From positions 1,364,001 through 1,428,000 of the forward strand of contig NZ_CP081855.1 of the NCBI RefSeq assembly GCF_019797825.1: 64,000 nt of DNA, in the 5' to 3' direction. Source of the stretch: Limosilactobacillus panis. GTDB lineage: Bacteria; Bacillota; Bacilli; Lactobacillales; Lactobacillaceae. The position numbers and the translations under genes were made by a program. Below, piece by piece: positions 1-64,000 of this stretch. The notes below the pieces were generated by a model, which saw only the letters and a program-made list of their open reading frames with translations, had not been told where the DNA came from and made no database searches. Position 1 is the first letter of the stretch, and each line of letters starts with the position of its first letter.

Positions 1-199
1 CCTCAATGCGGACAAAACCGTCAATTGAAGAACCGTCAAACATGATCTTATTATCCATCAACTTATCAAGTTGACTGACTGGTAAGTCAACGCTCTTGAT
101 TGTTCCCAGTAAGTCCGTAAACATTACCCGCAGGAAACGGATGTTTTCGTCTTTTACCATTGTGCGAACTTCGTCTTTGGTCAATTTTTGCTTTGCCAT
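1..199 (-). CDS. glnA: Glutamine synthetase, N-terminal part (runs off the window)
   Basis: The first 66 codons on the minus strand encode the start of a class I glutamine synthetase, which makes glutamine from glutamate, ammonia and ATP in the cytoplasm. The protein begins [18 protein letters not shown] and continues through [19 protein letters not shown] and [14 protein letters not shown], the typical beta-Grasp segment of GlnA including the conserved DGSSI loop. The rest lies left of the window. The start at 199 follows an AAAGGGA ribosome site by about 10 bases; an in-frame ATG nine bases upstream is too close to that site. A promoter lies 130 bases upstream. In many lactobacilli glnR precedes glnA; here the upstream neighbour is miaA. 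Identification is firm, only the N-terminus is visible. Confidence 0.95.
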
Positions 200-326
200 A
201 AAATTCATTCCCTTTCAATAACTCTAACTAACCAATGCCATCAACTGCCAGGACGGTTGGGATAGACCAATCACCGGCCTAACAGTTCAAACGTGTATCA
301 AGCTTACCTTCCTTAATACGGTTCTT

Positions 327-355
327 AGAATACCAATCCCCCTGTAACAAGTCAA
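327..355 (-). promoter_or_regulatory. Sigma-A promoter of glnA
   Basis: On the minus strand a -35 TTGACT (350-355) and a -10 TATTCT (327-332) are separated by exactly 17 bases, and the bases TGG just before the -10 form an extended -10. It directs transcription into glnA with a leader of about 120 nt. The spacer begins with TGTTA, which matches one half of the GlnR box (TGTNA-N7-TNACA), but the second half is not conserved, so nitrogen control by GlnR is only a possibility. Confidence 0.75.
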
Positions 356-404
356 TTTAATTCCGAAACTTTTAGCTATTTGTAACCAAATTTGTTCGTT
401 AACT

Positions 405-1328
405 TTACTTTTTTAACCAGGCCTCCACAAGGGACTTAACATCTTGAATTGTGTCACTGCCGCTAACTAGGTCAAACCAGTGAACGTCCATCTTGTTTCT
501 GAACCAGGTTAACTGGCGTTTGGCATAGTGACGTGAATCCTTTTTTACCTTTTCAATTGCAGCTGTCAATGAGCATTCGCCAGTAAAGTAAGGGAACAAT
601 TCATGGTAACCGATCCCCTTTCCGGCGGGTAAACTAAGGCCGCCCTGGTCGTATAGCCAGCGGGCCTCTTCAACGAGACCGTTTTTCACCATTTGGTCGA
701 CCCGGTCGTTAATCCGCTGGTACAAGGCGGCCCGTTCGGTGGTCAGACCAACCAGGAGAAAGTCCGTCGTACTATCCAGCTGCGGTTGAGCAGAAAAAAG
801 TTTACCAGTCCGCTCCACCACTTCAATAGCCCGAATGATTCTTCGCCGGTTACCCACCGGGATGTTTTGACTGGCTTTCGGATCCACTTTTGCGAGATGG
901 TTCCAAATGAACTGGTTCCCTTTTTGGTCGGCGACAGCGTTCCAGTGGTCCCGAATTTGCTGGGAGCGGGCATCAAAATGGTCCCCACCAAGGGTCAAAT
1001 TAGCCGTCAGGGTTTGAAGGTAAAAGCCAGTCCCCCCAGCAATAATGGGAAGGTGGTGACGGTTGGTAATCTGCTCGATAAGCTTGCTGGCCTCATCTTT
1101 AAATTGGGCCGCCGAGTACCGCTGGTCGACGTCAGCTATATCAATCAGGTGGTGGGGCACACCCGCCATTTCCTCTTTGGTCACCTTGGCTGTTCCAATA
1201 TCGAGGTGGCGGTAAATCTGCATCGAGTCTCCAGAAATGACCTCTCCTTGCTCGGCCTGGGCCAGTTTAATTGAGAGGGCGGTCTTTCCAACCGCTGTCG
1301 GCCCCACAATTGCAATTACTTTATTCAT
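405..1328 (-). CDS. miaA: tRNA dimethylallyltransferase
   Basis: MiaA transfers the dimethylallyl group from DMAPP to the N6 of A37 in tRNAs that read codons beginning with U. The 307-residue protein is of normal family length. It has the P-loop GPTAVGKTALS (residues 9-19), then GDSMQIYRHLDIGTAK, the catalytic GDSxQ/DIGTAK region, then the GGTGFYLQTL motif near residue 98 and the GNRRRIIRAIEV motif that contacts substrate. GGAAG lies just upstream of the ATG. The gene sits alone between glnA and a divergent DUF3042 gene; neither hfq nor glnR is adjacent. Identification by motif is firm. Confidence 0.96.
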   Translation of the reverse strand: MNKVIAIVGPTAVGKTALSIKLAQAEQGEVISGDSMQIYRHLDIGTAKVTKEEMAGVPHHLIDIADVDQRYSAAQFKDEASKLIEQITNRHHLPIIAGGTGFYLQTLTANLTLGGDHFDARSQQIRDHWNAVADQKGNQFIWNHLAKVDPKASQNIPVGNRRRIIRAIEVVERTGKLFSAQPQLDSTTDFLLVGLTTERAALYQRINDRVDQMVKNGLVEEARWLYDQGGLSLPAGKGIGYHELFPYFTGECSLTAAIEKVKKDSRHYAKRQLTWFRNKMDVHWFDLVSGSDTIQDVKSLVEAWLKK

Positions 1329-1436
1329 TCTTTAACTTCCTTATTAAAATAATAATTTTGCTGATTATGACTGGTAAATAACGCTCAAGTCGCTCATAAT
1401 AGAGTTAAGTTACTGATAAAAAGGAGGAATTGCCTG

Positions 1437-1613
1437 ATGAAACAATTAACAAAGGGATTTTTAATCGGAACTGCATCAACTTTAGCAGCGATTGTCAGTG
1501 GCGCCGTTGCTTTCCATAAGACGGTTATTAAGCCGGTTGAAGAAGAAGAGGTTAAGTTCGACGAAAACCGGCGGGCTGCCACCCGGAAGAACCGTTCTGC
1601 ACACCAATTCTAA
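1437..1613 (+). CDS. DUF3042 family small protein
   Basis: A 58-residue protein preceded by a perfect AAGGAGG site (1421-1427). It has a short Lys-containing N-terminus, one hydrophobic segment (about residues 8-26, FLIGTASTLAAIVSGAVAF) and a charged C-terminal half rich in Glu then Arg/Lys (VEEEEVK, ENRRAATRKNRS). This pattern matches the DUF3042 family, which is widespread in lactobacilli and has no known function. The hydrophobic segment suggests a membrane-anchored peptide with a cytoplasmic tail. It is a monocistronic unit divergent from miaA and closed by a strong terminator. Confidence 0.8.
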   Translation: MKQLTKGFLIGTASTLAAIVSGAVAFHKTVIKPVEEEEVKFDENRRAATRKNRSAHQF

Positions 1614-1640
1614 TTCCTCAACATTTTAATAAAAAAGTGA

Positions 1641-1670
1641 GGCTGGAGAAAAAATCTCCAGCCCCTTTTT
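1641..1670. terminator. Bidirectional intrinsic terminator
   Basis: A 9-bp perfect stem GGCTGGAGA / TCTCCAGCC (1641-1649 and 1655-1663) with a five-A loop is followed by TTTTT on the plus strand and preceded by AAAAAA (1631-1636). It can end both the DUF3042 transcript and, on the other strand, the rhodanese operon. Confidence 0.85.
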
Positions 1671-1699
1671 ATTCAGATATCACTTATCAAAAGCCAATC

Positions 1700-2113
1700 C
1701 TAGTACTTCGACTTCTTCGTCTTACCGTCCCAAGCACGGTAACCGTCCCGGAGGATGTAGAGTTTCTTATAGCCGTGCTTGTACAAAAAGGCTGCCGCCT
1801 GGGTGCTGACTGACATTCCAGCATCGTAGAGGTAGATTGGTAAATCAGGGCGTAATTCACCGTATTGCTGCCGCAGGTAAACATACGGTAAGCTCCGGGC
1901 CCCCAGGATGTGGCCCGCTTTAAAGTCGCTCTCGCTTCGCAGGTCAATCACTTGGGCCTTCCGGATGCCCTTTTGAAAATCTTCTTGGTCAAGAACCGTT
2001 GAGTAGCGCTTCCGCCGCCAGGCCTGGTAGCCCCACCCAATCAAGAAGGCCAGGATGATGACAATCAGGACCAGGTTAAACGTCAACAGTCCGTTACTAA
2101 TAGCTAAAATCAA
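1700..2113 (-). CDS. Membrane-anchored rhodanese-like protein lacking the catalytic cysteine
   Basis: A 137-residue protein with one N-terminal membrane helix (about residues 10-29, followed by the basic stop AWRRKR) and a cytoplasmic rhodanese-like domain (about 40-128) with the typical VIDLRSESDFKAGHILGA start and a YILRDGYRAWDG end. In active rhodaneses the loop after the strand IYLY begins with Cys; here it is Asp97 (IYLYDAGMS) and the protein contains no cysteine at all. It therefore cannot use the thiosulfate sulfurtransferase mechanism and is probably a binding or regulatory module, like YqhL-type relatives. It is last in the fau-gluP-yqgQ-glcK operon, 22 bases after glcK. Confidence 0.85.
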   Translation of the reverse strand: MILAISNGLLTFNLVLIVIILAFLIGWGYQAWRRKRYSTVLDQEDFQKGIRKAQVIDLRSESDFKAGHILGARSLPYVYLRQQYGELRPDLPIYLYDAGMSVSTQAAAFLYKHGYKKLYILRDGYRAWDGKTKKSKY

Positions 2114-2135
2114 AGTTTAACGCTCCCTTGTGAAA

Positions 2136-3107
2136 CTAGTTAACTGATTCAAACTGCCGAGCTAAGGATGCAGCACCGATAACACCGGCATCGTTCCCCA
2201 ATTCTGCCAGCTTCAACTGGGTAGAAGTCCGAACTGTTGGGAAGGCAAACTTTTCAAAGTTCTTTTGAACCCGCTTCAACAGGAAGTCACCGGCAGCGGA
2301 GACCCCACCACCAATAACCAGGTATTCAGGATTAAGGACGTTAGAAAGGTTAGCACATGCCAGACCAAGGTAGTAGGTAACTTCGTCCACAACGGTGTTT
2401 GCCAGGTAGTCGTTATCCTTGGCCAGGTCAAAGACAATCTTTGAAGTGATCTCGTCACCGTTATCAATCATGGCCTTAAGGCGGCTGTTACCTTCGTATT
2501 CTTCTGCCTTGTCTTGGGCCACATGAACAACACCAGTTGCTGAAGCATATTGTTCTAGACAGCCGCGGTTACCACAAGTACAAAGGTAACCGTTAGGCTT
2601 AACAATCATGTGGCCGACTTCACCACCGGCACCGACAATTCCGTGAACCAGCTTACCGTTGGAGATCAGTCCACCCCCAACACCGGTACCAAGGGTGATG
2701 AAGGCAACATCGTCACCTTCGTTACCAGCACCCTTCCAGCGTTCACCGAGAGCGGCTACGTTGGCGTCGTTATCAAGGGCAAACTTCATGCCTGTTCCCT
2801 CTTCGATTTGCTCCTTAACCCTTTGGGTGGTCTTCCAGTTAAGGTTAAAGGCCCCAACAACTGTCCCCTTGTCACGGTCGATGGTTCCGGGAGTTCCCAT
2901 CCCAATACCAACAAACTGGTCGGGTGTCATTTTGTAAAGGTCCAGGTGGTGGTTAATGGAATCCACAATATCAGGAACAATGTGGGAACCATCATCCAAG
3001 ATGTTGGTCCGAATTGACCACTTCTGTTGGATCTCACCCTCCTGAGTCAAGATTGCAAACTTAATTGTTGTCCCACCAAGGTCAACACCAAATAACTTCT
3101 TTGCCAT
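2136..3107 (-). CDS. glcK: ROK-family glucokinase
   Basis: Phosphorylates glucose to glucose-6-phosphate with ATP, supplying the pentose/phosphoketolase or glycolytic route when sugar enters without PTS phosphorylation. The 323-residue protein has the N-terminal phosphate-binding loop FGVDLGGTTIKFAIL (6-20), the catalytic Asp in LDNDANVAALGE (about D114), the ROK signature GGEVGHMIV (161-169) and the zinc site CTCGNRGCLEQ (176-186). AGGAGG lies 8 bases before the ATG at 3107. It follows yqgQ in the same order as in Bacillus subtilis (fau-gluP-yqgQ-glcK), which supports the assignment. Confidence 0.96.
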   Translation of the reverse strand: MAKKLFGVDLGGTTIKFAILTQEGEIQQKWSIRTNILDDGSHIVPDIVDSINHHLDLYKMTPDQFVGIGMGTPGTIDRDKGTVVGAFNLNWKTTQRVKEQIEEGTGMKFALDNDANVAALGERWKGAGNEGDDVAFITLGTGVGGGLISNGKLVHGIVGAGGEVGHMIVKPNGYLCTCGNRGCLEQYASATGVVHVAQDKAEEYEGNSRLKAMIDNGDEITSKIVFDLAKDNDYLANTVVDEVTYYLGLACANLSNVLNPEYLVIGGGVSAAGDFLLKRVQKNFEKFAFPTVRTSTQLKLAELGNDAGVIGAASLARQFESVN

Positions 3108-3133
3108 TATTAATTTCCTCCTGGTTTATTAAA

Positions 3134-3370
3134 TTAGTATAGGCGCCCAGACTTTTCCCGGCGCTCTTCTTCACGATGTTCTTTTCTAAGAACAATCTTT
3201 GCTTTCATATACGTTGTCTTGTCGACGACCCCTGCTTCGTACAGGTGGTCTAACTCAATTGCCATTAGCTCGATATCGTACAATCGTTTGCCCACATACA
3301 CAAAGACGTTAAACTCCTTCAGCAGCTGCTGAACATCATATAACGTCCGATATTCACGTGGTAAAGCCAT
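3134..3370 (-). CDS. yqgQ: YqgQ-like protein (DUF910)
   Basis: A 78-residue mostly helical, charged cytoplasmic protein that matches the YqgQ/DUF910 family by sequence pattern (TLYDVQQLLKEFNVFVYVG, KRLYDIELMAIELDHLYE) and by its fixed place between gluP and glcK. It has a basic, Glu/Arg-rich tail. The family is thought to bind single-stranded nucleic acid in Bacillus, but its role is unknown. The ATG lies 4 bases after the gluP stop codon, with the ribosome site inside the gluP end, so translation is probably coupled. Confidence 0.88.
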   Translation of the reverse strand: MALPREYRTLYDVQQLLKEFNVFVYVGKRLYDIELMAIELDHLYEAGVVDKTTYMKAKIVLRKEHREEERREKSGRLY

Positions 3371-3374
3371 CCTA

Positions 3375-4034
3375 TCAGCTCACTTTAACAAATAAAACTA
3401 GTAACCCGAGAACTAAAACCACCGTGGCAAGCACCCGTTCCACAGAATTAACGTGGCCAAGGCGGGGTGCACCAACAGCATAACCGGCTAAAAAGCCCCC
3501 TACTAGGCCGCCAAGGTGTCCCGCAAGGTCGATGCCGGGAACGAAAAGATCCGTCACAATGTTCAGGACAACCAGGATTAAGAACTGGCGACCCAGCATC
3601 CGAATCGCTTGGTTTTCCCTAAAAGTGACGCCCAGCATAATAAAGGCACCAAAGAGGCCAAAAATCGCCGTACTTGCTCCCGCCGATAAGCCATTGGAAA
3701 TCCAAAAGGCACTCAATAGGTTACCGGCAATGGCACTGACAAAGTAAATAACTAACATCCGCCAGTGACCAAAGAGCTGCTCAATGTAGAGACCTATAAA
3801 GTAAAGGGTAATACTGTTAATTAAGATGTGGGCAAAACCAATGTGAACAAAGACGGGGGTAATTAGCCGCCACCATTGTCCAGCCTGCACGAGAGAAGCG
3901 TTCAACGCCCCAAACTTTAGCAAAACGACAGTGTTGGTTGAGCCCCCCATCATCGTCATCATTAAGAAGACGACGACTTGAATGGCAATCAGACTTACCG
4001 TCACGGGGTTGTTCTTCCAGTAGTTCGCCTGCAT
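3375..4034 (-). CDS. gluP: Rhomboid family intramembrane serine protease
   Basis: A 219-residue polytopic membrane protease that cleaves transmembrane segments of substrates. Six or more hydrophobic helices are visible. The catalytic dyad is present: Ser121 in SAGASTAIFG and His173 in DLAGHLGGLVGG; the oxyanion His and Asn lie in HIGFAHILIN (about residues 64-73). Bacillus GluP is over 500 residues with an N-terminal cytoplasmic domain and C-terminal TPR repeats; this copy is the bare rhomboid core, as is usual in lactobacilli. It starts 3 bases after the fau stop codon, so both are translated from one mRNA. Confidence 0.95.
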   Translation of the reverse strand: MQANYWKNNPVTVSLIAIQVVVFLMMTMMGGSTNTVVLLKFGALNASLVQAGQWWRLITPVFVHIGFAHILINSITLYFIGLYIEQLFGHWRMLVIYFVSAIAGNLLSAFWISNGLSAGASTAIFGLFGAFIMLGVTFRENQAIRMLGRQFLILVVLNIVTDLFVPGIDLAGHLGGLVGGFLAGYAVGAPRLGHVNSVERVLATVVLVLGLLVLFVKVS

Positions 4035-4037
4035 TCG

Positions 4038-4592
4038 CTATTTCTCCGCGAGTGTGATTACTCGGTCAACCTGCTGGTCATGATCTTCTGGCGCCCATTC
4101 GCCATTCTCAGCTTCCTGGGTTGGCAACGCCAGTGACAGCGACTTACCCTGGTAATTTTCAAGGTAGCGGTCATAGTAACCTCCACCAAATCCCAAGCGG
4201 TAGCCATCCTTTGTGAATGCCACCCCGGGAACGATCATGAGGTCAATCTCGTCCGGGCCGTAAACACGTCCGTCGCTTGGTTCCAAAATACCAAATGTCG
4301 TCTCTTCAAAGGTCGTATTTTCTTTTAACTCGACAAACTCCATCTGTCGGTGAGGCAAGGTCCGGGGAACAACTACCGTCCGTCCCTCATGCCGGGCATG
4401 AAGGATCAACGGGGCCGTATCAATCTCGAAGGACTGACTGAGGGTCAGCGCAATAACCTTTGCTCCCATCCATTCCGGCTGGTCATACAGGATGGATGCC
4501 AACGCCTTTTCTTCATTAAGGCGGGTGTTAACATCCAGCTGCTGCAACCGGGCAATATAAGCTTGACGCAGTTCGGCTTTTGAATACGTCAT
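4038..4592 (-). CDS. fau: 5-formyltetrahydrofolate cyclo-ligase
   Basis: Converts 5-formyl-THF to 5,10-methenyl-THF with ATP, recycling an inhibitory folate. The 184-residue protein carries the family signature near the C-terminus: DLMIVPGVAFTKDGYRLGFG followed by GGGYYDRYL (about residues 117-144), which forms the ATP and folate site. The gene is the first of the fau-gluP-yqgQ-glcK-rhodanese operon and is preceded by its own promoter. Family identification is firm; the symbol follows Bacillus (yqgN/fau). Confidence 0.95.
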   Translation of the reverse strand: MTYSKAELRQAYIARLQQLDVNTRLNEEKALASILYDQPEWMGAKVIALTLSQSFEIDTAPLILHARHEGRTVVVPRTLPHRQMEFVELKENTTFEETTFGILEPSDGRVYGPDEIDLMIVPGVAFTKDGYRLGFGGGYYDRYLENYQGKSLSLALPTQEAENGEWAPEDHDQQVDRVITLAEK

Positions 4593-4623
4593 TATTCTAC
4601 AATCTCCCCTTTACGCTAAATAA

Positions 4624-4637
4624 GATAAACGGTTTCA
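4624..4637 (-). promoter_or_regulatory. Possible cre (CcpA) site
   Basis: On the minus strand TGAAACCGTTTATC lies 7-8 bases downstream of the -10 of the fau-glcK promoter. It matches 12 of 14 positions of the cre consensus TGWAANCGNTNWCA; the last two positions differ. A site here would block transcription start, which would make sense for an operon carrying glucokinase, but the match is imperfect. Confidence 0.35.
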
Positions 4638-4644
4638 ACAACTT

Positions 4645-4673
4645 ATTATCACCGCTCACTACGCTTTTTGCAA
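4645..4673 (-). promoter_or_regulatory. Promoter of the fau-gluP-yqgQ-glcK operon
   Basis: On the minus strand -35 TTGCAA (4668-4673) and -10 GATAAT (4645-4650) are separated by 17 bases, about 50 bases upstream of the fau start. No other good promoter is seen before the downstream genes, so the five genes are probably one transcription unit. Confidence 0.75.
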
Positions 4674-4709
4674 GCGTTATTTTATAACGGTCGGTAAGGG
4701 TAAGTCCGT

Positions 4710-5039
4710 TTACTTGTCTTCAGCGAGGCGTTGGTAGAGACGAATAATTTCACCTGCGAGATCGACGTAAGTAATGGCAGTCATCAAGTGGTCCTGGGCG
4801 TGAACAATTAAAAGGGTTAATTCCACTTTTTTCCCCTGGGCCTCACTAGTCAGCATCTTAGTCTGCGTGTTGTGGGCCGTGTTCAACGTTTCCTTAGCCT
4901 GAGCTAATTTTTGTTTGGCACTCGCCAGGTCCCCATCATGAGCTGCTTCAATGGCCTCATGGGCTGCTTCCTTAGCATCCCCGGCGTTTAGCATTAACTG
5001 CATTGCCTGCTGCAGAGCTGCGTTGTTTTCTTCTGTCAT
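4710..5039 (-). CDS. PTS lactose/cellobiose-type EIIA component, orphan
   Basis: A 109-residue all-helical protein of the LacF/CelC/ChbA family, the trimeric IIA that passes phosphate from HPr to a IIB domain. The active His is His80 in LLIVHAQDHLM, and the Asp of HAQDH that holds the trimer metal is present. The chosen start (MTEENN, 5039) follows AGAGGAGAG; a longer frame beginning seven residues earlier lacks a site. No IIB, IIC or glycosidase gene is near: the neighbours are rpmG and fau. It therefore either serves a PTS encoded elsewhere or has a regulatory role. Confidence 0.9.
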   Translation of the reverse strand: MTEENNAALQQAMQLMLNAGDAKEAAHEAIEAAHDGDLASAKQKLAQAKETLNTAHNTQTKMLTSEAQGKKVELTLLIVHAQDHLMTAITYVDLAGEIIRLYQRLAEDK

Positions 5040-5067
5040 TCTCTCTCCTCTTAAAACCAACTTAACA

Positions 5068-5107
5068 ATAAAAAATCCTGCTAACAGCGCAATGCTATCG
5101 GCAGGAT
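5068..5107 (-). terminator. Intrinsic terminator after rpmG
   Basis: On the minus strand the outer arms ATCCTGC / GCAGGAT (5101-5107 and 5075-5081) enclose a small inner AGC/GCT stem and are followed by TTTTTATTG. It ends the rpmG transcript just ahead of the PTS IIA gene. Confidence 0.75.
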
Positions 5108-5120
5108 AAGAGAAACTAAA

Positions 5121-5270
5121 TTACTTAGTTTCACGGTGTAATGTCACCTTACGTTCCCGTGGGCAGTACTTGTTTAATTCAAGACGGTCGGGATTGTGAC
5201 GACGGTTCTTACTGGTTAAGTAAGTCCGTTCATGGCATGAAGTACATTCAAGTGTAATGTTGACACGCAT
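5121..5270 (-). CDS. rpmG: Large-subunit ribosomal protein bL33
   Basis: A 49-residue 50S subunit protein ([20 protein letters not shown] to VTLHRETK). It follows GGAGG by 8 bases. The two N-terminal Cys (C9, C12) of the zinc ribbon are present, but of the C-terminal pair only C36 remains (YCPRER in place of CPxC), so it is an intermediate between zinc-binding and zinc-free L33 paralogues. Such forms are common in lactobacilli, where several rpmG copies exist. It lies between a class B PBP and the fau operon, as rpmG does near pbpA/yqgN in Bacillus. Confidence 0.95.
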
Positions 5271-5336
5271 GAGTTGAAACCTCCAAACATATTTTTAATC
5301 TTTAATTGGTTATTTATCGTAACCCTAACTCGTACA

Positions 5337-5342
5337 ACTATA
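5337..5342 (-). promoter_or_regulatory. Extended -10 promoter of rpmG
   Basis: TATAGT with an upstream TGA (extended -10) lies about 65 bases before the rpmG start on the minus strand. No clear -35 is found at 16-18 bases, so the assignment depends on the extended -10 alone. Confidence 0.45.
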
Positions 5343-5408
5343 TCATTTATTAGTGGATTTGGCTAGGGTTTTGTTCAAGTTCGTTAAGGAAAATTCCTTG
5401 ACAGCCCC

Positions 5409-7502
5409 TTAATCTGTCTGATCGTTAGCAGTGCTAGAGCTGCGGACAGTCTTCCAGTATGCCTGGAAGATCTGCTTGGCCATCGTGATGTTGGCTTCAC
5501 CATCATCATTCGTACAACCAGGAATGGCCAGAGCAACCACCACTTGCGGGTTCTTGGATGGTGAGAAGCCGGCAAAACTCAAGGTCGTTGTATCGTGACC
5601 ATCAGAAACGGTCTGGGCAGTCCCGGTCTTCCCAGATACGGATGGCTTTAGGCTTGACATGTTCTTAGCAGTAACGTAGGCGTTGGTCCCGTGCGTAACC
5701 AGGTAAAGTCCCTGGTGGACAAGGTCAAAGTATGACTTGGGCGCCGGGATGACCTGCTGAACTTGGGGTTGGGTAACGGATTGAATTGGTCCCAGCTCCC
5801 CATTGCTTTTGGTCCCCCTAATTTCCTTAACCACGTACGGCCGCATCCGGTTCCCACCGTTGGCAATTGTCGACATGTATTGGGCTAACTGAATCGTTGT
5901 GTAACCATCATAGTTCCCGTAAGCCAAGTCAAGCGCCGAACCGATGTGCTTTTCATCAGATGGTCCTTCGTAACCAGCTGTCTCACCAGGAAGGTCAATC
6001 CCCGTCTTTTGCCCTAGGCCAAACATGTTAAAGTACTTTCGTTCGGTCTGGAAAATACTTGGCTTCAGCGTCATCGGACCATCATCCGTGTAGTTCATCT
6101 TTCCTTCCTTCATAATCACCTGCATCATGTAGGAGTTAGATGAAACTTCCAAGGCAGTCGGTGCGTCAACCGCCATGTCGGCACCCCCACCGTGGTTGAA
6201 CCAGGAACTCTTTTGCGCAATTCCTTCAACCTTGATTGGCTTATCAGTCAGGGTGTTATTCGACGGAGTGATTACTCCCGACATCAGGCCCCCCATGACC
6301 GTGGCCGGCTTAACAACCGACCCCATGGTAATTGGGTGGTTAATAGCCCCAATTTCGTCAACCGTCTGTTTACCAGTCTTAGTGTTACGGTCAATTCCCG
6401 CCATCGCTAAGACAGCCCCGGTATTCGGATTCATAACCACTGCGTAAACCCCAGGTGAGTAGCTATTCCCCGCCGCAGAGTAGTTTTGTTGTAAGATCTG
6501 TTGAACCCGCTTTTGTAGCTGAGCATTGATCGTCAGAACCAGGTTGTCACCCTTCTTCCCACGGTACTTAACAACTTCCTTGGTGACGTTGTTGCCGCCG
6601 TTCGTGGTGACCTGGGTTTGGGACTTGGACCCTGCCAAGGTGGCCTGGTATTCCTTTTCGAGGTAACTCTGTCCCACACTATCATTTCTAGAGTATCCCT
6701 GTGACAGTAAGGAGTTAACCTCATCACTCGGCAACCCGGTTGTCGAAACGCTCCCGGTAAAGGACTGGAAGTTCTTCCCCTGCGGATAATTTCGCGTCCA
6801 GGCGGTCCCAATCTTGACCCCCGGCATCTCGCCAAGGTGTTCACCAACCTGAGCAAGTTCCTTACCAGTAACACCCGTTTCCTTAATATAGGTTGTGGAA
6901 AGGGAGTAGGCCCCACTCATTGCCGCATAAATCCGCGCGTTGTTCTTTTGCTGCTTCGTCAGGTGCCAAGTAGATGGGTGGGCACTCAGGTACTTCAAGG
7001 CCTTGTTGTACTTGTCATCATCAGAGTCACTGTCTGAAGTCTTGACGTGCTTTAAGACCTGCTTTAACCGGCCCTTATCAGCAAGGAAGTAGTCCTCTTC
7101 ATTCCGGTCCGTTAACCGTGAATTCTTATTGGAGACCGACACGTATTTACCCAGGCGGTTAGCAATCTTATAGAGGTCTGCTGAAGTCACATCCGGCCCC
7201 TTAGTATAGGTTATCGCTTGGTGGGTCTGGTTACCAACTAACACCTCCCCCCGGGAGTCATAAATCATCCCCCGCTGGACGTTGTTAGTCTGGATAGAAG
7301 TATCAGACCGTTTGACCTCAGCTTTGTAAGCTGTCCCGTTGAGCACCTGGAGGTAAAACAGGCGGGCAGCAAGGGCCAGTAACAGAATTCCGACAACCCA
7401 CAACAAGAAGTTTAACCGAAACGGGATAATCGACTGAGCATTCCGCTTTTTATTATTACTTCGTGAACCAAATAGGCTCTTCATTCGATCAAAAATTTTC
7501 AC
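5409..7502 (-). CDS. Class B penicillin-binding protein (PBP2-type transpeptidase)
   Basis: A 697-residue membrane-anchored transpeptidase that cross-links peptidoglycan. One membrane helix (about 29-51) follows a short basic cytoplasmic tail; the PBP dimerisation domain starts at about 77 (VQRGMIYDSRGEVLVGN). The transpeptidase motifs are all intact: SVVK (S395, K398), SSN (454-456) and KTGT (625-628). No PASTA repeats follow, and the end is a Ser/Thr-rich tail. The nearby rpmG and fau match the setting of Bacillus pbpA (PBP2A), which suggests an elongation role, but the sequence alone cannot separate an elongasome PBP from a divisome one. It is divergent from yfhO. Confidence 0.93.
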   Translation of the reverse strand: MKIFDRMKSLFGSRSNNKKRNAQSIIPFRLNFLLWVVGILLLALAARLFYLQVLNGTAYKAEVKRSDTSIQTNNVQRGMIYDSRGEVLVGNQTHQAITYTKGPDVTSADLYKIANRLGKYVSVSNKNSRLTDRNEEDYFLADKGRLKQVLKHVKTSDSDSDDDKYNKALKYLSAHPSTWHLTKQQKNNARIYAAMSGAYSLSTTYIKETGVTGKELAQVGEHLGEMPGVKIGTAWTRNYPQGKNFQSFTGSVSTTGLPSDEVNSLLSQGYSRNDSVGQSYLEKEYQATLAGSKSQTQVTTNGGNNVTKEVVKYRGKKGDNLVLTINAQLQKRVQQILQQNYSAAGNSYSPGVYAVVMNPNTGAVLAMAGIDRNTKTGKQTVDEIGAINHPITMGSVVKPATVMGGLMSGVITPSNNTLTDKPIKVEGIAQKSSWFNHGGGADMAVDAPTALEVSSNSYMMQVIMKEGKMNYTDDGPMTLKPSIFQTERKYFNMFGLGQKTGIDLPGETAGYEGPSDEKHIGSALDLAYGNYDGYTTIQLAQYMSTIANGGNRMRPYVVKEIRGTKSNGELGPIQSVTQPQVQQVIPAPKSYFDLVHQGLYLVTHGTNAYVTAKNMSSLKPSVSGKTGTAQTVSDGHDTTTLSFAGFSPSKNPQVVVALAIPGCTNDDGEANITMAKQIFQAYWKTVRSSSTANDQTD

Positions 7503-7656
7503 CGGATCAAATTCTCCTTCATTGTAGTGAATACTATTTTAACAAATTTTGTTATTTTGCGCAGGCAAACGCCACTACTAACACAAGAATAATACTCTTT
7601 ATTCGGTAAAATTTGAACTACTTCCCTTCAGATTTACCTAAATTTAACTTCCGTCA

Positions 7657-7685
7657 ATATTTAAACACATTTTTCGTTATATAAT
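7657..7685 (+). promoter_or_regulatory. Promoter upstream of yfhO
   Basis: A consensus TATAAT (7680-7685) lies 40 bases before the yfhO start. The hexamer 17 bases upstream (ATATTT, 7657-7662) is a poor -35, so the promoter call rests on the -10. Confidence 0.5.
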
Positions 7686-7725
7686 GTGACCTACGTGTAA
7701 GAAATGACTAAAAGGGGAATTTGTT

Positions 7726-10314
7726 GTGTTACAAACGTCAAAGATAAGTAAAAGATCCATCGTTTTGTGGGGAAGCTTCCTACTGCCTGTTTTGATCATG
7801 GGTAGTTACTTTGCTTACCGCCAAATGGCGCCCTTTGGTGGTAGCAGCCTCTTAACTGTCGACCTGGGGCAACAGTATATCGACTTCTTTTCCTACTTTC
7901 GTAATAGTCTTCTCCACCACCCATCCTCTTTAATCTATTCGTTTAGCAAGGGCCTGGGCGGTGAAATGTGGGGGACCAACGCCTACTACCTTTTCAGTCC
8001 CCTCAACCTGATTCTACTGGCATTTCCCGGGAAATTGCTGACCAGTGGGATAATGGTCATCCTCCTTCTCCGTTACGGCCTGGCGGGGCTTTCCTTCGCC
8101 TGGTTGATTGACCGGACCGGGTGGCAACGTGGCCCACGGATTTGGGCATTTAGCACTACTTACGCTTTAAACGGTTGGATGATTGCCAACCAGTTAAACA
8201 TGATCTGGCTGGATGTTTTGGTGATCCTTCCCCTGATTATTTGGGGGTTATTCAAACTAATCCACCAACGGCAGGTCGGCACCTACATTGCCTGGTTGGC
8301 GGTAATGATGGTCGACAACTATTACATGGCCTGGATGGTCTGCCTGTTCACCCTCTTGATTATCATCTGGCAGCTCCCGGTCCTGAAAAATTGGCAGGCC
8401 CGTGGAATGGCCTTTCTCCGCTATGCCTGGTCCTCACTGCTTGCGGCCGGAATTGCTGCAATTGTATTGCTACCGACAATCTTTGCCCTCAGCCAAAGTA
8501 AGGGCACCTATACAGAGAACGTAATCAGGAGCCGGTTTGAGTACTTCCCGTTGAAGATGCTGGCAAAACTCGTTCCGGGTTCCTTCAACTTCGACCAGAT
8601 GCCAAAGGGGCAGCCCAACATTTACGTCGGCATGATCATGATCCTCGGCTTTGCCCTCTACTTCTTTAACTCACGCGTCAAGTGGACCCAGCGGATTGCT
8701 GCCGCGGGTGTGACCATCTTCTTTATCCTGTCATTTTGTTACGAACCGTTAGACCTTCTCTGGCATGCTGGGCAGTTCCCGGTTTGGTACCCCTACCGCT
8801 TCTCCTTTGTCTTCTGCTGCTGGTGTATTTTACTGGCCGCCCGCACCCTTCAGGTCAACTACCGGCCGGCCCCGTGGCAGGTTCTGTGTCTCTTGGTGCT
8901 GACCGTTGTCATATTCGCCTACACTGGGACCCTTAAGCTGTCATACATCAGTACCGACCAACGGATCATCGGGATTAGCTTTGCTGGAATCAGCCTGGTT
9001 TACCTCCTTATTAACCGGCGAAACGCCCCGGGATTGTATGACCTTCTTTTAATCTGCCTCGCCTGTTGCGACGTTGCTAACGCCGCCTTTACCAGTCTGA
9101 ACAGCATCGCCTACGTCTCCCAAAACGAGTTTGCAACCTACACTAGCCAGCTTGACCAGGCCAGTCGGAAAATTAGGCAGCACGACCAGGGCCTTTTCCG
9201 GGTAGCTAAAACTTTCACCCGGACCAAGGACGACCCCTTCCAGGCCGACTTCAACTCGGGTGACCATTTTGGTTCAACCCTAGAACCGACCCTCCCGGAC
9301 TTTATGGGGGCAATTGGCCAACCCGCCGGCGATGGCTTCATCACGTACTCCAACGGGACCCAAGTCACCGATGCATTGCTGGGCTTTAAATACACGATGA
9401 CCAAGAAGAACCCGTCAACCCCGCTAATGCCCCGGTCCGGCTACCGGCCAGACTGGAACGGACTGGCAACAAGTGCTTCTACCAGTAAGGTTAGGATCCA
9501 ACGTAACCCGAATAGTCTGCCAATTGCCTTTGGGGCCAGCAACGAGATCCTTAGTCTCGCCCACACGACCCTGGACCCGGTCAATTACCAGTCCCAAATC
9601 ATGCAGGCACTGGCGGGGCGGCCAATCAACCACTCCCTCTTTGCTGTCCAGAATTTCACCGCGGTCCGCTTTGAAAACGTTCAGTCAGCAAGGCAGATTA
9701 CGGGCACAACATTCCGCCGCAAGGACTTCTTGAAACCGGCGGCCATCAAGCTGACCTTTACCCCACCAACCAACGATTCTTACTACCTGACCGTGGGGCC
9801 CGAGGCAGCTGACGACATCCGGCTGAGTGTTAACCGGAAGGCCTTTGCCCAGACAAAGAATTACCGGGATACCATCGTTATTAACCTGGCCCACCACCAG
9901 AAGGGCAAGCCGGTGACGATCACCATGCGTCTCAAGCACCAAGCTGCCTGGCTGCAAAACGTCAGTGTTTACCGGCTAAACCAGCGGTCGTTTAACGCCA
10001 GTCTGAAGACGCTTAAGCAGTCACCGTTGAAGATCAGCCACTTCTCAAATGCTAGGATTAGTGGGACCGTCAACATCCATCGCAGTCAAAGCGTCTTGAT
10101 GACCACGATTCCGGCAGCCAAGGGTTGGCATGTCCGCGTTGATGGTCAACCGGCGACCAGTAAAACCGTTCTCGGCACCTTCATGGCTGTGCCAATGTCA
10201 CCAGGCCACCACCAGGTAACGATGTTCTACCGGCCACCATACCTGCTTGCCGGGACGCTCATCAGCCTCGTCTGCCTCGCCGGGACTATCGTCATTATTA
10301 AGCGCCAACGGTAA
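7726..10314 (+). CDS. yfhO: YfhO-family polytopic membrane protein (lipoteichoic-acid glycosylation type)
   Basis: An 862-residue protein with about a dozen membrane helices in the first 450 residues and a large extracytoplasmic C-terminal part ending in one more helix (about 838-858). The N-terminal loop VDLGQQYIDFFSYFRNSLL and the segment FSKGLGGEMWGTNAYYLFSP are hallmarks of the YfhO family, GT-C-like proteins that in Bacillus act with a flippase in adding sugars to lipoteichoic acid. It begins at GTG, 8 bases after AAAGGGG. It is monocistronic and ends in a strong hairpin shared with the convergent HesB-like gene. The family is certain; its sugar and acceptor are not known here. Confidence 0.92.
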   Translation: MLQTSKISKRSIVLWGSFLLPVLIMGSYFAYRQMAPFGGSSLLTVDLGQQYIDFFSYFRNSLLHHPSSLIYSFSKGLGGEMWGTNAYYLFSPLNLILLAFPGKLLTSGIMVILLLRYGLAGLSFAWLIDRTGWQRGPRIWAFSTTYALNGWMIANQLNMIWLDVLVILPLIIWGLFKLIHQRQVGTYIAWLAVMMVDNYYMAWMVCLFTLLIIIWQLPVLKNWQARGMAFLRYAWSSLLAAGIAAIVLLPTIFALSQSKGTYTENVIRSRFEYFPLKMLAKLVPGSFNFDQMPKGQPNIYVGMIMILGFALYFFNSRVKWTQRIAAAGVTIFFILSFCYEPLDLLWHAGQFPVWYPYRFSFVFCCWCILLAARTLQVNYRPAPWQVLCLLVLTVVIFAYTGTLKLSYISTDQRIIGISFAGISLVYLLINRRNAPGLYDLLLICLACCDVANAAFTSLNSIAYVSQNEFATYTSQLDQASRKIRQHDQGLFRVAKTFTRTKDDPFQADFNSGDHFGSTLEPTLPDFMGAIGQPAGDGFITYSNGTQVTDALLGFKYTMTKKNPSTPLMPRSGYRPDWNGLATSASTSKVRIQRNPNSLPIAFGASNEILSLAHTTLDPVNYQSQIMQALAGRPINHSLFAVQNFTAVRFENVQSARQITGTTFRRKDFLKPAAIKLTFTPPTNDSYYLTVGPEAADDIRLSVNRKAFAQTKNYRDTIVINLAHHQKGKPVTITMRLKHQAAWLQNVSVYRLNQRSFNASLKTLKQSPLKISHFSNARISGTVNIHRSQSVLMTTIPAAKGWHVRVDGQPATSKTVLGTFMAVPMSPGHHQVTMFYRPPYLLAGTLISLVCLAGTIVIIKRQR

Positions 10315-10361
10315 TAATTTGAAGAGGGCTGTGACATAGCTTCTAAAAATGCTACAATGCC

Positions 10362-10422
10362 GTACACAAAGGGACTCTAGCGTTCGGATTTTCCGATCAC
10401 TAGAGTCCCTTTTGTACTTTTT
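10362..10422. terminator. Long hairpin terminator, copy 1 of a two-member family
   Basis: Arms GTACACAAAGGGACTCTAG (10362-10380) and CTAGAGTCCCTTTTGTAC (10400-10417) are near-perfectly complementary, enclose a loop with its own TTCGGA/TCCGA stem and are followed by TTTTT. It lies between convergent yfhO and the HesB-like gene. The core CTCTAGCGTTCGGATTT is repeated in the hairpin at 21799-21863. Confidence 0.8.
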
Positions 10423-10467
10423 AAAGCCTTGATTCACTTCTAATTAGTCTTAGGTAATTTTGGATTC

Positions 10468-10848
10468 CTAATGTTGCGATGCACCGGTGGAAGCGTCTGG
10501 GTGTTCCTCCTCTTCCTTGCTGATCCCCGCAACGTCCGGCTGGTCCTCATCATTTTCGTGCTTAAAGTGGAAGACCGGACCGTCAGTCTTTGCGTTATAG
10601 TCAACCGTGGTGACCAGACCCTTAAAGAACCATTCGTCCAGGCCATCAATGTGGTAGTTGATGCCGTCCTTAACTTCTTCTAAGATGGGCTCAATTGGCT
10701 TATCCTCCCGGTTGAAGGCCGGTGAAAAGCCGTGGTGAACTTCCGTAAAGCCATAGACCTTCCCGTAGAACTTGATCCCGTTGCCATCCTGCAATCCTAG
10801 TTCGTTTTTAAACCACTTGCTCGCTTCATCCGTAATAATTAATTTCAT
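10468..10848 (-). CDS. HesB/IscA-like family protein without cysteines
   Basis: A 126-residue protein that matches the HesB-like (YneR/iron-sulfur biosynthesis family) fold: an N-terminal MKLIITDEASKWFKNELGL, strands KFYGKVYG and FFKGLVTTVDY, and a Glu/Asp/His-rich tail (KEEEEHPDAST). The three cysteines that bind the cluster or iron in true IscA/HesB proteins are all absent; the protein has none. A role as a classical scaffold is unlikely. This cysteine-free form is common in lactobacilli. It is monocistronic, between the yfhO terminator and a structured repeat. Confidence 0.82.
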   Translation of the reverse strand: MKLIITDEASKWFKNELGLQDGNGIKFYGKVYGFTEVHHGFSPAFNREDKPIEPILEEVKDGINYHIDGLDEWFFKGLVTTVDYNAKTDGPVFHFKHENDEDQPDVAGISKEEEEHPDASTGASQH

Positions 10849-11044
10849 GTAAACATCCCCTTATTATGCCATCGCTAATGGTAGCACTTTCATACCATTA
10901 ACCTTACCATGTTTAAGGCAAAATCCCAATCCTTTTGCGTAAATGTAAGGGAAAATCAAGGTATTGGATTGGAAGAGCAGCAACAAAACAACAACAATAA
11001 GGGGCTGGGAGAAAACTTGAAAAACGGGAGCCTCTTTCCGTTCT

Positions 11045-11197
11045 CCGAATATTACACAGTAATCGCGGAAAAAAGAGTGCTCCTATTGTCTAGCGCCGCG
11101 AAGCAAGTCCATTGATTACGGACGATCATTGGCCCGTTCCGTGCCAACAATCGTCCTATACTAGCCATACGGAGCACTCTGATGCTTTTTTCCAGCT
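11045..11197. repeat. Structured dispersed repeat, copy A (family R1)
   Basis: This 150-bp segment fills most of the gene-free stretch 10849-11206. Its ends pair: GGAAAAAAGAGTGCTCC (11067-11083) with GGAGCACTCT plus TTTTTTCC (11171-11193), interrupted by a 5-nt GATGC bulge; an inner hairpin pairs GGACGATCATTGGC with GCCAACAATCGTCC around 11120-11156. Related copies lie at 12850-12969 and, inverted, at 59367-59490. It starts 10 bases after the greA stop (minus strand), where it could act as a terminator. The bases 10849-11044 contain no gene; a GGGGCTGGGAG motif at 11000 recalls terminator arms elsewhere in the window. Confidence 0.75.
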
Positions 11198-11206
11198 TCC
11201 TTTTAA

Positions 11207-11683
11207 TTACTTAACTTCCAAGATCTTAACCTTCATCGTGCCACTTGGAATTTCAATTTCGACTTCTTCGCCAACCTTGTGCCCCAAGAGGCCCTTAGCC
11301 ATTGGTGATTCGTTAGAGATCTTACCATTCAGGGGGTCAGATTCTGATTCACCAACGATGGTGTAAGTTTCGGGTTCTTCGTCCGGCAGCTCCTTAAAGG
11401 TTACTTCCCGGCCCATGGAAACTTCATCCTTGTCAACATCTTCGTTGTCGATGATTTCTGCATACTGCAGCATGTTTTCGATTTGGGCAATCCGGCTTTC
11501 GACCATTGCCTGTTCGTCCTTTGCTGACTCGTATTCCGAGTTTTCGGACAGGTCACCGTAGCTACGGGCAATCTTAATGCGCTTGATAACTTCAGGACGA
11601 CGCTTCATTTTATATTCTTCAAGTTCATCTTCCAGTTTCTTTTTCCCTTCCAGGGTCATTGGAAACGTTTTTTCTTCAGCCAT
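11207..11683 (-). CDS. greA: Transcription elongation factor GreA
   Basis: GreA rescues backtracked RNA polymerase by inducing cleavage of the 3' end of the nascent RNA. The 158-residue protein has the N-terminal coiled coil (about 10-80) with the acidic tip [15 protein letters not shown] that enters the secondary channel, and the C-terminal FKBP-like domain ending [26 protein letters not shown] lies 9 bases before the ATG. It follows udk, as in Bacillus (mltG-udk-greA). Confidence 0.97.
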
Positions 11684-11750
11684 AACAATACACTCCTCTA
11701 AAATAATTCCGTGGTAACATTACCATTTATTGCCAAGCTCGTAAACAGGT

Positions 11751-12401
11751 TTATAGGGTGTGTCCACGCTTAACCAGAATATCCCGGACCTTGGTGGTCA
11801 ACAGGTCAATAGCCACGTGATTTTCCCCACCTTCGGGCACAATCAAGTCAGCGTACCGCTTCGTCGGTTCAATGAACTGGTGGAACATCGGCTTGACGGT
11901 TGCCAGGTACTGGTTAATGACTGAATCCAGCGACCGGCCCCGTTCGTTCATGTCCCGCTTGATCCGGCGAATCAGGCGAATATCGTCATCAGTATCAACG
12001 TAAACCTTAATATCCATCAGGTCACGAAGGCGCTCATCATCGAGGATTAAGATTCCCTCCAAGATGATAATCTCAGTAGGCTCAACGTGAACGGTCTTGT
12101 TCGTCCGGGTATACTTCTTATAATCGTAGACCGGCATCTCGATGGCCTGGTTGTTACGCAGGGCCGCTAATTGTTCAATTAGCAGGTCGGTGTCAAAGGC
12201 CAGCGGGTGGTCGTAGTTGACCTTTTTCCGCTCCGCCATCGTCATGTTTGCCTGGTCATTGTAGTAGGTATCCTGGGTAATGATTTGGATGTCCTTCCCC
12301 TTCAGTTCATTGTAGATTGCCCGGCTAACGGTAGTCTTACCACTACCCGAACCACCAGTTACCCCAATAATGATTGGGCGCGTTTTAACTTGAGAATTCA
12401 T
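11751..12401 (-). CDS. udk: Uridine kinase
   Basis: Phosphorylates uridine and cytidine to UMP and CMP with GTP or ATP (pyrimidine salvage). The 216-residue protein has the P-loop [10 protein letters not shown] (15-24), the DTYYND and NYDHPLAFD substrate motifs (about 43-70), and [11 protein letters not shown] with the catalytic region. It is in the conserved order mltG-like, udk, greA, and has its own promoter at 12440-12468. Confidence 0.96.
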
Positions 12402-12439
12402 TTAACTCTTTTACCCCTCTTAAAAATTTAATCTGAAAT

Positions 12440-12468
12440 AGTATACAGCACAATTGGGTCCCCATCAA
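12440..12468 (-). promoter_or_regulatory. Promoter of udk(-greA)
   Basis: On the minus strand -35 TTGATG (12463-12468) and -10 TATACT (12440-12445) are 17 bases apart, about 40 bases before the udk start and just after the stop codon of the MltG-like gene. Confidence 0.75.
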
Positions 12469-12472
12469 CTGG

Positions 12473-12823
12473 CTAGTGGCGCTTTGCCGCCTGGTTTTCC
12501 TGGAGGCGGTTAGCAATCTGGGGTACGAAAGACGACTGCCGTAGGGTGAAGTGACCAGCCTTAACACCACTCGTCTTGTGCGTTTGCAGGTAGTAGCTGA
12601 AGACATACCGACTCCGGATTAAGCCGTGTTTCTTCAGGATTGCGGCAACCTGGTCATCAGTAGCACCTTGCGGAATCGTCACCGTCACGCGAGCCGTACT
12701 GGAACGGTTAACCGGGGTCAGCGCATAGTTAAAATACTGGTGGATCCCCAGGCCAACCACCACTAGTAAGGCCAATAGGACCAGGACAAGGCGGTTTTGT
12801 CGTTTTAGTTTATCTTCTTGCAT
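12473..12823 (-). CDS. MltG-like protein lacking the catalytic domain
   Basis: A 116-residue protein with a basic N-terminus, one membrane helix (about 12-27) and an extracytoplasmic part resembling the N-terminal LysM-like subdomain of the endolytic transglycosylase MltG/YceG: VTIPQGATDDQVAAILKKHG, LIRSRYVFSYYLQ and KAGHFTLRQSSFVPQIANRL. Full MltG is about 350-390 residues; the catalytic region with its essential Glu is missing, and only about 70 bases separate the stop from udk. Position directly upstream of udk-greA agrees with mltG synteny. It is either a truncated mltG remnant or a retained short paralogue. The reading frame is clean, so it may still be expressed. Confidence 0.75.
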   Translation of the reverse strand: MQEDKLKRQNRLVLVLLALLVVVGLGIHQYFNYALTPVNRSSTARVTVTIPQGATDDQVAAILKKHGLIRSRYVFSYYLQTHKTSGVKAGHFTLRQSSFVPQIANRLQENQAAKRH

Positions 12824-12849
12824 TTGGTCCCCACCAGTCCTTGTTTGTC

Positions 12850-12969
12850 AAATACTACAATCACGGAAAAAAGCGCGCTCCTCGTGTCTAGTTATGGAGG
12901 ACTATTGGCCCGTTTCGTGCCAACAATCATCCTATCCTAGCCAAAGGTGCGCTCCAATGCTTTTTCCAA
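12850..12969. repeat. Structured dispersed repeat, copy B (family R1)
   Basis: A 120-bp relative of copy A. Shared blocks include ATCACGGAAAAAAG, TGTCTAG, TTGGCCCGTT, GTGCCAACAATC, ATCCTA and GCTTTTTCCAAC. It again forms an outer stem (GGAAAAAAGCGCGCTCC with GGTGCGCTCC and TTTTTCC, bulge AATGC) and an inner TTGGC/GCCAA hairpin. It starts 6 bases after the pheT stop codon on the minus strand and precedes the MltG-like gene. Confidence 0.72.
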
Positions 12970-12975
12970 CTTTTA

Positions 12976-15393
12976 TTAACGGATTTCAGCACCAAGGTCA
13001 TCAACTAAGGCGTTAGTAACCTTATCAAAGGCCTTGTTAACCTGGTCTTCCGTCAATGTATTGTGAACATCTTGGTAAGTCAAGGTGTAGGCCAGTGACT
13101 TCTTGCCCTTCGGCAGGTGGAGGCCACTGTATACGTCGAAGAGGTGGATATTCTTCAAGAAGGCGCCTCCCCGCTTCTTAATAACCGCCAAGACGTCCGC
13201 GTTGGTAACATTCTTGTCAACCAAGAGGGCAATATCCCTGGTGATTGCCGGGTACTTACTGATTGGGTGGTATTCGTTTGCCACCTTGTCAGCAGCAATC
13301 AGGTCTTCCAAGTTAAGCTCAAAGACGTAGGTTTCAGGAATTTTGTAGTCCTTAGCAACCGTTGGGTGAACCTGACCCACAAAGCCAACCAGCTGGCCAT
13401 CAATTAAGATGTCTGCCGTCCGCCCGGGGTGCATTTCAGGACGCTGGTCATCAGCAACGTAGGCAATTTCACCAGCAATTCCCAGGTTGTGGAGGTAACG
13501 TTCCACAATTCCCTTTACTTGGAAGAAGTCAACCGGCTGGTCGTCAAGGTGCCAAGAGTTGGCCAGCAGGTGTCCCGTAATTGCGGCCGCCAGGTGTTCT
13601 TGTTCCTCCGGGCGTTCGCCACCCTTTGGCAAGAAGACCCGCCCCTCTTCATAAAGGGCCACATCATTAACGTTCCGGGCAACATTGTAGGCAACGTCAA
13701 TCAGAAGACCACTGATGATACTCATCCGGGTAGCAACGTGGTCAGAGCTCATTGGGAAGTCAAGTTTCATTGGTTCATCGACGGGGTCAATTTGGAACTG
13801 CTTAGCCTTTTCAACCGTGGTGAGTGAGTAACTAATTGCCTGGTCTAATCCCATGCCTTCCATGTCGTGACGGCTGGCCCGGATAAACTTCTGCCGGGCG
13901 GTTAAGCCACCATGGTTCCGTGTCATAACCGGCAGGGTAGCTGGCAGGTTATCATAGCCATAGATCCGGGCAATTTCTTCGTAAAGGTCAGCCGCAACAA
14001 AGATATCCCACCGGCGAGCCGGTACGGTCACAACAATTTGGTCATCTTCAGATACCGTTGCTGGAAAGGCCAGCCGCTTGAAGATGTCCGTAACTTCAGC
14101 CATCTTCAGGTTGGTCCCTAAGACATGGTTAACCTTGCTCAAGGAAAGGGTAATCTGCTTGTCTTGGGCCGGCTTTTCGCTGGCGGTAACGATCCCTTGG
14201 GTAATTTCACCACCGGCCAGTTCACTAATTAGCTCGGCCGCTTCGTTCAGGGCCGTCTCAACCGTTGCCGGGTTAATTCCCCGTTCGAAACGCATGGAGG
14301 ATTCGCTATGGAGATCAAGGCGACGGGCCTGTTTTCTAACCATGATTGGGTCGAAAATAGCGGCTTCCAGGGCGACCGTTGTGGTGTCATCGGCAACGGC
14401 AGTCCCCTCACCACCCATGGTTCCGGCCAGTGCAATTGGCTGGTCGTCAGCCGTAACCACGATGTCATTTTCAATCAGGGTCTGTTCGTCCCCATCCAGG
14501 GTCGTGAACTTCTCATCCTTATTAGCGTGCCGCACACCAAACTGGTGGCCGGGCAGCTTATCATAGTCGTAACTGTGCAATGGTTGGCCATACTTCAACA
14601 GGATGTAATTGGTGACGTCAACCACGTTGTTAACCGGGCGAATTCCAGAATTCCACAGCTTAATTTGCATCCAGAGGGGACTATCAGCAATCTTGACCCC
14701 CTTGATGATCCGCAGCTTATAGGTTGGGGCAATTTTTTCGTCATTAACGGTGGTCTTGACGAGGTCCGCAGTTTTTTCGTCCCCCTCTTTTTTAATGGCC
14801 AGCTCCTTAAAGTGGGGCTTGAGGCCATAAAAAGCAGCAATATCATTAACGTTTCCGTAGATGCTCAGCATGTCCCCACGGTTAGGCGTAACGTCAGTGT
14901 CGATGATGGTGTCATCCATTCCAAGGTAAGGGAAGACACTATCACCAGGCTTGGCATCATCCGGCAAGAGGTAAATTCCCTCGTCATAATCCTTCGGTGC
15001 AATTTTATCGCTGAAGCCCAGTTCCTGGAGGGCACACAGCATACCGTTAGATTGGACACCACGAATCTTGCCCCGCTTAATTTTGACGTTGTCGCCAATC
15101 CGGGCACCGTGGAGGGCAACAATTACCTTCTCACCGGCGGCAACATTGGGTGCACCACAGACAATTTGAATTGGTTCGTCTTCTCCCACGTTAACTTGAC
15201 AAACATGAAGGTGGTCAGAGTCCGGGTGGGGTTCGCAGGTTTCCACTTCACCAACCACGATCTTCTTAAGGCCATCACTCAGGGAGTAAACATCATTGAT
15301 GTCAACGGAAGTCCGGGCGATCTTTTCTGCCAGGTCGCGGGGAGCAACGTCAATGTCTAAATATTCTTTAAGCCATTGGTATGATACTTTCAT
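12976..15393 (-). CDS. pheT: Phenylalanyl-tRNA synthetase beta chain
   Basis: The 805-residue beta chain of the alpha2-beta2 enzyme that charges tRNA-Phe. Domains in order: N-terminal tRNA-binding OB fold (about 40-155, CEPHPDSDHLHVCQVNVGE and VCGAPNVAAGEKV), B3/B4 editing domain (about 215-385), B5 domain, a catalytic-like core and the C-terminal anticodon-binding ferredoxin-like domain (YHPISKYPAITRDIALLVDK onward). The start lies 5 bases after pheS. The operon is controlled by the T-box at 16466-16700 and ends at repeat copy B. Confidence 0.97.
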   Translation of the reverse strand: MKVSYQWLKEYLDIDVAPRDLAEKIARTSVDINDVYSLSDGLKKIVVGEVETCEPHPDSDHLHVCQVNVGEDEPIQIVCGAPNVAAGEKVIVALHGARIGDNVKIKRGKIRGVQSNGMLCALQELGFSDKIAPKDYDEGIYLLPDDAKPGDSVFPYLGMDDTIIDTDVTPNRGDMLSIYGNVNDIAAFYGLKPHFKELAIKKEGDEKTADLVKTTVNDEKIAPTYKLRIIKGVKIADSPLWMQIKLWNSGIRPVNNVVDVTNYILLKYGQPLHSYDYDKLPGHQFGVRHANKDEKFTTLDGDEQTLIENDIVVTADDQPIALAGTMGGEGTAVADDTTTVALEAAIFDPIMVRKQARRLDLHSESSMRFERGINPATVETALNEAAELISELAGGEITQGIVTASEKPAQDKQITLSLSKVNHVLGTNLKMAEVTDIFKRLAFPATVSEDDQIVVTVPARRWDIFVAADLYEEIARIYGYDNLPATLPVMTRNHGGLTARQKFIRASRHDMEGMGLDQAISYSLTTVEKAKQFQIDPVDEPMKLDFPMSSDHVATRMSIISGLLIDVAYNVARNVNDVALYEEGRVFLPKGGERPEEQEHLAAAITGHLLANSWHLDDQPVDFFQVKGIVERYLHNLGIAGEIAYVADDQRPEMHPGRTADILIDGQLVGFVGQVHPTVAKDYKIPETYVFELNLEDLIAADKVANEYHPISKYPAITRDIALLVDKNVTNADVLAVIKKRGGAFLKNIHLFDVYSGLHLPKGKKSLAYTLTYQDVHNTLTEDQVNKAFDKVTNALVDDLGAEIR

Positions 15394-15398
15394 TTAGA

Positions 15399-16445
15399 TT
15401 ATCCTTTCTCATCGAACTGGTTCAGGAAACGGACGTCATTTTGGTAGAAGTTCCGGATATCGTCAACCCCATACTTCAGCATGGCAAAACGGTCTGGACC
15501 CAGGCCAAAGGCAAAGCCGCCAAACTCTTCGGGATCAACTCCGGACATCTTCAAGACGTTCGGGTGGACCATTCCGGCACCAAGAACTTCAATCCAGCCG
15601 GTGTGCTTACAAATTGCGCAGCCCTTCCCCATGCAGTTAAAGCAGGTAATGTCGGCTTCAACGGATGGTTCCGTAAATGGGAAGTAACTTGGCCGCAGAC
15701 GGACCTGGAGCTTATCACCAAATAGGGACTGGGCAACAACTTCCAGGGTCCCCTTCAGGTCCGCCATGGTGATGTGCTTACCAACAACCATCCCTTCAAT
15801 CTGGTTAAACTGGTGACTGTGGGTTGCATCGTCGGTATCACGCCGGTAAACCTTCCCTGGTGAGATCATCTTTAATGGTCCCTGGCTAAAGTCATGCTTT
15901 TCCAGCATCCGCGCCTGCATTGGTGAGGTCTGGGTTCGCATCAGTACCTTAGGGGTAACGTAGAAGGTATCCTGCATGTCACGAGCGGGGTGGTCCTTAG
16001 GCAGGTTCAGCTTTTCAAAGTTGTAAACTTCCTGCTCAACTTCATCCCCCACGGCCACTTCGTAACCCATGGAAACGAAGAGGTCCACGACTTGGTCGAT
16101 AATCTGCTGGATCACGTGTGATTGCCCCTGGGCAACCGGGGTCCCGGGCAAGGTAACGTCCACCTTTTCAGCGGCCAGTTCGGCATTCAAAGCCGCCTGT
16201 TCCAATTCAGTCCGGCGTGCTTCGATTGCTTCCGTCAGGTCGTCACGAACCTTGTTGGCAAACTGACCGACGACCGGCCGTTCCTCGGCACTTAAATCAC
16301 GCATTCCCCGCAGGACACTCGTGATGGGGCCCTTCTTACCAAGCATCTTGACCCGAACTTCGTTAATCTTCTTGAGGTCTTTGGAGTTCTTGATTTCTTC
16401 AAGCCCCTGCTCACGAAGTTCCGTTAACTTATCTCTTAATCCCAT
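15399..16445 (-). CDS. pheS: Phenylalanyl-tRNA synthetase alpha chain
   Basis: The 348-residue catalytic alpha chain. The start [12 protein letters not shown] at 16445 follows AAAGGAG; a longer frame would begin inside the T-box terminator and is rejected. The N-terminal coiled coil (about 1-90) binds tRNA, and class II motifs follow: motif 2 around [19 protein letters not shown] and motif 3 near [17 protein letters not shown]. The substrate loop FTEPSVEAD is present. pheS-pheT form one operon. Confidence 0.97.
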
Positions 16446-16465
16446 TTTTTCAACTCCTTTGAACA

Positions 16466-16700
16466 AACAAAAAAGCTCCATCCCAATAGGGACGAAGCTT
16501 CGCGGTACCACCCTAGTTTACTAGCTACGGATAACTAGTACACTTAGTCAATCAAAATAACGGTGATCAACCGGAATACCATTACGTATCAGCTCGGAAA
16601 ATGAAATTCACCTTTGCACACTGACCACCACTCTCAGAATCCGTGGTGGCTCTCTGACGGGCCCGACCGGCTACTAGTTTTCGTCAACGCCTTTTTCATA
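16466..16700 (-). ncRNA. T-box leader of pheST (Phe specifier)
   Basis: On the minus strand the leader has the T-box antiterminator sequence AGGGTGGTACCGCG (16500-16513), immediately followed by a terminator stem AGCTTCGTCCC / GGGATGGAGCT and TTTTTTG. Stem I shows AGTAGCC and AGAGAGCC elements, and a TTC triplet lies in the likely specifier loop (GTGAATTTCATTTTCC, about 16593-16608). Uncharged tRNA-Phe should stabilise the antiterminator and permit pheST expression. The T-box itself is certain; the exact specifier position is inferred. Confidence 0.93.
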
Positions 16701-16706
16701 CCCAAT

Positions 16707-16735
16707 ATTGTAACCACTCATCCGGCGAAGGTCAA
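16707..16735 (-). promoter_or_regulatory. Promoter of the pheST T-box transcript
   Basis: On the minus strand -35 TTGACC (16730-16735) and -10 TACAAT (16707-16712) are 17 bases apart, 8 bases after the stop codon of the HxlR gene. Confidence 0.8.
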
Positions 16736-16742
16736 GCGGAAA

Positions 16743-17084
16743 TTAGCACCACTTGTCGCTCCACCGGTGGACGGCCTTCATCACGGGGGCTAATTCCTGA
16801 CCCCGGGCCGTCAATGCGTACTCGACCCGGCTCGTTCCCGGATAGGTCTTACGGATGACGATCTGTTCGTCCTCCAACTCCTTGAGCCGTTCACATAGGA
16901 CCCGGTCACTACACTTAGTAATTGCATTTGCAATGTCTTTGAACCGTAATTGGGGATTCTCCAGGAGAACCTCAATAATCAACCCATTCCATTTCTTGCC
17001 AAGCATCATAAATGTCTGCGTAAACTTTGGGCATAGTTTACAGTCACCATCAGCTACCTTTTTTTCAGCTAACTTTGGCATCAT
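16743..17084 (-). CDS. HxlR-family winged-helix transcriptional regulator
   Basis: A 114-residue DNA-binding protein of the HxlR type: N-terminal CKLCPKFTQTFMMLGKKWNG, the helix-turn-helix (LRFKDIANAITKCSDRVLCERLKELE, about 45-70 in parts) and a wing ending ARGQELAPVMKAVHRWSDKW. The Cys pair CxxC near the N-terminus may sense redox or electrophiles as in other HxlR proteins. Two adjacent ATG codons follow AAAGGAG; the start could also be 17081. It is translated just after the HD gene (12-base gap) and is probably in one operon with it. Its target is unknown. Confidence 0.85.
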   Translation of the reverse strand: MMPKLAEKKVADGDCKLCPKFTQTFMMLGKKWNGLIIEVLLENPQLRFKDIANAITKCSDRVLCERLKELEDEQIVIRKTYPGTSRVEYALTARGQELAPVMKAVHRWSDKWC

Positions 17085-17095
17085 AACACTCCTTT

Positions 17096-17602
17096 CTACC
17101 AAGTTGTCCGCATCCGGCGTTTCTTGATCTTCCGCCGCAGCTTTGCACGCAGGGGACCAAAGAATTCGTGTTCCGCCTCAAAATCATCGACTAAGGAGAC
17201 AATCAAACTCTCTGGATAGCGGGGAACCGCCATCGTGGCGCCAAACATGTGCTTTAGGATAATATCCCTTTCCTTCTTATTCAATGGGGTAATCTTCTCT
17301 GCATTCCGCAGTGCTACCCGTGGATGGATAAAGGCGTGGGTACCTAAGTCAAACTTCGTTGTCCGCCAGTCATAATAGAACAGGTCGTGCAACAAACCAG
17401 CCCGGGCCGTGCTCCGGTAGTCCAAATGCATTCTTTTAGCGATCTTGTAACTATCGTAAGAAACCGCAATTGAGTGCTGAAGGCGGTTAGAATGATGGTG
17501 CTGAGTGTAGTTGGCCAGCTTTTGAACTGCCGGTTGGGCTAACAGGTCACTAATAATCGCTACATACTCCTTGTCGTTACGCCATTCATTCTCTGTTTTC
17601 AT
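17096..17602 (-). CDS. HD-domain phosphohydrolase family protein
   Basis: A 168-residue protein with an HD metal-binding domain: HHHSNRLQHS (H43), then LLHDLFYYDW (H72, D73) and a later His/Asp set (LKHMFG, SLVDDFEAEHE). It resembles the YfbR/YedJ-like small HD hydrolases of Firmicutes. The C-terminus is highly basic (KLRRKIKKRRMR), which may bind nucleic acid. Substrate unknown. It precedes the HxlR gene in a likely two-gene operon. Confidence 0.82.
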   Translation of the reverse strand: MKTENEWRNDKEYVAIISDLLAQPAVQKLANYTQHHHSNRLQHSIAVSYDSYKIAKRMHLDYRSTARAGLLHDLFYYDWRTTKFDLGTHAFIHPRVALRNAEKITPLNKKERDIILKHMFGATMAVPRYPESLIVSLVDDFEAEHEFFGPLRAKLRRKIKKRRMRTTW

Positions 17603-17671
17603 GTAATACCCCTTTTCATCCGGTTGGTGCTTATCATACCTAATCAGGCAACTATTTTAAACAATAACGAC

Positions 17672-18445
17672 TTAACCTAACTGCTGGTTCAACTGGAACA
17701 TTAAGATTCCCGCCGACACAGCAACATTCAACGATTCGGCTTCGCCCCGCATCGGAATGTAGAGGTTGGCAGTGGTCTGGGCAAGCAACCGCTGGTCCAT
17801 CCCCTGGCCCTCGTTTCCCATAATCAGGGCAAAGGTCGATCCGGGTTTAACCGTGCGGAAGTTTTTCGCCGCCGGGTTCAGTTGGGTCCCGTAAACCGGG
17901 GCACCGACCTTCTTAAAGTCGGCAATCCACTTTTTCAGGTCACCTTCCAAAAGCTGCAGGTGGAACTGGCTCCCCTGCATTGACCGGACAACCTTGGGGC
18001 CAAAGATATCGGCCGACCGGTTGCTGACAACAACCCCAGTGAAGCCCGCCGCATCAGCGGTCCGGACCATCGTACCGACGTTTCCGGGATCTTGAACACG
18101 ATCCAAGAAAAGCCAGGCGCCGGTAATCTTTTCCGGTACCCGGTGGGCATCCGGCAAGTCTACAACCGCGGCAATTCCCTGGGGGGTTACCGTATCGGTA
18201 ATGTGCTTCATAATTTCCTCAGTGACAACGTAGGTTGCCCCTGCCTGTTCCTGTAAGTCGGGATGGGCCGCCAGCTGATCTTCCGTACCAATCAACTGGT
18301 TGATTTGGTTTCCTGCCTTCAGGGCCTCATTGACCAAGTGCCAACCATCAAGCAGGTATTCCCCACTCTGCTTGCGGTACTTCTTTGTCTGCAACTTTTT
18401 CCAATTCTTAACGTGTTGGTTATGAACCGAAGTTAATTCTTCCAT
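17672..18445 (-). CDS. SpoU/TrmH-family RNA 2'-O-methyltransferase
   Basis: A 257-residue SPOUT methyltransferase that methylates ribose 2'-OH in rRNA or tRNA. A small N-terminal substrate-binding domain (about 1-95, KNWKKLQTKKYRKQSGEYLLDGWHLV in parts) precedes the trefoil-knot domain with motif 1 LDRVQDPGNVGTMVRTADAAG (115-135), motif 2 FALIMGNEGQGMD and motif 3 YIPMRGEAESLNVAVSAGI. This is the RlmB/YsgA type, often next to pheST and acyP in Firmicutes (acyP lies divergent upstream here). The modified nucleotide cannot be read from the sequence. Confidence 0.92.
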   Translation of the reverse strand: MEELTSVHNQHVKNWKKLQTKKYRKQSGEYLLDGWHLVNEALKAGNQINQLIGTEDQLAAHPDLQEQAGATYVVTEEIMKHITDTVTPQGIAAVVDLPDAHRVPEKITGAWLFLDRVQDPGNVGTMVRTADAAGFTGVVVSNRSADIFGPKVVRSMQGSQFHLQLLEGDLKKWIADFKKVGAPVYGTQLNPAAKNFRTVKPGSTFALIMGNEGQGMDQRLLAQTTANLYIPMRGEAESLNVAVSAGILMFQLNQQLG

Positions 18446-18548
18446 TAGTTAAACAACCTTTCTTATCACATAATTATACCATGAAAAATGTTGTACAATA
18501 CTAGCAACTCATTCATCATTTCATAAGTTTTAGTTAAGGAGAATTGAA

Positions 18549-18824
18549 ATGGTTAACTATCAGCTTACAATTAATGGAATCGTCCAGGGCGTTGGCTTTC
18601 GTTGGGGGTGCATGAGCATCGCCCGCCAGCTCAAGGTCACTGGTTTTGTGAGGAACCTCCCCAGCGGCCGGGTTTACATCGAGGTTCAAGGATCAAAAGA
18701 CCAAGTCCAACAATTTATCGAGCAGGTAAAGGCGGGGCCCACTCCATACGCCCGGGTCGTTGACTGCCAGGTCGCCACAGGCCGGTGCCAAGACTATGAC
18801 CAGGTTTTCACAATTCGGCGTTAA
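18549..18824 (+). CDS. acyP: Acylphosphatase
   Basis: A 91-residue enzyme that hydrolyses acyl phosphates. The signature NGIVQGVGFRW (9-19) contains the catalytic Arg18, and the second motif FVRNLPSGRVYIEVQG (33-48) contains the catalytic Asn36. TAAGGAG precedes the ATG. It is divergent from the SpoU methyltransferase and directly upstream of yidC, a conserved Firmicute neighbourhood. Confidence 0.96.
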   Translation: MVNYQLTINGIVQGVGFRWGCMSIARQLKVTGFVRNLPSGRVYIEVQGSKDQVQQFIEQVKAGPTPYARVVDCQVATGRCQDYDQVFTIRR

Positions 18825-18907
18825 TTAGGTGTCATACCTAGAATTTAAGCGCGTTTTAGGTTAAGATATGTCATGTTTGTAACTATATACCAAGGAGAAA
18901 ATAATAA

Positions 18908-19858
18908 ATGAAGCATAAAAGAATTACCGTTGCGGGGCTCTTAACCACGATGCTCATCGTACTGAGTGGCTGTGTCCGTACTACGAAGAGCGGTAAGCCG
19001 TACGGTTTCGTATACGACTACATGGCCAAGCCCATGCAGCACCTGATGGAATGGCTGGCCGCTCACTTTGGCAACAACTACGGCTGGGCAATTATCGTGA
19101 TTGTCGTGGTTGTCCGGATGATCCTCTTGCCGGTCATGTTCTCGCAGATGAAGAAGTCAACGATCACCCAGGAAAAGATGGCCCGGGTTCAACCGCTGAT
19201 TAAGGAGCTAACGGCCAAGCAGAAGGCTGCTAAGACACCGGAAGAACAGGCCGCGGTTAGTCAACAGATGATGGCCCTCTACCGGGATAACAACATCAGC
19301 CTAACCGGGGGAATCGGTTGCCTGCCACTGTTGATTCAGCTGCCGGTCTTTGCCGCCCTTTATGCTGCAATCCGCTATTCGCCAGACCTCTACCACGCAA
19401 CCTTCTTCGGAATTGCCCTGGGGAAGCCGAGCTTTATCTTCGCTGTCCTTTCCTTTATCGCCTACGCGGTTCAGAGTTACCTGGGTCTTGTCGGTGTGCC
19501 GGAAGAACAAAAGAAGCAAATGAAGATGGCAATTTGGATGAGTCCGTTTATGACCTTCTTTATCTCACTGACGTCATCCGCCGGTTTAGGGCTCTACTTC
19601 TTCATTGGTGGGCTATTCGCCATTCTACAAACCCTGATGGTCAATGCCTACCGGCCACGTATCCGGAAGCGGATCGAAGAAGAGGCTAAGAAGAACCCCA
19701 TCAAGATGCCGGAAGCACCAAAGACCGCGCCGAAAGCAAATGCAACGTCGGCGGCAATTGACCAGCTCAAGAAGCCGAGCGCCACATCACTAAAGACGGT
19801 GGAACGTGAAAAGCGGAACCGGCAGCGGAATGCTGGTAAGCAACACCACCACAAATAA
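18908..19858 (+). CDS. yidC: Membrane protein insertase YidC/OxaA (lipoprotein type)
   Basis: A 316-residue insertase that helps Sec-dependent and independent membrane proteins fold. It has a lipoprotein signal peptide with lipobox VLSGC (lipidated Cys22), then five membrane helices: about 60-82, 140-160 (CLPLLIQLPVFAALYAAI), 178-198, 213-230 and 233-250. The hydrophilic groove Arg is in VVRMILLPVMFSQMKKS. The tail is Lys/Ala-rich (HHHK end), typical of YidC2, which binds ribosomes. AAGGAG precedes the ATG. The gene ends in an intrinsic terminator. Confidence 0.96.
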   Translation: MKHKRITVAGLLTTMLIVLSGCVRTTKSGKPYGFVYDYMAKPMQHLMEWLAAHFGNNYGWAIIVIVVVVRMILLPVMFSQMKKSTITQEKMARVQPLIKELTAKQKAAKTPEEQAAVSQQMMALYRDNNISLTGGIGCLPLLIQLPVFAALYAAIRYSPDLYHATFFGIALGKPSFIFAVLSFIAYAVQSYLGLVGVPEEQKKQMKMAIWMSPFMTFFISLTSSAGLGLYFFIGGLFAILQTLMVNAYRPRIRKRIEEEAKKNPIKMPEAPKTAPKANATSAAIDQLKKPSATSLKTVEREKRNRQRNAGKQHHHK

Positions 19859-19866
19859 TTAGTCGA

Positions 19867-19904
19867 CCCCCGCATCTAGATTTCATGGTGCGAGGGCCTT
19901 TTTT
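19867..19904 (+). terminator. Intrinsic terminator after yidC
   Basis: Stem CCCCCGCA / TGCGAGGG (19867-19874 and 19889-19896) followed by CC and TTTTTT. The next gene's ribosome site begins immediately after the T run. Confidence 0.8.
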
Positions 19905-19918
19905 AGGAGGTTTTAAAT

Positions 19919-20316
19919 TTGATCAAACCAATTAATAAGGACACAATGATTCTCTCCCGCCCCTGTCAACCAGCAACCAAGGCTGACTTAGGACTCGCCA
20001 GCGACCTGCGCGACACCCTCCAGGCGAATGCCGACCGCTGTGTGGGGATGGGTGCCAATATGATTGGTGTCACCAAGCAGGTGATTATTGCCCAACTGGG
20101 TCCCTTCCCGGTTGTCATGTTCAACCCCACCATTATTAAAAAGCAAGGGCCCTACCAAACAAAAGAAGGGTGTCTTTCTTTCCGGTCACCCGCTACCAAA
20201 AGATTCAGGTGCGTTTCCGTAACGAAAACTGGCAAAAGCAGGAGCTATCGTTAGACGGTTTTGCGGCTGAAATTGTTCAGCACGAGGTTGACCACTGCCA
20301 CGGGATCCTGATTTAA
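19919..20316 (+). pseudogene. def: Peptide deformylase, frameshifted
   Basis: A second-type deformylase removing the N-formyl group from new proteins. The first frame starts at TTG, 8 bases after AGGAGG, and encodes the substrate loop VGMGANMIGVTKQV (motif 1) and EGCLS (motif 2, metal Cys). Right after EGCLSF the frame shifts; the remaining part continues in another frame from about 20185 as RYQKIQVRFRNENWQK and ends with QHEVDHCHGILI (motif 3, HExxH, 20278-20313). The loss is about 13 bases compared with the expected spacing between EGCLS and VTRYQKIQV. All three motifs exist but not in one frame, so the gene is broken unless this is an assembly error. The essential def must be elsewhere. 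Confidence 0.85.
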
Positions 20317-20405
20317 TGCTTGCAAGTTACGCGGAAAATTTAGTAAGATAGTTACTTGTAAATAAGGGTTGCAAAATCGCCGGGTTTTGCGTAAATTACT
20401 TTACG

Positions 20406-20458
20406 GTTCTCCGACAGGCGCCCAACCACGTGTTGGGAGACGAGAGCGTGAGGAGGAC
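20406..20458 (+). promoter_or_regulatory. Structured leader able to hide the ribosome site of the MATE gene
   Basis: GTTCTCC (20406-20412) can pair over 7 positions (one G-U) with GGAGGAC (20452-20458), which contains the AGGAGG ribosome site of the MATE gene. Inside lies a perfect hairpin CCCAAC-CACGT-GTTGGG (20421-20437), and the flanks GACAGGCG and AGACGAGAGCGTGA stay unpaired. A further hairpin GCAAAA/TTTTGC lies at about 20370-20390 and an inverted repeat CGTAAA-TTAC-TTTACG at 20389-20405. No known riboswitch consensus was recognised. Translational control is inferred. Confidence 0.5.
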
Positions 20459-20465
20459 GATCTAA

Positions 20466-21770
20466 ATGAATAGTTCAATTAACGGTGAGGTCCGCCACTA
20501 CGTCACGCGGAACGTCATCGCTACTCTAGGGTTGTCGCTATACGTAATTATCGACACCCTTTTTATTTCGATTGCCGCGGGGGCTTTTGGTCTGGCCACC
20601 CTAAACATCGTGTTGCCGGTCTTTAGTATTTTTAACGCGACCGGACTCTTACTGGGTGTCGGTGGGGCCACCATGTTCTCACTCAACAAGGTCCAGCACC
20701 CCGAACAGGTCAAAGGCCTCTTCAGCCAGCTGATTACCTTTGCCGGGATCTTCGGGGTGGTGCTGGCCATCTTGTTAACCATCTTTGCCCATCCCGTCGT
20801 TGACTTCTTAGGGGCTGATGAACAGACCCGGGCGATGTCAATCACCTACCTGCGAATCATTGCCTGGAGTGGGCCCCTTTACATGTGCAGCTACATCTCG
20901 GTCAACTTTGTCCGCAACGATAATAACCCGACGCTGACGATGAAGGCAACTCTGACGGAAACCCTCTCCGTAATCATCATCGATTGGCTGCTGATCTTTG
21001 GCTGCGGGCTAAAGATTGAAGGGGCCGCGCTGGCCGCGTTGGTTTCACCCATGATTAGCCTCCTGGTACTCACCAGGCACCGCCACTTCAAAGGTCGCCA
21101 GCTCACCCTTCACTGGCAGCTGCCGAAAGTCCGCAACCTTGCCAAGGCAGCGAGTCTGGGTATTGCGGCCGCATTAAACGAGATGAGTAACGGGGTCAGT
21201 ATCTACTTCTTCAACCGGGTCTTTTTGGCCCTCGCCAACAATTACGCGGTGGCGGCCTATGGAGTAGTCTCCAACATTGCCATCGTGGTCCTGGCCATTT
21301 CTAACGGGGTGGCTCTCGGGGTACAACCAATTGCCAGCCGGGAATTTGGTGCGGGCCACTTTGCCAATGTCAAGCAGGCCCTTAAGCGGGGCATTCAAAT
21401 CACCCTAAGCTTGGCAGCAATTAACTTTATCATCCTGATTGTTTTCAAGCAGCAGATTATCAGCCTTTTTAACACGACAAATTCCAGCCAGCTGGCAGCT
21501 TACGCCAGCACGGGGCTGCCGATTTACTTTACGGGAATCTTCTTTATCGCCTTGAACTTGATGTTAATCCTGTTCCTGACGGCGATTGACATGCCGCGAG
21601 CTTCTTTTACCCTGTCACTCTTACGGGGTTACATCATCCTCTTACCAATGATCTTATTACTAGCACATACGGCAGGAATTAATGGTGTTTGGGCAGCTGT
21701 TCCGGTAACCGAGCTACTGGTCTTCATCATCGCAACTGTTATCACTAAGGACCGGACTAAAAAATGGTAA
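20466..21770 (+). CDS. MATE-family multidrug/metabolite efflux transporter
   Basis: A 434-residue polytopic membrane protein with twelve predicted helices in two repeats of six; residues such as LNIVLPVFSIFNATGLLLGVGGATMFS in the first repeat and SNGVALGVQPIASREFGAGHF in the second are typical of DinF/NorM-like MATE proteins. It exports cationic compounds in exchange for H+ or Na+. AGGAGG lies 9 bases before the ATG and may be masked by the leader hairpin. The substrate is not visible from sequence. It is monocistronic, convergent with the histidine kinase gene. Confidence 0.9.
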   Translation: MNSSINGEVRHYVTRNVIATLGLSLYVIIDTLFISIAAGAFGLATLNIVLPVFSIFNATGLLLGVGGATMFSLNKVQHPEQVKGLFSQLITFAGIFGVVLAILLTIFAHPVVDFLGADEQTRAMSITYLRIIAWSGPLYMCSYISVNFVRNDNNPTLTMKATLTETLSVIIIDWLLIFGCGLKIEGAALAALVSPMISLLVLTRHRHFKGRQLTLHWQLPKVRNLAKAASLGIAAALNEMSNGVSIYFFNRVFLALANNYAVAAYGVVSNIAIVVLAISNGVALGVQPIASREFGAGHFANVKQALKRGIQITLSLAAINFIILIVFKQQIISLFNTTNSSQLAAYASTGLPIYFTGIFFIALNLMLILFLTAIDMPRASFTLSLLRGYIILLPMILLLAHTAGINGVWAAVPVTELLVFIIATVITKDRTKKW

Positions 21771-21798
21771 TACGAAGGGAGACAGAGGCTAGCTTGTG

Positions 21799-21863
21799 GA
21801 AATACAAAACGGGCTCTAGCGTTCGGATTTTTCCGAGCACTAGAGCCCGCTTTGTGTATTTTC
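21799..21863. terminator. Long hairpin terminator, copy 2 of a two-member family
   Basis: Arms GAAATACAAAACGGGCTCTAG (21799-21819, 20 of them pairing) and the complement at 21840-21863 enclose the loop CGTTCGGATTTTTCCGAGCA, which again has an inner CGGA/TCCG stem. It separates the convergent MATE and kinase genes and can act both ways. Core and loop match copy 1 at 10362-10422. Confidence 0.8.
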
Positions 21864-21890
21864 AACTATATAAGGGACTTATGAGTCCTA

Positions 21891-23363
21891 TTACTTAAGT
21901 GACTCTGGGTCCTCAACAATCGGCAGGACAATCTTGAAAAGTGATCCTGCACCGGGTGAACTTTCCAGACTGATTGACCCGTGGTAACCCTCAATCAGAC
22001 GCTTGGCAATTGAAAGGCCTAAGCCGTTGCCCCCCTTCTTCCGACTCCGCGCCTTATCAACCCGGTAGAAGCGGTCAAAGACGCGTTTAGCATCCTCAGG
22101 GGCAATTCCCTCACCAAAGTCTTGAACACCAATCTCAATGGTATTCATCCCCCGTGAGAGAGTAACGTGAATCTCCTTACGGTCCTGGGAGTACTTGACA
22201 GCGTTATCGCACAGGATCACCAGGACCTGTTCAAGGTGGTCACGGTAAATGTTAACCGTGATCTTCTCATCAAGGTCATCATCAAGGTTAAAGGTAAATT
22301 CCGGATAGAGCATCTTAAAGTTATTGAAAACCTGGTGGACAACATCATTGACAACCGTCTTTTCGTTGCGGTAGTCAATTTCAACCTGTCCAGCCCGGCT
22401 AAGGTCCAACATTTCTTGAACCAGGTTTTTCATCCGCTTAGTCTCAATCAAAGAGGCCTTTAAAGAATCATTGAGGACCTGGGGATCATCTTTCCCCCAC
22501 CGTTCCAACATGTCGAGATGTCCCTGGATAATGGCAATCGGGGTCCGGAGTTCATGGCTAACGTCACTCACAAATTGACTCTGCTGTTCAATATATCGCT
22601 GCATCCGGTCCAGCATATCGTTGAACATGTCAATCAGTTCCGCTAATTCATCGTTCCGGTTGCTAGTCGGTACCCGGACATTCTTAGTCGGGTCCTTACT
22701 AATTACCTTAACCGTGTCGTGAATATCGCCAAGGGGCCGCAACAGGAAGTAGGACAAGGCATAACCTAAAAGGCCACTTGCTAGAATGACGAGGCATAAG
22801 GTCATGATGCTGACCAGGCGGAGCTGGCGGTAGCTCTTCGCGTAGGAATTTAGGTTGTTTTCGATTTGCAGGTAGCCAATTACCCGCTGGGTATCATGAG
22901 AATAGATTGGCATATGGCCAAGTAAAATTTTGTGGTGTTTCCCCTGGGCAATCCGCACCTGGCGTTCATTAACTAAGGACGGTTTCCCCTCCAACTGGCC
23001 AGTTGACAGGAGCATCTTACCCTGGGGGTTATAAATATTGACAAGTAGGTGACCGTCACTTAGTTCTTTAACCACTGGTCGCCGATAATCTGCTCCGCGA
23101 ACAAAGGAATGGTCATTGTTGGGGTCAAGGACCCGCTCAATTGAGCGTTTGGTCAATGATTGGTTATTTTTAGCTAGCGGCCGGCTAATGTTATCCATTC
23201 CCTGGTTTAACAGGCTTCTCTCCTGCTGAAAAAGGTTTTGTGTAAAAGAGGTAAACATCGCAATGGCTACAACAAAGAAAATAATCAACGAACCCACGGC
23301 AGTCCCGATGGCCCACTTCAACCTTAGCGAAACAAATCGTTTACCGTTTTTCTGAGTTTTCAT
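21891..23363 (-). CDS. Sensor histidine kinase of a two-component system
   Basis: A 490-residue membrane kinase. Two membrane helices (about 17-40 and 183-207) frame an extracytoplasmic sensor domain of about 140 residues, followed by a HAMP linker (about 208-262), the H-box FVSDVSHELRTPIAIIQG with phospho-accepting His270, and a HATPase domain with N-box (LCDNAVKYS), G1 (DFGEGIAPED) and G2 (GGNGLGLSIAKRL). It resembles ArlS/LisK/CsrS-type kinases of low-GC Gram-positives, involved in envelope stress and virulence control; the exact orthologue is not certain. It is read directly after its regulator gene (15-base gap). Confidence 0.93.
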   Translation of the reverse strand: MKTQKNGKRFVSLRLKWAIGTAVGSLIIFFVVAIAMFTSFTQNLFQQERSLLNQGMDNISRPLAKNNQSLTKRSIERVLDPNNDHSFVRGADYRRPVVKELSDGHLLVNIYNPQGKMLLSTGQLEGKPSLVNERQVRIAQGKHHKILLGHMPIYSHDTQRVIGYLQIENNLNSYAKSYRQLRLVSIMTLCLVILASGLLGYALSYFLLRPLGDIHDTVKVISKDPTKNVRVPTSNRNDELAELIDMFNDMLDRMQRYIEQQSQFVSDVSHELRTPIAIIQGHLDMLERWGKDDPQVLNDSLKASLIETKRMKNLVQEMLDLSRAGQVEIDYRNEKTVVNDVVHQVFNNFKMLYPEFTFNLDDDLDEKITVNIYRDHLEQVLVILCDNAVKYSQDRKEIHVTLSRGMNTIEIGVQDFGEGIAPEDAKRVFDRFYRVDKARSRKKGGNGLGLSIAKRLIEGYHGSISLESSPGAGSLFKIVLPIVEDPESLK

Positions 23364-23378
23364 AGTAATTCACAGGCT

Positions 23379-24065
23379 CTAGGAACGGATTACATAACCG
23401 GTGCCCCGGACGGTTTGGATATAACTCTTTTCACCGGGACGGTCAATCTTGTTCCGCAGGTAACGGATATAAACGTCGACCACGTTAGTCTCAACTTTGG
23501 AATCGTAACCCCAGACCTTACTGAGCAGTTCCTTTCGTGACATTACAACGTTAATGTTTTCCATCAGGATCAACAGTAATTCATACTCCCGCTTTGTTAA
23601 ATTGATAACTTCGTCGCCACGACGAACGACCCGGTTTTCCTTTTCAATGGTCAGGTCCTTATAGTTTACCGTCGTCTGGTGTTCCTTGTTATTACCATCT
23701 TCAATGCTGATTCGTCGAAGAAGGGCCCGGACCCTGGCCAGTAGTTCTTCAATGGCAAACGGCTTGACGATGTAATCATCAGCCCCGTGGTCAAGGCCGG
23801 AGACCCGGTCAATAACGGAATCCCGGGCGGTCATGATAATAATTGGGGTATCCTTTAGTTCCCGAACACGACGAGCAACTTCAATTCCATTCAATTCTGG
23901 CAACATCAAATCAAGCAAAATCACATCAAAATCTTGGCTTAGTGCCGCTTCCAGCCCGGCCCGTCCATCGAGTTCAACGTCGGTCTCATAACCTTCGTGT
24001 TTTAGTTCCAGATTAACGAAATTTGCTAAATTCTCTTCGTCTTCAATGATTAAAATTCGACTCAT
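23379..24065 (-). CDS. OmpR-family response regulator
   Basis: A 228-residue regulator. The receiver domain has the acidic pair E9/D10, the phospho-acceptor Asp52 in [13 protein letters not shown], and Lys101 in VKPF; the C-terminal winged helix ends [24 protein letters not shown]. It is closest in pattern to ArlR/LisR/CsrR. The ATG at 24065 is chosen because TAGGTG lies 9 bases upstream; a GTG nine bases earlier overlaps that site. It is first in the regulator-kinase operon. Confidence 0.93.
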
Positions 24066-24191
24066 TAATTTCACCTACTATAAATTCTTACCTAGTATTC
24101 TCATTAAATTAACAGAACAATTTTATCACAGTTTTCTAATAAACCCCAGGGTAAGGTCCGAATTTACGGTGATTTTCCGCACCGTAGCAAC

Positions 24192-24236
24192 AAAAAAAGA
24201 CCATTCCAGGTCCGGCGCCTAAAAAAATGGTCTTTT
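24192..24236 (-). terminator. Intrinsic terminator after rpmF
   Basis: Arms AAAAGACCATT / AATGGTCTTTT (minus strand, 24226-24236 and 24195-24205) are perfectly paired and followed by a run of T; the A run on the other side may let it work in both directions. Confidence 0.8.
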
Positions 24237-24246
24237 CTTAAAATAA

Positions 24247-24426
24247 TTACTTGTTAGTGTTAATAACTTGCTTGCCATCGTAGTAGCCGCAGTTAGGGCA
24301 TACCATGTGGGACTTACGAAGTTCACCACAGTTTGGGCAAGGAGTTAAGCCAGGGACGTTCAACTTGATGTGACCCCGACGCATACGCTTCTTAGCTTTT
24401 GAAGTCTTCCGTGCTGGTACAGCCAT
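24247..24426 (-). CDS. rpmF: Large-subunit ribosomal protein bL32
   Basis: A 59-residue 50S protein ([20 protein letters not shown]). The zinc ribbon is complete with CPNC and CPNC (residues about 30-46). AGGAGG lies 8 bases before the ATG at 24426; a longer frame of three more residues is not supported. It follows yceD in the conserved yceD-rpmF pair. Confidence 0.97.
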
Positions 24427-24477
24427 GTTTGACACCTCCTAATAATTAATTATCCACAAATGGTTTTTAACCGTCCG

Positions 24478-25032
24478 CTACTTTTTATCATCCTGATCAG
24501 GCAATAACTTTTGTAACTTCGCGAGACGTGGATCAACTTTTTTATTTTTCTGCTTGTTTGCCGCGTAGTCATCTTCAGCGATGACGGACCAGCCCTTGCC
24601 ACTCGGCATTGGCTTCCCGGCCTTTTCATCCGCAGAAAGGACCCGGAGCGGGACCTCCTCAACAATATTCTCCGCCAAGGCGGTATCGAAGTCAATCAGC
24701 TCACGATCCTTCAGTAAGAAGACAACTTCGTCATCTTCATACCGGGAAAAGTGGCTGCAATCATCAATATAAGTCTCGGTGAAGTTAAAGTCAAGCTGGA
24801 GCTCAACCGGGGTTAGTGAACGGCTGGATGGGACCGTCAGTGTCGTCTTAACGTTGGCGCTAACCGTCGCATCCCCGCCGTCATAAGTAACGTATCCGTC
24901 AACCTTGACGGGGGCAACCCCCAAGATAATATCCGGAAATAATTTAGTCAATGATGCGTTCAGATCAAAAGTACTTTGGATATGAAGTGGCTCATTTTGG
25001 TAACGGTGTAGTTCTTCTAACGACCATTTCAT
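24478..25032 (-). CDS. yceD: YceD/DUF177 family protein
   Basis: A 184-residue protein of the YceD (DUF177) family, associated with 23S rRNA accumulation and large-subunit assembly in other organisms. The N-terminus MKWSLEELHRYQNEPLHIQ, the central VDGYVTYDGGDATVSANVKTT in parts and the acidic SLTPVELQLDFNFTE segment fit the family; the C-terminus is Lys-rich (KQKNKKVDPRLAKLQKLL). The gene immediately precedes rpmF, as in most bacteria. Confidence 0.92.
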   Translation of the reverse strand: MKWSLEELHRYQNEPLHIQSTFDLNASLTKLFPDIILGVAPVKVDGYVTYDGGDATVSANVKTTLTVPSSRSLTPVELQLDFNFTETYIDDCSHFSRYEDDEVVFLLKDRELIDFDTALAENIVEEVPLRVLSADEKAGKPMPSGKGWSVIAEDDYAANKQKNKKVDPRLAKLQKLLPDQDDKK

Positions 25033-25061
25033 CGTACTAACCTCCTAATGCAACATGTGCA

Positions 25062-25091
25062 ATTATACTAGTCTCACCCAAGGGTTGTCAA
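25062..25091 (-). promoter_or_regulatory. Promoter of yceD-rpmF
   Basis: On the minus strand -35 TTGACA (25086-25091) and -10 TATAAT (25062-25067) are 18 bases apart, both perfect hexamers, 30 bases before the yceD start. Confidence 0.85.
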
Positions 25092-25147
25092 TGCTTTTTC
25101 CTTGACAGGTTTGCCGGGCTGGACTGCCGTTCTCATTTTATCATAAC

Positions 25148-26281
25148 TCAGCGAATTATTAGTGGCGAGTGCTTAAGGTCCTGGTCCACAGAAGTGAAGT
25201 TCTGGTAGAGCTTTCCTGCCCGGTAATCCAGGTTATACAAGTCCTCTTTCATCTCCTGAGAGACTTTAGTAAACATCGGCACCGCCACCCTTTTTTTCAC
25301 CTGGTGGAGGTATTCCTGTCCCCGCCTGTTAAAACCGAGGATATGGATAAAGGGCTCGTCGATATGGGTCGCCACTTCATCCTCGGTCAGCTGGAGGGTC
25401 GTGTACAAGCAAAGACGCAACAGGTGGGCATAAGTATAACGCTTGGTCTTGATGCCATGAATGAAGCCTCGAAAGGTCAATTCCCGTTCTGCAAACTCCT
25501 TCATCCGGTGTTCCAGTCCCTCCGCCATCTGGTAAGTCTGGGCCAGGGTGGCAACAGGCGCCTGAATCAATTGGTTGCGCAAAAGGGGGTACAGGGCCGT
25601 CCAGGAAGGCACCGTCGCTACTGCTTGAAGCGCCGGTAGCATTGCCGATGGTACGGCAGAGGCAAACGCAGCGCGGTTTGTGATGGCCTCCCGAATGGCA
25701 CTGGCGCTGGCAATACGACCGTGAATCTCCTCGTCATGGTAGCTGCTCCCTTTCCTGGCAATTGGGACCAGATCAATCGGGTAGTGGTGGGTACTGACCG
25801 CTTTCGTGTAGGCAAATGCCAGAATATCATTGGGGTCTTTTAGACTTACGCCGGTCCGTTGGGCAAGTTGGTCATTAAACTGGGTAGCGTACGTCTCGTT
25901 ATATTGTTTTAACGCTTGCTGGTTGAAATCACGGGCGACGAGGACTAGCTTCCTAAAGTCCCACTCTGGATGTTCAGCTCCAAAGACCACGTTCTGGACC
26001 CGCAACTGGTTCAATAGATCCAGGGCACCTGCCGCAAACCGGTGGGCCGGCTGACAAGCATAACAGATGGGTAATTCTACAACCAGGTCAACCCCGTTCA
26101 AGAGCGCGGCATGGGCCCGCTGCCACTTGTCAACAATGGTCGGTTCCCCACGCTGGGTAAAGTCCCCACTCATGATTGCCACCGCTACATCTGCTCCCGT
26201 TACCTGCTTAGCTTTTTGGACGTAGTAACGGTGGCCATTATGAAAGGGATTAAATTCAACTATAAGCCCAACAGCATCCAT
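25148..26281 (-). CDS. tmcAL: tRNA(Met) cytidine acetate ligase
   Basis: TmcAL (YlbM) makes N4-acetylcytidine at the wobble position of elongator tRNA-Met using acetate and ATP. The 377-residue protein starts MDAVGLIVEFNPFHNGHRYY with the nucleotidyltransferase HxGH motif (H14 to H17), followed by IMSGDFTQRGEPTIVDKW and the GASSYHDEE-like substrate region (RKGSSYHDEEIHGRIASASAIR in parts). The start at 26281 follows AGGTGAG; a GTG seven codons earlier lies inside the upstream gene. It is the last gene of the yqeG operon. Confidence 0.93.
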   Translation of the reverse strand: MDAVGLIVEFNPFHNGHRYYVQKAKQVTGADVAVAIMSGDFTQRGEPTIVDKWQRAHAALLNGVDLVVELPICYACQPAHRFAAGALDLLNQLRVQNVVFGAEHPEWDFRKLVLVARDFNQQALKQYNETYATQFNDQLAQRTGVSLKDPNDILAFAYTKAVSTHHYPIDLVPIARKGSSYHDEEIHGRIASASAIREAITNRAAFASAVPSAMLPALQAVATVPSWTALYPLLRNQLIQAPVATLAQTYQMAEGLEHRMKEFAERELTFRGFIHGIKTKRYTYAHLLRLCLYTTLQLTEDEVATHIDEPFIHILGFNRRGQEYLHQVKKRVAVPMFTKVSQEMKEDLYNLDYRAGKLYQNFTSVDQDLKHSPLIIR

Positions 26282-26289
26282 CTTCTCAC

Positions 26290-27030
26290 CTACTTTTGAC
26301 ACTCAAAAAACCACCGGGTCGTTGTCTCATTTGGCGTTTGCCGGCCAAAGTTCGCCGTCACCGTTACCCGGTTAAAACCGGCCTGCTTCACCGCGCCTAT
26401 TAACAGTGACTGGGGATAACTGCGCTCAAAGTGGGTCTCCCCAACCCGTTGGTAGTTGCCATCCGGTAGGCGGTTAAAGAAGGTCAGATCGTGAATCACG
26501 CCGTGTTCAACGTCGTCATCCGCGAAACTTTGCCACAGAAAGGCCCGCTCGTGGTCATCGTCTTCGTAGTTATACATGTATCCTGGATAAACCTGGTCTG
26601 TCTGGTAGGGCGTAATCACGTCGAAAAGGAAGCGGCCACCAGATTTCAGGTGCTTTTTGACTTCTCCCAAAGTCGTCTTTATGTCTGCCAAATTTGGTAA
26701 GTAGCATAATGAATCGGCGTAACACGTCACCAGGTCATACCGAGGAAAAGACTGAAGGTCGCGCATATCAGCTTCCACCAGGTTCAGGGCCACACCAGCT
26801 TCTTCGGCATGCTGACTCGCAATGGTTAGCATTTCCGGCGAAAAGTCAGCAACCGTCACGGTCAAGCCAGCCTGAGCTAATAAAACGCCCAGCCGACCAG
26901 CACCACCCGCCAGGTCCAAAACGTCTTGAGCCCCTGCCGGGCAACAATCGAGGGTGTAATCTCGCCAATTCTTATAAAGGGTTTCGTCAAACAACTGGTC
27001 ATATAGCTGGGCGAAGCTCTGGTAAATCAT
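26290..27030 (-). CDS. yqeM: SAM-dependent class I methyltransferase (YqeM type)
   Basis: A 246-residue methyltransferase with the SAM-binding motif VLDLAGGAGRLGVLLAQAG (about 38-56), the acidic end of strand 2 (VADFSPEML), and motif IV region YDLVTCYADSLCYLPN. Its substrate is unknown; the family is conserved behind rsfS in Firmicutes. Its ATG overlaps the rsfS stop codon (TAATG), so translation is coupled. Confidence 0.9.
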   Translation of the reverse strand: MIYQSFAQLYDQLFDETLYKNWRDYTLDCCPAGAQDVLDLAGGAGRLGVLLAQAGLTVTVADFSPEMLTIASQHAEEAGVALNLVEADMRDLQSFPRYDLVTCYADSLCYLPNLADIKTTLGEVKKHLKSGGRFLFDVITPYQTDQVYPGYMYNYEDDDHERAFLWQSFADDDVEHGVIHDLTFFNRLPDGNYQRVGETHFERSYPQSLLIGAVKQAGFNRVTVTANFGRQTPNETTTRWFFECQK

Positions 27031-27386
27031 TAGTCCTTAACCCACTTATCCAGGTTAACCAGCGGTGCTTCGGACCATAGCTTTTCCAGGTTATAGAAGT
27101 GCCGGGTTTCTTCCCGGAAAATGTGAACCACGACGTCACCCAAGTCAATTAGGACCCACTTAGCATGGTTTTTCCCTTCCACACTCCCAATCTCTACCTG
27201 GTTTTCGTGGGCCTTTTCAATGATGGCATTGGCAATCGCCTGCACCTGCCGGTCAGATCCTCCGGTCATGATCACGAAGTAGTCGGCCATTGGGCTGATT
27301 TGGTCAACCTGTAAGGCAGTAATGTCTTCTGCCCGCCGCCCATCAGCGGCTTTAACAACCATTTCTAATAATTGTTTGCTTTCCAT
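27030..27386 (-). CDS. rsfS: Ribosomal silencing factor RsfS
   Basis: A 118-residue protein that binds uL14 and blocks subunit joining when nutrients are low. Typical residues include DITALQVDQISPMADYFVIMTG (19-41 in parts), SDRQVQAIANAI and the C-terminal WVLIDLGDVVVHIFREETRHFYNLEKLW. It sits between yqeK and yqeM in the conserved operon. Confidence 0.96.
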   Translation of the reverse strand: MESKQLLEMVVKAADGRRAEDITALQVDQISPMADYFVIMTGGSDRQVQAIANAIIEKAHENQVEIGSVEGKNHAKWVLIDLGDVVVHIFREETRHFYNLEKLWSEAPLVNLDKWVKD

Positions 27387-28001
27387 TTACTCAATTTCCT
27401 TTCTGTATACTGGTACCCAAGCATTATAGGTTTCAATTGTCTTTGGGTACACTGGGCTATTGTGTTCAATCAAGTATTCGAGAGTCTGCTTAGTCTGGTA
27501 GGCTACCCCAGCGCCCAGGTTAGCATTGGTGATCCTCCGGGCCTTTTCAACGCCGGGGAAGTCCCGGCCGGGCTCGATATAATCCGCCATGTAGACAACC
27601 TGTTCAAGGGGAGTCATCACGGCCGCCCCCGTGGTGTGGTGGCGAACCGCATTGAGAATGTCTTCATCCCAGATTCCTAGTTCATCCTTAATGAGCTCAG
27701 CGCCGACGACCCCGTGCCAAATTGCGTTCCCGTACTTCAGCAGTTTGGGGTCAAGTCCCTTTTGGTGGATTTCATTGATAAAGTCCTCATCCGGACGTTG
27801 CTTGGCGTAGTCGTGGCACAACCCAGCGATACTGGCCTTTTCAACGTCAACGTTATTTTGTCTTGCCAGCCTGATGGCAGTTTGCTCAACCCGTAACACG
27901 TGGTGGAAACGCTTATCACGTAACGCATCGTGAAGATGAGCAACTAGCTCAGTGCGGTCAAGTGGAATGTAGTGGTGTGTATAAGTAATTATCTCAGTCA
28001 T
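27387..28001 (-). CDS. yqeK: YqeK-type HD hydrolase (diadenosine tetraphosphatase)
   Basis: A 204-residue HD-domain protein. Metal ligands are in RFHHVLRVEQTAIRLA (H34) and GLCHDYAKQRP (H63, D64), with later His in IWHGVVGAEL and RHHTTGAAVM. Family members cleave Ap4A symmetrically. The chosen start MTEIITYTHH at 28001 overlaps the nadD end by 8 bases (ATGACTGA); a longer frame would run deep into nadD and is rejected. Confidence 0.93.
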   Translation of the reverse strand: MTEIITYTHHYIPLDRTELVAHLHDALRDKRFHHVLRVEQTAIRLARQNNVDVEKASIAGLCHDYAKQRPDEDFINEIHQKGLDPKLLKYGNAIWHGVVGAELIKDELGIWDEDILNAVRHHTTGAAVMTPLEQVVYMADYIEPGRDFPGVEKARRITNANLGAGVAYQTKQTLEYLIEHNSPVYPKTIETYNAWVPVYRKEIE

Positions 28002-28635
28002 GGTATAAATGATGCTCCTTAATAAACTCGGCCACCTTAGCAGGAAGTAGGTAATTGACGGACTGCCCCCGCCGAATTCGTTCTCGAATATCACTTGAGC
28101 TGATATCAACTTCTGGAATGTCGACCCAAATTACCGGGTACTTAGTCGCGTTCTTAGCATGCGGTCGTTGTACACCAACAAAATGAAAGCGGGGAAGCTT
28201 AATTAAGTCGTCAATCCGGTACCACTTATCCAGGTAATCAACCATATCACCGCCAATGATAAAGTAGTAATCCGTATCCGGATGCTGGCGGGTCAGTTGT
28301 TCCATCGTGTCATAGGTATAGCTAACCCCGCCCCGGTCTAGTTCGGTCCGTTCAATACCAAGCAGCGGATTCCCCTGAATTGCGAGCTCCAGCATTTGTA
28401 GACGAAGGTCAGCGCTAACAGCATCCTTGCGGTCGACGTGCGGTGGAATTACGTCTGGCATTAACTTCACCTTATTTAGGCACAGTGCATGCCCCACCTG
28501 GTCAGCAACCAAGAGGTGCGCGTTGTGAACGGGGTTAAACGTCCCCCCGTAAATACCAATTCGCCGGTGCTGGTCAGCAAGTGGCTGGACCTTAACCGCC
28601 GGCTTAACTTTCGAATACACTTGACAACCCTGCAT
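27994..28635 (-). CDS. nadD: Nicotinate-nucleotide adenylyltransferase
   Basis: Makes deamido-NAD from nicotinate mononucleotide and ATP in NAD synthesis. The 213-residue protein has the nucleotidyltransferase signature GIYGGTFNPVHNAHLLVADQ (27-46, HxAH) and the C-terminal DISSSDIRERIRRGQSVNYLLP motif (ISSxxIR). The first 25 residues are a short extension compared with Bacillus NadD; AAGGAAG lies 7 bases before its ATG. Confidence 0.95.
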   Translation of the reverse strand: MQGCQVYSKVKPAVKVQPLADQHRRIGIYGGTFNPVHNAHLLVADQVGHALCLNKVKLMPDVIPPHVDRKDAVSADLRLQMLELAIQGNPLLGIERTELDRGGVSYTYDTMEQLTRQHPDTDYYFIIGGDMVDYLDKWYRIDDLIKLPRFHFVGVQRPHAKNATKYPVIWVDIPEVDISSSDIRERIRRGQSVNYLLPAKVAEFIKEHHLYHD

Positions 28636-28650
28636 AGTTAATCTTCCTTA

Positions 28651-28962
28651 CTAAATTTTAGCAACACGGTTCGAGAGGTCCCGCAAATCCTTGTTGTCCG
28701 CAACCTTAAACAGTACCAGAACCCGGCCAATCACCTGGACTACCTGGATAACGGTGTGCTCTTCAATAAACGCCTTAACCTCAGCTGTCGTAACGTCAGC
28801 ATTTTGTAAAATATTTACCTTAATTAGTTCGCGCCGGTTAAGGGCCCCATCCAACTGGGCCAACCAGCTATCCGTGAGTCCTTCTTTACCAACGGCAAAA
28901 ATCGACTGCAGGTGATTAGCCTGCGCCCGTAAGAATCGTTTTTGTTTTCCTCTTAAATGCAT
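28651..28962 (-). CDS. yhbY: YhbY-type RNA-binding (CRM) protein
   Basis: A 103-residue CRM-domain protein associated with pre-50S particles. It shows the family start LRGKQKRFLRAQANHLQ and the GxxG loop in FAVGKEGLTDSWL, followed by ALNRRELIKVNIL. It lies between yqeH and nadD; aroE, found here in Bacillus, is absent. Confidence 0.95.
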   Translation of the reverse strand: MHLRGKQKRFLRAQANHLQSIFAVGKEGLTDSWLAQLDGALNRRELIKVNILQNADVTTAEVKAFIEEHTVIQVVQVIGRVLVLFKVADNKDLRDLSNRVAKI

Positions 28963-28974
28963 ATTTCTACCTCA

Positions 28975-30093
28975 CTAAATCATTGCTTTGCGGATTAGGG
29001 CAGCTACCCCTTTTGGAACCCAGGCCGCCACCGTTGTCCCCGCCGGAACAGTAATCCAGCCCAGGCCTTCAAAAACAATATCACTCTTCTTATTTACCCG
29101 GAACTCTTCTCGTTCCAGCGGTGGAAACTGGCTCTTTTCATCTGCTGTTGGGGGGGTCAGCAAGTCACCCAGGTGTTTTTTATAGAAGGTGTCCGCGTTG
29201 GCCAGCTTGGTCCGGTGGAGGGTCAAGTTATTGTCAAAGTAAGTAACGAAGCCTGCGTGGGGACCCTTTTCATAGTCAAAACGGGCCACCCCACCGATAA
29301 AGATTGTCTGCCCGAAATCAAGCTGGTAAGTCCGCGGCTTGATTTCCTTTTGGGGCGCCACAATCTTGAGGTCCTTCGCCGGTAAGACATGCGCCATCTG
29401 GTGAGGGTGGATGATCCCCGGGGTGTCAACCAAACGGTGACCATCATCGAGGGGGATTTCAATTTCATCGAGGGTCGTCCCCGGGAAACGGGAGGTCGTG
29501 ATTAAGTCCTTGACACCCGTCCGCTGTTTAATAATCTGGTTAATCAGGGTTGATTTACCAACATTAGTGACCCCAACAACGTAAACGTCTTGACCATGCC
29601 GGTACTTCTCAATTGTGTCTAGCAAGTCATCAATTTGGTGGTTCTTCTTCGCAGAAACTAGGACTGTATCAATTGGTCTTAGTCCTGCCTGATTAGCCTG
29701 CTGGCGCATCCAATCACGGAGCTTAGGCCGGCGTAGTGACCGGGGTAATAAGTCCTCTTTATTGCCGACCAGCAGGACGGGATTATCACCAACAAAACGG
29801 TGCAGACCCGGAATTAGACTGCCGTTAAAGTCAAAAATATCGATAACGTAGACAATCAACGCATTAGCTTCCCGAATTTGGCCTAACAGGCGCAAAAAAT
29901 CATCATCGGTTAGCGATACCGGAGCAATCTCGTTGTAGTGTCGTAGGCGGAAGCATCGCTGACAGTACAGTTCGTCACTATCCAAATCCTTCTTGACTGC
30001 GGAAGCGGGTGTATAACCTACTTTCGCCGGGTCAGTTGATTGGATCACTGCTCCACAACCGATACAACGTAATTCCTCATCTTGTTCAGTCAT
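28975..30093 (-). CDS. yqeH: Ribosome biogenesis GTPase YqeH
   Basis: A 372-residue circularly permuted GTPase needed for 30S assembly. The N-terminal zinc finger is CIGCGAVIQS (C11, C14) and YCQRCFRLRHYNE; next come G4 (LVGNKEDLLP), G5 (LVSAKKNH), then G1 (VVGVTNVGKSTLINQI), G2 and G3 (VDTPG), the permuted order. Its ATG lies inside the end of yqeG (8-base overlap), consistent with an operon. Confidence 0.96.
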   Translation of the reverse strand: MTEQDEELRCIGCGAVIQSTDPAKVGYTPASAVKKDLDSDELYCQRCFRLRHYNEIAPVSLTDDDFLRLLGQIREANALIVYVIDIFDFNGSLIPGLHRFVGDNPVLLVGNKEDLLPRSLRRPKLRDWMRQQANQAGLRPIDTVLVSAKKNHQIDDLLDTIEKYRHGQDVYVVGVTNVGKSTLINQIIKQRTGVKDLITTSRFPGTTLDEIEIPLDDGHRLVDTPGIIHPHQMAHVLPAKDLKIVAPQKEIKPRTYQLDFGQTIFIGGVARFDYEKGPHAGFVTYFDNNLTLHRTKLANADTFYKKHLGDLLTPPTADEKSQFPPLEREEFRVNKKSDIVFEGLGWITVPAGTTVAAWVPKGVAALIRKAMI

Positions 30094-30616
30094 TCAAATC
30101 CTCCTGCCATTTTAACCGTGGGTACTTATTCTTTAACAGCTTCCAAATACGCCGTTCAAAGAAACGGTTTATCCGGGTATCCCACTTATCCGTATTAAGA
30201 AGCGGCTTGACCAGAATACTGCGAACGCCGGCCTCGTGAGCCGCAACCATGTCGGTAATCAACTGATCGCCAACCATTACCACTTCATTCTTGGCCAGGC
30301 CCAACTTTACCCGCGCCCGATTAATCCCAAAGCTAAGGGGCTTTAACGAGCGAGACATAAATGGTAAGTCGAGGTTAGCCGTTGCCTTTGCTACCCGGTC
30401 CTTACTGTTGTTGGAAATCACAATCAATGGAATCCCCGCCGCTTTTAACGATGTCATCCATTGTCTTAGTTCCGGTGTTCCATCGGGATTATTCCAGGCA
30501 ATCAAGGTGTTATCCAGGTCACTGAAAACTGCCCGGATGCCATGATTCTTCAATTGGTCTGGTGAAACAGTATAAATACTTTTTGCCATCCAAGTCGGTT
30601 TAAATATTTCTAGCAA
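30086..30616 (-). CDS. yqeG: YqeG-family HAD phosphatase
   Basis: A 176-residue HAD-superfamily phosphatase of the YqeG/IIIA type with motif I AVFSDLDNTLIAWN (D36, D38), motif II IPLIVISNNS and the Lys/Asp motifs KPLSFG and MVGDQLITDM. It starts at TTG, 5 bases after GAGGTG, so it may be translated weakly. It leads the operon yqeG-yqeH-yhbY-nadD-yqeK-rsfS-yqeM-tmcAL. Substrate unknown. Confidence 0.93.
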   Translation of the reverse strand: MLEIFKPTWMAKSIYTVSPDQLKNHGIRAVFSDLDNTLIAWNNPDGTPELRQWMTSLKAAGIPLIVISNNSKDRVAKATANLDLPFMSRSLKPLSFGINRARVKLGLAKNEVVMVGDQLITDMVAAHEAGVRSILVKPLLNTDKWDTRINRFFERRIWKLLKNKYPRLKWQEDLND

Positions 30617-30647
30617 TGTTGCACCTCGTTAATTCTTTATTAGATTA

Positions 30648-30676
30648 ATTATAGCGATTGTAAATTCTAGTTTCAA
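30648..30676 (-). promoter_or_regulatory. Promoter of the yqeG operon
   Basis: On the minus strand -35 TTGAAA (30671-30676) and -10 TATAAT (30648-30653) are 17 bases apart, about 30 bases before the TTG start of yqeG. Confidence 0.85.
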
Positions 30677-30693
30677 TTAAACACGCCGCCATC

Positions 30694-30730
30694 AAAAAAA
30701 GTCACCCACCCGTAAACAGATGGATGACTT
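30694..30730 (-). terminator. Intrinsic terminator of infC-rpmI-rplT
   Basis: On the minus strand AAGTCA and CCA pair with TGG and TGACTT (30699-30730, small mismatches) around a 12-nt loop, followed by TTTTTTT. It lies 14 bases after the rplT stop. Confidence 0.8.
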
Positions 30731-30744
30731 CATTCAAGTTTGAA

Positions 30745-31098
30745 TTAGTTGAGAGCCTTCTTAGCTTCGTCAACAACCGCAGCAAAAGCCTTCGGGTCAT
30801 TAACAGCCAGGTCAGCCAACATCTTCCGGTTGATGTCGATGTTAGCCAGCTTCAACCCATGCATCAGCTTGCTGTAGCTGATTCCGTTGATCCGGGCACC
30901 AGCATTGATCCGGGCAATCCAGAGTTCACGGAACTTACGCTTGTTAACCTTCCGATCACGGAAAGCGTAAACGTAACTCTTCATCACTTGGTCCTTGGCA
31001 GTCTTGAATAAACGAGACTTTGCACCACGGTAACCCTTTGCTAACTTCATAACGCGCTTACGACGTGCACGCGTAACAGTTCCACCTTTAACTCGCAT
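30745..31098 (-). CDS. rplT: Large-subunit ribosomal protein bL20
   Basis: A 117-residue rRNA-binding protein ([20 protein letters not shown]) needed early in 50S assembly. In Firmicutes it represses its own operon by binding the infC leader. GGAGG precedes the ATG. It is the last gene of infC-rpmI-rplT. Confidence 0.97.
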
Positions 31099-31142
31099 GT
31101 TGAAATCCTCCTACGTATTTTTGAATATTTAGTGTGTGAAGT

Positions 31143-31340
31143 TTACTTGAATGGCAGTAACTTCTTGTAACGCTTTACGTTGGACTTGTCCATCATGCTC
31201 AAGCCACGTAATTGACGACGTTGCTTCTTGGTCTTACCGTGGAAACGGTGGCTCGTAAATGAGTTACCACTCTTGAATCCACCTTTAGCAGTACGCTTAA
31301 AACGCTTTGCAGCAGCGCGGTTAGTCTTCATCTTTGGCAT
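31143..31340 (-). CDS. rpmI: Large-subunit ribosomal protein bL35
   Basis: A 65-residue basic 50S protein ([20 protein letters not shown]; ends [17 protein letters not shown]). Standard length and position between infC and rplT. Confidence 0.97.
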
Positions 31341-31365
31341 AAGAAAATTCCCTACTTTCTTAAAA

Positions 31366-31890
31366 TTATTTCTTTGCTTTATCAGCAGCTGGGGCGAGTG
31401 TTAAGAAAATGCTCCGCCCTTCCATCTTTGGACGTTGAACAACAGTAGCAATGTCTGATGTTTCATCAGCCATCCGTTCAATCATGTCACGACCGATATC
31501 CTTATGCGTAATGGCACGACCACGGAAACGGAGTGAAACCCGAACCTTGTCACCCTTTGCAATGAACTTACGAACCCGCTTCAACTTGACATTGAAGTCG
31601 TTCGTGTCAATTGAAGGACTCAGCCGAATTTCCTTGACCGTTACTGTCTTTTGTTTCTTCCGAGCTTCACGCTCTTTCTTTTGCATCTCGAAACGGTACT
31701 TACCGTAATCCATAATGCGGGCAACCGCTGGACGAGCCTTTGGTGCAACCAGCACCAAATCAAGATTGGCATCTTCTGCCAACTGGAGCGCTTCACGCTT
31801 GGACTTGATCCCTAATTGTTCACCATCTTGACCAATTAGTCGCACTTCACGTGCCCGGATACCGTTGTTGACAATCATATCTTGTGCTAT
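31366..31890 (-). CDS. infC: Translation initiation factor IF-3 with probable ATA start
   Basis: IF-3 checks the start codon and initiator tRNA on the 30S subunit. The protein ([50 protein letters not shown]) is of normal length. The first ATG (31878) lies 20 bases from the only ribosome site, GGAGGT (31899-31904), whereas an in-frame ATA at 31888-31890 lies 8 bases from it and adds the residues IAQD, matching the extra N-terminal residues of other IF-3 proteins. Many bacteria start infC at a non-AUG codon so that IF-3 limits its own synthesis. The gene is certain; the ATA start is inferred. If wrong, the end is 31878. Confidence 0.93.
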
Positions 31891-31926
31891 GGCAACGCAC
31901 CTCCAATTTTATTAGCGAAAGATCAA

Positions 31927-32062
31927 GCAAAAAAAGCGGGGGTGCAAACTGCATCCCGCTTCATCTAAACAGACCTTACCTGGCCGTTCAATTTCATCTC
32001 GTCAGCCCGGCGATCCTTATCACCTAGGCGAGAAGCGGGTGCTTCTGCTTTTTCTTTCAACG
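31927..32062 (-). ncRNA. infC-rpmI-rplT leader with attenuator (L20-leader type)
   Basis: Between promoter and infC the minus-strand transcript carries a paired upstream part (GAAGCACCCGCTTCTCGCC, then GGATCGCCGGGCTGACGAGA) and a strong terminator AGCGGGATGCA-GTT-TGCACCCCCGCT followed by TTTTTTT (31929-31960). This is the layout of the Firmicute L20 leader, in which bL20 binding favours the terminator. The identity as an L20 leader rests on position and layout, not on a model search. Confidence 0.8.
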
Positions 32063-32068
32063 TTTATT

Positions 32069-32097
32069 AGAATAACGAATCTCTTCTTAAATGTCAA
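32069..32097 (-). promoter_or_regulatory. Promoter of infC-rpmI-rplT
   Basis: On the minus strand -35 TTGACA (32092-32097) and -10 TATTCT (32069-32074) are 17 bases apart; the -35 is 6 bases from the dnaI stop. Confidence 0.85.
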
Positions 32098-32102
32098 GGT
32101 AA

Positions 32103-33044
32103 TTATCCTTTATTCCGCAGATTCTGACCGGTCATCGGTAGTTCGCGGGAAAGAAACTTAATCCGTTCCATAATTCTCTGGGCCTTTAGGGGCTCACGGT
32201 CACCCTGGGTATCAATCGCCAGGTGGTTGGTTGCTAACTCATCCATTGAAAAGTTAGAGCTAAAAAAGGTGGGTAGTTCTTCTTGCATCCGATACTCAAG
32301 GATGATGCCCAAAACATCATCTCTGACCCACTTGCTCATCGCATCGGCCCCGATATCATCAAGCATCAGGATCGGTGCCTTCTTGACTGCCGCCAGCTTT
32401 TCGCTGGTGTTATTACTTTTAATTGAGTTCCGCATCTCAACCGCAAAGCTCGGGAAATGCATCATAGTCGTGGCCACACCCTTCGTCTTAGCAAGTTCGT
32501 TTGCAATTGCCCCTAACAGGTAGGTCTTACCAACCCCAAAATTACCGTAAAGATACAGGGCGGGCTGAAAGTGTCCCGGCTGGTAGCTCTCTGTAAAGTC
32601 AACCGCCGCCTTCAAGGCCGCGGTCCGAGTTGCCGTGGCGTGTTGTTCGTCAATGTAAAAATCGTCCAGGGAAGCCCGCTGAATAAACTTCGGCATATTG
32701 ATTGACTGAACCAGCCGTTTAATATGGCGCTGGCGTTCCTGTTTCATCAGTTGCTTAGTAGGAACATAGGTCACGTCAATCTGACCGGAGTTCAAAATTA
32801 GTTGGGGAGAATAGCCCGGGGCCACGGTGGCTTCACCCCGTTGGCGGAGTTGCTTTTCGTGGTAGAACTCGTACAGTTTCGACTGGCCACTTCGTATCAT
32901 TTCTTTGGTAATTTGGTCATGGTTGGCGCTAAGGAAGGATTGAACGTCGTGATCCGCCATCACCTTTTTCATCAGCTCAGCAATGTTGGTGTTAATGTTC
33001 TTTCCCCGCATGATTCCCTGGAGTGATTCATTTAAGGACTTCAT
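32103..33044 (-). CDS. dnaI: Primosomal protein DnaI (helicase loader)
   Basis: A 313-residue AAA+ ATPase that loads the replicative helicase DnaC in Firmicutes. It has an N-terminal helicase-binding domain (about 1-100), then Walker A YGNFGVGKTYLLGAI (about 166-180), Walker B LMLDDIGAD and a sensor SSNFSMDEL. Its ATG overlaps the dnaB stop by one base. The order nrdR-dnaB-dnaI is the same as in Bacillus. Confidence 0.95.
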   Translation of the reverse strand: MKSLNESLQGIMRGKNINTNIAELMKKVMADHDVQSFLSANHDQITKEMIRSGQSKLYEFYHEKQLRQRGEATVAPGYSPQLILNSGQIDVTYVPTKQLMKQERQRHIKRLVQSINMPKFIQRASLDDFYIDEQHATATRTAALKAAVDFTESYQPGHFQPALYLYGNFGVGKTYLLGAIANELAKTKGVATTMMHFPSFAVEMRNSIKSNNTSEKLAAVKKAPILMLDDIGADAMSKWVRDDVLGIILEYRMQEELPTFFSSNFSMDELATNHLAIDTQGDREPLKAQRIMERIKFLSRELPMTGQNLRNKG

Positions 33045-34417
33045 TATTGGTCACCACCCTTTTTTCCTTTCCGTTTGGCGAGCATGGCCTGCACTTCTTT
33101 TAGCGCCTCAGGGGACGCCTTCTTATTTAACTGCTGTGTATCCGTCTTGCTCCATTCCGGCATCTGTTCTTCAACCTTCGGCCGGCGGTAAGCAAAACGG
33201 CCCTTGGACGTCGCGCGTTGCTTTCCCCGCTGCTCTTGGAAGTTTTTTAACTCCTGAAGGGCCCCTGGGGCATCCTTAACCCCCGCCTTAATCCAACTAT
33301 TGGCAATTGCGTCAACAAAGCTGGCCTTCAGGTTAGCATTGTCAAGGTCGGCAATGATGTACCAGGAAAGAATGTTAATGACTGTTGAATCAAGCTTAAC
33401 ATCATTAACCAGGTGGGTTAGGATATGGCGTTCATTTGCACTTACAAAGCCACCGGTCTGTTCCTTCAAGCCCTGGAGAAATTCAACCGGTGCATAATCG
33501 GCCGCACTTTGTAAAAGCTGGCGATCTTTGGCCGTGAGCTTAACCGCTGGATTAGCGGACTGGCTGCTAGCCGTTGGGGGCGCCTGATAGCCAGCCTGCC
33601 GGTAGTGACTAGCAACAACCCGTTTAAATTTTGCCGGGTTAAAATGGTTATCCGCTAAGTCAACTGCCTGAAGGACCAGCTTGGCCATCGTTGGTTCATC
33701 AATCCCATACAATTGGTGCTCAACTTCAATTAACTGGCGGGCTTGGCTTAAGTCTTTCTTCATCACCGGCTGTTTTTTGATCAGCCGGAAAAGCGTTGGC
33801 CAGTCAAAGTCACTTTGTCCAACCTGGAGCTGTGGTCGCTGTTCAACGGTAGTCTGCTTACGAACATTCTTAATCGTTGTGGGAGTTTTGACTAGCGAAT
33901 TGTTGGCCACGTGGAACTCATCGAGGAAGTGGTGACTAACGTTTTCCAACGACGGCGAAGAGGCCAGCTGGTAGCGCTGGGCTTCTTTGACCAACTGCTT
34001 AAAGTGACCATCCCCAACTGCTTCAAGAAGGAGAACACTAAGGAGGTCATCCTCAATAAATGCTGCCGGTGTAAGGGTCGCCTGTAGTTGATAGACAAAA
34101 AAAGGCCCTTGGCTATCCTTCCCCCGATAGGTTTGGACCATCCCCACCGCTTCTAAACGGTGCAGGGCTGTTGCAAGCTGGGAAATTCCCGCATTTAATT
34201 GGCGGATAATGTTTGCCTGTAAGCGACGATCTGCTAAGGTGGGCTGGGAAATTAATTGAGCACGGAGAGCATAAAAAAGGCCAAAAGCCGTTGGCCCCAA
34301 TACCGGTTGATAAAAGCTGGTAAAGACCCGGTCGTTAAAGTTGACAAAATCGGTGGCAGCAGTGACCAAGAATCCCGCTTGCGGGTTAAATTCCTCTTCC
34401 TGCGCAGTCATTGCCAC
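33044..34417 (-). CDS. dnaB: Replication initiation/membrane attachment protein DnaB (Firmicute type)
   Basis: A 457-residue protein of the DnaB/DnaD family that helps DnaD and DnaI load the helicase; it is not the E. coli helicase DnaB. The N-terminal winged-helix DDBH1 domain (about 1-140, FGLFYALRAQLISQP; LATALHRLEAVGMVQTYRG) and the C-terminal DDBH2 domain (about 300-380, FLQGLKEQTGGFVSANERHIL in parts, WYIIADLDNANL) are visible; the tail is basic. It lies between nrdR and dnaI. Confidence 0.94.
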   Translation of the reverse strand: MAMTAQEEEFNPQAGFLVTAATDFVNFNDRVFTSFYQPVLGPTAFGLFYALRAQLISQPTLADRRLQANIIRQLNAGISQLATALHRLEAVGMVQTYRGKDSQGPFFVYQLQATLTPAAFIEDDLLSVLLLEAVGDGHFKQLVKEAQRYQLASSPSLENVSHHFLDEFHVANNSLVKTPTTIKNVRKQTTVEQRPQLQVGQSDFDWPTLFRLIKKQPVMKKDLSQARQLIEVEHQLYGIDEPTMAKLVLQAVDLADNHFNPAKFKRVVASHYRQAGYQAPPTASSQSANPAVKLTAKDRQLLQSAADYAPVEFLQGLKEQTGGFVSANERHILTHLVNDVKLDSTVINILSWYIIADLDNANLKASFVDAIANSWIKAGVKDAPGALQELKNFQEQRGKQRATSKGRFAYRRPKVEEQMPEWSKTDTQQLNKKASPEALKEVQAMLAKRKGKKGGDQ

Positions 34418-34422
34418 TCCTC

Positions 34423-34896
34423 CTACTTCTTTTCACCCTTGTGCTCGTCCTTTACCATCGTCTCTAGTTCGCTCATAAAGGCATCAACGTCTTTGAACTG
34501 CCGGTAAACACTGGCAAAGCGGATGTAGGCGACCTCGTCAACACCCTTCAATTCGTTCATGACGTACTTACCAATCAGCTGGCTAGAAATTTCGTTCTCA
34601 CCCAGGCTCCGGACCTTATTTTCCACCTTATCGGTCATCTTGGTCAGCCGCTCCATACTGATTGGCCGCTTCTCTGCTGACCGCACGATTCCGTTGAGAA
34701 TCTTTTGTCGACTGAACTCCTGGCGTGTACCGTCCTTCTTAATAACCAAGAGGGGGGTCTGCTCGTAGCGTTCAAAAGTGGTAAAGCGAAAGCCACAGTG
34801 GATACATTCCCGACGCCGGCGTATAAAGGTACCATCCTCACTGGGCCGGCTATCAACAACTCGTGATCCGTTACGGTGACAATGTGGACACTTCAT
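34423..34896 (-). CDS. nrdR: Transcriptional repressor NrdR
   Basis: A 157-residue zinc-finger/ATP-cone protein that represses ribonucleotide reductase genes when (d)ATP is high. The zinc finger MKCPHCHRNGSRVVDSRPSE (C3, C6) with ECIHCGFRFTTFERYE (C31, C34) and the ATP cone VIKKDGTRQEFSRQKILNG are complete. AAGGAGG precedes the ATG. Confidence 0.97.
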   Translation of the reverse strand: MKCPHCHRNGSRVVDSRPSEDGTFIRRRRECIHCGFRFTTFERYEQTPLLVIKKDGTRQEFSRQKILNGIVRSAEKRPISMERLTKMTDKVENKVRSLGENEISSQLIGKYVMNELKGVDEVAYIRFASVYRQFKDVDAFMSELETMVKDEHKGEKK

Positions 34897-34939
34897 GCGC
34901 TTTCCTCCTTAATTGCTTTAATACTTTATTTTACCATAA

Positions 34940-35539
34940 TCACTCTGCCCTAAGGTAGTCCACTACCTTAGCGACCTGTCGTCGCAGCTCATCCAGGGAG
35001 CCATCATTATTGATCACCACATCTGCCTGGCGAACCTTTTTTGCCAGTGGCCACTGGGCGGCAATCCGTTGTTCAGCCACCGGCTTTGAGTAGCCGTTGC
35101 GCGATATTAGGCGGTGAACTTGGCGGTCATGACTGACCGAAACAACAACAATCAGGTCACATTCCTGGTCGTAGCCCTGTTCAAACAGGAGGGGGGCATC
35201 CAGGATCACGAATGGGATGTCTTGCTTTTTAAAAGCGGCTAGCTGGTCCATGATTGTCTCCCGAATCAAGGGTTGCATAATCGTGTTTAGTTGGTGACGA
35301 ACGCCGGCATCACTAAAGGCCATTTTGCCAAGGACCTTCCGGTTTAAATGGCAATCCGGCGTTAAAATCCCCCGTCCAAACTGATCCACCAGCTCGGTTA
35401 AGCCTAACTGACCAGGTCGTTGAAGGCAGTGGGCAACTTGGTCCGCATCGACAATCGGCAGGCCCACCTGACTGAGCATTTGACTGACGGTCGATTTGCC
35501 ACTCGCAATTCCACCGGTCAATCCCACTACTTTGGTCAT
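34940..35539 (-). CDS. coaE: Dephospho-CoA kinase
   Basis: The last step of CoA synthesis. The 199-residue protein begins MTKVVGLTGGIASGKSTVSQ (P-loop 8-16) and has IVDADQVAH and the LID region QRIAAQWPLAKK. The start at 35539 follows GGAGGT and overlaps the mutM stop (ATGA); a longer frame is only mutM read in another frame. Confidence 0.96.
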   Translation of the reverse strand: MTKVVGLTGGIASGKSTVSQMLSQVGLPIVDADQVAHCLQRPGQLGLTELVDQFGRGILTPDCHLNRKVLGKMAFSDAGVRHQLNTIMQPLIRETIMDQLAAFKKQDIPFVILDAPLLFEQGYDQECDLIVVVSVSHDRQVHRLISRNGYSKPVAEQRIAAQWPLAKKVRQADVVINNDGSLDELRRQVAKVVDYLRAE

Positions 35540-36375
35540 TTCTTTACCTCCACGAACGGTTGACAGTGCGGACAGAAGGTCGTACCCCGTTGGGCAACCT
35601 TGATTTTGATCATCTTTGTTCCACACCGGGGGCAGCGATCACCAGCATGTCCATAGGCGTTCAATTGTTTCTGAAAGGCCCCGGCATCTCCAAGGGCGTT
35701 GGTAAAGCTATGGACGGTCGTACCCTTGTACTTTGTCGCCGTCGCCAGTTCCTTGATGATGTTGTCATGAAGGGCCTTCACCTTAGCCGGTGGAATTGTA
35801 TTAGCCGCTTGTTCCGGATTGATTTTACTCATCCACAGGACCTCATCGGCATAAATATTACCTAGTCCAGCGACGTGGCGTTGGCTCAGCAGGAAAGGTT
35901 TGATCTTTCCCCGGCTACGCGCCAGCTCGTTTTGGAAAAAGTCGAGGTGAAAGGCCGCGGCCGTTGGTTCCGGCCCAATCGTCTTTAACCCCCCGACCTG
36001 GTTCTCTTCGCCAGTTTTAACTAGGGTCATCCGGCCAAACTTCCGGGTATCATGGTAGCAAAGTTCGCTCCCGTCAGTAAATTGAAAGACAACGTGGGTG
36101 TGTTTATCAATTGGCCCCCCAATCGGTTGGTTGAAGTACTTACCCTCCATCCGCAAATGGGAAATCATCGTTAGGCTATTCGTAAAGCGGAACAGGAGGT
36201 ACTTCCCCCGCCGGTCAACGTCGGTAATCGTTTGGCCAACCAACGCCTGGCGAAACTTTTCGACATCATTTGTAATTGTCTTGCCGTAGTAAACATCAAT
36301 TGCTTGGATTTTCCGTCCCTTTGCGATCTTTAATAAGCCGCGGCGGACGGTTTCAACTTCTGGTAATTCCGGCAT
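35536..36375 (-). CDS. mutM: Formamidopyrimidine-DNA glycosylase
   Basis: A 279-residue base-excision repair enzyme for 8-oxoguanine and Fapy lesions. The catalytic N-terminus PELPEVETVRRGL (Pro2, Glu3) is intact, and the C-terminal zinc finger CPRCGTKMIKIKVAQRGTTF ends CPHCQ. The H2TH region QRHVAGLGNIYADEVLW is typical. It lies between polA and coaE, as in Bacillus. Confidence 0.97.
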   Translation of the reverse strand: MPELPEVETVRRGLLKIAKGRKIQAIDVYYGKTITNDVEKFRQALVGQTITDVDRRGKYLLFRFTNSLTMISHLRMEGKYFNQPIGGPIDKHTHVVFQFTDGSELCYHDTRKFGRMTLVKTGEENQVGGLKTIGPEPTAAAFHLDFFQNELARSRGKIKPFLLSQRHVAGLGNIYADEVLWMSKINPEQAANTIPPAKVKALHDNIIKELATATKYKGTTVHSFTNALGDAGAFQKQLNAYGHAGDRCPRCGTKMIKIKVAQRGTTFCPHCQPFVEVKK

Positions 36376-36389
36376 TTTATTGCCCCCCC

Positions 36390-39047
36390 TTACTTAAGGT
36401 CGTACCAAGTGTCGCCGACCTTACTATCAACCTTTAACGGCACATCCAAGTCCACAGCTGAGTCCATTACCTGCGGTACCAGCTTCTTCAAAACCGGAAT
36501 CTCTTCTTGCGGCGCTTCAAAGACCAATTCATCATGGATCTGGAGAAGCATCTTAGCCTTAAGCTGACGCTGATCAAGCTCTCTTTGCATCCGAATCATC
36601 GCAATTTTAATGATGTCAGCCGCACTACCCTGAATTGGCGTGTTCATTGCCGTCCGTTCCGCAAATGACCGCCGGTTAAAACTCTTCGCGTGGATGTCCG
36701 GTAGGTAACGACGTCGGTGCGTAATGGTCTCCACATAACCGTGCTCCCGGGCAAAGGCGATTGTATTATCAATGTAGTCCTTAACACCAGGGAACTCCTT
36801 GAAGTAATTCTGGATGAACTCGTGGGCCTGCGCCCGACTAACGTGAATCCGCTGGGCAAGACCATAGTCACTGATACCATAGACAATGCCGAAGTTAACG
36901 GCCTTGGCCCGCCGCCGCATGTTGCGGTCAATTTCAGCACCCGACCCTAGGTGGAAGATTCGCCGGGCCGTACTTGCGTGAATATCCTCACCGTTTCTAA
37001 AGTCTTCCTGGAGATTCTTATCCCCAGTAATGTGGGCTAGGACCCGTAATTCAACCTGGGAGTAGTCAGACGAGAAGATTTGCCAGCCGGTATGGCTAGG
37101 CACGAAGGCCTGCCGAATCAACCGCCCTTCCGGCAGACGAACAGGGATATTTTGCAGGTTCGGGTCAACGGACGAGAGCCGCCCTGTCTGCGTCAGGGTC
37201 TGAAGGTAACGAGTATGGATTTTCTGGTCGCTGGAGTGAATAACTTTCAAAAGGCCGGTAATGTAAGTTGACTGTAACTTAGCAATCTGCCGGTATTCCA
37301 GGATTTGTTCAACAATTGGGGCCCGGTCAGCCAGTTTCTCCAAAACGTCCACGGCCGTTGAGTACCCCGTCTTGGTCTTCTTGATAACTGGTAACTTCAG
37401 TTTTTCAAAGAGAATATGGCCCAGCTGCTTAGTGGAATTGATATTAAACTCCTCGCCGGCCTCTTCGTAAATGCCGCTTTCAATGTCAGCTAACCGTTCC
37501 TTAAGCTTACTGCCCATGTTTTTAAGGGTTTGGGCATCAACGTGGACACCGGTAATCTCCATTTTTGCCAGAACCCTGGTCAGTGGTAACTCAATGTCGG
37601 TATAGAGCGGGGTCTGCTTATTTTGATTAAGTTTTGTAAAGAGAGGCGCTTTCAGATCATTAATTGCCCGGACTTTCTGGACAAGGTGGGTAAAAAAGGT
37701 CTCATCGTCATCGGGGATGGCCCGCTTAGCACCCTTGCCGTATACCTCTTCATCGGTACGAACATCATGGTAATCATGTTCCAAGGCCACCTGACCAAGA
37801 TCGTTACTGTTATCATTAGTATTAAGTAGGTAGGAAGCAAGCAGGAGGTCAAAGTCGACCGCCGCCAGTTCGATGCCGAGCCTATGCAAACCAACAATAT
37901 GTGCCTTGGCATTAAAGACGTTCTTGTGAATCGTTGTTGACTCCAGGAGCTTCTTCAATGGGCCCTGTTTAAGCAACTCGGCGTCCCGACTGACAAACCA
38001 GTGACTGCCATCCCCCAGGGCAAAGCCAGCAAATGGTGACAGGTGGTAGTTAGCTTCTGGCATTTCGAGGTAGAAGCTGACCTCACCACTCAGTTGGTTA
38101 AGCTCGCTAAGGTTATCGGCCGTTAATTCGGTATAGGTAACTGGCTTAACCTGGTCTTCCCCCTCTTCGGGGGCAACGTTCATCTTAGCCAGGAAGGACT
38201 TAAAGCCCATCTGCTGGTAAAAGTCAATTAATTCTTCCGTCTGCTCACCCTCGTATTTCAGGTCCTTCAGACTGATCTCTAAAGGCGCGTCCCGGAGAAT
38301 CGTTGCTAAGGTCTTGCATTGACGGGCAACATCTTCATCCTCAATCAGGTGTTCCTTCATCTTGCTCTTCTTCAGGTCGTCAATGTGGTCATAGAGGTTT
38401 TCAACCGAGCCGAACTGCTTTACCAGCTTGATGGCAGTCTTTTCACCAACCTTAGTGACGCCGGGGTAATTATCCGAAGTATCCCCCATCAGGGCCTTCA
38501 TATCGATAATCTGCTTAGGAGTGATGCCAAGTTTTTCCTCCACGTGAGTCGGTGTGTAGTGTTCAGTATCCGTAACCCCCTTATGAGTGACGGCAACCGT
38601 GGTATGGTCACTTGCCAATTGGGTAAGGTCACGGTCCCCAGTGACCACTAGCGTCTTGTAACCAGCGTCGTCAGCTTCCTTAGCAAGGGTCCCGATGATA
38701 TCGTCAGCTTCGTAGTTCTTTAATTCATAGCTATGGAGCCCACTGACCTTTACCAACTGGTGGACATAGGGTAACTGTTCCATCAGCTCTTCTGGTGTCT
38801 TGTTCCGTCCCCCCTTGTAATCGGCATACATTTTGGCCCGGAAGGTCTTCTTGCCGGCATCAAAAGCCACCAGGGCAGCGTCCGGGTGGAAGTTATCAAG
38901 GACGTGGTCCAACATTAATTTAAAGCCGTAGATTGCTGCGGTGTGCAGACCGTCCTTATTAGTAAACTTATCGATTTGGTTGTGCATTGCAAAGAATGCC
39001 CGAAAAACAATACTATTTCCATCAATCAGTAATAATTGTTTGGCCAT
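36390..39047 (-). CDS. polA: DNA polymerase I, proofreading domain inactive
   Basis: An 885-residue polymerase for Okazaki fragment processing and repair. The 5' nuclease domain (about 1-290; YADYKGGRNKTPEE, VTGDRDLTQLA, GVTKVGEKTA) and the polymerase domain with motif A DYSQVELRVLAHI, motif B RRAKAVNFGIVYG and motif C QIHDELVFE are intact. In the middle 3'-5' exonuclease domain (about 310-470) the metal-binding residues are gone: the FDTE motif is FYLE, and the NAKYD-type motif is NAKAH. So it cannot proofread, as in other low-GC Gram-positives. Confidence 0.96.
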   Translation of the reverse strand: MAKQLLLIDGNSIVFRAFFAMHNQIDKFTNKDGLHTAAIYGFKLMLDHVLDNFHPDAALVAFDAGKKTFRAKMYADYKGGRNKTPEELMEQLPYVHQLVKVSGLHSYELKNYEADDIIGTLAKEADDAGYKTLVVTGDRDLTQLASDHTTVAVTHKGVTDTEHYTPTHVEEKLGITPKQIIDMKALMGDTSDNYPGVTKVGEKTAIKLVKQFGSVENLYDHIDDLKKSKMKEHLIEDEDVARQCKTLATILRDAPLEISLKDLKYEGEQTEELIDFYQQMGFKSFLAKMNVAPEEGEDQVKPVTYTELTADNLSELNQLSGEVSFYLEMPEANYHLSPFAGFALGDGSHWFVSRDAELLKQGPLKKLLESTTIHKNVFNAKAHIVGLHRLGIELAAVDFDLLLASYLLNTNDNSNDLGQVALEHDYHDVRTDEEVYGKGAKRAIPDDDETFFTHLVQKVRAINDLKAPLFTKLNQNKQTPLYTDIELPLTRVLAKMEITGVHVDAQTLKNMGSKLKERLADIESGIYEEAGEEFNINSTKQLGHILFEKLKLPVIKKTKTGYSTAVDVLEKLADRAPIVEQILEYRQIAKLQSTYITGLLKVIHSSDQKIHTRYLQTLTQTGRLSSVDPNLQNIPVRLPEGRLIRQAFVPSHTGWQIFSSDYSQVELRVLAHITGDKNLQEDFRNGEDIHASTARRIFHLGSGAEIDRNMRRRAKAVNFGIVYGISDYGLAQRIHVSRAQAHEFIQNYFKEFPGVKDYIDNTIAFAREHGYVETITHRRRYLPDIHAKSFNRRSFAERTAMNTPIQGSAADIIKIAMIRMQRELDQRQLKAKMLLQIHDELVFEAPQEEIPVLKKLVPQVMDSAVDLDVPLKVDSKVGDTWYDLK

Positions 39048-39084
39048 GTAGTTATTCGCTCCGTTCCTTTTTTTCTACTAACTA

Positions 39085-39114
39085 ATTGTACCAAAGATTA
39101 GGGGTTATCGTTAA
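39085..39114 (-). promoter_or_regulatory. Promoter of polA-mutM-coaE
   Basis: On the minus strand TACAAT (39085-39090), extended by TGG, follows TTAACG (39109-39114) by 18 bases. It lies about 35 bases from the IS boundary at 39149, so the IS has not disrupted polA expression. Confidence 0.65.
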
Positions 39115-39148
39115 CGTCATGCTGGTGTTCATCCGCTGATTAAAGAAA

Positions 39149-40979
39149 AGAGGCTGGGAAAAAACTCCTAGTCCAAAGCAAAAACCGGATGATGAATTTT
39201 TTGAACAATTCATCATCCGGTTTTTATGTACACAGGAAATCGTTCCTGATATGATGTAATTACCACAAAACAACCCAAAGGAGCGATTTTCATGTATCAA
39301 AATTATACCATAGGACAAACCGAATTCGTACTAAGCTATAACTATGATTTACCACAAAATCATATTGCGCGGCTAATTAGTGATTTTGTCGACTCGATTC
39401 CACAAAATGTGCTATTAGAAGATTCAGGAGCGGCTACCGGCCGCCCTTCATCGCATCCAGCAATTATGCTTAAGATTCTCTTGTTTGCCTACGCACGTCA
39501 AACTTATTCTGGAAGAAAGATTGAAATGATGTTGGATGAGAACCTGCCAATGCGTTGGTTAGCTCATGATTATGCTTATAGCTACCATACCATTAATAAC
39601 TTTCGACGCAGTCAGCACGCTAGTAAGCTAATTAAACATGCCTTTGTTTACTTTACCATGGCTTTGAAAGATCACGGACTAATTCAAAATGATGCAGTTT
39701 TTATCGATGGGACCAAGGTAGAAGCCGATGCCAATAAATATTCATTTACTTGGCGACGGGCAGTTGAAAAGTATCACGCTAAGTTAAGAGAAAAGACGAG
39801 TAAGCTTTATGAGGAACTAGTAGAAAAACAAGTGGTGCAAGAAATGGCACCCGAGCTGGTTACTTCTGCCGAAGGCATGGAAGTAATGGAACAAGAACTT
39901 GCGGAGAAAATCACTAAGTTAGATGAAGAGATTAAGCAAGAACCAAAAATCATCAAAGGTGGTTCAGTTAGAAAACGGCGCCGTCGTTTTCTAAAAAAAC
40001 TTCGCCATCAATTAAGCAACGACCTAATTCCGCGTGCCAAAAAGTATGAACGTGCCGAAGATATCTTCCAAGGTCGTAATAGCTATTCCAAGACTGATCA
40101 TGATGCGACTTTTATGTGTATGAAGGAAGATCCGATGATGAATCGGGAGTTAAAGCCCGGCTATAACCTGCAAATCGCTACACATAAGCAATTTGTCCTT
40201 GATTACGGGCTCTTTTCAAATCCAACTGACACCAGGACCTTAGTGCCATTCCTTACCCAGTTTCATGCTTTAGATTTCTTTAAGCATATCGTTGCCGATG
40301 CCGGTTATGGTAGTGAGTACAATTACACAATGATTCTTGATCAGTTTGAAAAGCAGCCTGTTATTCCATACACAACTTATCAAAAGGAACAGAAACATAA
40401 ATTTAAAAACGATCCAACTAAATCACAAAATTGGCAGTATAATGCCGAAGATGATTACTACATCGATCATTTAGGAGTTCGCTTTAGCTTTTATCGGTAT
40501 AGTAGGCGAACCGATAAATATGGTTTCGAACGTGATTTCAAACTCTACCGAGCGGATAAGCACCAACTGTCAGAACAATTGGATGAGTTGGCAAAAACAC
40601 CAAGTGGTCGGCAACGCTATATGCAGGTTAACCCAACGTGGAATTATTACAAGGCTAAAGTAAAAGCAACCCTCTCAAGTGACGAAGGCAAGGCAATTTA
40701 TCGTCGACGAAAGTTCGACGTTGAGCCAGTCTTTGGTCACATGAAGAGGGATTTTGGCATACGCCGAACTCATCTACGCGGACAACGGGCTGTGGAAAAT
40801 GACATTGGGCTAGCCTTGATGGCATTAAATCTAACGAAATTTGGTCAATCAATTAGTCGATTGGCGACTAATTTTATAAATAATTTAAAATCCGGACTAT
40901 GATTTTTGAATCGATCAAAAATTATAGTCCGGATTTTACTGTTAGAGAACCAAGAATTAATAGTTAATTCCCAGCCTCT
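39149..40979 (+). mobile_element. IS1182-family insertion sequence within an inverted repeat
   Basis: One transposase gene flanked by two internal hairpins: a perfect 19-bp stem at 39180-39225 upstream (blocks read-in transcription) and a 23-bp stem at 40887-40936 that overlaps the transposase stop. Outside these lie perfect 12-bp inverted arms AGAGGCTGGGAA (39149-39160) and TTCCCAGCCTCT (40968-40979), extending outward as AAAGAAA/TTTCTTT with one extra base on the right. The right arm touches the stop codon of the Bax-inhibitor gene. Whether the arms are IS ends or the host's former terminator is discussed under findings. Confidence 0.8.
39292..40902 (+). CDS. IS1182-family DDE transposase
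   Basis: A 536-residue transposase, full length for the family, with an N-terminal DUF772-like domain (GRPSSHPAIMLKILLFAY; LPMRWLAHDYAYSYHTINNF) and the DDE catalytic residues: Asp139 in FIDGTK, Asp336 in HIVADAGYGS and Glu478 in DVEPVFGHMKRDFGIRRTHLRG. A basic linker insertion (about 160-260) carries coiled-coil-like sequence. AAAGGAG lies 8 bases before the ATG. The reading frame is intact, so the element may be active. Base composition is more AT-rich than neighbouring genes, in line with transfer. Confidence 0.93.
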   Translation: MYQNYTIGQTEFVLSYNYDLPQNHIARLISDFVDSIPQNVLLEDSGAATGRPSSHPAIMLKILLFAYARQTYSGRKIEMMLDENLPMRWLAHDYAYSYHTINNFRRSQHASKLIKHAFVYFTMALKDHGLIQNDAVFIDGTKVEADANKYSFTWRRAVEKYHAKLREKTSKLYEELVEKQVVQEMAPELVTSAEGMEVMEQELAEKITKLDEEIKQEPKIIKGGSVRKRRRRFLKKLRHQLSNDLIPRAKKYERAEDIFQGRNSYSKTDHDATFMCMKEDPMMNRELKPGYNLQIATHKQFVLDYGLFSNPTDTRTLVPFLTQFHALDFFKHIVADAGYGSEYNYTMILDQFEKQPVIPYTTYQKEQKHKFKNDPTKSQNWQYNAEDDYYIDHLGVRFSFYRYSRRTDKYGFERDFKLYRADKHQLSEQLDELAKTPSGRQRYMQVNPTWNYYKAKVKATLSSDEGKAIYRRRKFDVEPVFGHMKRDFGIRRTHLRGQRAVENDIGLALMALNLTKFGQSISRLATNFINNLKSGL

Positions 40980-40985
40980 TTTTCT

Positions 40986-41699
40986 TTAATCTCGGTCACT
41001 CATTCCAAAAATTTGTAGGAACGAAATGAAGAGGTTAATAAAGTCTAAATATAACTGTAAAGCACCGATAATTGCCAGTCCCGCGACTGAATTAGCGGTA
41101 CTGTAATTAAGGTAAATCTGCTTCATCTTTTGGGCATCCCATGCGGTCAGGACCACAAAGATAATTACCGCAATGAACGAGAAAATATAAGTAATTGCCG
41201 GGCTCTTCAGGAACATGTTGATTAGGTAGGCAATGAAGAGTGCTACCAGGGCTGCTAGGGCTTGGGAGCCAAACTTACTGAGGTCTCGCTTGGTAACCGT
41301 CCCGTAGATTGTCATCGTCGCAAAGACTGCTGCAGACGACACAAAGGCCGCCGCAATGTTCGTCCCGGTATAGGCTCCGGCAATCAGTGCAAACTCAACC
41401 CCGTAGATGATGGCCACCACCATTAGCATGATGAAGCTCCCCACCGGGTTCCGGGTGGCACTAAAGCTGATACCCATTGTTAAGGCGAATGGCAATAACA
41501 GGATTAACCAGACCATCCCTGGGTGGACCCCAAAGTAGCCCATTACCGCATTCCGGAAAGTCGTCATTGTCTGCCACGCACTAAGCGCAGAAACAAGAAC
41601 GGCTAATGTCATATATCCGTACATTCGGGTCAGGAATGTATTTAAACCAGCCTGGTCTGCAACAACACGCCGGCCAGAATCGCCAGGAAAGTTATTCAT
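40986..41699 (-). CDS. Bax inhibitor-1/YccA family membrane protein
   Basis: A 237-residue protein with seven membrane helices, a family of pH-sensitive Ca2+ leak channels or regulators of FtsH in bacteria. Visible hallmarks are FLTRMYGYMTLAVLVSALSAW at the N-terminus and the C-terminal motif TAWDAQKMKQIY with its Asp. The last codons (FGMSDRD) run into the arm of the inverted repeat that borders the IS element. Function in this organism is unknown. Confidence 0.92.
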   Translation of the reverse strand: MNNFPGDSGRRVVADQAGLNTFLTRMYGYMTLAVLVSALSAWQTMTTFRNAVMGYFGVHPGMVWLILLLPFALTMGISFSATRNPVGSFIMLMVVAIIYGVEFALIAGAYTGTNIAAAFVSSAAVFATMTIYGTVTKRDLSKFGSQALAALVALFIAYLINMFLKSPAITYIFSFIAVIIFVVLTAWDAQKMKQIYLNYSTANSVAGLAIIGALQLYLDFINLFISFLQIFGMSDRD

Positions 41700-41773
41700 T
41701 CTTATTCCTCCTCAAGTTATTTATCGGTACTGTTAAGAATAACATACCGCAGCGGTGAAAGGAGCAAGGATGC

Positions 41774-43084
41774 TTAATTGTTAAGCAATTCTTTGAATTT
41801 ATCCTCGTACTTCTCAATATCCCCAGCACCCATAAAAATCACCACGGCATCGTGGTACTGGCACAACTTGTCGATTGAGTCCATATCAATTCCTTCGCTA
41901 TTCGGAATCTTGGCTTCCAAGTCTTCACTCGAAACGCTACCGCTCTTTTCCCGAATGGAAGCAAAGATTGGGGTCACGTAGACCTTATCAGCACGCGAGA
42001 GGGTCTTAGCAAAGTCATCGATGTAAGCCGCCAGCCGCGAGTAAGTGTGGGGTTGGAAAACCGCCACAACCTGCTTGTCAGGGAACTTTTGCCGGGCCGC
42101 ATCGATTGTTGCCTTGATCTCGTTCGGGTGGTGGGCATAGTCATCAATCAGCTTATCCCCGGCCACGTCTGTTTCACTAAAGCGCCGCTTAACTCCACGG
42201 AAGTTAGCCAGTTCCTTCTTGATTTGGTCCATGTCGACATGTTCCATGTAGGCAACGGCCAGGACAGCCAAGCTATTTAAGATACTATGTTCACCATAAA
42301 GGTGGATGGTGAAGGTTCCTAGCTTTTGGTCTTTAAAGTAGGCATCGTAGGTAGATCCAGCCGGCGTCCGCTTGATATTTTCTGCCCGGAAGTCATCCTT
42401 TTCACCTGTCCCGTAATAGTAGACGGGAACGTCAACGTCCAGCTTCCGCAGGTTAGCGTCGTCACCCCAAGCAAAGATAGCCTTCTTAACCTGCCGACCG
42501 TAAGTTTCAAATGATGCCCGCACATCGTCAATATCCTTAAAGTAGTCCGGGTGGTCGAAGTCAATGTTTGTCATGATGGCGTAGTCTGGGTGGTATGCCA
42601 AGAAATGGTCACGGTACTCGTCCGCTTCAAAGACGAAGAAACGGTCGCCAGCACTCCCCTTGCCAACCCCATCACCAATGAGGTAGCTAGTTGGCTCAAC
42701 CGCCGCTAAAACGTGGGATAACAGTGCCGTGGTACTGGTCTTCCCGTGGGCCCCAGCAATCCCGATGCTGGTGTGGTTGACAACCTCGTTTTCAACTGCT
42801 TCCGGATAGGTCAAGATTGGTAGACTCATCTTCTTCGCCTGCCGGACTTCTGGATGGTCATCAGAAAAGGCATTCCCCTTGATCACCGTCATTCCCGCCT
42901 CCAAGTTGGCCGGGTCAAAAGGCAAGATCTTGATTCCTGCCTTTAGCAACGGGCCCTGGGTGAACGTTTCTTTTTCAATGTCCGATCCTAATACCGTGTT
43001 GCCCTTGTCGTGAAGAATCCGGGCCAAAGAAGCCATCCCGGTCCCCTTAATACCAATAAAATAATAAGTCTTCGTTTCCATCAT
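41774..43084 (-). CDS. murC: UDP-N-acetylmuramate--L-alanine ligase
   Basis: Adds the first amino acid of the peptidoglycan stem peptide. The 436-residue protein has the N-terminal [14 protein letters not shown] (UDP-binding), the ATP loop [17 protein letters not shown] (about 109-125), [10 protein letters not shown], and the C-terminal [14 protein letters not shown]. Two ATG codons follow AAAGGAA; the start could also be 43081. A leader hairpin lies before the gene. Confidence 0.97.
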
Positions 43085-43100
43085 TAATTTCCTTTCTGAC

Positions 43101-43140
43101 TAGCAGGGAAAAAGGGGCCTAAAAAGCACCCCGCCTGCTA
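43101..43140 (-). terminator. Nested hairpin between ytpR and murC (terminator or attenuator)
   Basis: On the minus strand TAGCAGG (43134-43140) pairs with CCTGCTA (43101-43107), and inside GGGG...CCCC forms a stem with a T-rich loop followed by TTTTT. It ends 17 bases before murC, downstream of a promoter at 43165-43192, so it may attenuate murC as well as end ytpR transcription. Confidence 0.6.
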
Positions 43141-43164
43141 AGCAAACTACCTTTTGTCCCCTAA

Positions 43165-43192
43165 ATCATATAACATTCCTGCTTTTAAGCAA
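43165..43192 (-). promoter_or_regulatory. Possible promoter of murC
   Basis: On the minus strand TTGCTT (43187-43192) and TATGAT (43165-43170) are 16 bases apart, directly after ytpR and 80 bases before murC. Confidence 0.5.
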
Positions 43193-43215
43193 TAGTGATT
43201 TAACAATTTTGATAA

Positions 43216-43863
43216 TTATTTAGCGGGGAAGAAGGTGTCAGCCTTAGCAAAGTCGACAGCTTCACCAACTTCTTGCCAGTCATCAGGAATAATCCACAGG
43301 CCCTTCTTGTCGGGAGCATTCTTCATCCGTAATTCACGGAAGCCGCAAAGCATCCCGTCACTTTCTACCCCCATGAGGGCCCCTGGCCAAATAATCTTAC
43401 CATCAGGCATCATTGCACCGGGCCGCGCAACAACTACCTTAATACCTGTCTTAACATTTGGTGACCCGCAAACAATCTGGACGGTTTGGTCAGCACCGAT
43501 CCGGGTCTTAGTAACTTTCAAGTGGTCGGACTTCGGGTGGTCCTTTAATTCTTCAACATATCCCACCACAAACTTTGGGTCGTGGTCCGCGGCAATCTCT
43601 GCATCAAAGCCAGCAGCATGAATCTGCTCGTTCAACTTGGCAACCGCTTCATCGCTTAAGAAGACCTGGCCATTTTGTCCCTTTAGTTCTGGTAAAACCT
43701 GGCTTGCGTTCATAAAGTTGTAGCCAAGCAACTGCTGGTCCTTAGCCGTGGTAATTTGGGCAACGCCTTTGTTGACCTTGCTTACCTGTGCACCATTATC
43801 TGGCGCCGTGATCGTTACTAAAATATCGCCCATTTCGCTGGGATTATAACTCGCAATTAGCAT
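43216..43863 (-). CDS. ytpR: YtpR-family tRNA-binding domain protein
   Basis: A 215-residue protein with an N-terminal DUF4479-like part and a C-terminal EMAP/OB tRNA-binding domain (about 100-205: VGYVEELKDHPKSDHLKVTK, VCGSPNVKTGIKVVVARPG, MLCGFRELRM), the same fold as the N-terminus of pheT in this window. Possibly binds tRNA; function unknown. It follows a thioredoxin-like gene, as ytpP-ytpQ-ytpR do in Bacillus. Confidence 0.93.
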   Translation of the reverse strand: MLIASYNPSEMGDILVTITAPDNGAQVSKVNKGVAQITTAKDQQLLGYNFMNASQVLPELKGQNGQVFLSDEAVAKLNEQIHAAGFDAEIAADHDPKFVVGYVEELKDHPKSDHLKVTKTRIGADQTVQIVCGSPNVKTGIKVVVARPGAMMPDGKIIWPGALMGVESDGMLCGFRELRMKNAPDKKGLWIIPDDWQEVGEAVDFAKADTFFPAK

Positions 43864-43903
43864 CGAATGTTCCTTTCTTAAATAACTGATTCCCGCCTAA
43901 AAT

Positions 43904-43927
43904 AAAAAGAGCGCAACTACAGCGCCC
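43904..43927 (-). terminator. Intrinsic terminator after the thioredoxin gene
   Basis: On the minus strand GGGCGC (43922-43927) pairs with GCGCTC (43909-43914) around a 7-nt loop and is followed by TTTTTATTTT. Confidence 0.75.
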
Positions 43928-43976
43928 ACTTTTATTAATTTGTTCAAGCGGGTCGGATTGACTTGCGCTTTATATT

Positions 43977-44297
43977 TTACTTCAATTTACGCAAAAAATC
44001 TTCCACTTGTTGCTTGGTTTTTCGATCTTTATTGACAAAACGGCCAATTTCTTTACCATCCGCGTAGGCAACAAAGCTGGGGATACCAAAAATATTTAGT
44101 TCCGCCGCCAGGTCAATGTTTTCGTCCCGATCAACTTGTAGGAAGGTGAATTCCGAAAAATCCTTTTCAATCTCGGGCATTGCCGGTTTGATAAAACGGC
44201 AGTCCGGGCACCAGCCAGCCGTAAAGAATAGAACATACTTCCCTTTCGCCAGCTTCTGTTGTAATTGGTCTTCTTTCATAACGGGTAAATTTTCCAT
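43977..44297 (-). CDS. ytpP: Thioredoxin-family protein (YtpP type)
   Basis: A 106-residue thioredoxin fold with active site GWCPDCRF (C30, C33) in place of the usual WCGPC, and the cis-Pro loop GIPSFVAYADG. It probably reduces disulfides or supports redox balance in the cytoplasm. It lies upstream of ytpR with a terminator between and is divergent from a PepSY-like gene. The WCPDC site is typical of YtpP-type proteins in lactobacilli. Confidence 0.92.
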   Translation of the reverse strand: MENLPVMKEDQLQQKLAKGKYVLFFTAGWCPDCRFIKPAMPEIEKDFSEFTFLQVDRDENIDLAAELNIFGIPSFVAYADGKEIGRFVNKDRKTKQQVEDFLRKLK

Positions 44298-44369
44298 TCG
44301 ACCATCCCTTTCCTGATATTTGCTTTTTACTATATCACATTCTCAGCTTATTAAAAATAAGTTGCACTT

Positions 44370-44398
44370 TTGGACTTATTTGAAGAAAATGTTACAAT
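44370..44398 (+). promoter_or_regulatory. Promoter of the PepSY-like gene
   Basis: -35 TTGGAC (44370-44375) and -10 TACAAT (44393-44398) are 17 bases apart, 50 bases before the gene. Confidence 0.75.
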
Positions 44399-44446
44399 AA
44401 GTTAATATTAATCGCTAGTGAATAAAATTATAAAGGAAGCAATCCA

Positions 44447-44785
44447 ATGAACGATTCAAACAACACGCTTAATCCATGGTTAATTCCGGTGACGCTTGGT
44501 GCCTCTGGGGTGGCTGGCTTCGTGGCTGGTAAGTTATTTGGCAAACGACCTATTTCGGCCAACCGGGCACTCAAGCTAATTCGCCATGATTTTGCCCGCG
44601 AAGGGACCATCACCGGTAGCTGGATTGACCACCGCCGCGTCCCCTTCCAACGCTACGCCGTTAAGACTAGCGCCTACCGGGGCGGATTGACGCGGCTAGA
44701 AGACAATGAACCCGTCAACTACGAGTTCCGGGTGGATGCCTACACCGGCAGCCTGCTGGAACTCAAGCGGTTGGCAGACGATTAA
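44447..44785 (+). CDS. Small membrane-anchored PepSY-like protein
   Basis: A 112-residue protein with a short polar start, one membrane helix (about 11-28, LIPVTLGASGVAGFVAGKLF) and an outside domain that resembles a PepSY unit: ALKLIRHDFAREGTITGSWI followed by NYEFRVDAYTGSLLELKRL, the usual 'strand-VDAxTGxLL' end. PepSY domains often inhibit peptidases or act at the cell surface. AAAGGAAG precedes the ATG. It is monocistronic, with a promoter upstream and a terminator shared with trmB. Assignment to PepSY is by pattern only. Confidence 0.7.
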   Translation: MNDSNNTLNPWLIPVTLGASGVAGFVAGKLFGKRPISANRALKLIRHDFAREGTITGSWIDHRRVPFQRYAVKTSAYRGGLTRLEDNEPVNYEFRVDAYTGSLLELKRLADD

Positions 44786-44790
44786 ATTAA

Positions 44791-44832
44791 AATTCCCCAG
44801 CAAGGTCAAAATACCTACTGGGGAATTTTTTT
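44791..44832. terminator. Bidirectional terminator between PepSY-like gene and trmB
   Basis: AATTCCCCAG (44791-44800) pairs perfectly with CTGGGGAATT (44818-44827); T and A runs lie on the two sides. Its right end overlaps the trmB stop codon. Confidence 0.85.
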
Positions 44833-45472
44833 AAGCAAAGTGGGCAGTCAGTTTGTAAATTGGTTGTCCCTTGGCCGCAAATCTTTGCTCGTATTCGGTT
44901 TCAACGTTGTGCTCATTTTCATCACTGTTGTGGAGGTCGAGCCAGACCCCATCAAACTTCATCCCATAGTTATTCATGCTCTCCAGGGAGAATTCAAAGA
45001 AGCCCATATTATCCGTCTTCAGCTCGATGGTCCCCTGCTCTTTCAAGATAGTTTGGTAACCATCCAGGAAGGTGTGGTAGGTCAACCGCCGCTTGGCGTG
45101 ACGCTTCTTAGGCCAAGGGTCGGAGAAGTTTAAATACATCCGGTCAATTTCGTGGGGTTCAAAGTAGTTAGTGATATCTGAACCATCCCCGCAGACCAGC
45201 TGAAGGTTGGGCAGGTCTTCTGTAAGGGCCTTCTTCAGGGCAATCGCTGCGACCGTCTCCTGAATTTCCAGGCCGATGAAGTTGACCTCTGGGTGGGCCT
45301 TGGCCATTCCGATGATGAACTGGCCCTTTCCCATCCCCACTTCCAGGTGAATTGGCTGGAGCTTTTCAAAGCGTTCTTGCCACTTCCCCTTCACTTCTTC
45401 AGCATTCGTCACCATTTTCTCTGGGTGGGCCGCTATTAACGGTGCTGCCCATTTTTTATGTTTTACACGCAT
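44831..45472 (-). CDS. trmB: tRNA (guanine-N7-)-methyltransferase
   Basis: Methylates G46 in the tRNA variable loop. The 213-residue protein has the SAM motif [15 protein letters not shown] (about 40-54), the GLEIQE segment and the catalytic region [18 protein letters not shown]. It starts 1 base after the ecsB stop, so it is probably in the ecs transcript. Confidence 0.96.
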
Positions 45473-45473
45473 A

Positions 45474-46682
45474 TTAATATTCCTCGCTCAGTTTTTTCAT
45501 TCGTAGTTTAAAGTAAAAGTGGGTTAAAAAGGCAAGCTCGATGCCCGCTAAGACAAGGTTGGTCAAGAACTGCCCCCAGTCAACCCGGAGGCCAATGCTG
45601 GCAATAACGATCAGCCCCGATTCAATCAGGGTCACCCGGGCTAACAGATACTGGAAGTCCGCCACCCGCTCATTTTTGGTAACCGGGTACAGGTGGGTAA
45701 AAACATTCCCGTCGTACTGGTCAAAGAGCGGCATTAACTGGGTGGCAATTAAGTAGATGAATAACAGGGCCATAACCGTATTCAACCAGTGAACCGGAAT
45801 CAAGAAGGTGAGGACCATCCCCAAGACAGTCAACCGACTGACAATTCCACTAATCTCGGTGTTACGGACAAAGCCCCGGGCGTAGATGTACGACCAGGGA
45901 TGCTTGCCAACCGTCAGCCACTTGATCAGGCCCGTTGCCCACTTCCGTCGTTTGACATTCCCCTGGACACTTGGGACGTCGGTAAAGAGGTTAAAGAAGC
46001 GGTAGACGCTGTACATCCGGTCCTCTTCCATCTTGATAGCCGCCCGCCAATCAACCATCAAATCACGGTATACCAACCGCATTGCTAGGTCTACGACGAT
46101 TGCCACGATAAGACCCACCGTGGGGGTCACCAGCCAGGTTGCTAAGGCCGCTAGGGCGGGGTTAACCCAGTACTCTGCCCGGGTCCGCCACTGAAAACGC
46201 GCCCACCGCATACTAATTGACTTACGGGCGGTAAATAGCCAGTCATCCTTACTGACCATCGCGGTCAAAAAGATGAAGACAATGTCAACCGTCGATAACT
46301 TTTCGGTCGTCATGGCAAACGGTAGGGCCACGAAGGTCCCCGCAATGGTAATCAGCTCACCCAGAAGCAGACTGTAAAAAAAGGCCTTTTTGAGGTAGGC
46401 CTCCATTGCCGTTACCTGGGGTAAAAGGAATACCGGGTCGGGCCGCTTCAAAAGGGTTGCCAAGCGACCGAACTGGGCAATTGCGACAAACCAGATCACC
46501 AGTAGCCAGCGACTCCACCACAAGTGGGGACCCAGGGTTGGTAGCCACTGCCCATAACCGTAGGCCAGCGCGCCGAAGAGGAAGAAGAGGGCGATTACGA
46601 AGTGGTCATTAAATACTAGCCGCCAATACTTTAACAGCATCATAAAGTGGCGCTGGCGCCGCGTTGCAAATAAGTTATTCAT
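45474..46682 (-). CDS. ecsB: ABC transporter permease EcsB
   Basis: A 402-residue polytopic membrane protein (about 8-10 helices) of the EcsB family, partner of EcsA. In Bacillus the Ecs transporter affects protease secretion, regulated intramembrane proteolysis and competence; its substrate is unknown, peptides are suspected. The start at 46682 is chosen since AAGGGA lies 8 bases before it; an ATG three codons earlier overlaps more of ecsA. The gene overlaps the ecsA end. Confidence 0.92.
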
Positions 46683-47412
46683 TTTGCTCATCCCTTGCTA
46701 AGCCAAGATAGATCTCATCAAGTGACTCGTCCGGCCGGTCAGCCTGTGCCCGCAGCTCGGCCAGGGTTCCGTGGGCCTTGACCTGGCCGTTAGCAAGCAG
46801 GACGAAGCGGTCACAGTACCGCTGTGCCGTGTCCAAAACGTGGGTCGACATCAAAACCGCAACCCCCGCCGCCCTCTTTTCGGCAATCAGATTTAACAGG
46901 TCATGAACGGCCAGCGGATCCAGGCCGTAAAATGGTTCATCCACGATCAGCAGCTTGGCATCCGTCATGAACGCGCAGCAGATCATCACCTTCTGCTTCA
47001 TCCCCTTAGAGAAGTTTGCCGGGAACCAGTCCAGCTTGTTCTCAAGCCGGAAAGTCTTCAGCAGCTTGTTCGCCCGCTGCCAGGCCTGGTCATGGTCCAA
47101 CTGGTAGGCGTTCATCGTCAATTCCAGGTGCTCTCGTAAAGTTAACTCATCGTAAAGGATGGGCGTTTCGGGAACGTAGGCAATCTGCTTCTTGTACTCG
47201 TTGGGGTTGTCCTGAAGGTTCAGACCATTGAGGGTGATCTCCCCGGAAAATGGCCGCAGAATCCCAATAATGTGGTTTAACGTCGTCGACTTACCAGCAC
47301 CGTTGAGGCCAATCAGGCCGACCAATTCACCGGGCTGGACATCCAAGTTCACTTTCTTTAACACTGGTATTTGGGAATATCCCCCAACCAGGTTCTTCAC
47401 TTCTAGTGCCAT
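46675..47412 (-). CDS. ecsA: ABC transporter ATP-binding protein EcsA
   Basis: A 245-residue ATPase with Walker A GLNGAGKSTT (about 35-44), the signature-like FSKGMKQKVMI, Walker B LLIVDEPFYGLDPLA and the H-loop STHVLD. The start MALEVKNLVGGY at 47412 follows AAGGAAGG; a longer frame is unsupported. The upstream hit gene is divergent, the usual hit/ecsAB arrangement. Confidence 0.95.
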   Translation of the reverse strand: MALEVKNLVGGYSQIPVLKKVNLDVQPGELVGLIGLNGAGKSTTLNHIIGILRPFSGEITLNGLNLQDNPNEYKKQIAYVPETPILYDELTLREHLELTMNAYQLDHDQAWQRANKLLKTFRLENKLDWFPANFSKGMKQKVMICCAFMTDAKLLIVDEPFYGLDPLAVHDLLNLIAEKRAAGVAVLMSTHVLDTAQRYCDRFVLLANGQVKAHGTLAELRAQADRPDESLDEIYLGLARDEQNE

Positions 47413-47533
47413 TAATATGCCTTCCTTACCAACTTTCGTTTTCAAAAATTCATTATACCATACCGTAAATTCATGCAGTTTGGAGTAAATTTAGGTATAC
47501 TAAGATTAACATAACATTAAAGGAGTGGTACTT

Positions 47534-47968
47534 ATGACTGATTGTATTTTCTGCAAAATAATTAATGGTGAAATTCCTAGCTACACAGTTTACGAAGACG
47601 ACGTTGTGAAGGCCTTCTTAGATATCTCACAGGGGACACCGGGCCACACTTTGGTCGTCCCAAAGAAGCACGTCAAGGACATCTTTGCCTACGACGAAGA
47701 CCTTGCGGCAGCGGTCTTCTCCCGGATCCCAAAGATTGCCCGGGCCATTAAGCAATCTAACCCCGCTATCAAGGGCATGAACATCATTAACAATAATGGT
47801 GAGGTTGCTTACCAGTCCGTATTCCACTCCCATATCCACCTTATTCCCCGCTACACCGACCAGGACGACTTTAAGATGATCTTCAAGGATAACTCCGGCA
47901 AGTACAACGAAGAAAAGTACCAGGAAATTCAAAAGGCCATCGCTGACCAATTTAAGGACGCCCAATAA
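47534..47968 (+). CDS. hit: HIT-family protein
   Basis: A 144-residue nucleotide-binding hydrolase (Hit/HinT type) that cleaves AMP from adenylated lysine or similar. N-terminal zinc-site residues CIFCKIINGEIPS, and the catalytic histidine triad FHSHIHLIPR near residue 99. The ATG at 47534 follows AAAGGAG by 8 bases; a GTG nine bases earlier overlaps the site. Confidence 0.95.
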   Translation: MTDCIFCKIINGEIPSYTVYEDDVVKAFLDISQGTPGHTLVVPKKHVKDIFAYDEDLAAAVFSRIPKIARAIKQSNPAIKGMNIINNNGEVAYQSVFHSHIHLIPRYTDQDDFKMIFKDNSGKYNEEKYQEIQKAIADQFKDAQ

Positions 47969-48186
47969 TGCAAGCAATTAAAAACGTTATTAGTGATGTG
48001 AAAAAGCTGGGCCAGGAGGGTAAGCAGCTCCAGGCTAACCTGGCAAAGCTCCAAAAAGCCCTACCGGCAGTGACCGAATACCAGCAGGAAGTAACGACAT
48101 TGATCGACAAATGGAAGTTCAAAGACCAACACCGTCTTGACCGGATTCAAGAGATTGTCGAAAAGTTGAATAAGCGGTTTAAATAA
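47968..48186 (+). CDS. Small coiled-coil protein downstream of hit
   Basis: A 72-residue, almost fully helical, Lys/Gln/Leu-rich protein (KKLGQEGKQLQANLAKLQKAL; RLDRIQEIVEKLNKRFK). No cysteines, no membrane helix. Its ATG overlaps the hit stop codon (TAATG), so it is translationally coupled. I do not recognise a named family; similar small ORFs follow hit in other lactobacilli. Followed by a strong terminator. Confidence 0.75.
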   Translation: MQAIKNVISDVKKLGQEGKQLQANLAKLQKALPAVTEYQQEVTTLIDKWKFKDQHRLDRIQEIVEKLNKRFK

Positions 48187-48210
48187 AACGGTAACGGAAT
48201 TTCCGCACTT

Positions 48211-48260
48211 ACAAAAGCTGGGCAATGGACCATTAATTAATTCATTGCCCGGCTTTTGTG
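48211..48260 (+). terminator. Terminator 1 of a three-hairpin array, after hit
   Basis: ACAAAAGCTGGGCAATG (48211-48227) pairs with CATTGCCCGGCTTTTGT (48243-48259), one mismatch. This is the terminator of the hit unit. Confidence 0.8.
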
Positions 48261-48302
48261 TATCCATGTCATTATCCAGCGCCATATTCATGTCAAGTAC
48301 AC

Positions 48303-48346
48303 AAAAAATCCGCACTGCGCCTTTTAAAAACGCAATGCGGATTTTT
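48303..48346. terminator. Terminator-like hairpin 2
   Basis: AAAAATCCGCACTGCG pairs with CGCAATGCGGATTTTT (48304-48319 and 48331-48346), one mismatch, with A and T runs on both sides. No gene lies between this and the flanking hairpins. The stretch 48187-48513 contains no gene. Confidence 0.75.
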
Positions 48347-48352
48347 GAAAAC

Positions 48353-48401
48353 GGGCAAGGAAACACGTTCTTTTAAGGACGTGTTTCCTTGCCCATTTTT
48401 T
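48353..48401 (+). terminator. Terminator-like hairpin 3, at the left border of the tnpB element
   Basis: A perfect 16-bp stem GGGCAAGGAAACACGT / ACGTGTTTCCTTGCCC (48353-48368 and 48379-48394), 10-nt loop, followed by ATTTTTT. Close to the left end of the tnpB element, where it would block transcription into tnpB. A smaller imperfect hairpin TCGAACACATGTTTCGA follows at about 48412-48428 and may be the IS left-end hairpin. Confidence 0.75.
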
Positions 48402-48513
48402 AACCTTTTAATCGAACACATGTTTCGAGATATGATATAAATTCTTCTTAACAAAGAGTTTCAGGCATTAATTAGCTTTGTTGACTGGCCGATGATGAAA
48501 GATTGTGGTGAAA

Positions 48514-49677
48514 ATGGCGCAAATTATAAGGGGGATCAAACTTCGCCTATATCCTAATGTCCAGCAAAGGGAACAATTGTGGCAAATGTTTGGTAACAAT
48601 CGCTTCGTTTGGAACCAAATGTTGGCGATGGCCAAGGAGCGGTATCAGAATAATCCCAGCAGTTACTTCGTCAATGAATACGGGATGAATTATCTACTGA
48701 AGAGGCTTAAGCAGGAATACCCATTCTTTAGGGCGAGTGACTCAACTAGCTTCCTCGTCGTCAATCATAATCTCGCCCAAGCCTTTAAGATGTTATTTAA
48801 ACGCCAAGGCGGTTACCCACGTTTTAAATCACGTCGCGCTATTCGCCAAGCTTATACTGGGCGGTCAGTTTGTCGGGTCCTTGCTAAACGGCGGGTTAAG
48901 TTGCCTAAGCTGGGCAGCATTCGGACCAGTAAAACAACATTGTTAGCTAATGGCAAGATTAAGTGCTATACGGTTTGCCTTGAGCCCACCGGCCGTTACT
49001 ATCTGTCATTACAAGTGGCGGTTAAGGCTCCCGAACACTTAAGGAAGACGGGAAAAGCAGTCGGGATAGATGTTGGCATTGCCGATTTAGCCATTAGTTC
49101 TGATGGGATTAAGTACGGAACTTTTAATGCTAAATGGGCAGAAAAGCAAGCAGCTAAGTGGCAAAGTAAGTATGCCAAGCGGAAACATCAGGCGACGGTT
49201 ACCGTCTGTCAATGGAACCATAACCACAAAACCATCAAGAAGGAACTGGGTGATTACCAAAACTGGCAACGAGCACAACAACAAAAGGCCCGTTACCAAG
49301 CTAAGGTAGCGAACCAGCGCAAAGACTATTTGCATAAACTAACAACGACCTTGGTTAAACAGTACGACATAATTGTCATTGAAGATTTGAAAGCCAAAAA
49401 CCTTCAGGAAAATCACTGCCTAGCTAAGACCATTACGAATGCTAGTTGGTATCAGTTCCGGACCATGTTGGCATATAAATGTGCCTGGTATGGTAAGAAA
49501 TTAGTAACTGTTAAACCGAACTATACCAGCCAAATTTGTAGCCACTGTAACTATCATAGTGGTCCTAAACCACTCGAGGTTCGTCAATGGACGTGCCCAA
49601 ACTGCGGTACTCATCACGATCGCGATATTAATGCGGCAGTTAATATCTTACATCAAGGATTAAAAGCTATTGGCTAG
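48514..49677 (+). CDS. tnpB: IS200/IS605-family TnpB (RNA-guided endonuclease), no tnpA
   Basis: A 387-residue TnpB. With numbering from the GTG at 48505, the RuvC residues are Asp189 (VGIDVGIADLA), Glu293 (IVIEDLKAKN) and Asp374 (HDRDINAAVNI), and the zinc finger has CSHC (345-348) and CPNC (364-367). The N-terminus RGIKLRLYPN and the segment GGYPRFKSRR are typical. All catalytic residues are present and the frame is open, so the nuclease may be active. No HUH transposase TnpA gene is in the window; the element must be moved in trans or is immobile. The start is uncertain (48505 or 48514), as no good ribosome site is seen. Confidence 0.92.
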   Translation: MAQIIRGIKLRLYPNVQQREQLWQMFGNNRFVWNQMLAMAKERYQNNPSSYFVNEYGMNYLLKRLKQEYPFFRASDSTSFLVVNHNLAQAFKMLFKRQGGYPRFKSRRAIRQAYTGRSVCRVLAKRRVKLPKLGSIRTSKTTLLANGKIKCYTVCLEPTGRYYLSLQVAVKAPEHLRKTGKAVGIDVGIADLAISSDGIKYGTFNAKWAEKQAAKWQSKYAKRKHQATVTVCQWNHNHKTIKKELGDYQNWQRAQQQKARYQAKVANQRKDYLHKLTTTLVKQYDIIVIEDLKAKNLQENHCLAKTITNASWYQFRTMLAYKCAWYGKKLVTVKPNYTSQICSHCNYHSGPKPLEVRQWTCPNCGTHHDRDINAAVNILHQGLKAIG

Positions 49678-49796
49678 GGACTAGCCATGGTAAAAGAGTG
49701 GAGTTCTGTAAGTTAGGTAGCTTGAATACAGGTATAATATCCTAAATACTACTTCATGTTCCCAGAAGCGCGGTCATTAATGGCCGAGTAGTTCAC
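49672..49796 (+). ncRNA. Probable right-end (omega/reRNA) region of the tnpB element
   Basis: TnpB proteins use an RNA made from the 3' end of tnpB and the element's right end. Here a hairpin GGCTA-GGGAC-TAGCC overlaps the tnpB stop (49672-49686), and a near-palindromic hairpin GCGGTCATTAATGGCCG lies at about 49770-49786, followed by GTAGTTCAC, which resembles right-end tails. The exact end, and hence the guide, would lie near 49791-49796. No experimental or search evidence; inferred from the family. Confidence 0.45.
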
Positions 49797-49840
49797 CCAT
49801 CTAAAGCGAGAAAACTAAAGTCATTTTCCCACCTCAAAAA

Positions 49841-50788
49841 TTAGTTATTAGAACTCGAAGAACCGTTGTTAGAGTTGTTCCCTAATGAACCACTGTTTGT
49901 GCTATTCGTGTTCAAGTAGTCATCCAGGATGTTCTTCTCGTCGTTATCCTTGATTGAAACGTTCCCCTTCTTCAGGACGTTGGAGACAACCTTGTGTAAG
50001 AAGGTCCGGTTGTTCATGTTTTCTTGGACAATCTGGTTCCGCAAGTCAGCGATGTGTTGACTCTTCTTACCCTTGGCCGGGTGTTCAATCATGTAGATTA
50101 CTTGGTAACCGTCATCAGTCTTGACTGGCGTGGACGTGTATTCACCCGTCTTCAGCTTAAAGGCCGCCTTCTTGTAAGCCGAATCGAGCTGGTTGTCAGT
50201 GTTATCAAAGGCTGGCACCCGTCCACCGGCATCCTTGTTTGAGGTGTCGGTCGATTGCGACTTGGCAAGCTTCTTGAAGGTCTTGTACTTATTGCTGGAG
50301 CTGTCAAGCCGGCTGATGATGCTTTGGGCCTCTTCCTTGCTGCCGACCAGGATTTCCGCAGTTTGTACCTTTGGCTGGTACTTCTTCCACTGCTTGTTAA
50401 TCTGCTTGTTGGTAATGTGGGAGTAGTCCTTAACTGCGGCTTGGAGCAACAGGTTAGAACGAATCTGCTGCTTGAAGGACTTTTCCGTCATCCCGTTTTG
50501 TTGGAGGTAGGCACTGAAGTTTTGCCCGTACTGGTTCTTGTACGTGTTGTATTCGGCATTGACCTGCTTGTCGGAAACTTGCTTGCCGTATTCCTTTTGC
50601 AGGACCTTGTCCAGAATCATTTGTTGAAGGACCTGCTTCCCATTGCTGGTCTGCTTCATGCTGCTGTAGTACTGACTCTCGGTGATCTTCCCACCACTAG
50701 TGGTTGCGACCGCCTTGTTACCACATGCAGCTAATGGCAGCATCAATGCCGCCCCCGCAATAATCGCAATTAACTTCTTCGATTTCAA
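49841..50788 (-). CDS. prsA: Foldase lipoprotein PrsA
   Basis: An extracytoplasmic peptidyl-prolyl isomerase that folds secreted proteins. The 315-residue protein has a lipoprotein signal with lipobox LAAC (Cys22), an N-terminal chaperone part, a parvulin domain (about 135-235, [30 protein letters not shown]) and a Ser/Asn-rich C-terminal tail. In PrsA of lactobacilli the parvulin active site is often degenerate. It starts at TTG, 9 bases after AAGGGA. The promoter is likely an extended -10 TGG-TATATT near 50840. Confidence 0.94.
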
Positions 50789-50897
50789 AAAAACACATCC
50801 CTTAATTTATTTATTTCGAAAAGTTCACCCATCAAATATACCACAATTGATGGCAAACGGACGGTATGCAATAAAAAGTTTAACCGATCTTCATAAA

Positions 50898-53366
50898 TTA
50901 TTCACGATCGAGGTCCAAGACGCCGGGAAGCTTTCGCGCCTGGTCGTTGGCGGTAAAGTACAAGACCTGGTTCCTTACCGCCAGAGCATTGAGAAGTTCG
51001 ATCACCCGCTGGCGACGCTGGTGGTCAAAGTTAACAAAGCCATCATCAATGATAATTGGTAACCGCAGCCGGTCACTCATTACACTGATGAAACCCAGGC
51101 GGAGGGCAACGAATAACTGTTCCGCCGTCCCGGTCGACAGTTCACCAACCGCATACCATTCTTGCTGGTCATCCAGTACCCGGACTTCCTTGGTTGTTAA
51201 GGCAATTTTTTGGTAATGGCCGCCCGTTAAGATGGCAAAGTTCTTTTCCGCCGCCTTAATAACCGCCGGGTAGCGGTCGACAGAGGCCAAAGACAGGGCC
51301 CGGTCAATCCATTGAATTGCCAGCTGGTAGCTCATCCATTGCTGGGCCTCCTGGATAATCTTGGCCTTTAAACTAGCCTGGCGTTGGGCCAATTCATCGG
51401 GAGTTCCATCGGCCGCCAAGTTTTTGATGGTGAACTGGTCCCGCTGGATCTGTTCCCTTGCCCCGTGCAGGTGGGCACGAACTTCGGTTAAGTGATGGGC
51501 CAACCGCTGCTGCCGGCCACGCAGGCTTTCTTCACTGTCGAAGCGGGCCAGCGCCGCCTTATCCGCAGCCGTTAATTGCTGACCGTATGCGCTGGTCGTA
51601 ATACGGCGGGCCTGCTGACCGGCCTGCTGGCTGACCAGGCGGTCGAAGTCATCCGCACTACTTGTTTGGGCCCGGCGGTAAATTTGCTTGAGCTGGTCAG
51701 TAATTTTGTCCTGCTGGGCCCGCACCGCGGCTTCCCGCTGCTGGCTGTTTTCCAATTGCCGGGTGACCCGTTGCCATTCCTGATAGTCACTGGCCCGGCC
51801 GCTTAGCCAGTCATTAAAATGCTGGCTTAATTCTGCCGGCGTCTGGCCACTTGCCTTACCCGTCAACCGCCGCTGCAGTTCCGCCAACCGCGTCTTAATC
51901 TCGTCGGCCGTTGCCTGTGAATTGGCAATCTGCTGGTCCAGTTCCGCAACCCGGTATAAGTCAGCTTGCATTGGCAACCATTCACTGACCGGAAAATTGG
52001 TCAGTCCGTGGAGGCGGCCAAAGCGTTGTAAGGATGCTTGTTGGTGATTGGTGGACCGGCTGGCTTCATTATTTGCCTTATAAAGCCATGCCCCGGTAGC
52101 CGCCAGGACAATCAGCCCCATCAGCATGACCACCCCATGGTGACCGAACATTCCCAGGATAAACAAGGCGGCACCGAGGCCCAAAAGCCATGCAGACATC
52201 CGCCGGTTTCTTGTTGCGGACACCGGGTAGTCGCCTAAAAGGCTCTGAAGCGTCACGGTTTCTTGTTCGGACAGCGGCTTTGGTAACTGGTGACCGTAAC
52301 GTCTTTGGAGACGGTTGCGCTCCGCAAACAGCTGTTCAATCCGTCCCTGCTGCTGGTGGTACTGGTCATCGCGTGACTGGAGCTGGAGCAGGGCCGTCTG
52401 GAGTCGCTGGTAGTCGTAGCGGTGCTGATGGTAGTCCGCTAGCTCGTCTTGGTCAAATTGCGTGACATCTTTTTGCAGGCGGGCACTTTCATCCCTCAGG
52501 GTTCCCAGTTGGGCCGTTAAGCCATTAAACTGACCCCGTAGTTGGTTAACCTGCTCAACATCGTCTGGAGCAACTCCATTATTCATTGCTGCCTGTGGCT
52601 GCCCCTTCTTCCAGGCATCATAGATTGGCCACAGACGGCTTAGCTGGTCTAGCCGGTTGACCTGGGCGGTTAAATCCGTCTCTTCTTGTTGCCACTTTTG
52701 GACCGCTGCTTTTTGTCGCTGCTGGTCCCGATTAGCGGCCACGTACTGGTCATACTTACGATTTGCCTGTGCTACCTGTTGGGTAAGTCGCCGGTACTCA
52801 TCCAGGTGGCGGTTTAACTGTGGCTTGCGGCCCCGAGGCTTGTAAAGTTCATCCCCACGCTTAACCAGGCTGGCAATTAGTTGGTCCCACTGCCGGCTGC
52901 CGACTGCCCCGACCTGTTTAAGCTGGTGGTGAACCTCGTCGGGATTAAGGTCCTTAATATTTGCCAGTTTCTCCTGATTAAAGCTAAAAACTGCTTGATA
53001 CAAGTCCTGGTCGACGTTGGCAAGCATTTTAGCCAGCTTGTCTTCGCCAAAGCGGTGACCGTCCATGTCGGTCACCGTCACCAGGCCACCACCCTTGCCG
53101 GCCGTCCGCCGAATGCGGTACAGGGTCCCGTGATCCTCCACGAGAATGCTTCCTCCATAAGTGCTAGTCGCCCGTGGCTTGTACTGCTGGTAGCGGTTCT
53201 TCCCCTTCGCGTTCGCAAAGCCAAACAGGATGCTCCGGATAAAGGTCGCCAGAGTAGTTTTTCCAGCCTCGTTACTGCCAAAGATTACCTGGGGACTGGC
53301 AGAAAAATCAAAGTCCTGGTCGTGCCACTTTCCAAAGCCGTCAATGTGGGCACTCTTAATTTTCAC
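50898..53366 (-). CDS. yhaN: YhaN-type AAA ATPase (SbcC/Rad50-like)
   Basis: An 822-residue protein with Walker A IFGSNEAGKTTLATFI (about 29-44), long coiled coils (about 150-700) with two hydrophobic helices in the middle (about 400-430, WLLGLGAALFILGMFGHHG), and C-terminal signature ELSTGTAEQLFVALRLG with Walker B LPIIIDDGFVNFD. It works with the nuclease YhaO as an SbcCD-like DNA-end pair, probably at the membrane. Its start overlaps the yhaO end by 11 bases. Confidence 0.94.
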   Translation of the reverse strand: MKIKSAHIDGFGKWHDQDFDFSASPQVIFGSNEAGKTTLATFIRSILFGFANAKGKNRYQQYKPRATSTYGGSILVEDHGTLYRIRRTAGKGGGLVTVTDMDGHRFGEDKLAKMLANVDQDLYQAVFSFNQEKLANIKDLNPDEVHHQLKQVGAVGSRQWDQLIASLVKRGDELYKPRGRKPQLNRHLDEYRRLTQQVAQANRKYDQYVAANRDQQRQKAAVQKWQQEETDLTAQVNRLDQLSRLWPIYDAWKKGQPQAAMNNGVAPDDVEQVNQLRGQFNGLTAQLGTLRDESARLQKDVTQFDQDELADYHQHRYDYQRLQTALLQLQSRDDQYHQQQGRIEQLFAERNRLQRRYGHQLPKPLSEQETVTLQSLLGDYPVSATRNRRMSAWLLGLGAALFILGMFGHHGVVMLMGLIVLAATGAWLYKANNEASRSTNHQQASLQRFGRLHGLTNFPVSEWLPMQADLYRVAELDQQIANSQATADEIKTRLAELQRRLTGKASGQTPAELSQHFNDWLSGRASDYQEWQRVTRQLENSQQREAAVRAQQDKITDQLKQIYRRAQTSSADDFDRLVSQQAGQQARRITTSAYGQQLTAADKAALARFDSEESLRGRQQRLAHHLTEVRAHLHGAREQIQRDQFTIKNLAADGTPDELAQRQASLKAKIIQEAQQWMSYQLAIQWIDRALSLASVDRYPAVIKAAEKNFAILTGGHYQKIALTTKEVRVLDDQQEWYAVGELSTGTAEQLFVALRLGFISVMSDRLRLPIIIDDGFVNFDHQRRQRVIELLNALAVRNQVLYFTANDQARKLPGVLDLDRE

Positions 53367-54561
53367 TGTTGATCCCCCCTAACACCTGCTTGGCGAGTTG
53401 ATAAAGTTTCTCCGGGGTAAGTTCCGCCCCTAACTGGTCAAATAAAACATCCTGGCGGAGTAGGGGCTGGGCGACGCGGGCAATGTTCTCTGGTGTAAAG
53501 ACCGCCTTTTGCGCGTCCGTCCAGAAACGCTGGTCCAGGTCCGTTAACTTCGGAAGAGCAGTGGTTGGCGCTATGGATAACTCATAGGGCCACCACTTTA
53601 TCTGGTTCTGGCGGGTAAGTTGATCCTGGAGGTGGTTAAGGAGGGTCCCATCACGGAGCATTGTCCGGCATTCCGGCGATAGCTGGTCCGTGTTTTCGAG
53701 CTGAAAGGCCACAAGGGTCAAGCTATTTTCTGTTAGCTTGGTGCCCGCCTGGGTAACCGCCTCTGCGAGTGCCTGCGGGTTGGTAACCGACGAAAGGTCA
53801 ACCCCCGCCTTAGCCCAGGCGATTCCGTCGAGGGGCTTAAAGGCCGGTACCAGTTGGTGACCACGACTTTCCACCAGGTAGTAGCCATGCTGGCCACCCT
53901 CGTTCTTGTGCCGCCCCTGGGGGATGCCACTGTAAACAATTGGCGGCTGGGCGTTTAAAAGCTGGTGCTTGTGGATATGGCCCAACGCCCAGTAGTCATA
54001 ATGCTTAGCACGGAGTTCGTCAAGCGTGAAGGGGGCGTAGTGGTTACTGCCACCGGCCTGGTACTGGGCACCATGCAGCATCCCAATTTGCCAGTCCGTA
54101 CTTTTCTTGACGGGAAAGCTGGCGGCAAAATCCTCATCAACCCACCGCTGAGCATAGCTAAAGCCGGTGATGGCAACGCTGGTCCCGTCGCTCAGGGTCA
54201 GGTGCTTAGTGCTAACGGTGGGGCCGAAGACGCGGACGTTGGCGGGCAAATCAATCTGTTGGTCCGTCCCAGTATTAAAGTCGTGGTTCCCATAGGACAG
54301 GAAAACGGGAATGCCCGCCGCCGCTAGGCGTTGCAGCTGGGCCACGAAGAAGTCAATCGCCGCGATGCTCTTTTGCTCGCGGTCAAAGACGTCGCCGACA
54401 ATTAGCATAAAGTCAACGTCCTCATCAATTGCGGCGGTCACGATCTTCTTAAAAGCCGCGAAAGTTGCCGCGTGAACCCGTTGCCAGAGTTGGTGCGGAA
54501 TGTCTGTTAGCCCCTGGAACGGACTCGCCAAGTGTAAATCTGCAGTGTGGATAAATTTCAT
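53356..54561 (-). CDS. yhaO: YhaO-type metallophosphoesterase (SbcD/Mre11-like)
   Basis: A 401-residue nuclease subunit. Metal-binding motifs: TADLHLASPFQG (D8, H10), IVGDVFDRE, GNHDFN and ALGHIHKHQ. Partner of YhaN. The pair resembles SbcCD or Mre11-Rad50 and is thought to act in DNA repair. Confidence 0.94.
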   Translation of the reverse strand: MKFIHTADLHLASPFQGLTDIPHQLWQRVHAATFAAFKKIVTAAIDEDVDFMLIVGDVFDREQKSIAAIDFFVAQLQRLAAAGIPVFLSYGNHDFNTGTDQQIDLPANVRVFGPTVSTKHLTLSDGTSVAITGFSYAQRWVDEDFAASFPVKKSTDWQIGMLHGAQYQAGGSNHYAPFTLDELRAKHYDYWALGHIHKHQLLNAQPPIVYSGIPQGRHKNEGGQHGYYLVESRGHQLVPAFKPLDGIAWAKAGVDLSSVTNPQALAEAVTQAGTKLTENSLTLVAFQLENTDQLSPECRTMLRDGTLLNHLQDQLTRQNQIKWWPYELSIAPTTALPKLTDLDQRFWTDAQKAVFTPENIARVAQPLLRQDVLFDQLGAELTPEKLYQLAKQVLGGINSEN

Positions 54562-54647
54562 AAACTCCCCTTCTTACAGGAATGGCCCCCAGCATCCGGA
54601 TCAAACCGAATAGTGGAGGCCACTTATCATTTACCAAGAAATAGTGC

Positions 54648-55016
54648 TTACTGCTTGTTTTGGTCAGGCATTAAGTCACTGTAGAGGTCTTGGATAGGAC
54701 TGGTAATCGTCTTGTTCAGTTGTTGCAGCATTTGGTCGACTTGACGTTCTTGGTTCATCAGGTTTTGAACGGCCTTTTTACCGCTGATTTCCTTAGCCAG
54801 GGTTTGGATTGCCTTGATTTCGTCATCGGAAGGCTTCTCACCCTTCATTTGCTTTTGTTGGGCGCCCGCCTGCATTTGTTGGAACTTCTTGAAGGAATTA
54901 AATGCTTCCGTGTCGGCCTTTAATTCGTCCAGGGCCTTCTTTAAACCTTGGTATTCCTGGGTATCAACAAGTTGACGACTCATTTCGTTTGCTGAATCGT
55001 AAATATTTACAACCAT
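54648..55016 (-). CDS. yheA: YlbF/YmcA family protein (YheA type)
   Basis: A 122-residue helical protein (YDSANEMSRQLVDTQEYQGLK; KKFQQMQAGAQQKQM; QTLAKEISGKKAVQNLM) of the DUF964/YlbF family. In Bacillus YlbF-YmcA-YaaT control RNase Y; YheA is a paralogue without a clear role. AGGAG precedes the ATG. Located between the class A PBP and yhaO. Confidence 0.9.
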   Translation of the reverse strand: MVVNIYDSANEMSRQLVDTQEYQGLKKALDELKADTEAFNSFKKFQQMQAGAQQKQMKGEKPSDDEIKAIQTLAKEISGKKAVQNLMNQERQVDQMLQQLNKTITSPIQDLYSDLMPDQNKQ

Positions 55017-55085
55017 TGTAAAAAAACTCCTTTTTGATTATTTACTACAAATTGTATCATGTTTGCCTTCCCGATTAAAAGGGGA

Positions 55086-57245
55086 CTAGAAGAGGGACTT
55101 AACACTGTCCCAGATCTTATTGGCCCGGTCACTGAAGTCGTTGACCGTCTGGTTAAAGCGGTCGGTGAGGTCACTGCCGTTGTCAAAAAGCGACTTCCAA
55201 CCGGACGGCTTCTTCAAGCGTTTGTTGGCCCGCGTCTGGGCATCCTCAACCGTAAACTTAGTCCCCGGCGTATTCGGCAGAATCCCCGTCATTTCGGTCT
55301 TGAAGAGGCTGTTGATGTTGTGCTCAGAAATATCCTGGAGGACATGGCTGGAATTCGTGTCGTCATACCCTTCCCAGGTGGCGACCACAACGTCGGGAGT
55401 GTAACCAACGATCCACTTATCACGGTCGTTGGACTCATCGCCCTTGACACCGGAATTGGTCGTCCCGGTCTTCCCGGCCAGGGTGTAGCCACTCGGCTTG
55501 GCCGTTTCACCGGTCCCGTGCTCGTAGACGCCAATCATCATACTGGTCATTTCCTTAGCGGTCTTGCTGGAAATGACGTGTTTGACCTTAGAGCCCTTGT
55601 TCTGGGCAATCACCTTCCCCGAGGCATCCTCAATCTTGGTGATGTAGTATGGGGTCGGCATCTGCCCGTCGTTATCAAAGGTAGCGTACGCCCGGGCCAT
55701 TTGTTGGGGAGAGACCCCCTTCGTCATTCCACCGAGGGCCAAAGCCAGGTTCCGGTCGCCCTTTTCAACCGGCAGGCCAAACTTTTGCGCCATCTTGTAA
55801 CCCTGGTTGACCCCAATCTTGTTGAGGAGCCAAACAGCAGGGGCGTTCAAACTTTCGTACAGGGCCTTGTACATTGGCACACTACCGCTATAAGTATCGT
55901 CATAGTTCTTTGGCGTGTAGTTGTTTGTCCCGTACGACTGCTTCTTGTCCTGCAAGGTTGAATCATAGAAGTAACCGTGCTCCAAAGCAGGCGTGTAAAC
56001 CACGATTGGCTTGATCGTCGACCCAGGCTGCCGCCGCATCTGGGTTGCCCGGTTAAAGCCACGGAAAACGTGCTTACCCCGGCCCCCAACAACCGCCGTT
56101 ATGCCCCCTGTCTTCGGGTTCATTGCAACCGAAGCAGATTGGACCATTGTCCCGTCACTTGAATTGGTAGGGAAGTTATCGTCATCTTGATAAGTGTCCT
56201 GCATTGATTCCTGCTGTCCCTGGTCGAGGGTGGTGTAGATCTTATAGCCGTCATTCATGATTGACTTTTCCGACAAGTTATAGTGGCTCTCTGCCTCGAA
56301 GATCACCGCATCAAAAAAGTAAGGGTACTTATAGCTGTCGTTGGCAACGTAACCACTGTTGATTCCCAGCGGGGTCTTCTTGTAACTGTTGGCCGCTGAT
56401 TGACTTAACTTATTATTTTCGACCATTAATTGGAGAACCAGGTTCCGCCGTTGAAGCGTTGCCTTTGGGTGTTCAATCGGGTCATAGATCCCTGGCGACG
56501 TCAGCATTCCCGCCAACATAGCCGCTTGGGGAACGGTCAGTTGACTGGCGTTCACGTCGAAGTAGCGCCGGGCGGCATCCTGGATTCCCCAGACCCCGTG
56601 ACCAAAGTAGGCGTTGTTTAGGTACATCGTCAGGATCTGGTTCTTCGAATACTGGTTCTCCACTTCCACTGCAATGAAGATTTCCCGTGCCTTCCGTGAG
56701 AAAGTCTGTTGCTGGGTCAAAAAGGCATTCTTGACCAACTGCTGGGTCAAGGTACTACCCCCACCAGAAATGTAGTCCCGGTGGAGGAGCTTATTCTTTA
56801 CCAGCAAAAAGGCAGCCCTGCCAAGGCCCCTAATGGAAAAACCGTGCTCATGGTAAAAATTCCGGTCTTCTGTCGACAAAACCGCGGCCGGAACGTTTGC
56901 TGAAATTTTATCCAGCTTGACATAGGTCCCTTTTTGCGAATAAAGGCTACCAGCCGACTGTTTCTTATTATCGTAGATCATCGTGGGGCGTGATAGCCGA
57001 TTCTGCAAATTTTTGACATTCGCCGTCTTAGCAATGAAAGTCAGGTGAATGCTTGCAATCAGAAAAATACTCAAAAAGACGATAATCAGCCAACGGGTAA
57101 TCTGGTACCGGTGCCAAAAACGACTGACATTTTTCTTCACTAGCTGCCAGAAAACGTTTAACTCCTTGCGCATCTTCCTACCAACTTCTTTTAACCACGC
57201 AGTGATGCGCTCCTTAGTTGAATTAGGTTGTGGTTCGCGTTTCAT
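55086..57245 (-). CDS. Class A penicillin-binding protein (bifunctional glycosyltransferase/transpeptidase)
   Basis: A 719-residue enzyme making and cross-linking glycan strands. A basic cytoplasmic N-terminus and one membrane helix (about 52-71) precede the GT51 domain with catalytic Glu126 (STEDRNFYHEHG), GGGSTLTQQLVKN and the motif KAREIFIAVEVE; the transpeptidase domain has STIK (S409, K412), SLN (465-467) and KTGTTN (592-597). The tail is short. Pattern fits PBP2A/PBP1F-type proteins of lactobacilli; I do not assign a symbol. Confidence 0.94.
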   Translation of the reverse strand: MKREPQPNSTKERITAWLKEVGRKMRKELNVFWQLVKKNVSRFWHRYQITRWLIIVFLSIFLIASIHLTFIAKTANVKNLQNRLSRPTMIYDNKKQSAGSLYSQKGTYVKLDKISANVPAAVLSTEDRNFYHEHGFSIRGLGRAAFLLVKNKLLHRDYISGGGSTLTQQLVKNAFLTQQQTFSRKAREIFIAVEVENQYSKNQILTMYLNNAYFGHGVWGIQDAARRYFDVNASQLTVPQAAMLAGMLTSPGIYDPIEHPKATLQRRNLVLQLMVENNKLSQSAANSYKKTPLGINSGYVANDSYKYPYFFDAVIFEAESHYNLSEKSIMNDGYKIYTTLDQGQQESMQDTYQDDDNFPTNSSDGTMVQSASVAMNPKTGGITAVVGGRGKHVFRGFNRATQMRRQPGSTIKPIVVYTPALEHGYFYDSTLQDKKQSYGTNNYTPKNYDDTYSGSVPMYKALYESLNAPAVWLLNKIGVNQGYKMAQKFGLPVEKGDRNLALALGGMTKGVSPQQMARAYATFDNDGQMPTPYYITKIEDASGKVIAQNKGSKVKHVISSKTAKEMTSMMIGVYEHGTGETAKPSGYTLAGKTGTTNSGVKGDESNDRDKWIVGYTPDVVVATWEGYDDTNSSHVLQDISEHNINSLFKTEMTGILPNTPGTKFTVEDAQTRANKRLKKPSGWKSLFDNGSDLTDRFNQTVNDFSDRANKIWDSVKSLF

Positions 57246-57354
57246 TTCCGATCTCCATTTGTTCGTTTTTAGACTGCCTGTTATTTTAGCATACTTTTTT
57301 GTCAGAAGGCCGGGCCAAAGTAATCCTTTAGCAAGGCTTTAATTTTTACGACAA

Positions 57355-57385
57355 AATAAAAAGGCTGGAGAATTTTCCAACCTTT
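57355..57385 (-). terminator. Intrinsic terminator after argS
   Basis: On the minus strand AAAGGTTGGAA pairs with TTCTCCAGCCTTT-like arm (57360-57385, with one G-U and a short loop), followed by TTTTTATTTTG. Confidence 0.7.
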
Positions 57386-57406
57386 AATATTTTGTTTGAT
57401 TATGAT

Positions 57407-59095
57407 TTACATTTCATCGGGAGCCTTAATGTCGAGCATTGCCAAGGCGTCCTTTAAGATATGGCTAACTGCTTGTACCAGGGCGAGCCGGGCAGGTTGT
57501 TCATCGTCATCATGTAAAATCCGGTTGTGGGCGTAGTACTGGTTGAACTTTTTGGAAAGTTCCAAGGCGTACTTGGCCACCACCGACGGGTCGTAGTTAA
57601 CGGCAGCCCGTTCAACAGCGTTACTGTATTGACTAAGGAAGCTGAGAATATCCCAAGCAGAGTCACCAATCTTGGTCAGGTCAACGTTACTGAAGTCCCG
57701 AATGCCACCCTTGCGTAGAATGCTCTCGGCCCGGGCACGGGCATACTGAACGTACGGACCAGTTTCCCCTTCAAACTTAACGACGTCTTCCAGTTTAAAA
57801 TTAACCGCGTTCCGCCGGTCATTCTTCAAGTCGTGGAAAATAACCGCACCGACACCAACCTGCTTGGCAACTTCGTCCGCGTTCTTCAGGGTTGGGTTCT
57901 TTTCAGCAATCTGTTGACGAGCGAGTTTGATTGAATCGTTCAGCACGTCTTCGAGGTCAACCACGTTCCCCTTCCGCGTTGACATCTTCTTACCATTCAA
58001 ATTCATCAGACCGAAGGAGATGTGCTCCAGCTGGTTCCACCAAGTGAAGCCCATTTCCTTTAGGACGGCCTTTAACTGCTTGTAGTAGTTTTCCTGTTCG
58101 GCACCAACCACGTAAAGGGACTTGGCATGGCCGTACATCCGCTTTCTAAACAATGCGGTTGCCAGGTCACGAGTAATGTAAGTGGTCGTTCCGTTACTCT
58201 TAATAATCAGCGGTGGGGTCAATTTGTAAGCATCCAGGTCAACAATTTGGGCACCCCGGCTGGGCTTCAGGAGGTGCTTATTTTTCAACAGTTGGATTGG
58301 GGCGTCCATCTTTTGGGCACTGAAGGCTTCCCCGTGGAAGGAGTCAAAGTGAACATCCAGCATGTCGTAAACCTTTTGGAACCGTTCGATTGAGATTTCA
58401 CGGAACCAGTGCCATAAGCGCCAGGCTTCCTTATCACCATGTTCCAGCTTGGCAAACCATTCCCGGCCGAGTTCAGTGTATTCAGGGTGCTCGTCCGCTT
58501 CAGTGTTGATTCGGACATAGTACTTCAGTAAGGTGTTAATTGGGTCCTTTTTGACCTCTTCTTCACTTCCCCACATCTCGTATGCGGCCATCAGCTTACC
58601 GAACTGGGTGCCCCAGTCACCAAGGTAGTCAACCCGAATCAGGGTGTAATTTTCCTTTTCCAAAATCCGGGCAACGGCTTCCCCAATCATTGTGGAGCGC
58701 AGGTGCCCCATCCCCATTGGCTTGGCAATGTTTGGTGAGGAGTAATCAATTACCACGTTGGCTTGGTGACCCAAGTCCTTCTTACCGTAACCTTCCGGGT
58801 CAGCAAGGATAGCCTTAATGATCTCGGCCCCTACCTGGGCCTTATCCAGGAAGAAGTTAATGTACGGACCGGCAACGACGACCTTTTCAAAGCCCGTTTG
58901 GTCAATCTTTTTAACCAGGTTAGCCGCAATCATCTGCGGTGCCTTATGCAAGGCCTTGGCTAAAAAGAAGGTGGGAAAGGCATAGTCCCCGTTGTTGGCA
59001 TCCTTTGGTCGTTCAATTTTATCCGCAATCTCGTCAAGTGACAGGTCTGGCAGCGCTGCCGCAACCGCTGTTGCTACTTGTTGCTTTTCATCCAT
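57407..59095 (-). CDS. argS: Arginyl-tRNA synthetase
   Basis: A 562-residue class I synthetase. The N-terminal Add-1 domain (about 1-110) is followed by the HIGH-like motif [17 protein letters not shown] and the KMSKS-like [14 protein letters not shown]; the C-terminal DALR anticodon-binding domain ends [20 protein letters not shown] and [15 protein letters not shown]. Expression is controlled by a T-box with an Arg-like specifier. Confidence 0.97.
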
Positions 59096-59114
59096 CTGTA
59101 CGTCCTCCTTAATA

Positions 59115-59313
59115 AAAAGTCTCCAGTATTACTAAAAATACTAGAGACGAGAATTCCCGCGGTACCACTCTAATTGAAATTGGTTTCCACTCATTATTAC
59201 TTATATTAAATCAATCCTGCTTTGCACGCCTTCACTAACCACCAGCTCCTAACTTCCACCAACTTAGAATCGCTTTTCCTGACTGTTAGCTACTACTCAA
59301 CGCAGTTTCACAA
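59115..59313 (-). ncRNA. T-box leader of argS (Arg specifier)
   Basis: On the minus strand the leader has GAGTAGTAGC (stem I), the T-box sequence AGAGTGGTACCGCG (about 59158-59171) and a terminator GTCTCTAGTATT / AATACTGGAGAC followed by TTTTT (59115-59150). In the likely specifier loop GAAGGCGTGCAAAG, a CGT triplet encodes Arg. T-box identity is firm; the specifier position is inferred. Confidence 0.92.
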
Positions 59314-59319
59314 TCACAT

Positions 59320-59347
59320 ATTATAGCAAAATCCTCCTTAATTACAA
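59320..59347 (-). promoter_or_regulatory. Promoter of the argS T-box transcript
   Basis: On the minus strand -35 TTGTAA (59342-59347) and -10 TATAAT (59320-59325), 16 bases apart. Confidence 0.75.
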
Positions 59348-59366
59348 GTTAAGTGGAATGAAATAA

Positions 59367-59490
59367 GTTGGGAAAAAGCATCAGCGTGCGTTTTTGGTTA
59401 GTATAGGGCGATTGTTAGGTCAAAGGGCTTGTTTCGCGGCACTAGACACTAGCCGGTGGCTTTCCCGTGATTACTGTGTAATATTTGGAG
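59367..59490. repeat. Structured dispersed repeat, copy C (family R1, inverted)
   Basis: On the minus strand it reads AATATTACACAGTAATCACGG, TGTCTAGTGCCGCGAA, AACAATCG, CCTATACTA and CTGATGCTTTTTCCCAAC, each shared with copy A at 11045-11197. The inner hairpin is less well kept than in copies A and B. It lies between the argS promoter and the terminator of tRNA-Gly, not directly after a protein gene. Confidence 0.7.
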
Positions 59491-59491
59491 A

Positions 59492-59538
59492 AATAAAAGA
59501 GACTAATGAGAAAACTTTATTCTCTCATTAGTCTCTTT
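59492..59538 (-). terminator. Intrinsic terminator after tRNA-Gly
   Basis: AAAGAGACTAATGAGA (59496-59511) pairs perfectly over 16 bp with TCTCATTAGTCTCTTT (59523-59538) and is followed on the minus strand by TATTT. Confidence 0.85.
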
Positions 59539-59544
59539 CCTATA

Positions 59545-59615
59545 AGCGGGTAACGAGAATCGAACTCGCGACGCAACCTTGGGAAGGTTAAGTTTTACCA
59601 CTAAACTATACCCGC
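59545..59615 (-). tRNA. tRNA-Gly (anticodon CCC)
   Basis: A 71-nt tRNA on the minus strand: acceptor GCGGGTA / TACCCGC, D arm GTTTAGTGGTAAAAC, anticodon stem TAACC / GGTTG with loop TTCCCAA (anticodon CCC, reads GGG), 4-nt variable loop and T arm GCGAG-TTCGATT-CTCGT. CCA is not encoded. It is followed by a terminator. Confidence 0.92.
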
Positions 59616-59656
59616 ATAACTAACTTAATTGATAACACTAAGTTAGTATATACCTT

Positions 59657-59971
59657 TTATTTCTTTTTGTCAGCCTTTTTTGTCACTTTTTTCCGACTTT
59701 TTGCTGGCTTTTTCTTGGCCGTCTTCTTTTCGTCCGCATCATCATCGTCTTTTTCTTCTCGTGGAACAGCCTTGATCATTTTTGCTTCACTTTGGCGAAT
59801 AACTGCCCGGCCATTAAGCTCGTTGACACCACTCCTGTCAGCTGGATCAAAGTCGTTGATGGAAACCATGATTGAATTGTTGTAGACCTTTTCAACTACA
59901 CCTTGGAAGTCGTGATCCATTGACCCAAACTTCTTGCAGCCAACCACATCACCAATTTCAAAATCAGCCAC
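59657..59971 (-). CDS. DUF2187-type small protein with Lys-rich tail
   Basis: A 104-residue protein. The first 70 residues form a small beta-barrel-like domain (FEIGDVVGCKKFGSM, FQGVVEKVYNNSIMVSI, GRAVIRQSEAKMI) like the YkvS/DUF2187 family; the last 34 residues are Asp then Lys rich (KKTAKKKPAKSRKK). A nucleic-acid-binding role is plausible but unproven. It is monocistronic, upstream of tRNA-Gly. Confidence 0.75.
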   Translation of the reverse strand: MADFEIGDVVGCKKFGSMDHDFQGVVEKVYNNSIMVSINDFDPADRSGVNELNGRAVIRQSEAKMIKAVPREEKDDDDADEKKTAKKKPAKSRKKVTKKADKKK

Positions 59972-60055
59972 TCGTTTTCACCTCGCTACTATTTCCAATA
60001 GGATAACAGGAAACACTTTACTCTTTTTTCGGCTTTTTTTCAAGTCAAAAGCAAA

Positions 60056-60084
60056 TTGGTCATTGTACATAATTATGATAAAAT
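60056..60084 (+). promoter_or_regulatory. Promoter of the small membrane protein gene
   Basis: -35 TTGGTC (60056-60061) and -10 TAAAAT (60079-60084), 17 bases apart, 26 bases before the ATG. Confidence 0.6.
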
Positions 60085-60109
60085 CATAGCAGAAAGGGGG
60101 GACAGCGAA

Positions 60110-60445
60110 ATGCTCAAGCTGTTTTGGGAATTTATCGTCCTGATTCTTTTGTTTACCAACATTTTTGGTAACCATTCTAAAAAGGAAAAACATGTCTCGG
60201 ACTGGTTAGGGATTGCCCGGATTACCTTCTTCATTCTCTTAACCCTAGCCGTTATCCAATTTATTATCGTTTTCCCTGCTAACATTGTCTGGCACATTAT
60301 CTGGCTACTATACCTAGTGGCAGTTCACATCCTGATGGAAAATGCCTTCCGGCTTAAGCGGGAAACATTTGGTAACCCCCTTCAAGCTTTCATTGTTACG
60401 ATGGCGTTAGTCATCACTTTGATAATTATTATTGCTTTATTTTAA
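60110..60445 (+). CDS. Small four-helix membrane protein, not recognised
   Basis: A 111-residue protein. AAAGGGGGG lies 10 bases before the ATG at 60110, which is why this start is preferred to an upstream frame. Four hydrophobic stretches are visible: about 5-20 (FWEFIVLILLFTNIF), 34-52 (FFILLTLAVIQFIIVFP), 56-73 (IVWHIIWLLYLVAVHIL) and 91-110 (FIVTMALVITLIIIIALF). No catalytic motif. I do not recognise a family. It is a single-gene unit next to tRNA-Leu. Confidence 0.7.
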   Translation: MLKLFWEFIVLILLFTNIFGNHSKKEKHVSDWLGIARITFFILLTLAVIQFIIVFPANIVWHIIWLLYLVAVHILMENAFRLKRETFGNPLQAFIVTMALVITLIIIIALF

Positions 60446-60453
60446 ATAAAAGC

Positions 60454-60481
60454 TTGCATTCTGATAAAAAACCAGTATAAT
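60454..60481 (+). promoter_or_regulatory. Promoter of tRNA-Leu
   Basis: -35 TTGCAT (60454-60459) and -10 TATAAT (60476-60481), 16 bases apart, 34 bases before the tRNA. Confidence 0.75.
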
Positions 60482-60514
60482 AATTATTGTTGTTTGATAG
60501 AGACAAATAGCAAT

Positions 60515-60598
60515 GCCCCAGTGGCGGAATTGGCAGACGCGCAACGTTCAGGTCGTTGTATGGGTTTCCATGTACAGGTTCGAATCCTGTTTGGGGCA
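60515..60598 (+). tRNA. tRNA-Leu (anticodon CAG)
   Basis: An 84-nt class II tRNA: acceptor GCCCCAG / TTGGGGC, D arm with GGCGGAATTGGCAGACGC, anticodon stem CAACG / CGTTG with loop TTCAGGT (anticodon CAG, reads CUG), long variable arm TATGGGTTTCCATG and T arm ACAGG-TTCGAAT-CCTGT. CCA is not encoded. Confidence 0.93.
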
Positions 60599-60604
60599 TC
60601 AGAT

Positions 60605-60638
60605 AAGTCCGGTAGATATTATTCTGCCGGGCTTTTTT
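60605..60638 (+). terminator. Intrinsic terminator after tRNA-Leu
   Basis: AAGTCCGGTAGA (60605-60616) pairs with TCTGCCGGGCTT (60623-60634; one G-U and one mismatch) around TATTAT, followed by TTTT. Confidence 0.8.
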
Positions 60639-60655
60639 CGTACGTGGGGGAAATA

Positions 60656-61372
60656 ATGAAAACTAATCAGAAAATTTATGAAGTATTTATGGCGGTGCTC
60701 GCCATCATTTCGATTATCCTAATCGTCCTTAGTTACGGGTCGGTCATTGATATCAACCATGGCTACCCTGAACTGTTGAACAACGCCATCTTAATCATCT
60801 TTACCATTGATTACTTTACCCGTCTCTTCCTTGCCAAAGATAAGAAAAAATTCTTTAAGGAAAACATTTTTGACCTCCTATCTATCATCCCGGTCAGTGC
60901 CTCCTTCAACCTCTTCCGGTTTGACCGCATTGGACGACTCGTCGTTGTCTTCCGCCTTGTCCGCCTAATCGGGCTTACCGGTAAGCTAAACCGGTTGCTA
61001 AAGATTAACGGCTTGATATACATCATCTACACCAGTATCGCTATTTTGATTGTCAGTGCTTCGATGTACTCAATCAGTGAGCGTGTTCCTTACGGCGAAT
61101 CACTATGGTGGGCCATCGCAACTGCTACCACGATTGGTTACGGGGATATTTCACCCCACACCTTTCTCGGCAAGCTTGCTGCAATCCTGTTAATGGTGAT
61201 TGGAATCGGCTTTGTCGGGGTTCTTACTAGCTCCCTGACTAATTTCTTCATCCAGGACCACACCAACGACCGGATGGCAACCGTCTTAAACAAACTAAGC
61301 GACCTCGAAAAATCAAACCGGGAGCTCCAAGCTGAAGTCCGGAAACTTTTGGAAGAAGAACGCAATAAATAA
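60656..61372 (+). CDS. Voltage-gated-like potassium channel
   Basis: A 238-residue membrane protein with six helices in Kv order: S1 (about 9-28), S2 (42-60), S3 (70-82), a basic S4 (FRFDRIGRLVVVFRLVRLIGL, 87-107), S5 (118-138), the pore loop with filter TTIGYGD (158-164) and S6 (174-198). A C-terminal coiled coil (about 200-238, Glu/Lys/Leu rich) may tetramerise. The start ATG at 60656 follows GTGGGGG; a longer frame would read through tRNA-Leu and is rejected. Confidence 0.92.
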   Translation: MKTNQKIYEVFMAVLAIISIILIVLSYGSVIDINHGYPELLNNAILIIFTIDYFTRLFLAKDKKKFFKENIFDLLSIIPVSASFNLFRFDRIGRLVVVFRLVRLIGLTGKLNRLLKINGLIYIIYTSIAILIVSASMYSISERVPYGESLWWAIATATTIGYGDISPHTFLGKLAAILLMVIGIGFVGVLTSSLTNFFIQDHTNDRMATVLNKLSDLEKSNRELQAEVRKLLEEERNK

Positions 61373-61420
61373 AATAATAGGCCTTTAGGGGATTGATCAC
61401 CCTCCTAAAGGCCTATTATT
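61373..61420. terminator. Bidirectional terminator between channel and YbjQ-type gene
   Basis: AATAATAGGCCTTTAGG pairs with CCTAAAGGCCTATTATT (61373-61389 and 61403-61419), followed by T and preceded by A runs. Confidence 0.85.
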
Positions 61421-61702
61421 TTATGCTTTAACCCGTTGAATCATTGTCCCGTAACCGGTCAACACTAAAAAGCGCGGTGCCACTTGTACGTTAGCAATAT
61501 TCGTATTAAAACGAATATTAACGATTCCGTCAGCTCCCTTTGCTTCGGCCCGTTCCTTCATCTTCTCCTTGACCTCATCAAAGAGCTGGTCCATAGATTC
61601 AAAAGCATCAATTGCGTCACTGGTCAACATCAAGTGACCCGTTGCGTTGACAACGCCTAAGATGCGGTGCGCTTGCGGATAATTCTCTGTTGATAAAAAC
61701 AC
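61421..61702 (-). CDS. YbjQ/DUF74-family (heavy-metal-binding-like) protein
   Basis: A 93-residue protein with the YbjQ fold pattern: VVNATGHLMLTSDAIDAFES, KMKERAEAKGADGIVNIRF, a variable strand and FLVLTGYGTMIQ. Members form pentamers; function uncertain despite the name. It starts at GTG, 9 bases after GGGGGG. A structured RNA ends about 50 bases upstream, so this gene may be read through from that promoter. Confidence 0.85.
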   Translation of the reverse strand: MFLSTENYPQAHRILGVVNATGHLMLTSDAIDAFESMDQLFDEVKEKMKERAEAKGADGIVNIRFNTNIANVQVAPRFLVLTGYGTMIQRVKA

Positions 61703-61756
61703 TCGACCCTATCCCCCCTTCCTGTCGTTAAGTATAACAAGATTTTTCTCTTTATT

Positions 61757-62084
61757 GACCAAACAAATAGCCCCCAGAACTTGGTTAATCCAAATCCTGG
61801 GGACTTTGTGCACAGGGAATATATCCCCTGGCTATACGGAAGGAATCTCGCCACTTTGCTCTGGAACTGATTAATTACCTAACATTTTGATTCTAACTTC
61901 CGCAAAGTCGCATTTTGTATACCATGAGTAAAGCGCACCCCGGTGACCTGACTCACTTCATAAACTTTACCAATACTATGGGTCACTCTTACGTTGCTTC
62001 TGCCTACTCCTTATGTCCTTCGGCTCCTTACATCGTGGGAGATCTTCATGACGAATCATGATCTCTTTTCTTCTTTCCTTCCAC
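61757..62084 (-). ncRNA. Unidentified structured non-coding RNA with its own promoter
   Basis: The 429-base gap 61703-62131 holds no gene but a well-defined RNA unit on the minus strand. After the promoter at 62091-62119 the RNA begins near GTGTGGAAGGAAAG. GGAAGGAA near the start can pair with TTCCTTCC at about 61838-61845, closing a domain of about 240 nt that contains GAGATC-ATGA-TTCG-TCAT-GAA-GATCTC (a hairpin with a TTCG loop), GGTAAAG/CTTTACT and ACTTTGC/GCAAAGT stems. Two hairpins follow: CAGGGG-ATATAT-CCCTG-like and CCCCAG...CTGGGG (61771-61802), the latter perhaps a terminator with a weak T run. No class (RNase P, tmRNA, 6S, SRP, T-box, common riboswitches) was recognised. Confidence 0.65.
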
Positions 62085-62090
62085 ACTTTT

Positions 62091-62119
62091 AATATACCAC
62101 TACTTGTAAGCGGTTGCAA
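62091..62119 (-). promoter_or_regulatory. Promoter of the unidentified RNA
   Basis: On the minus strand -35 TTGCAA (62114-62119) and -10 TATATT (62091-62096), with TGG in front of the -10 (extended -10), exactly 17 bases apart. One of the best promoters in the window. Confidence 0.8.
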
Positions 62120-62131
62120 CCATATTTTAAA

Positions 62132-62812
62132 CTAAATTGAATGCATCAAAGCAGCGATAGCTACCGCATTATTCAGGGCGTGAATCAACATACTATTCTT
62201 GATATTTCCCGTCTTCCGGTAAACGTACGCCAGCACCATCCCCATAAAACAGTAGAGAAAAAAACTCACGATTGTTGTGCTGGCGTGGGCTGATGAGAAA
62301 GCAATCCCGGATAAAATAACTTTAGGCCAAAAGCGCGCTGGCTTGAAGAAAAGATTGGTTAAGAGCCCCCGGAAAATCAACTCTTCGGCAACCGGGGTCA
62401 GGGTAAAGGAAGAAATTACAAATACACCGGTTACTAACCTGTTATGGTCCAGCATTTGCCGAATTAGCTCGTTATTCGCCGTCCCGCTCTGGTGAAAGAT
62501 TACTTCGTTGAGCCAGGAGAAAAACATCATCCCGACCACCACAACAAGGTAGCCACCGATTATCGTACCAACCTTGATCCCGGTCCTCTGGGGCAGCTGG
62601 TTGTACCGGTGAAAAACGTAGCTAGCCCGGTTGATAATGAACAAAAAGATCAACACAAACAGGCTAGACATCACGATTGCGACCCCCTGGTTATCAGGCC
62701 GCCGGTTAGCAATTGCCACTGCCATGGGAGGTATTTGAATAAGAACATAAAAGAGAAGAAAAAGGCCCACCCGGTAAAGGAAGTTCCCTAGTTTAGTCTC
62801 CTTGATTTTCAT
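62132..62812 (-). CDS. CPBP-family (CAAX/Abi) intramembrane metalloprotease
   Basis: A 226-residue membrane protein with seven to eight helices and the CPBP motifs: PVAEELIFRGL (E143, E144, R148), FSSAHAST (H176) and LIHALNNAV (H211, N214). Such proteins are often bacteriocin immunity or protein-processing proteases in lactobacilli. The ATG lies within the end of the upstream gene (20-base overlap), so they are probably one operon. Confidence 0.9.
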   Translation of the reverse strand: MKIKETKLGNFLYRVGLFLLFYVLIQIPPMAVAIANRRPDNQGVAIVMSSLFVLIFLFIINRASYVFHRYNQLPQRTGIKVGTIIGGYLVVVVGMMFFSWLNEVIFHQSGTANNELIRQMLDHNRLVTGVFVISSFTLTPVAEELIFRGLLTNLFFKPARFWPKVILSGIAFSSAHASTTIVSFFLYCFMGMVLAYVYRKTGNIKNSMLIHALNNAVAIAALMHSI

Positions 62813-63032
62813 CTTCTTGCTTTTTTTCCTCCTTTAAGCGAATTGCCTTGCGCCGTTGGTAAGTTTGCTTAGCAGTAAATCGCGTAACAATCAGGTTCGC
62901 CACAATGAAGCCAACAATCCATAGTCCATACATTAGCCAGCCCGAGATTAACTTGGCAATGGTTAAAGTAACTAAGATGGTAAAAATAATAAGCGGCGGC
63001 AAAATAACCTTTATTAAGTATTCAGCTTTCAT
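62793..63032 (-). CDS. Small two-helix membrane protein
   Basis: A 79-residue protein with two membrane helices (about 7-26, VILPPLIIFTILVTLTIAKL, and 30-50, WLMYGLWIVGFIVANLIV) and a highly charged C-terminal tail (KQTYQRRKAIRLKEEKKQED). Not recognised. It overlaps and precedes the CPBP protease gene, so the two may work together. Confidence 0.7.
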   Translation of the reverse strand: MKAEYLIKVILPPLIIFTILVTLTIAKLISGWLMYGLWIVGFIVANLIVTRFTAKQTYQRRKAIRLKEEKKQEDENQGD

Positions 63033-63059
63033 AACATTTCTCCCTTCGTACTTAAACGA

Positions 63060-64000
63060 TCACCGCGGGCACTTACCGGTACTCTGACGAATAACCAGTT
63101 GAACTGGAAAACGTTCGACCCGCTCTGGTTCAGCGTCCGGATGGTTAATCTTGCTTAATAAAATCTTGGTGGCCCCGACTCCCAGCTTAAAAATCGGCTG
63201 GTGAATCGTCGTTAACTGCGGGTAAACATATTCGTCCAGAATAATATCATCATAGCCGATGACAGAAATATCTTCCGGAACACGGACCCCTTGTTCCCGC
63301 AATCCCCGCATCAGACCAATGGCAACTTCGTCATTGGCCGTAAAAACAGCGGTTGCGCCACTCTCAATTACTGGCCGGGCCATTTGGTAGCCACCGTCCT
63401 TGCTCAGGTCGGCCTTCAACAAGTTATGGTCCTCATCAAATTCAATTCCCTGGGCATTGATAGTCTCCTGGAATCCCGCCATCCGTTGTTTAAAGTTTTC
63501 GGTGATATTTTTAACCCCCAAAAACAACATCTTAGTGTGTCCAAGGGATAGGAGGTGCTGGGCTGCTAACTGGCCACCGTGGTAGTCATCCGTCAGCACC
63601 CGGGCCCCCTGCTGGTCATAATTACGGTCAAACAAGATATACGGAATGTCTCGGTTGCTGAGGGCCTGGTTAATCATTTCAGTCGTCATCCGGGCGCTAG
63701 CAATGATGAGGCCGTCGATGGAGCGCTCAACCATCTGCTCCAGGTACTCTTGCTCTAACTTTGGTTCCCGGTTAGCACTGAAGATCAGCGGAATTAGCTT
63801 TTCCTGACGGGCAACCCGCTGGACCCCTTCAACAAAAGTCCCGAAAAAGGACTCACTGACGTTAGGCACCAGGACGCCAATTGTGTTAATATTTCCTTTC
63901 ATAATTAAGCTCCGGGCGTGAAAGTCCGGCACGTATTGGTACTGGTCACGAAGCTTAATAATTTTTTCACGGGTAGTTTTACTAAACCGCTTCCCCTTAC
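63060..64000 (-). CDS. LacI-family transcriptional regulator, N-terminus outside window
   Basis: The open frame continues to the right edge. Visible are the end of the DNA-binding domain and hinge (KGKRFSKTTREKIIKLRDQY and VPDFHARSLIMKGN), the first periplasmic-binding-protein-like subdomain (TIGVLVPNVSESFFGTFVEG), and the second (TAVFTANDEVAIGLMRGLREQ; DISVIGYDDIILDEYVYPQLTTI). It ends VIRQSTGKCPR. It represses an unseen target, often a sugar operon; an RbsR-like role is possible, but the sugar cannot be named from this sequence. Confidence 0.92.
   Translation of the reverse strand, partial: KGKRFSKTTREKIIKLRDQYQYVPDFHARSLIMKGNINTIGVLVPNVSESFFGTFVEGVQRVARQEKLIPLIFSANREPKLEQEYLEQMVERSIDGLIIASARMTTEMINQALSNRDIPYILFDRNYDQQGARVLTDDYHGGQLAAQHLLSLGHTKMLFLGVKNITENFKQRMAGFQETINAQGIEFDEDHNLLKADLSKDGGYQMARPVIESGATAVFTANDEVAIGLMRGLREQGVRVPEDISVIGYDDIILDEYVYPQLTTIHQPIFKLGVGATKILLSKINHPDAEPERVERFPVQLVIRQSTGKCPR

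Follow-up and report, generated by a model that had tools for sequence, protein, structure and literature searches.

The minus strand between positions 61757 and 62119 of the window (the whole stretch of DNA analysed here, 64,000 nucleotides) looks, by comparison with related genomes, like a free-standing gene for a structured non-coding RNA. The predicted RNA is composed of a 245-nt folded body and a terminator hairpin, and its putative promoter carries a conserved cre-like operator. Judged from sequence comparison, the gene is inherited in Limosilactobacillus and Paucilactobacillus. The RNA is apparently undescribed, as it was not in Rfam 15 and none of the top-listed papers of the literature searches describes it in title or opening lines of the abstract. 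Our best explanation, held with about even confidence, is a catabolite-repressed structured RNA that acts in trans, probably through the binding of a partner by its folded core. The positions of all features are collected in Table 1.

Table 1. Parts of the RNA gene and its two flanking genes, in positions of the window.
Feature	Position	Strand	Basis or remark
YbjQ-like gene (downstream context, not part of the RNA)	61421..61702	-	PF01906, 25.6 bits
CPBP (Rce1-like) protease gene (upstream context)	62132..62812	-	PF02517, 73.2 bits
Predicted transcript, ~325 nt	61760..62084	-	predicted from promoter and terminator positions
Predicted transcript ends	start near 62084; stop in U-rich stretch 3' of terminator	-	predicted
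-35 hexamer TTGCAA	62119-62114	-	inside cre-like operator TTGCAACCGCTTACA
-10 hexamer TATATT with TG extension	62091..62096	-	promoter scan; present in relatives too
cre-like operator TTGCAACCGCTTACA, overlapping the -35 hexamer	62105..62119	-	consensus match and conservation
P1 5' arm GGAAGGA	62076..62082	-	canonical pairing across copies
P1 3' arm TCCTTCC	61838..61844	-	pairs with GGAAGGA
P2 hairpin GAGATC...GATCTC	62039..62065	-	size and sequence differ strongly among relatives
P3 5' strand GTAAGG	62026..62031	-	changes on both sides across the helix
P3 3' strand CTTTAC	61928..61933	-	pairs with GTAAGG by comparison
P3b 5' strand GCC	62022..62024	-	covariation of P3b
P3b 3' strand GGC	62002..62004	-	covariation of P3b
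GAA of GAA/AGUA module	62019..62021	-	1.93 bits
AGUA of GAA/AGUA module	62005..62008	-	2.0 bits at all four positions
J3b/4 junction AGAAGCARCRUAAG	61987..62001	-	mean 1.75 bits, 15 columns
P4 5' strand GTGAC	61982..61986	-	covariation of P4
P4 3' strand GTCAC	61943..61947	-	covariation of P4
J4/3 segment, CGGGGTGCG in window copy	61934..61942	-	mean 1.64 bits, 9 columns
P5 5' strand ACTTTGCGGAA	61898..61908	-	conserved sequence
P5 3' strand TTCC...GCAAAGT	61853..61866	-	conserved sequence
Terminator-like hairpin, 16 pairs, then ATTTGTTTGG	61769..61805	-	hairpin scan

A DNA search recovered the promoter together with the RNA body from 39 of 50 congener genomes (Limosilactobacillus, own genome included), the copy of the closest relative being 93% identical. 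A covariance model of the core (R1) matched in 40 of the 50 Limosilactobacillus genomes, own included, and in 34 of the 41 of good quality; since 10 of the 50 congeners gave no match, the RNA appears to be dispensable in some lineages. In a sample of 397 genomes of the family the RNA was present in 27, from two of 40 genera (Limosilactobacillus and Paucilactobacillus), and a second model (R2), built on copies from both genera, returned the same 27 genomes. R2 gave five matches among 395 genomes of the order, in two of 80 genera (the same two), and matched only the window's own genome among 398 genomes of the class; the stricter filters of such large searches lose weak matches, so these counts do not prove absence from other genera. 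A pattern scan of named genomes yielded 37 loci, six of them in named Paucilactobacillus species and the rest under the names Limosilactobacillus, Lactobacillus or Lactobacillaceae. An exact-pattern scan of viral contigs returned 0 matches, and BLAST of the window copy against plasmids and phages gave no match. The lack of viral-contig, plasmid and phage matches in these searches speaks against a phage- or plasmid-borne RNA of the ROOL or GOLLD kind.

The comparisons below draw on 47 copies. Five of the 37 named pattern-scan loci are in this set; two added copies (L084 and L100) seem to stem from genomes G010 and G039. The remaining 32 named loci apparently duplicate, for the most part, genomes already in the comparison. 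Alignment A1 holds 27 of 30 loci (L014, cut off by a contig end, was left out, as were L005 and L020, which are almost the same as L004 and L021). The core alignment A4 holds 46 of the 47 copies, the decayed L054 being excluded. Counts of ORFs and terminators refer to 45 of the 47, with L061 and L100 left out, their 3' arm being unrecognised. The copy in L054 (around 1500-1660, plus strand) has apparently decayed: its core and P5 remain, its best cre fit has three mismatches, and the 3' strand of P4 is unrecognisable.

The usual gene order in Limosilactobacillus is dNK, p202, LacI, p79, CPBP, RNA and ybjQ; some loci lack members of this series and others do not extend far enough to show the whole of it. 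In most Limosilactobacillus loci the RNA has a CPBP match upstream. The earlier note had left two options, a small RNA of its own or a long regulatory leader. Its first option is favoured by the promoter, a terminator-like hairpin, the lack of an Rfam match and compensatory changes among relatives. A hairpin with a T-rich stretch follows P1 within about 110 nt in 44 of the 45 parsed copies; shuffled tails passed loose hairpin criteria in 8 to 19 of 45, and under strict criteria (stem of at least 10, at least four G-C pairs) 44 were observed versus 0 to 2 in shuffled tails. The second option, a leader of the ybjQ-like gene, would account for ybjQ being the next gene on the same strand in the window and many relatives, but we consider it extremely improbable: the terminator-like hairpin stands between the RNA and ybjQ, several copies of the RNA have no ybjQ downstream, and genome G034 keeps ybjQ without the RNA, its CPBP and ybjQ genes being separated by 16 bp (L126 3742-3758). 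Downstream (3') of the RNA, ybjQ was not seen in oris-, mucosae-, frumenti- and coleohominis-type loci, nor in five named Paucilactobacillus loci (a sixth stops at the contig edge).

Most congeners without a match to the RNA keep neighbours of it. The p202 gene is retained in nine of the 10 congeners without an RNA match, and in eight RNA-less congener stretches CPBP is present and R2 finds no RNA (best 8.8 bits, E 3.9), so that the RNA seems to have been lost as a unit. In Paucilactobacillus the genes upstream of the RNA encode an acetolactate decarboxylase (three species), a sugar-binding-type protein (one) and a PLD-domain protein (one). Acetolactate decarboxylase, an overflow-metabolism gene, was the nearest listed upstream gene in the Paucilactobacillus loci L071, L078 and L082, possibly by chance. 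Integrase-like genes (arm DNA-binding domain) lie downstream of the RNA in two loci. The L. frumenti locus has, next to its integrase-like gene, a 27-bp direct repeat (96%) whose copies are about 10.3 kb apart (L145 308-334 and L144 10000-10026), and this repeat and the integrase-like gene possibly mark an integrative element. The repeat, the only direct one found in the L. frumenti locus, lies several hundred bases beyond the RNA, which is thus not shown to be an integration target; the second integrase-bearing locus gave no informative direct repeat.

It is very improbable that the transcript encodes a small peptide, as a dual-function RNA or a toxin-antitoxin type. Short ORFs do occur in many copies, reaching 58 codons in one, but those in the remaining copies are common only to close relatives (judged by eye), and no conserved peptide was found among the 45 parsed copies, 13 of which lack any ORF of at least 15 codons.

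Upstream of the RNA, the hexamers TTGCAA and TATATT, described earlier at a spacing of 17, were found as stated, with TG before the -10 and a scan score of 9 out of 12. Promoter-type sites in the region numbered three versus 2.3 expected from shuffles; the hexamers by themselves thus prove nothing, and the case rests on comparison. Overlooked until now was the conserved cre-like operator that covers the -35 region. Of the 47 copies, 37 match the cre consensus, which we take to be WTGNAANCGNWNNCA, exactly, and 46 match it when one mismatch is allowed; in all 46 the distance from cre to the 5' arm of P1 was constant at 35-36 nt. Shuffling of the upstream stretches, repeated for 50 rounds, never gave such a match in more than one of the 47 (0 or 1 per round). 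In the window, WTGNAANCGNWNNCA was matched exactly once, at the RNA operator; we estimate that chance alone would give about half a match in 64 kb, and it is therefore conservation that lends the site its weight. The own genome encodes CcpA (464.8 bits, curated cut-off 442.35), and a cre placed to repress therefore occurs together with ccpA, as expected of a CcpA-repressed sRNA. While the preferred sugar is plentiful, CcpA with HPr-Ser-P would bind cre and block RNA polymerase, and once that sugar is exhausted the RNA would be made. We consider such repression, with synthesis of the RNA on depletion of the preferred sugar, to be probable.

The ccpA model had 13 matches in the own genome, and a LacI-family gene two genes upstream of the RNA (63060 onward) scored 189 bits. 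It is unlikely, in our view, that this local regulator or another paralogue controls the promoter in place of CcpA, with the RNA as its effector. The gene occupies this place in the window and in many Limosilactobacillus loci, and a cre-like box is readable by other LacI-family proteins. Furthermore, position 15 of cre is T, not A, in seven of the 47 copies (L015, L021, L022, L025, L027, L081 and L098), and in five of these (L015, L021, L022, L025 and L081) the interval from p202 to the RNA showed no LacI gene; the DNA upstream of L098 is too short to show LacI, and LacI is present at L027 (longer locus L096). The T-bearing copies are mostly close relatives and are not independent. Against control by the local gene, the operator is retained with at most one mismatch in loci where no LacI gene was seen, and it is exact in L013, where none was seen between p202 and the RNA. 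In vaginalis-type loci, which showed no LacI gene close to the RNA, it persists with a changed last base, and it is kept in Paucilactobacillus, in whose loci no close match to the LacI gene was seen (27% in one).

When folded as a single sequence, the window copy was more stable than 100 of 100 shuffles (z -4.8), and this, together with compensatory changes among relatives, agrees with the structured RNA proposed in the earlier note, whose listed sequence motifs were all located on the minus strand. The pairing of the first bases of the RNA with a segment about 240 nt downstream corresponds to P1, the helix that closes the body around the P3-P3b-P4 core and P5. P1 is kept across copies: at six positions all 47 of 47 have a canonical pair, at the seventh 45 of 47, and G-C is changed to A-U at one position in nine copies and at another in two. 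Two of the stems that had been read from the letters need qualification. GAGATC and GATCTC, around a TTCG hairpin, can close P2, but the minimum-energy fold pairs GATCTC elsewhere; the letters of GTAAAG/CTTTAC are present and paired in the minimum-energy fold, but comparison pairs CTTTAC with GTAAGG to give P3. Folded by itself at minimum energy, the window copy thus departs from the comparative structure in P2 and P3. P2, which varies between species, was omitted from the covariation count. The stem ACTTTGC/GCAAAGT was correctly recognised and is P5, conserved among parsed copies. Its CUUUG/CAAAG segments are identical in 45 of the 45 copies parsed for P5, so no covariation is testable at those positions; this count omits, from the 47, the Paucilactobacillus copies L064 and L065, which carry a different P5 sequence.

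Covariation among homologues, which had been put forward as a check, was found in P3, P3b and P4. P3 has changes on both sides at 10 of its 10 column pairs, with 70% of cells paired; its innermost pair fails in 15 copies, whose sequences point to a one-base offset, not to loss of the helix. P3b has 95.6% of cells paired and changes on both sides at two of its three pairs, and P4 has 99.3% paired and such changes at three of six. Overall, across the three helices in alignment A4, 83.3% of cells held standard pairs versus 71.4% in shuffled alignments, and 15 of 19 pairs had changes on both sides. The covariation score was 0.420 versus 0.216 for shuffles, a value reached by 0 of 500 shuffles, and the best slid control gave 0.232, a comparison in which the structure is favoured over its slid versions because it was drawn from the tested sequences themselves. 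Further pair types in the core were not unusually numerous, as 152 of the 500 shuffles had at least as many.

The most conserved bases lie in the junctions (Table 1). In 44 of 46 copies GAA directly follows the 5' strand of P3b and AGUA directly precedes its 3' strand, a layout that we take to be a bulged-G (sarcin-ricin type) module. Variable parts include the strands of P3 (0.35-0.55 bits), the apical loop of P3b (0.66) and the loop of P4 (0.72). From this profile we infer an RNA with tertiary structure rather than a single exposed seed, and the invariant junction suggests that the RNA has a specific partner. The AGAAGCAACG junction briefly appeared to us to resemble 16S rRNA, a resemblance that was dropped because copies with AGAAGCAGCG break it.

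An antisense mode of action is possible, though doubtful to us. A catabolite-repressed RNA of this kind would pair, through single-stranded stretches, with the ribosome-binding sites of mRNAs for sugar use, for which RsaI of Staphylococcus aureus is a precedent: according to PMC9266662, it is repressed by CcpA, signals glucose depletion and acts at the SD of sugar-related mRNAs to stop their translation. Two stretches of the new RNA fit such a role, namely a CUCC/UCCC stretch 5' of P3 in at least 24 of the 47 copies (the scan missed at least three more, L003, L015 and L022) and AGAATCAAA, which the P5 loop holds in 26 of the 27 A1 copies. However, copies from mucosae, coleohominis and Paucilactobacillus showed no such C-rich stretch, it is predicted to be largely paired in 22 of 24 copies (unpaired probability 0 to 0.4), and the terminal loops are variable, the invariant bases sitting in junctions and internal loops. 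As the stretch was not found across the RNA family, a family-wide C-rich antisense seed was rejected.

Action in trans by binding to a protein or complex, rather than through a conserved antisense seed, is the mode that we prefer, with confidence a little short of even. Contact with the protein or large complex would be made by the invariant bases in the junctions around P3b and P4, and the effect would be to adapt metabolism or gene expression to growth on poor carbon sources. The conserved junctions could instead be the sign of a ligand or of a catalytic role. Only tentatively do we go further and suggest a new class of RNA, with a ribozyme-, riboswitch- or RNP-like core, found in two genera of lactobacilli, switched on at the loss of catabolite repression and binding a central machine. 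Its core would be made up of a three-way junction, the bulged-G module and the invariant junction bases; its partner would be a machine such as the ribosome, RNA polymerase or an enzyme of metabolism; and it would reset the cell for poor sugars, beside and independently of 6S RNA.

Catabolite control in lactic acid bacteria has mostly been described through protein genes. If true, a dedicated structured RNA controlled through a cre box would give this control an RNA arm as well. The RNA should lend itself to testing, as it is present in some related species and absent from others, and, given the invariant junction, its partner might be named directly by pull-down.

None of the 4227 families of Rfam 15 matched the RNA at gathering score in the window. 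At relaxed thresholds nothing convincing appeared in the RNA region, and there was no match in 11 relatives; the earlier by-eye impression that the RNA belongs to no known class thus agrees with the Rfam check. PMC8040213 gave 0 occurrences of the terms searched, and such large microbiome screens may carry the motif in supplementary files. Elsewhere in the window, a T-box leader (16485-16696, minus strand, 95.2 bits) reached the Rfam gathering score, and a ribosomal protein L20 leader (31922-32056, minus strand) scored 61.4 bits. A tRNA-Leu (CAG) at 60514-60600 (plus strand) lies within a long TTG-started ORF (60494-61372), in which the ion-channel-like gene probably starts 3' of the tRNA.

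The known RNA that most needed weighing was 6S RNA, as we initially found no 6S in a family search of the own genome, and a cre over the -35 is also described at the 6S gene. In about one third of lactic acid bacteria the 6S promoter has such a site, interpreted as CcpA repression, according to PMC8414754. We nevertheless give next to no credence to a divergent 6S or another housekeeping RNA. The 6S model (RF00013) matched neither 61650-62200 at E up to 10 nor any of 11 relatives at E up to 5, and both a genuine 6S and the RNase P RNA are located elsewhere in the own genome. This 6S (L037 1336-1523, minus strand, 51 bits, cut-off 46.4) adjoins a rarA-like gene (MgsA_C, PF16193), with a Usp-family gene beyond an intervening 115-aa ORF. 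The genome-wide family search had missed it, a false negative, and it was found by scanning the rarA-side gap, upon which the divergent 6S was rejected, unless a second 6S exists. No cre-like site was found around the own-genome 6S at up to two mismatches.

The new RNA therefore shares with 6S a free-standing gene and, as described for some lactic acid bacteria, a cre overlapping the -35, but differs from it in fold and place: 6S is a rod with a central bubble and a pRNA template and in lactic acid bacteria lies between rarA and uspA, whereas the covarying core of the new RNA is a branched P3-P3b-P4 junction and its gene lies between CPBP and ybjQ. RsaI is likewise a CcpA-repressed non-coding RNA in PMC9266662, and the new RNA is expected to be alike in regulation; RsaI is 111 nt long and pairs with SD sequences, whereas the new RNA is predicted at about 325 nt with a conserved folded core. 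The models of Lacto-usp (RF01710), Lacto-rpoB (RF01709) and the other Lactobacillales RNAs of Weinberg et al. had no match to it. Lacto-usp, considered as standing in for 6S, was not found in the own genome either, a result that proves little, since the same search matched no control genome. In kind, the new RNA resembles Lacto-usp and Lacto-rpoB, which Weinberg et al. 2010 (PMC2864571) present as clade-restricted structured RNAs found by comparative means.
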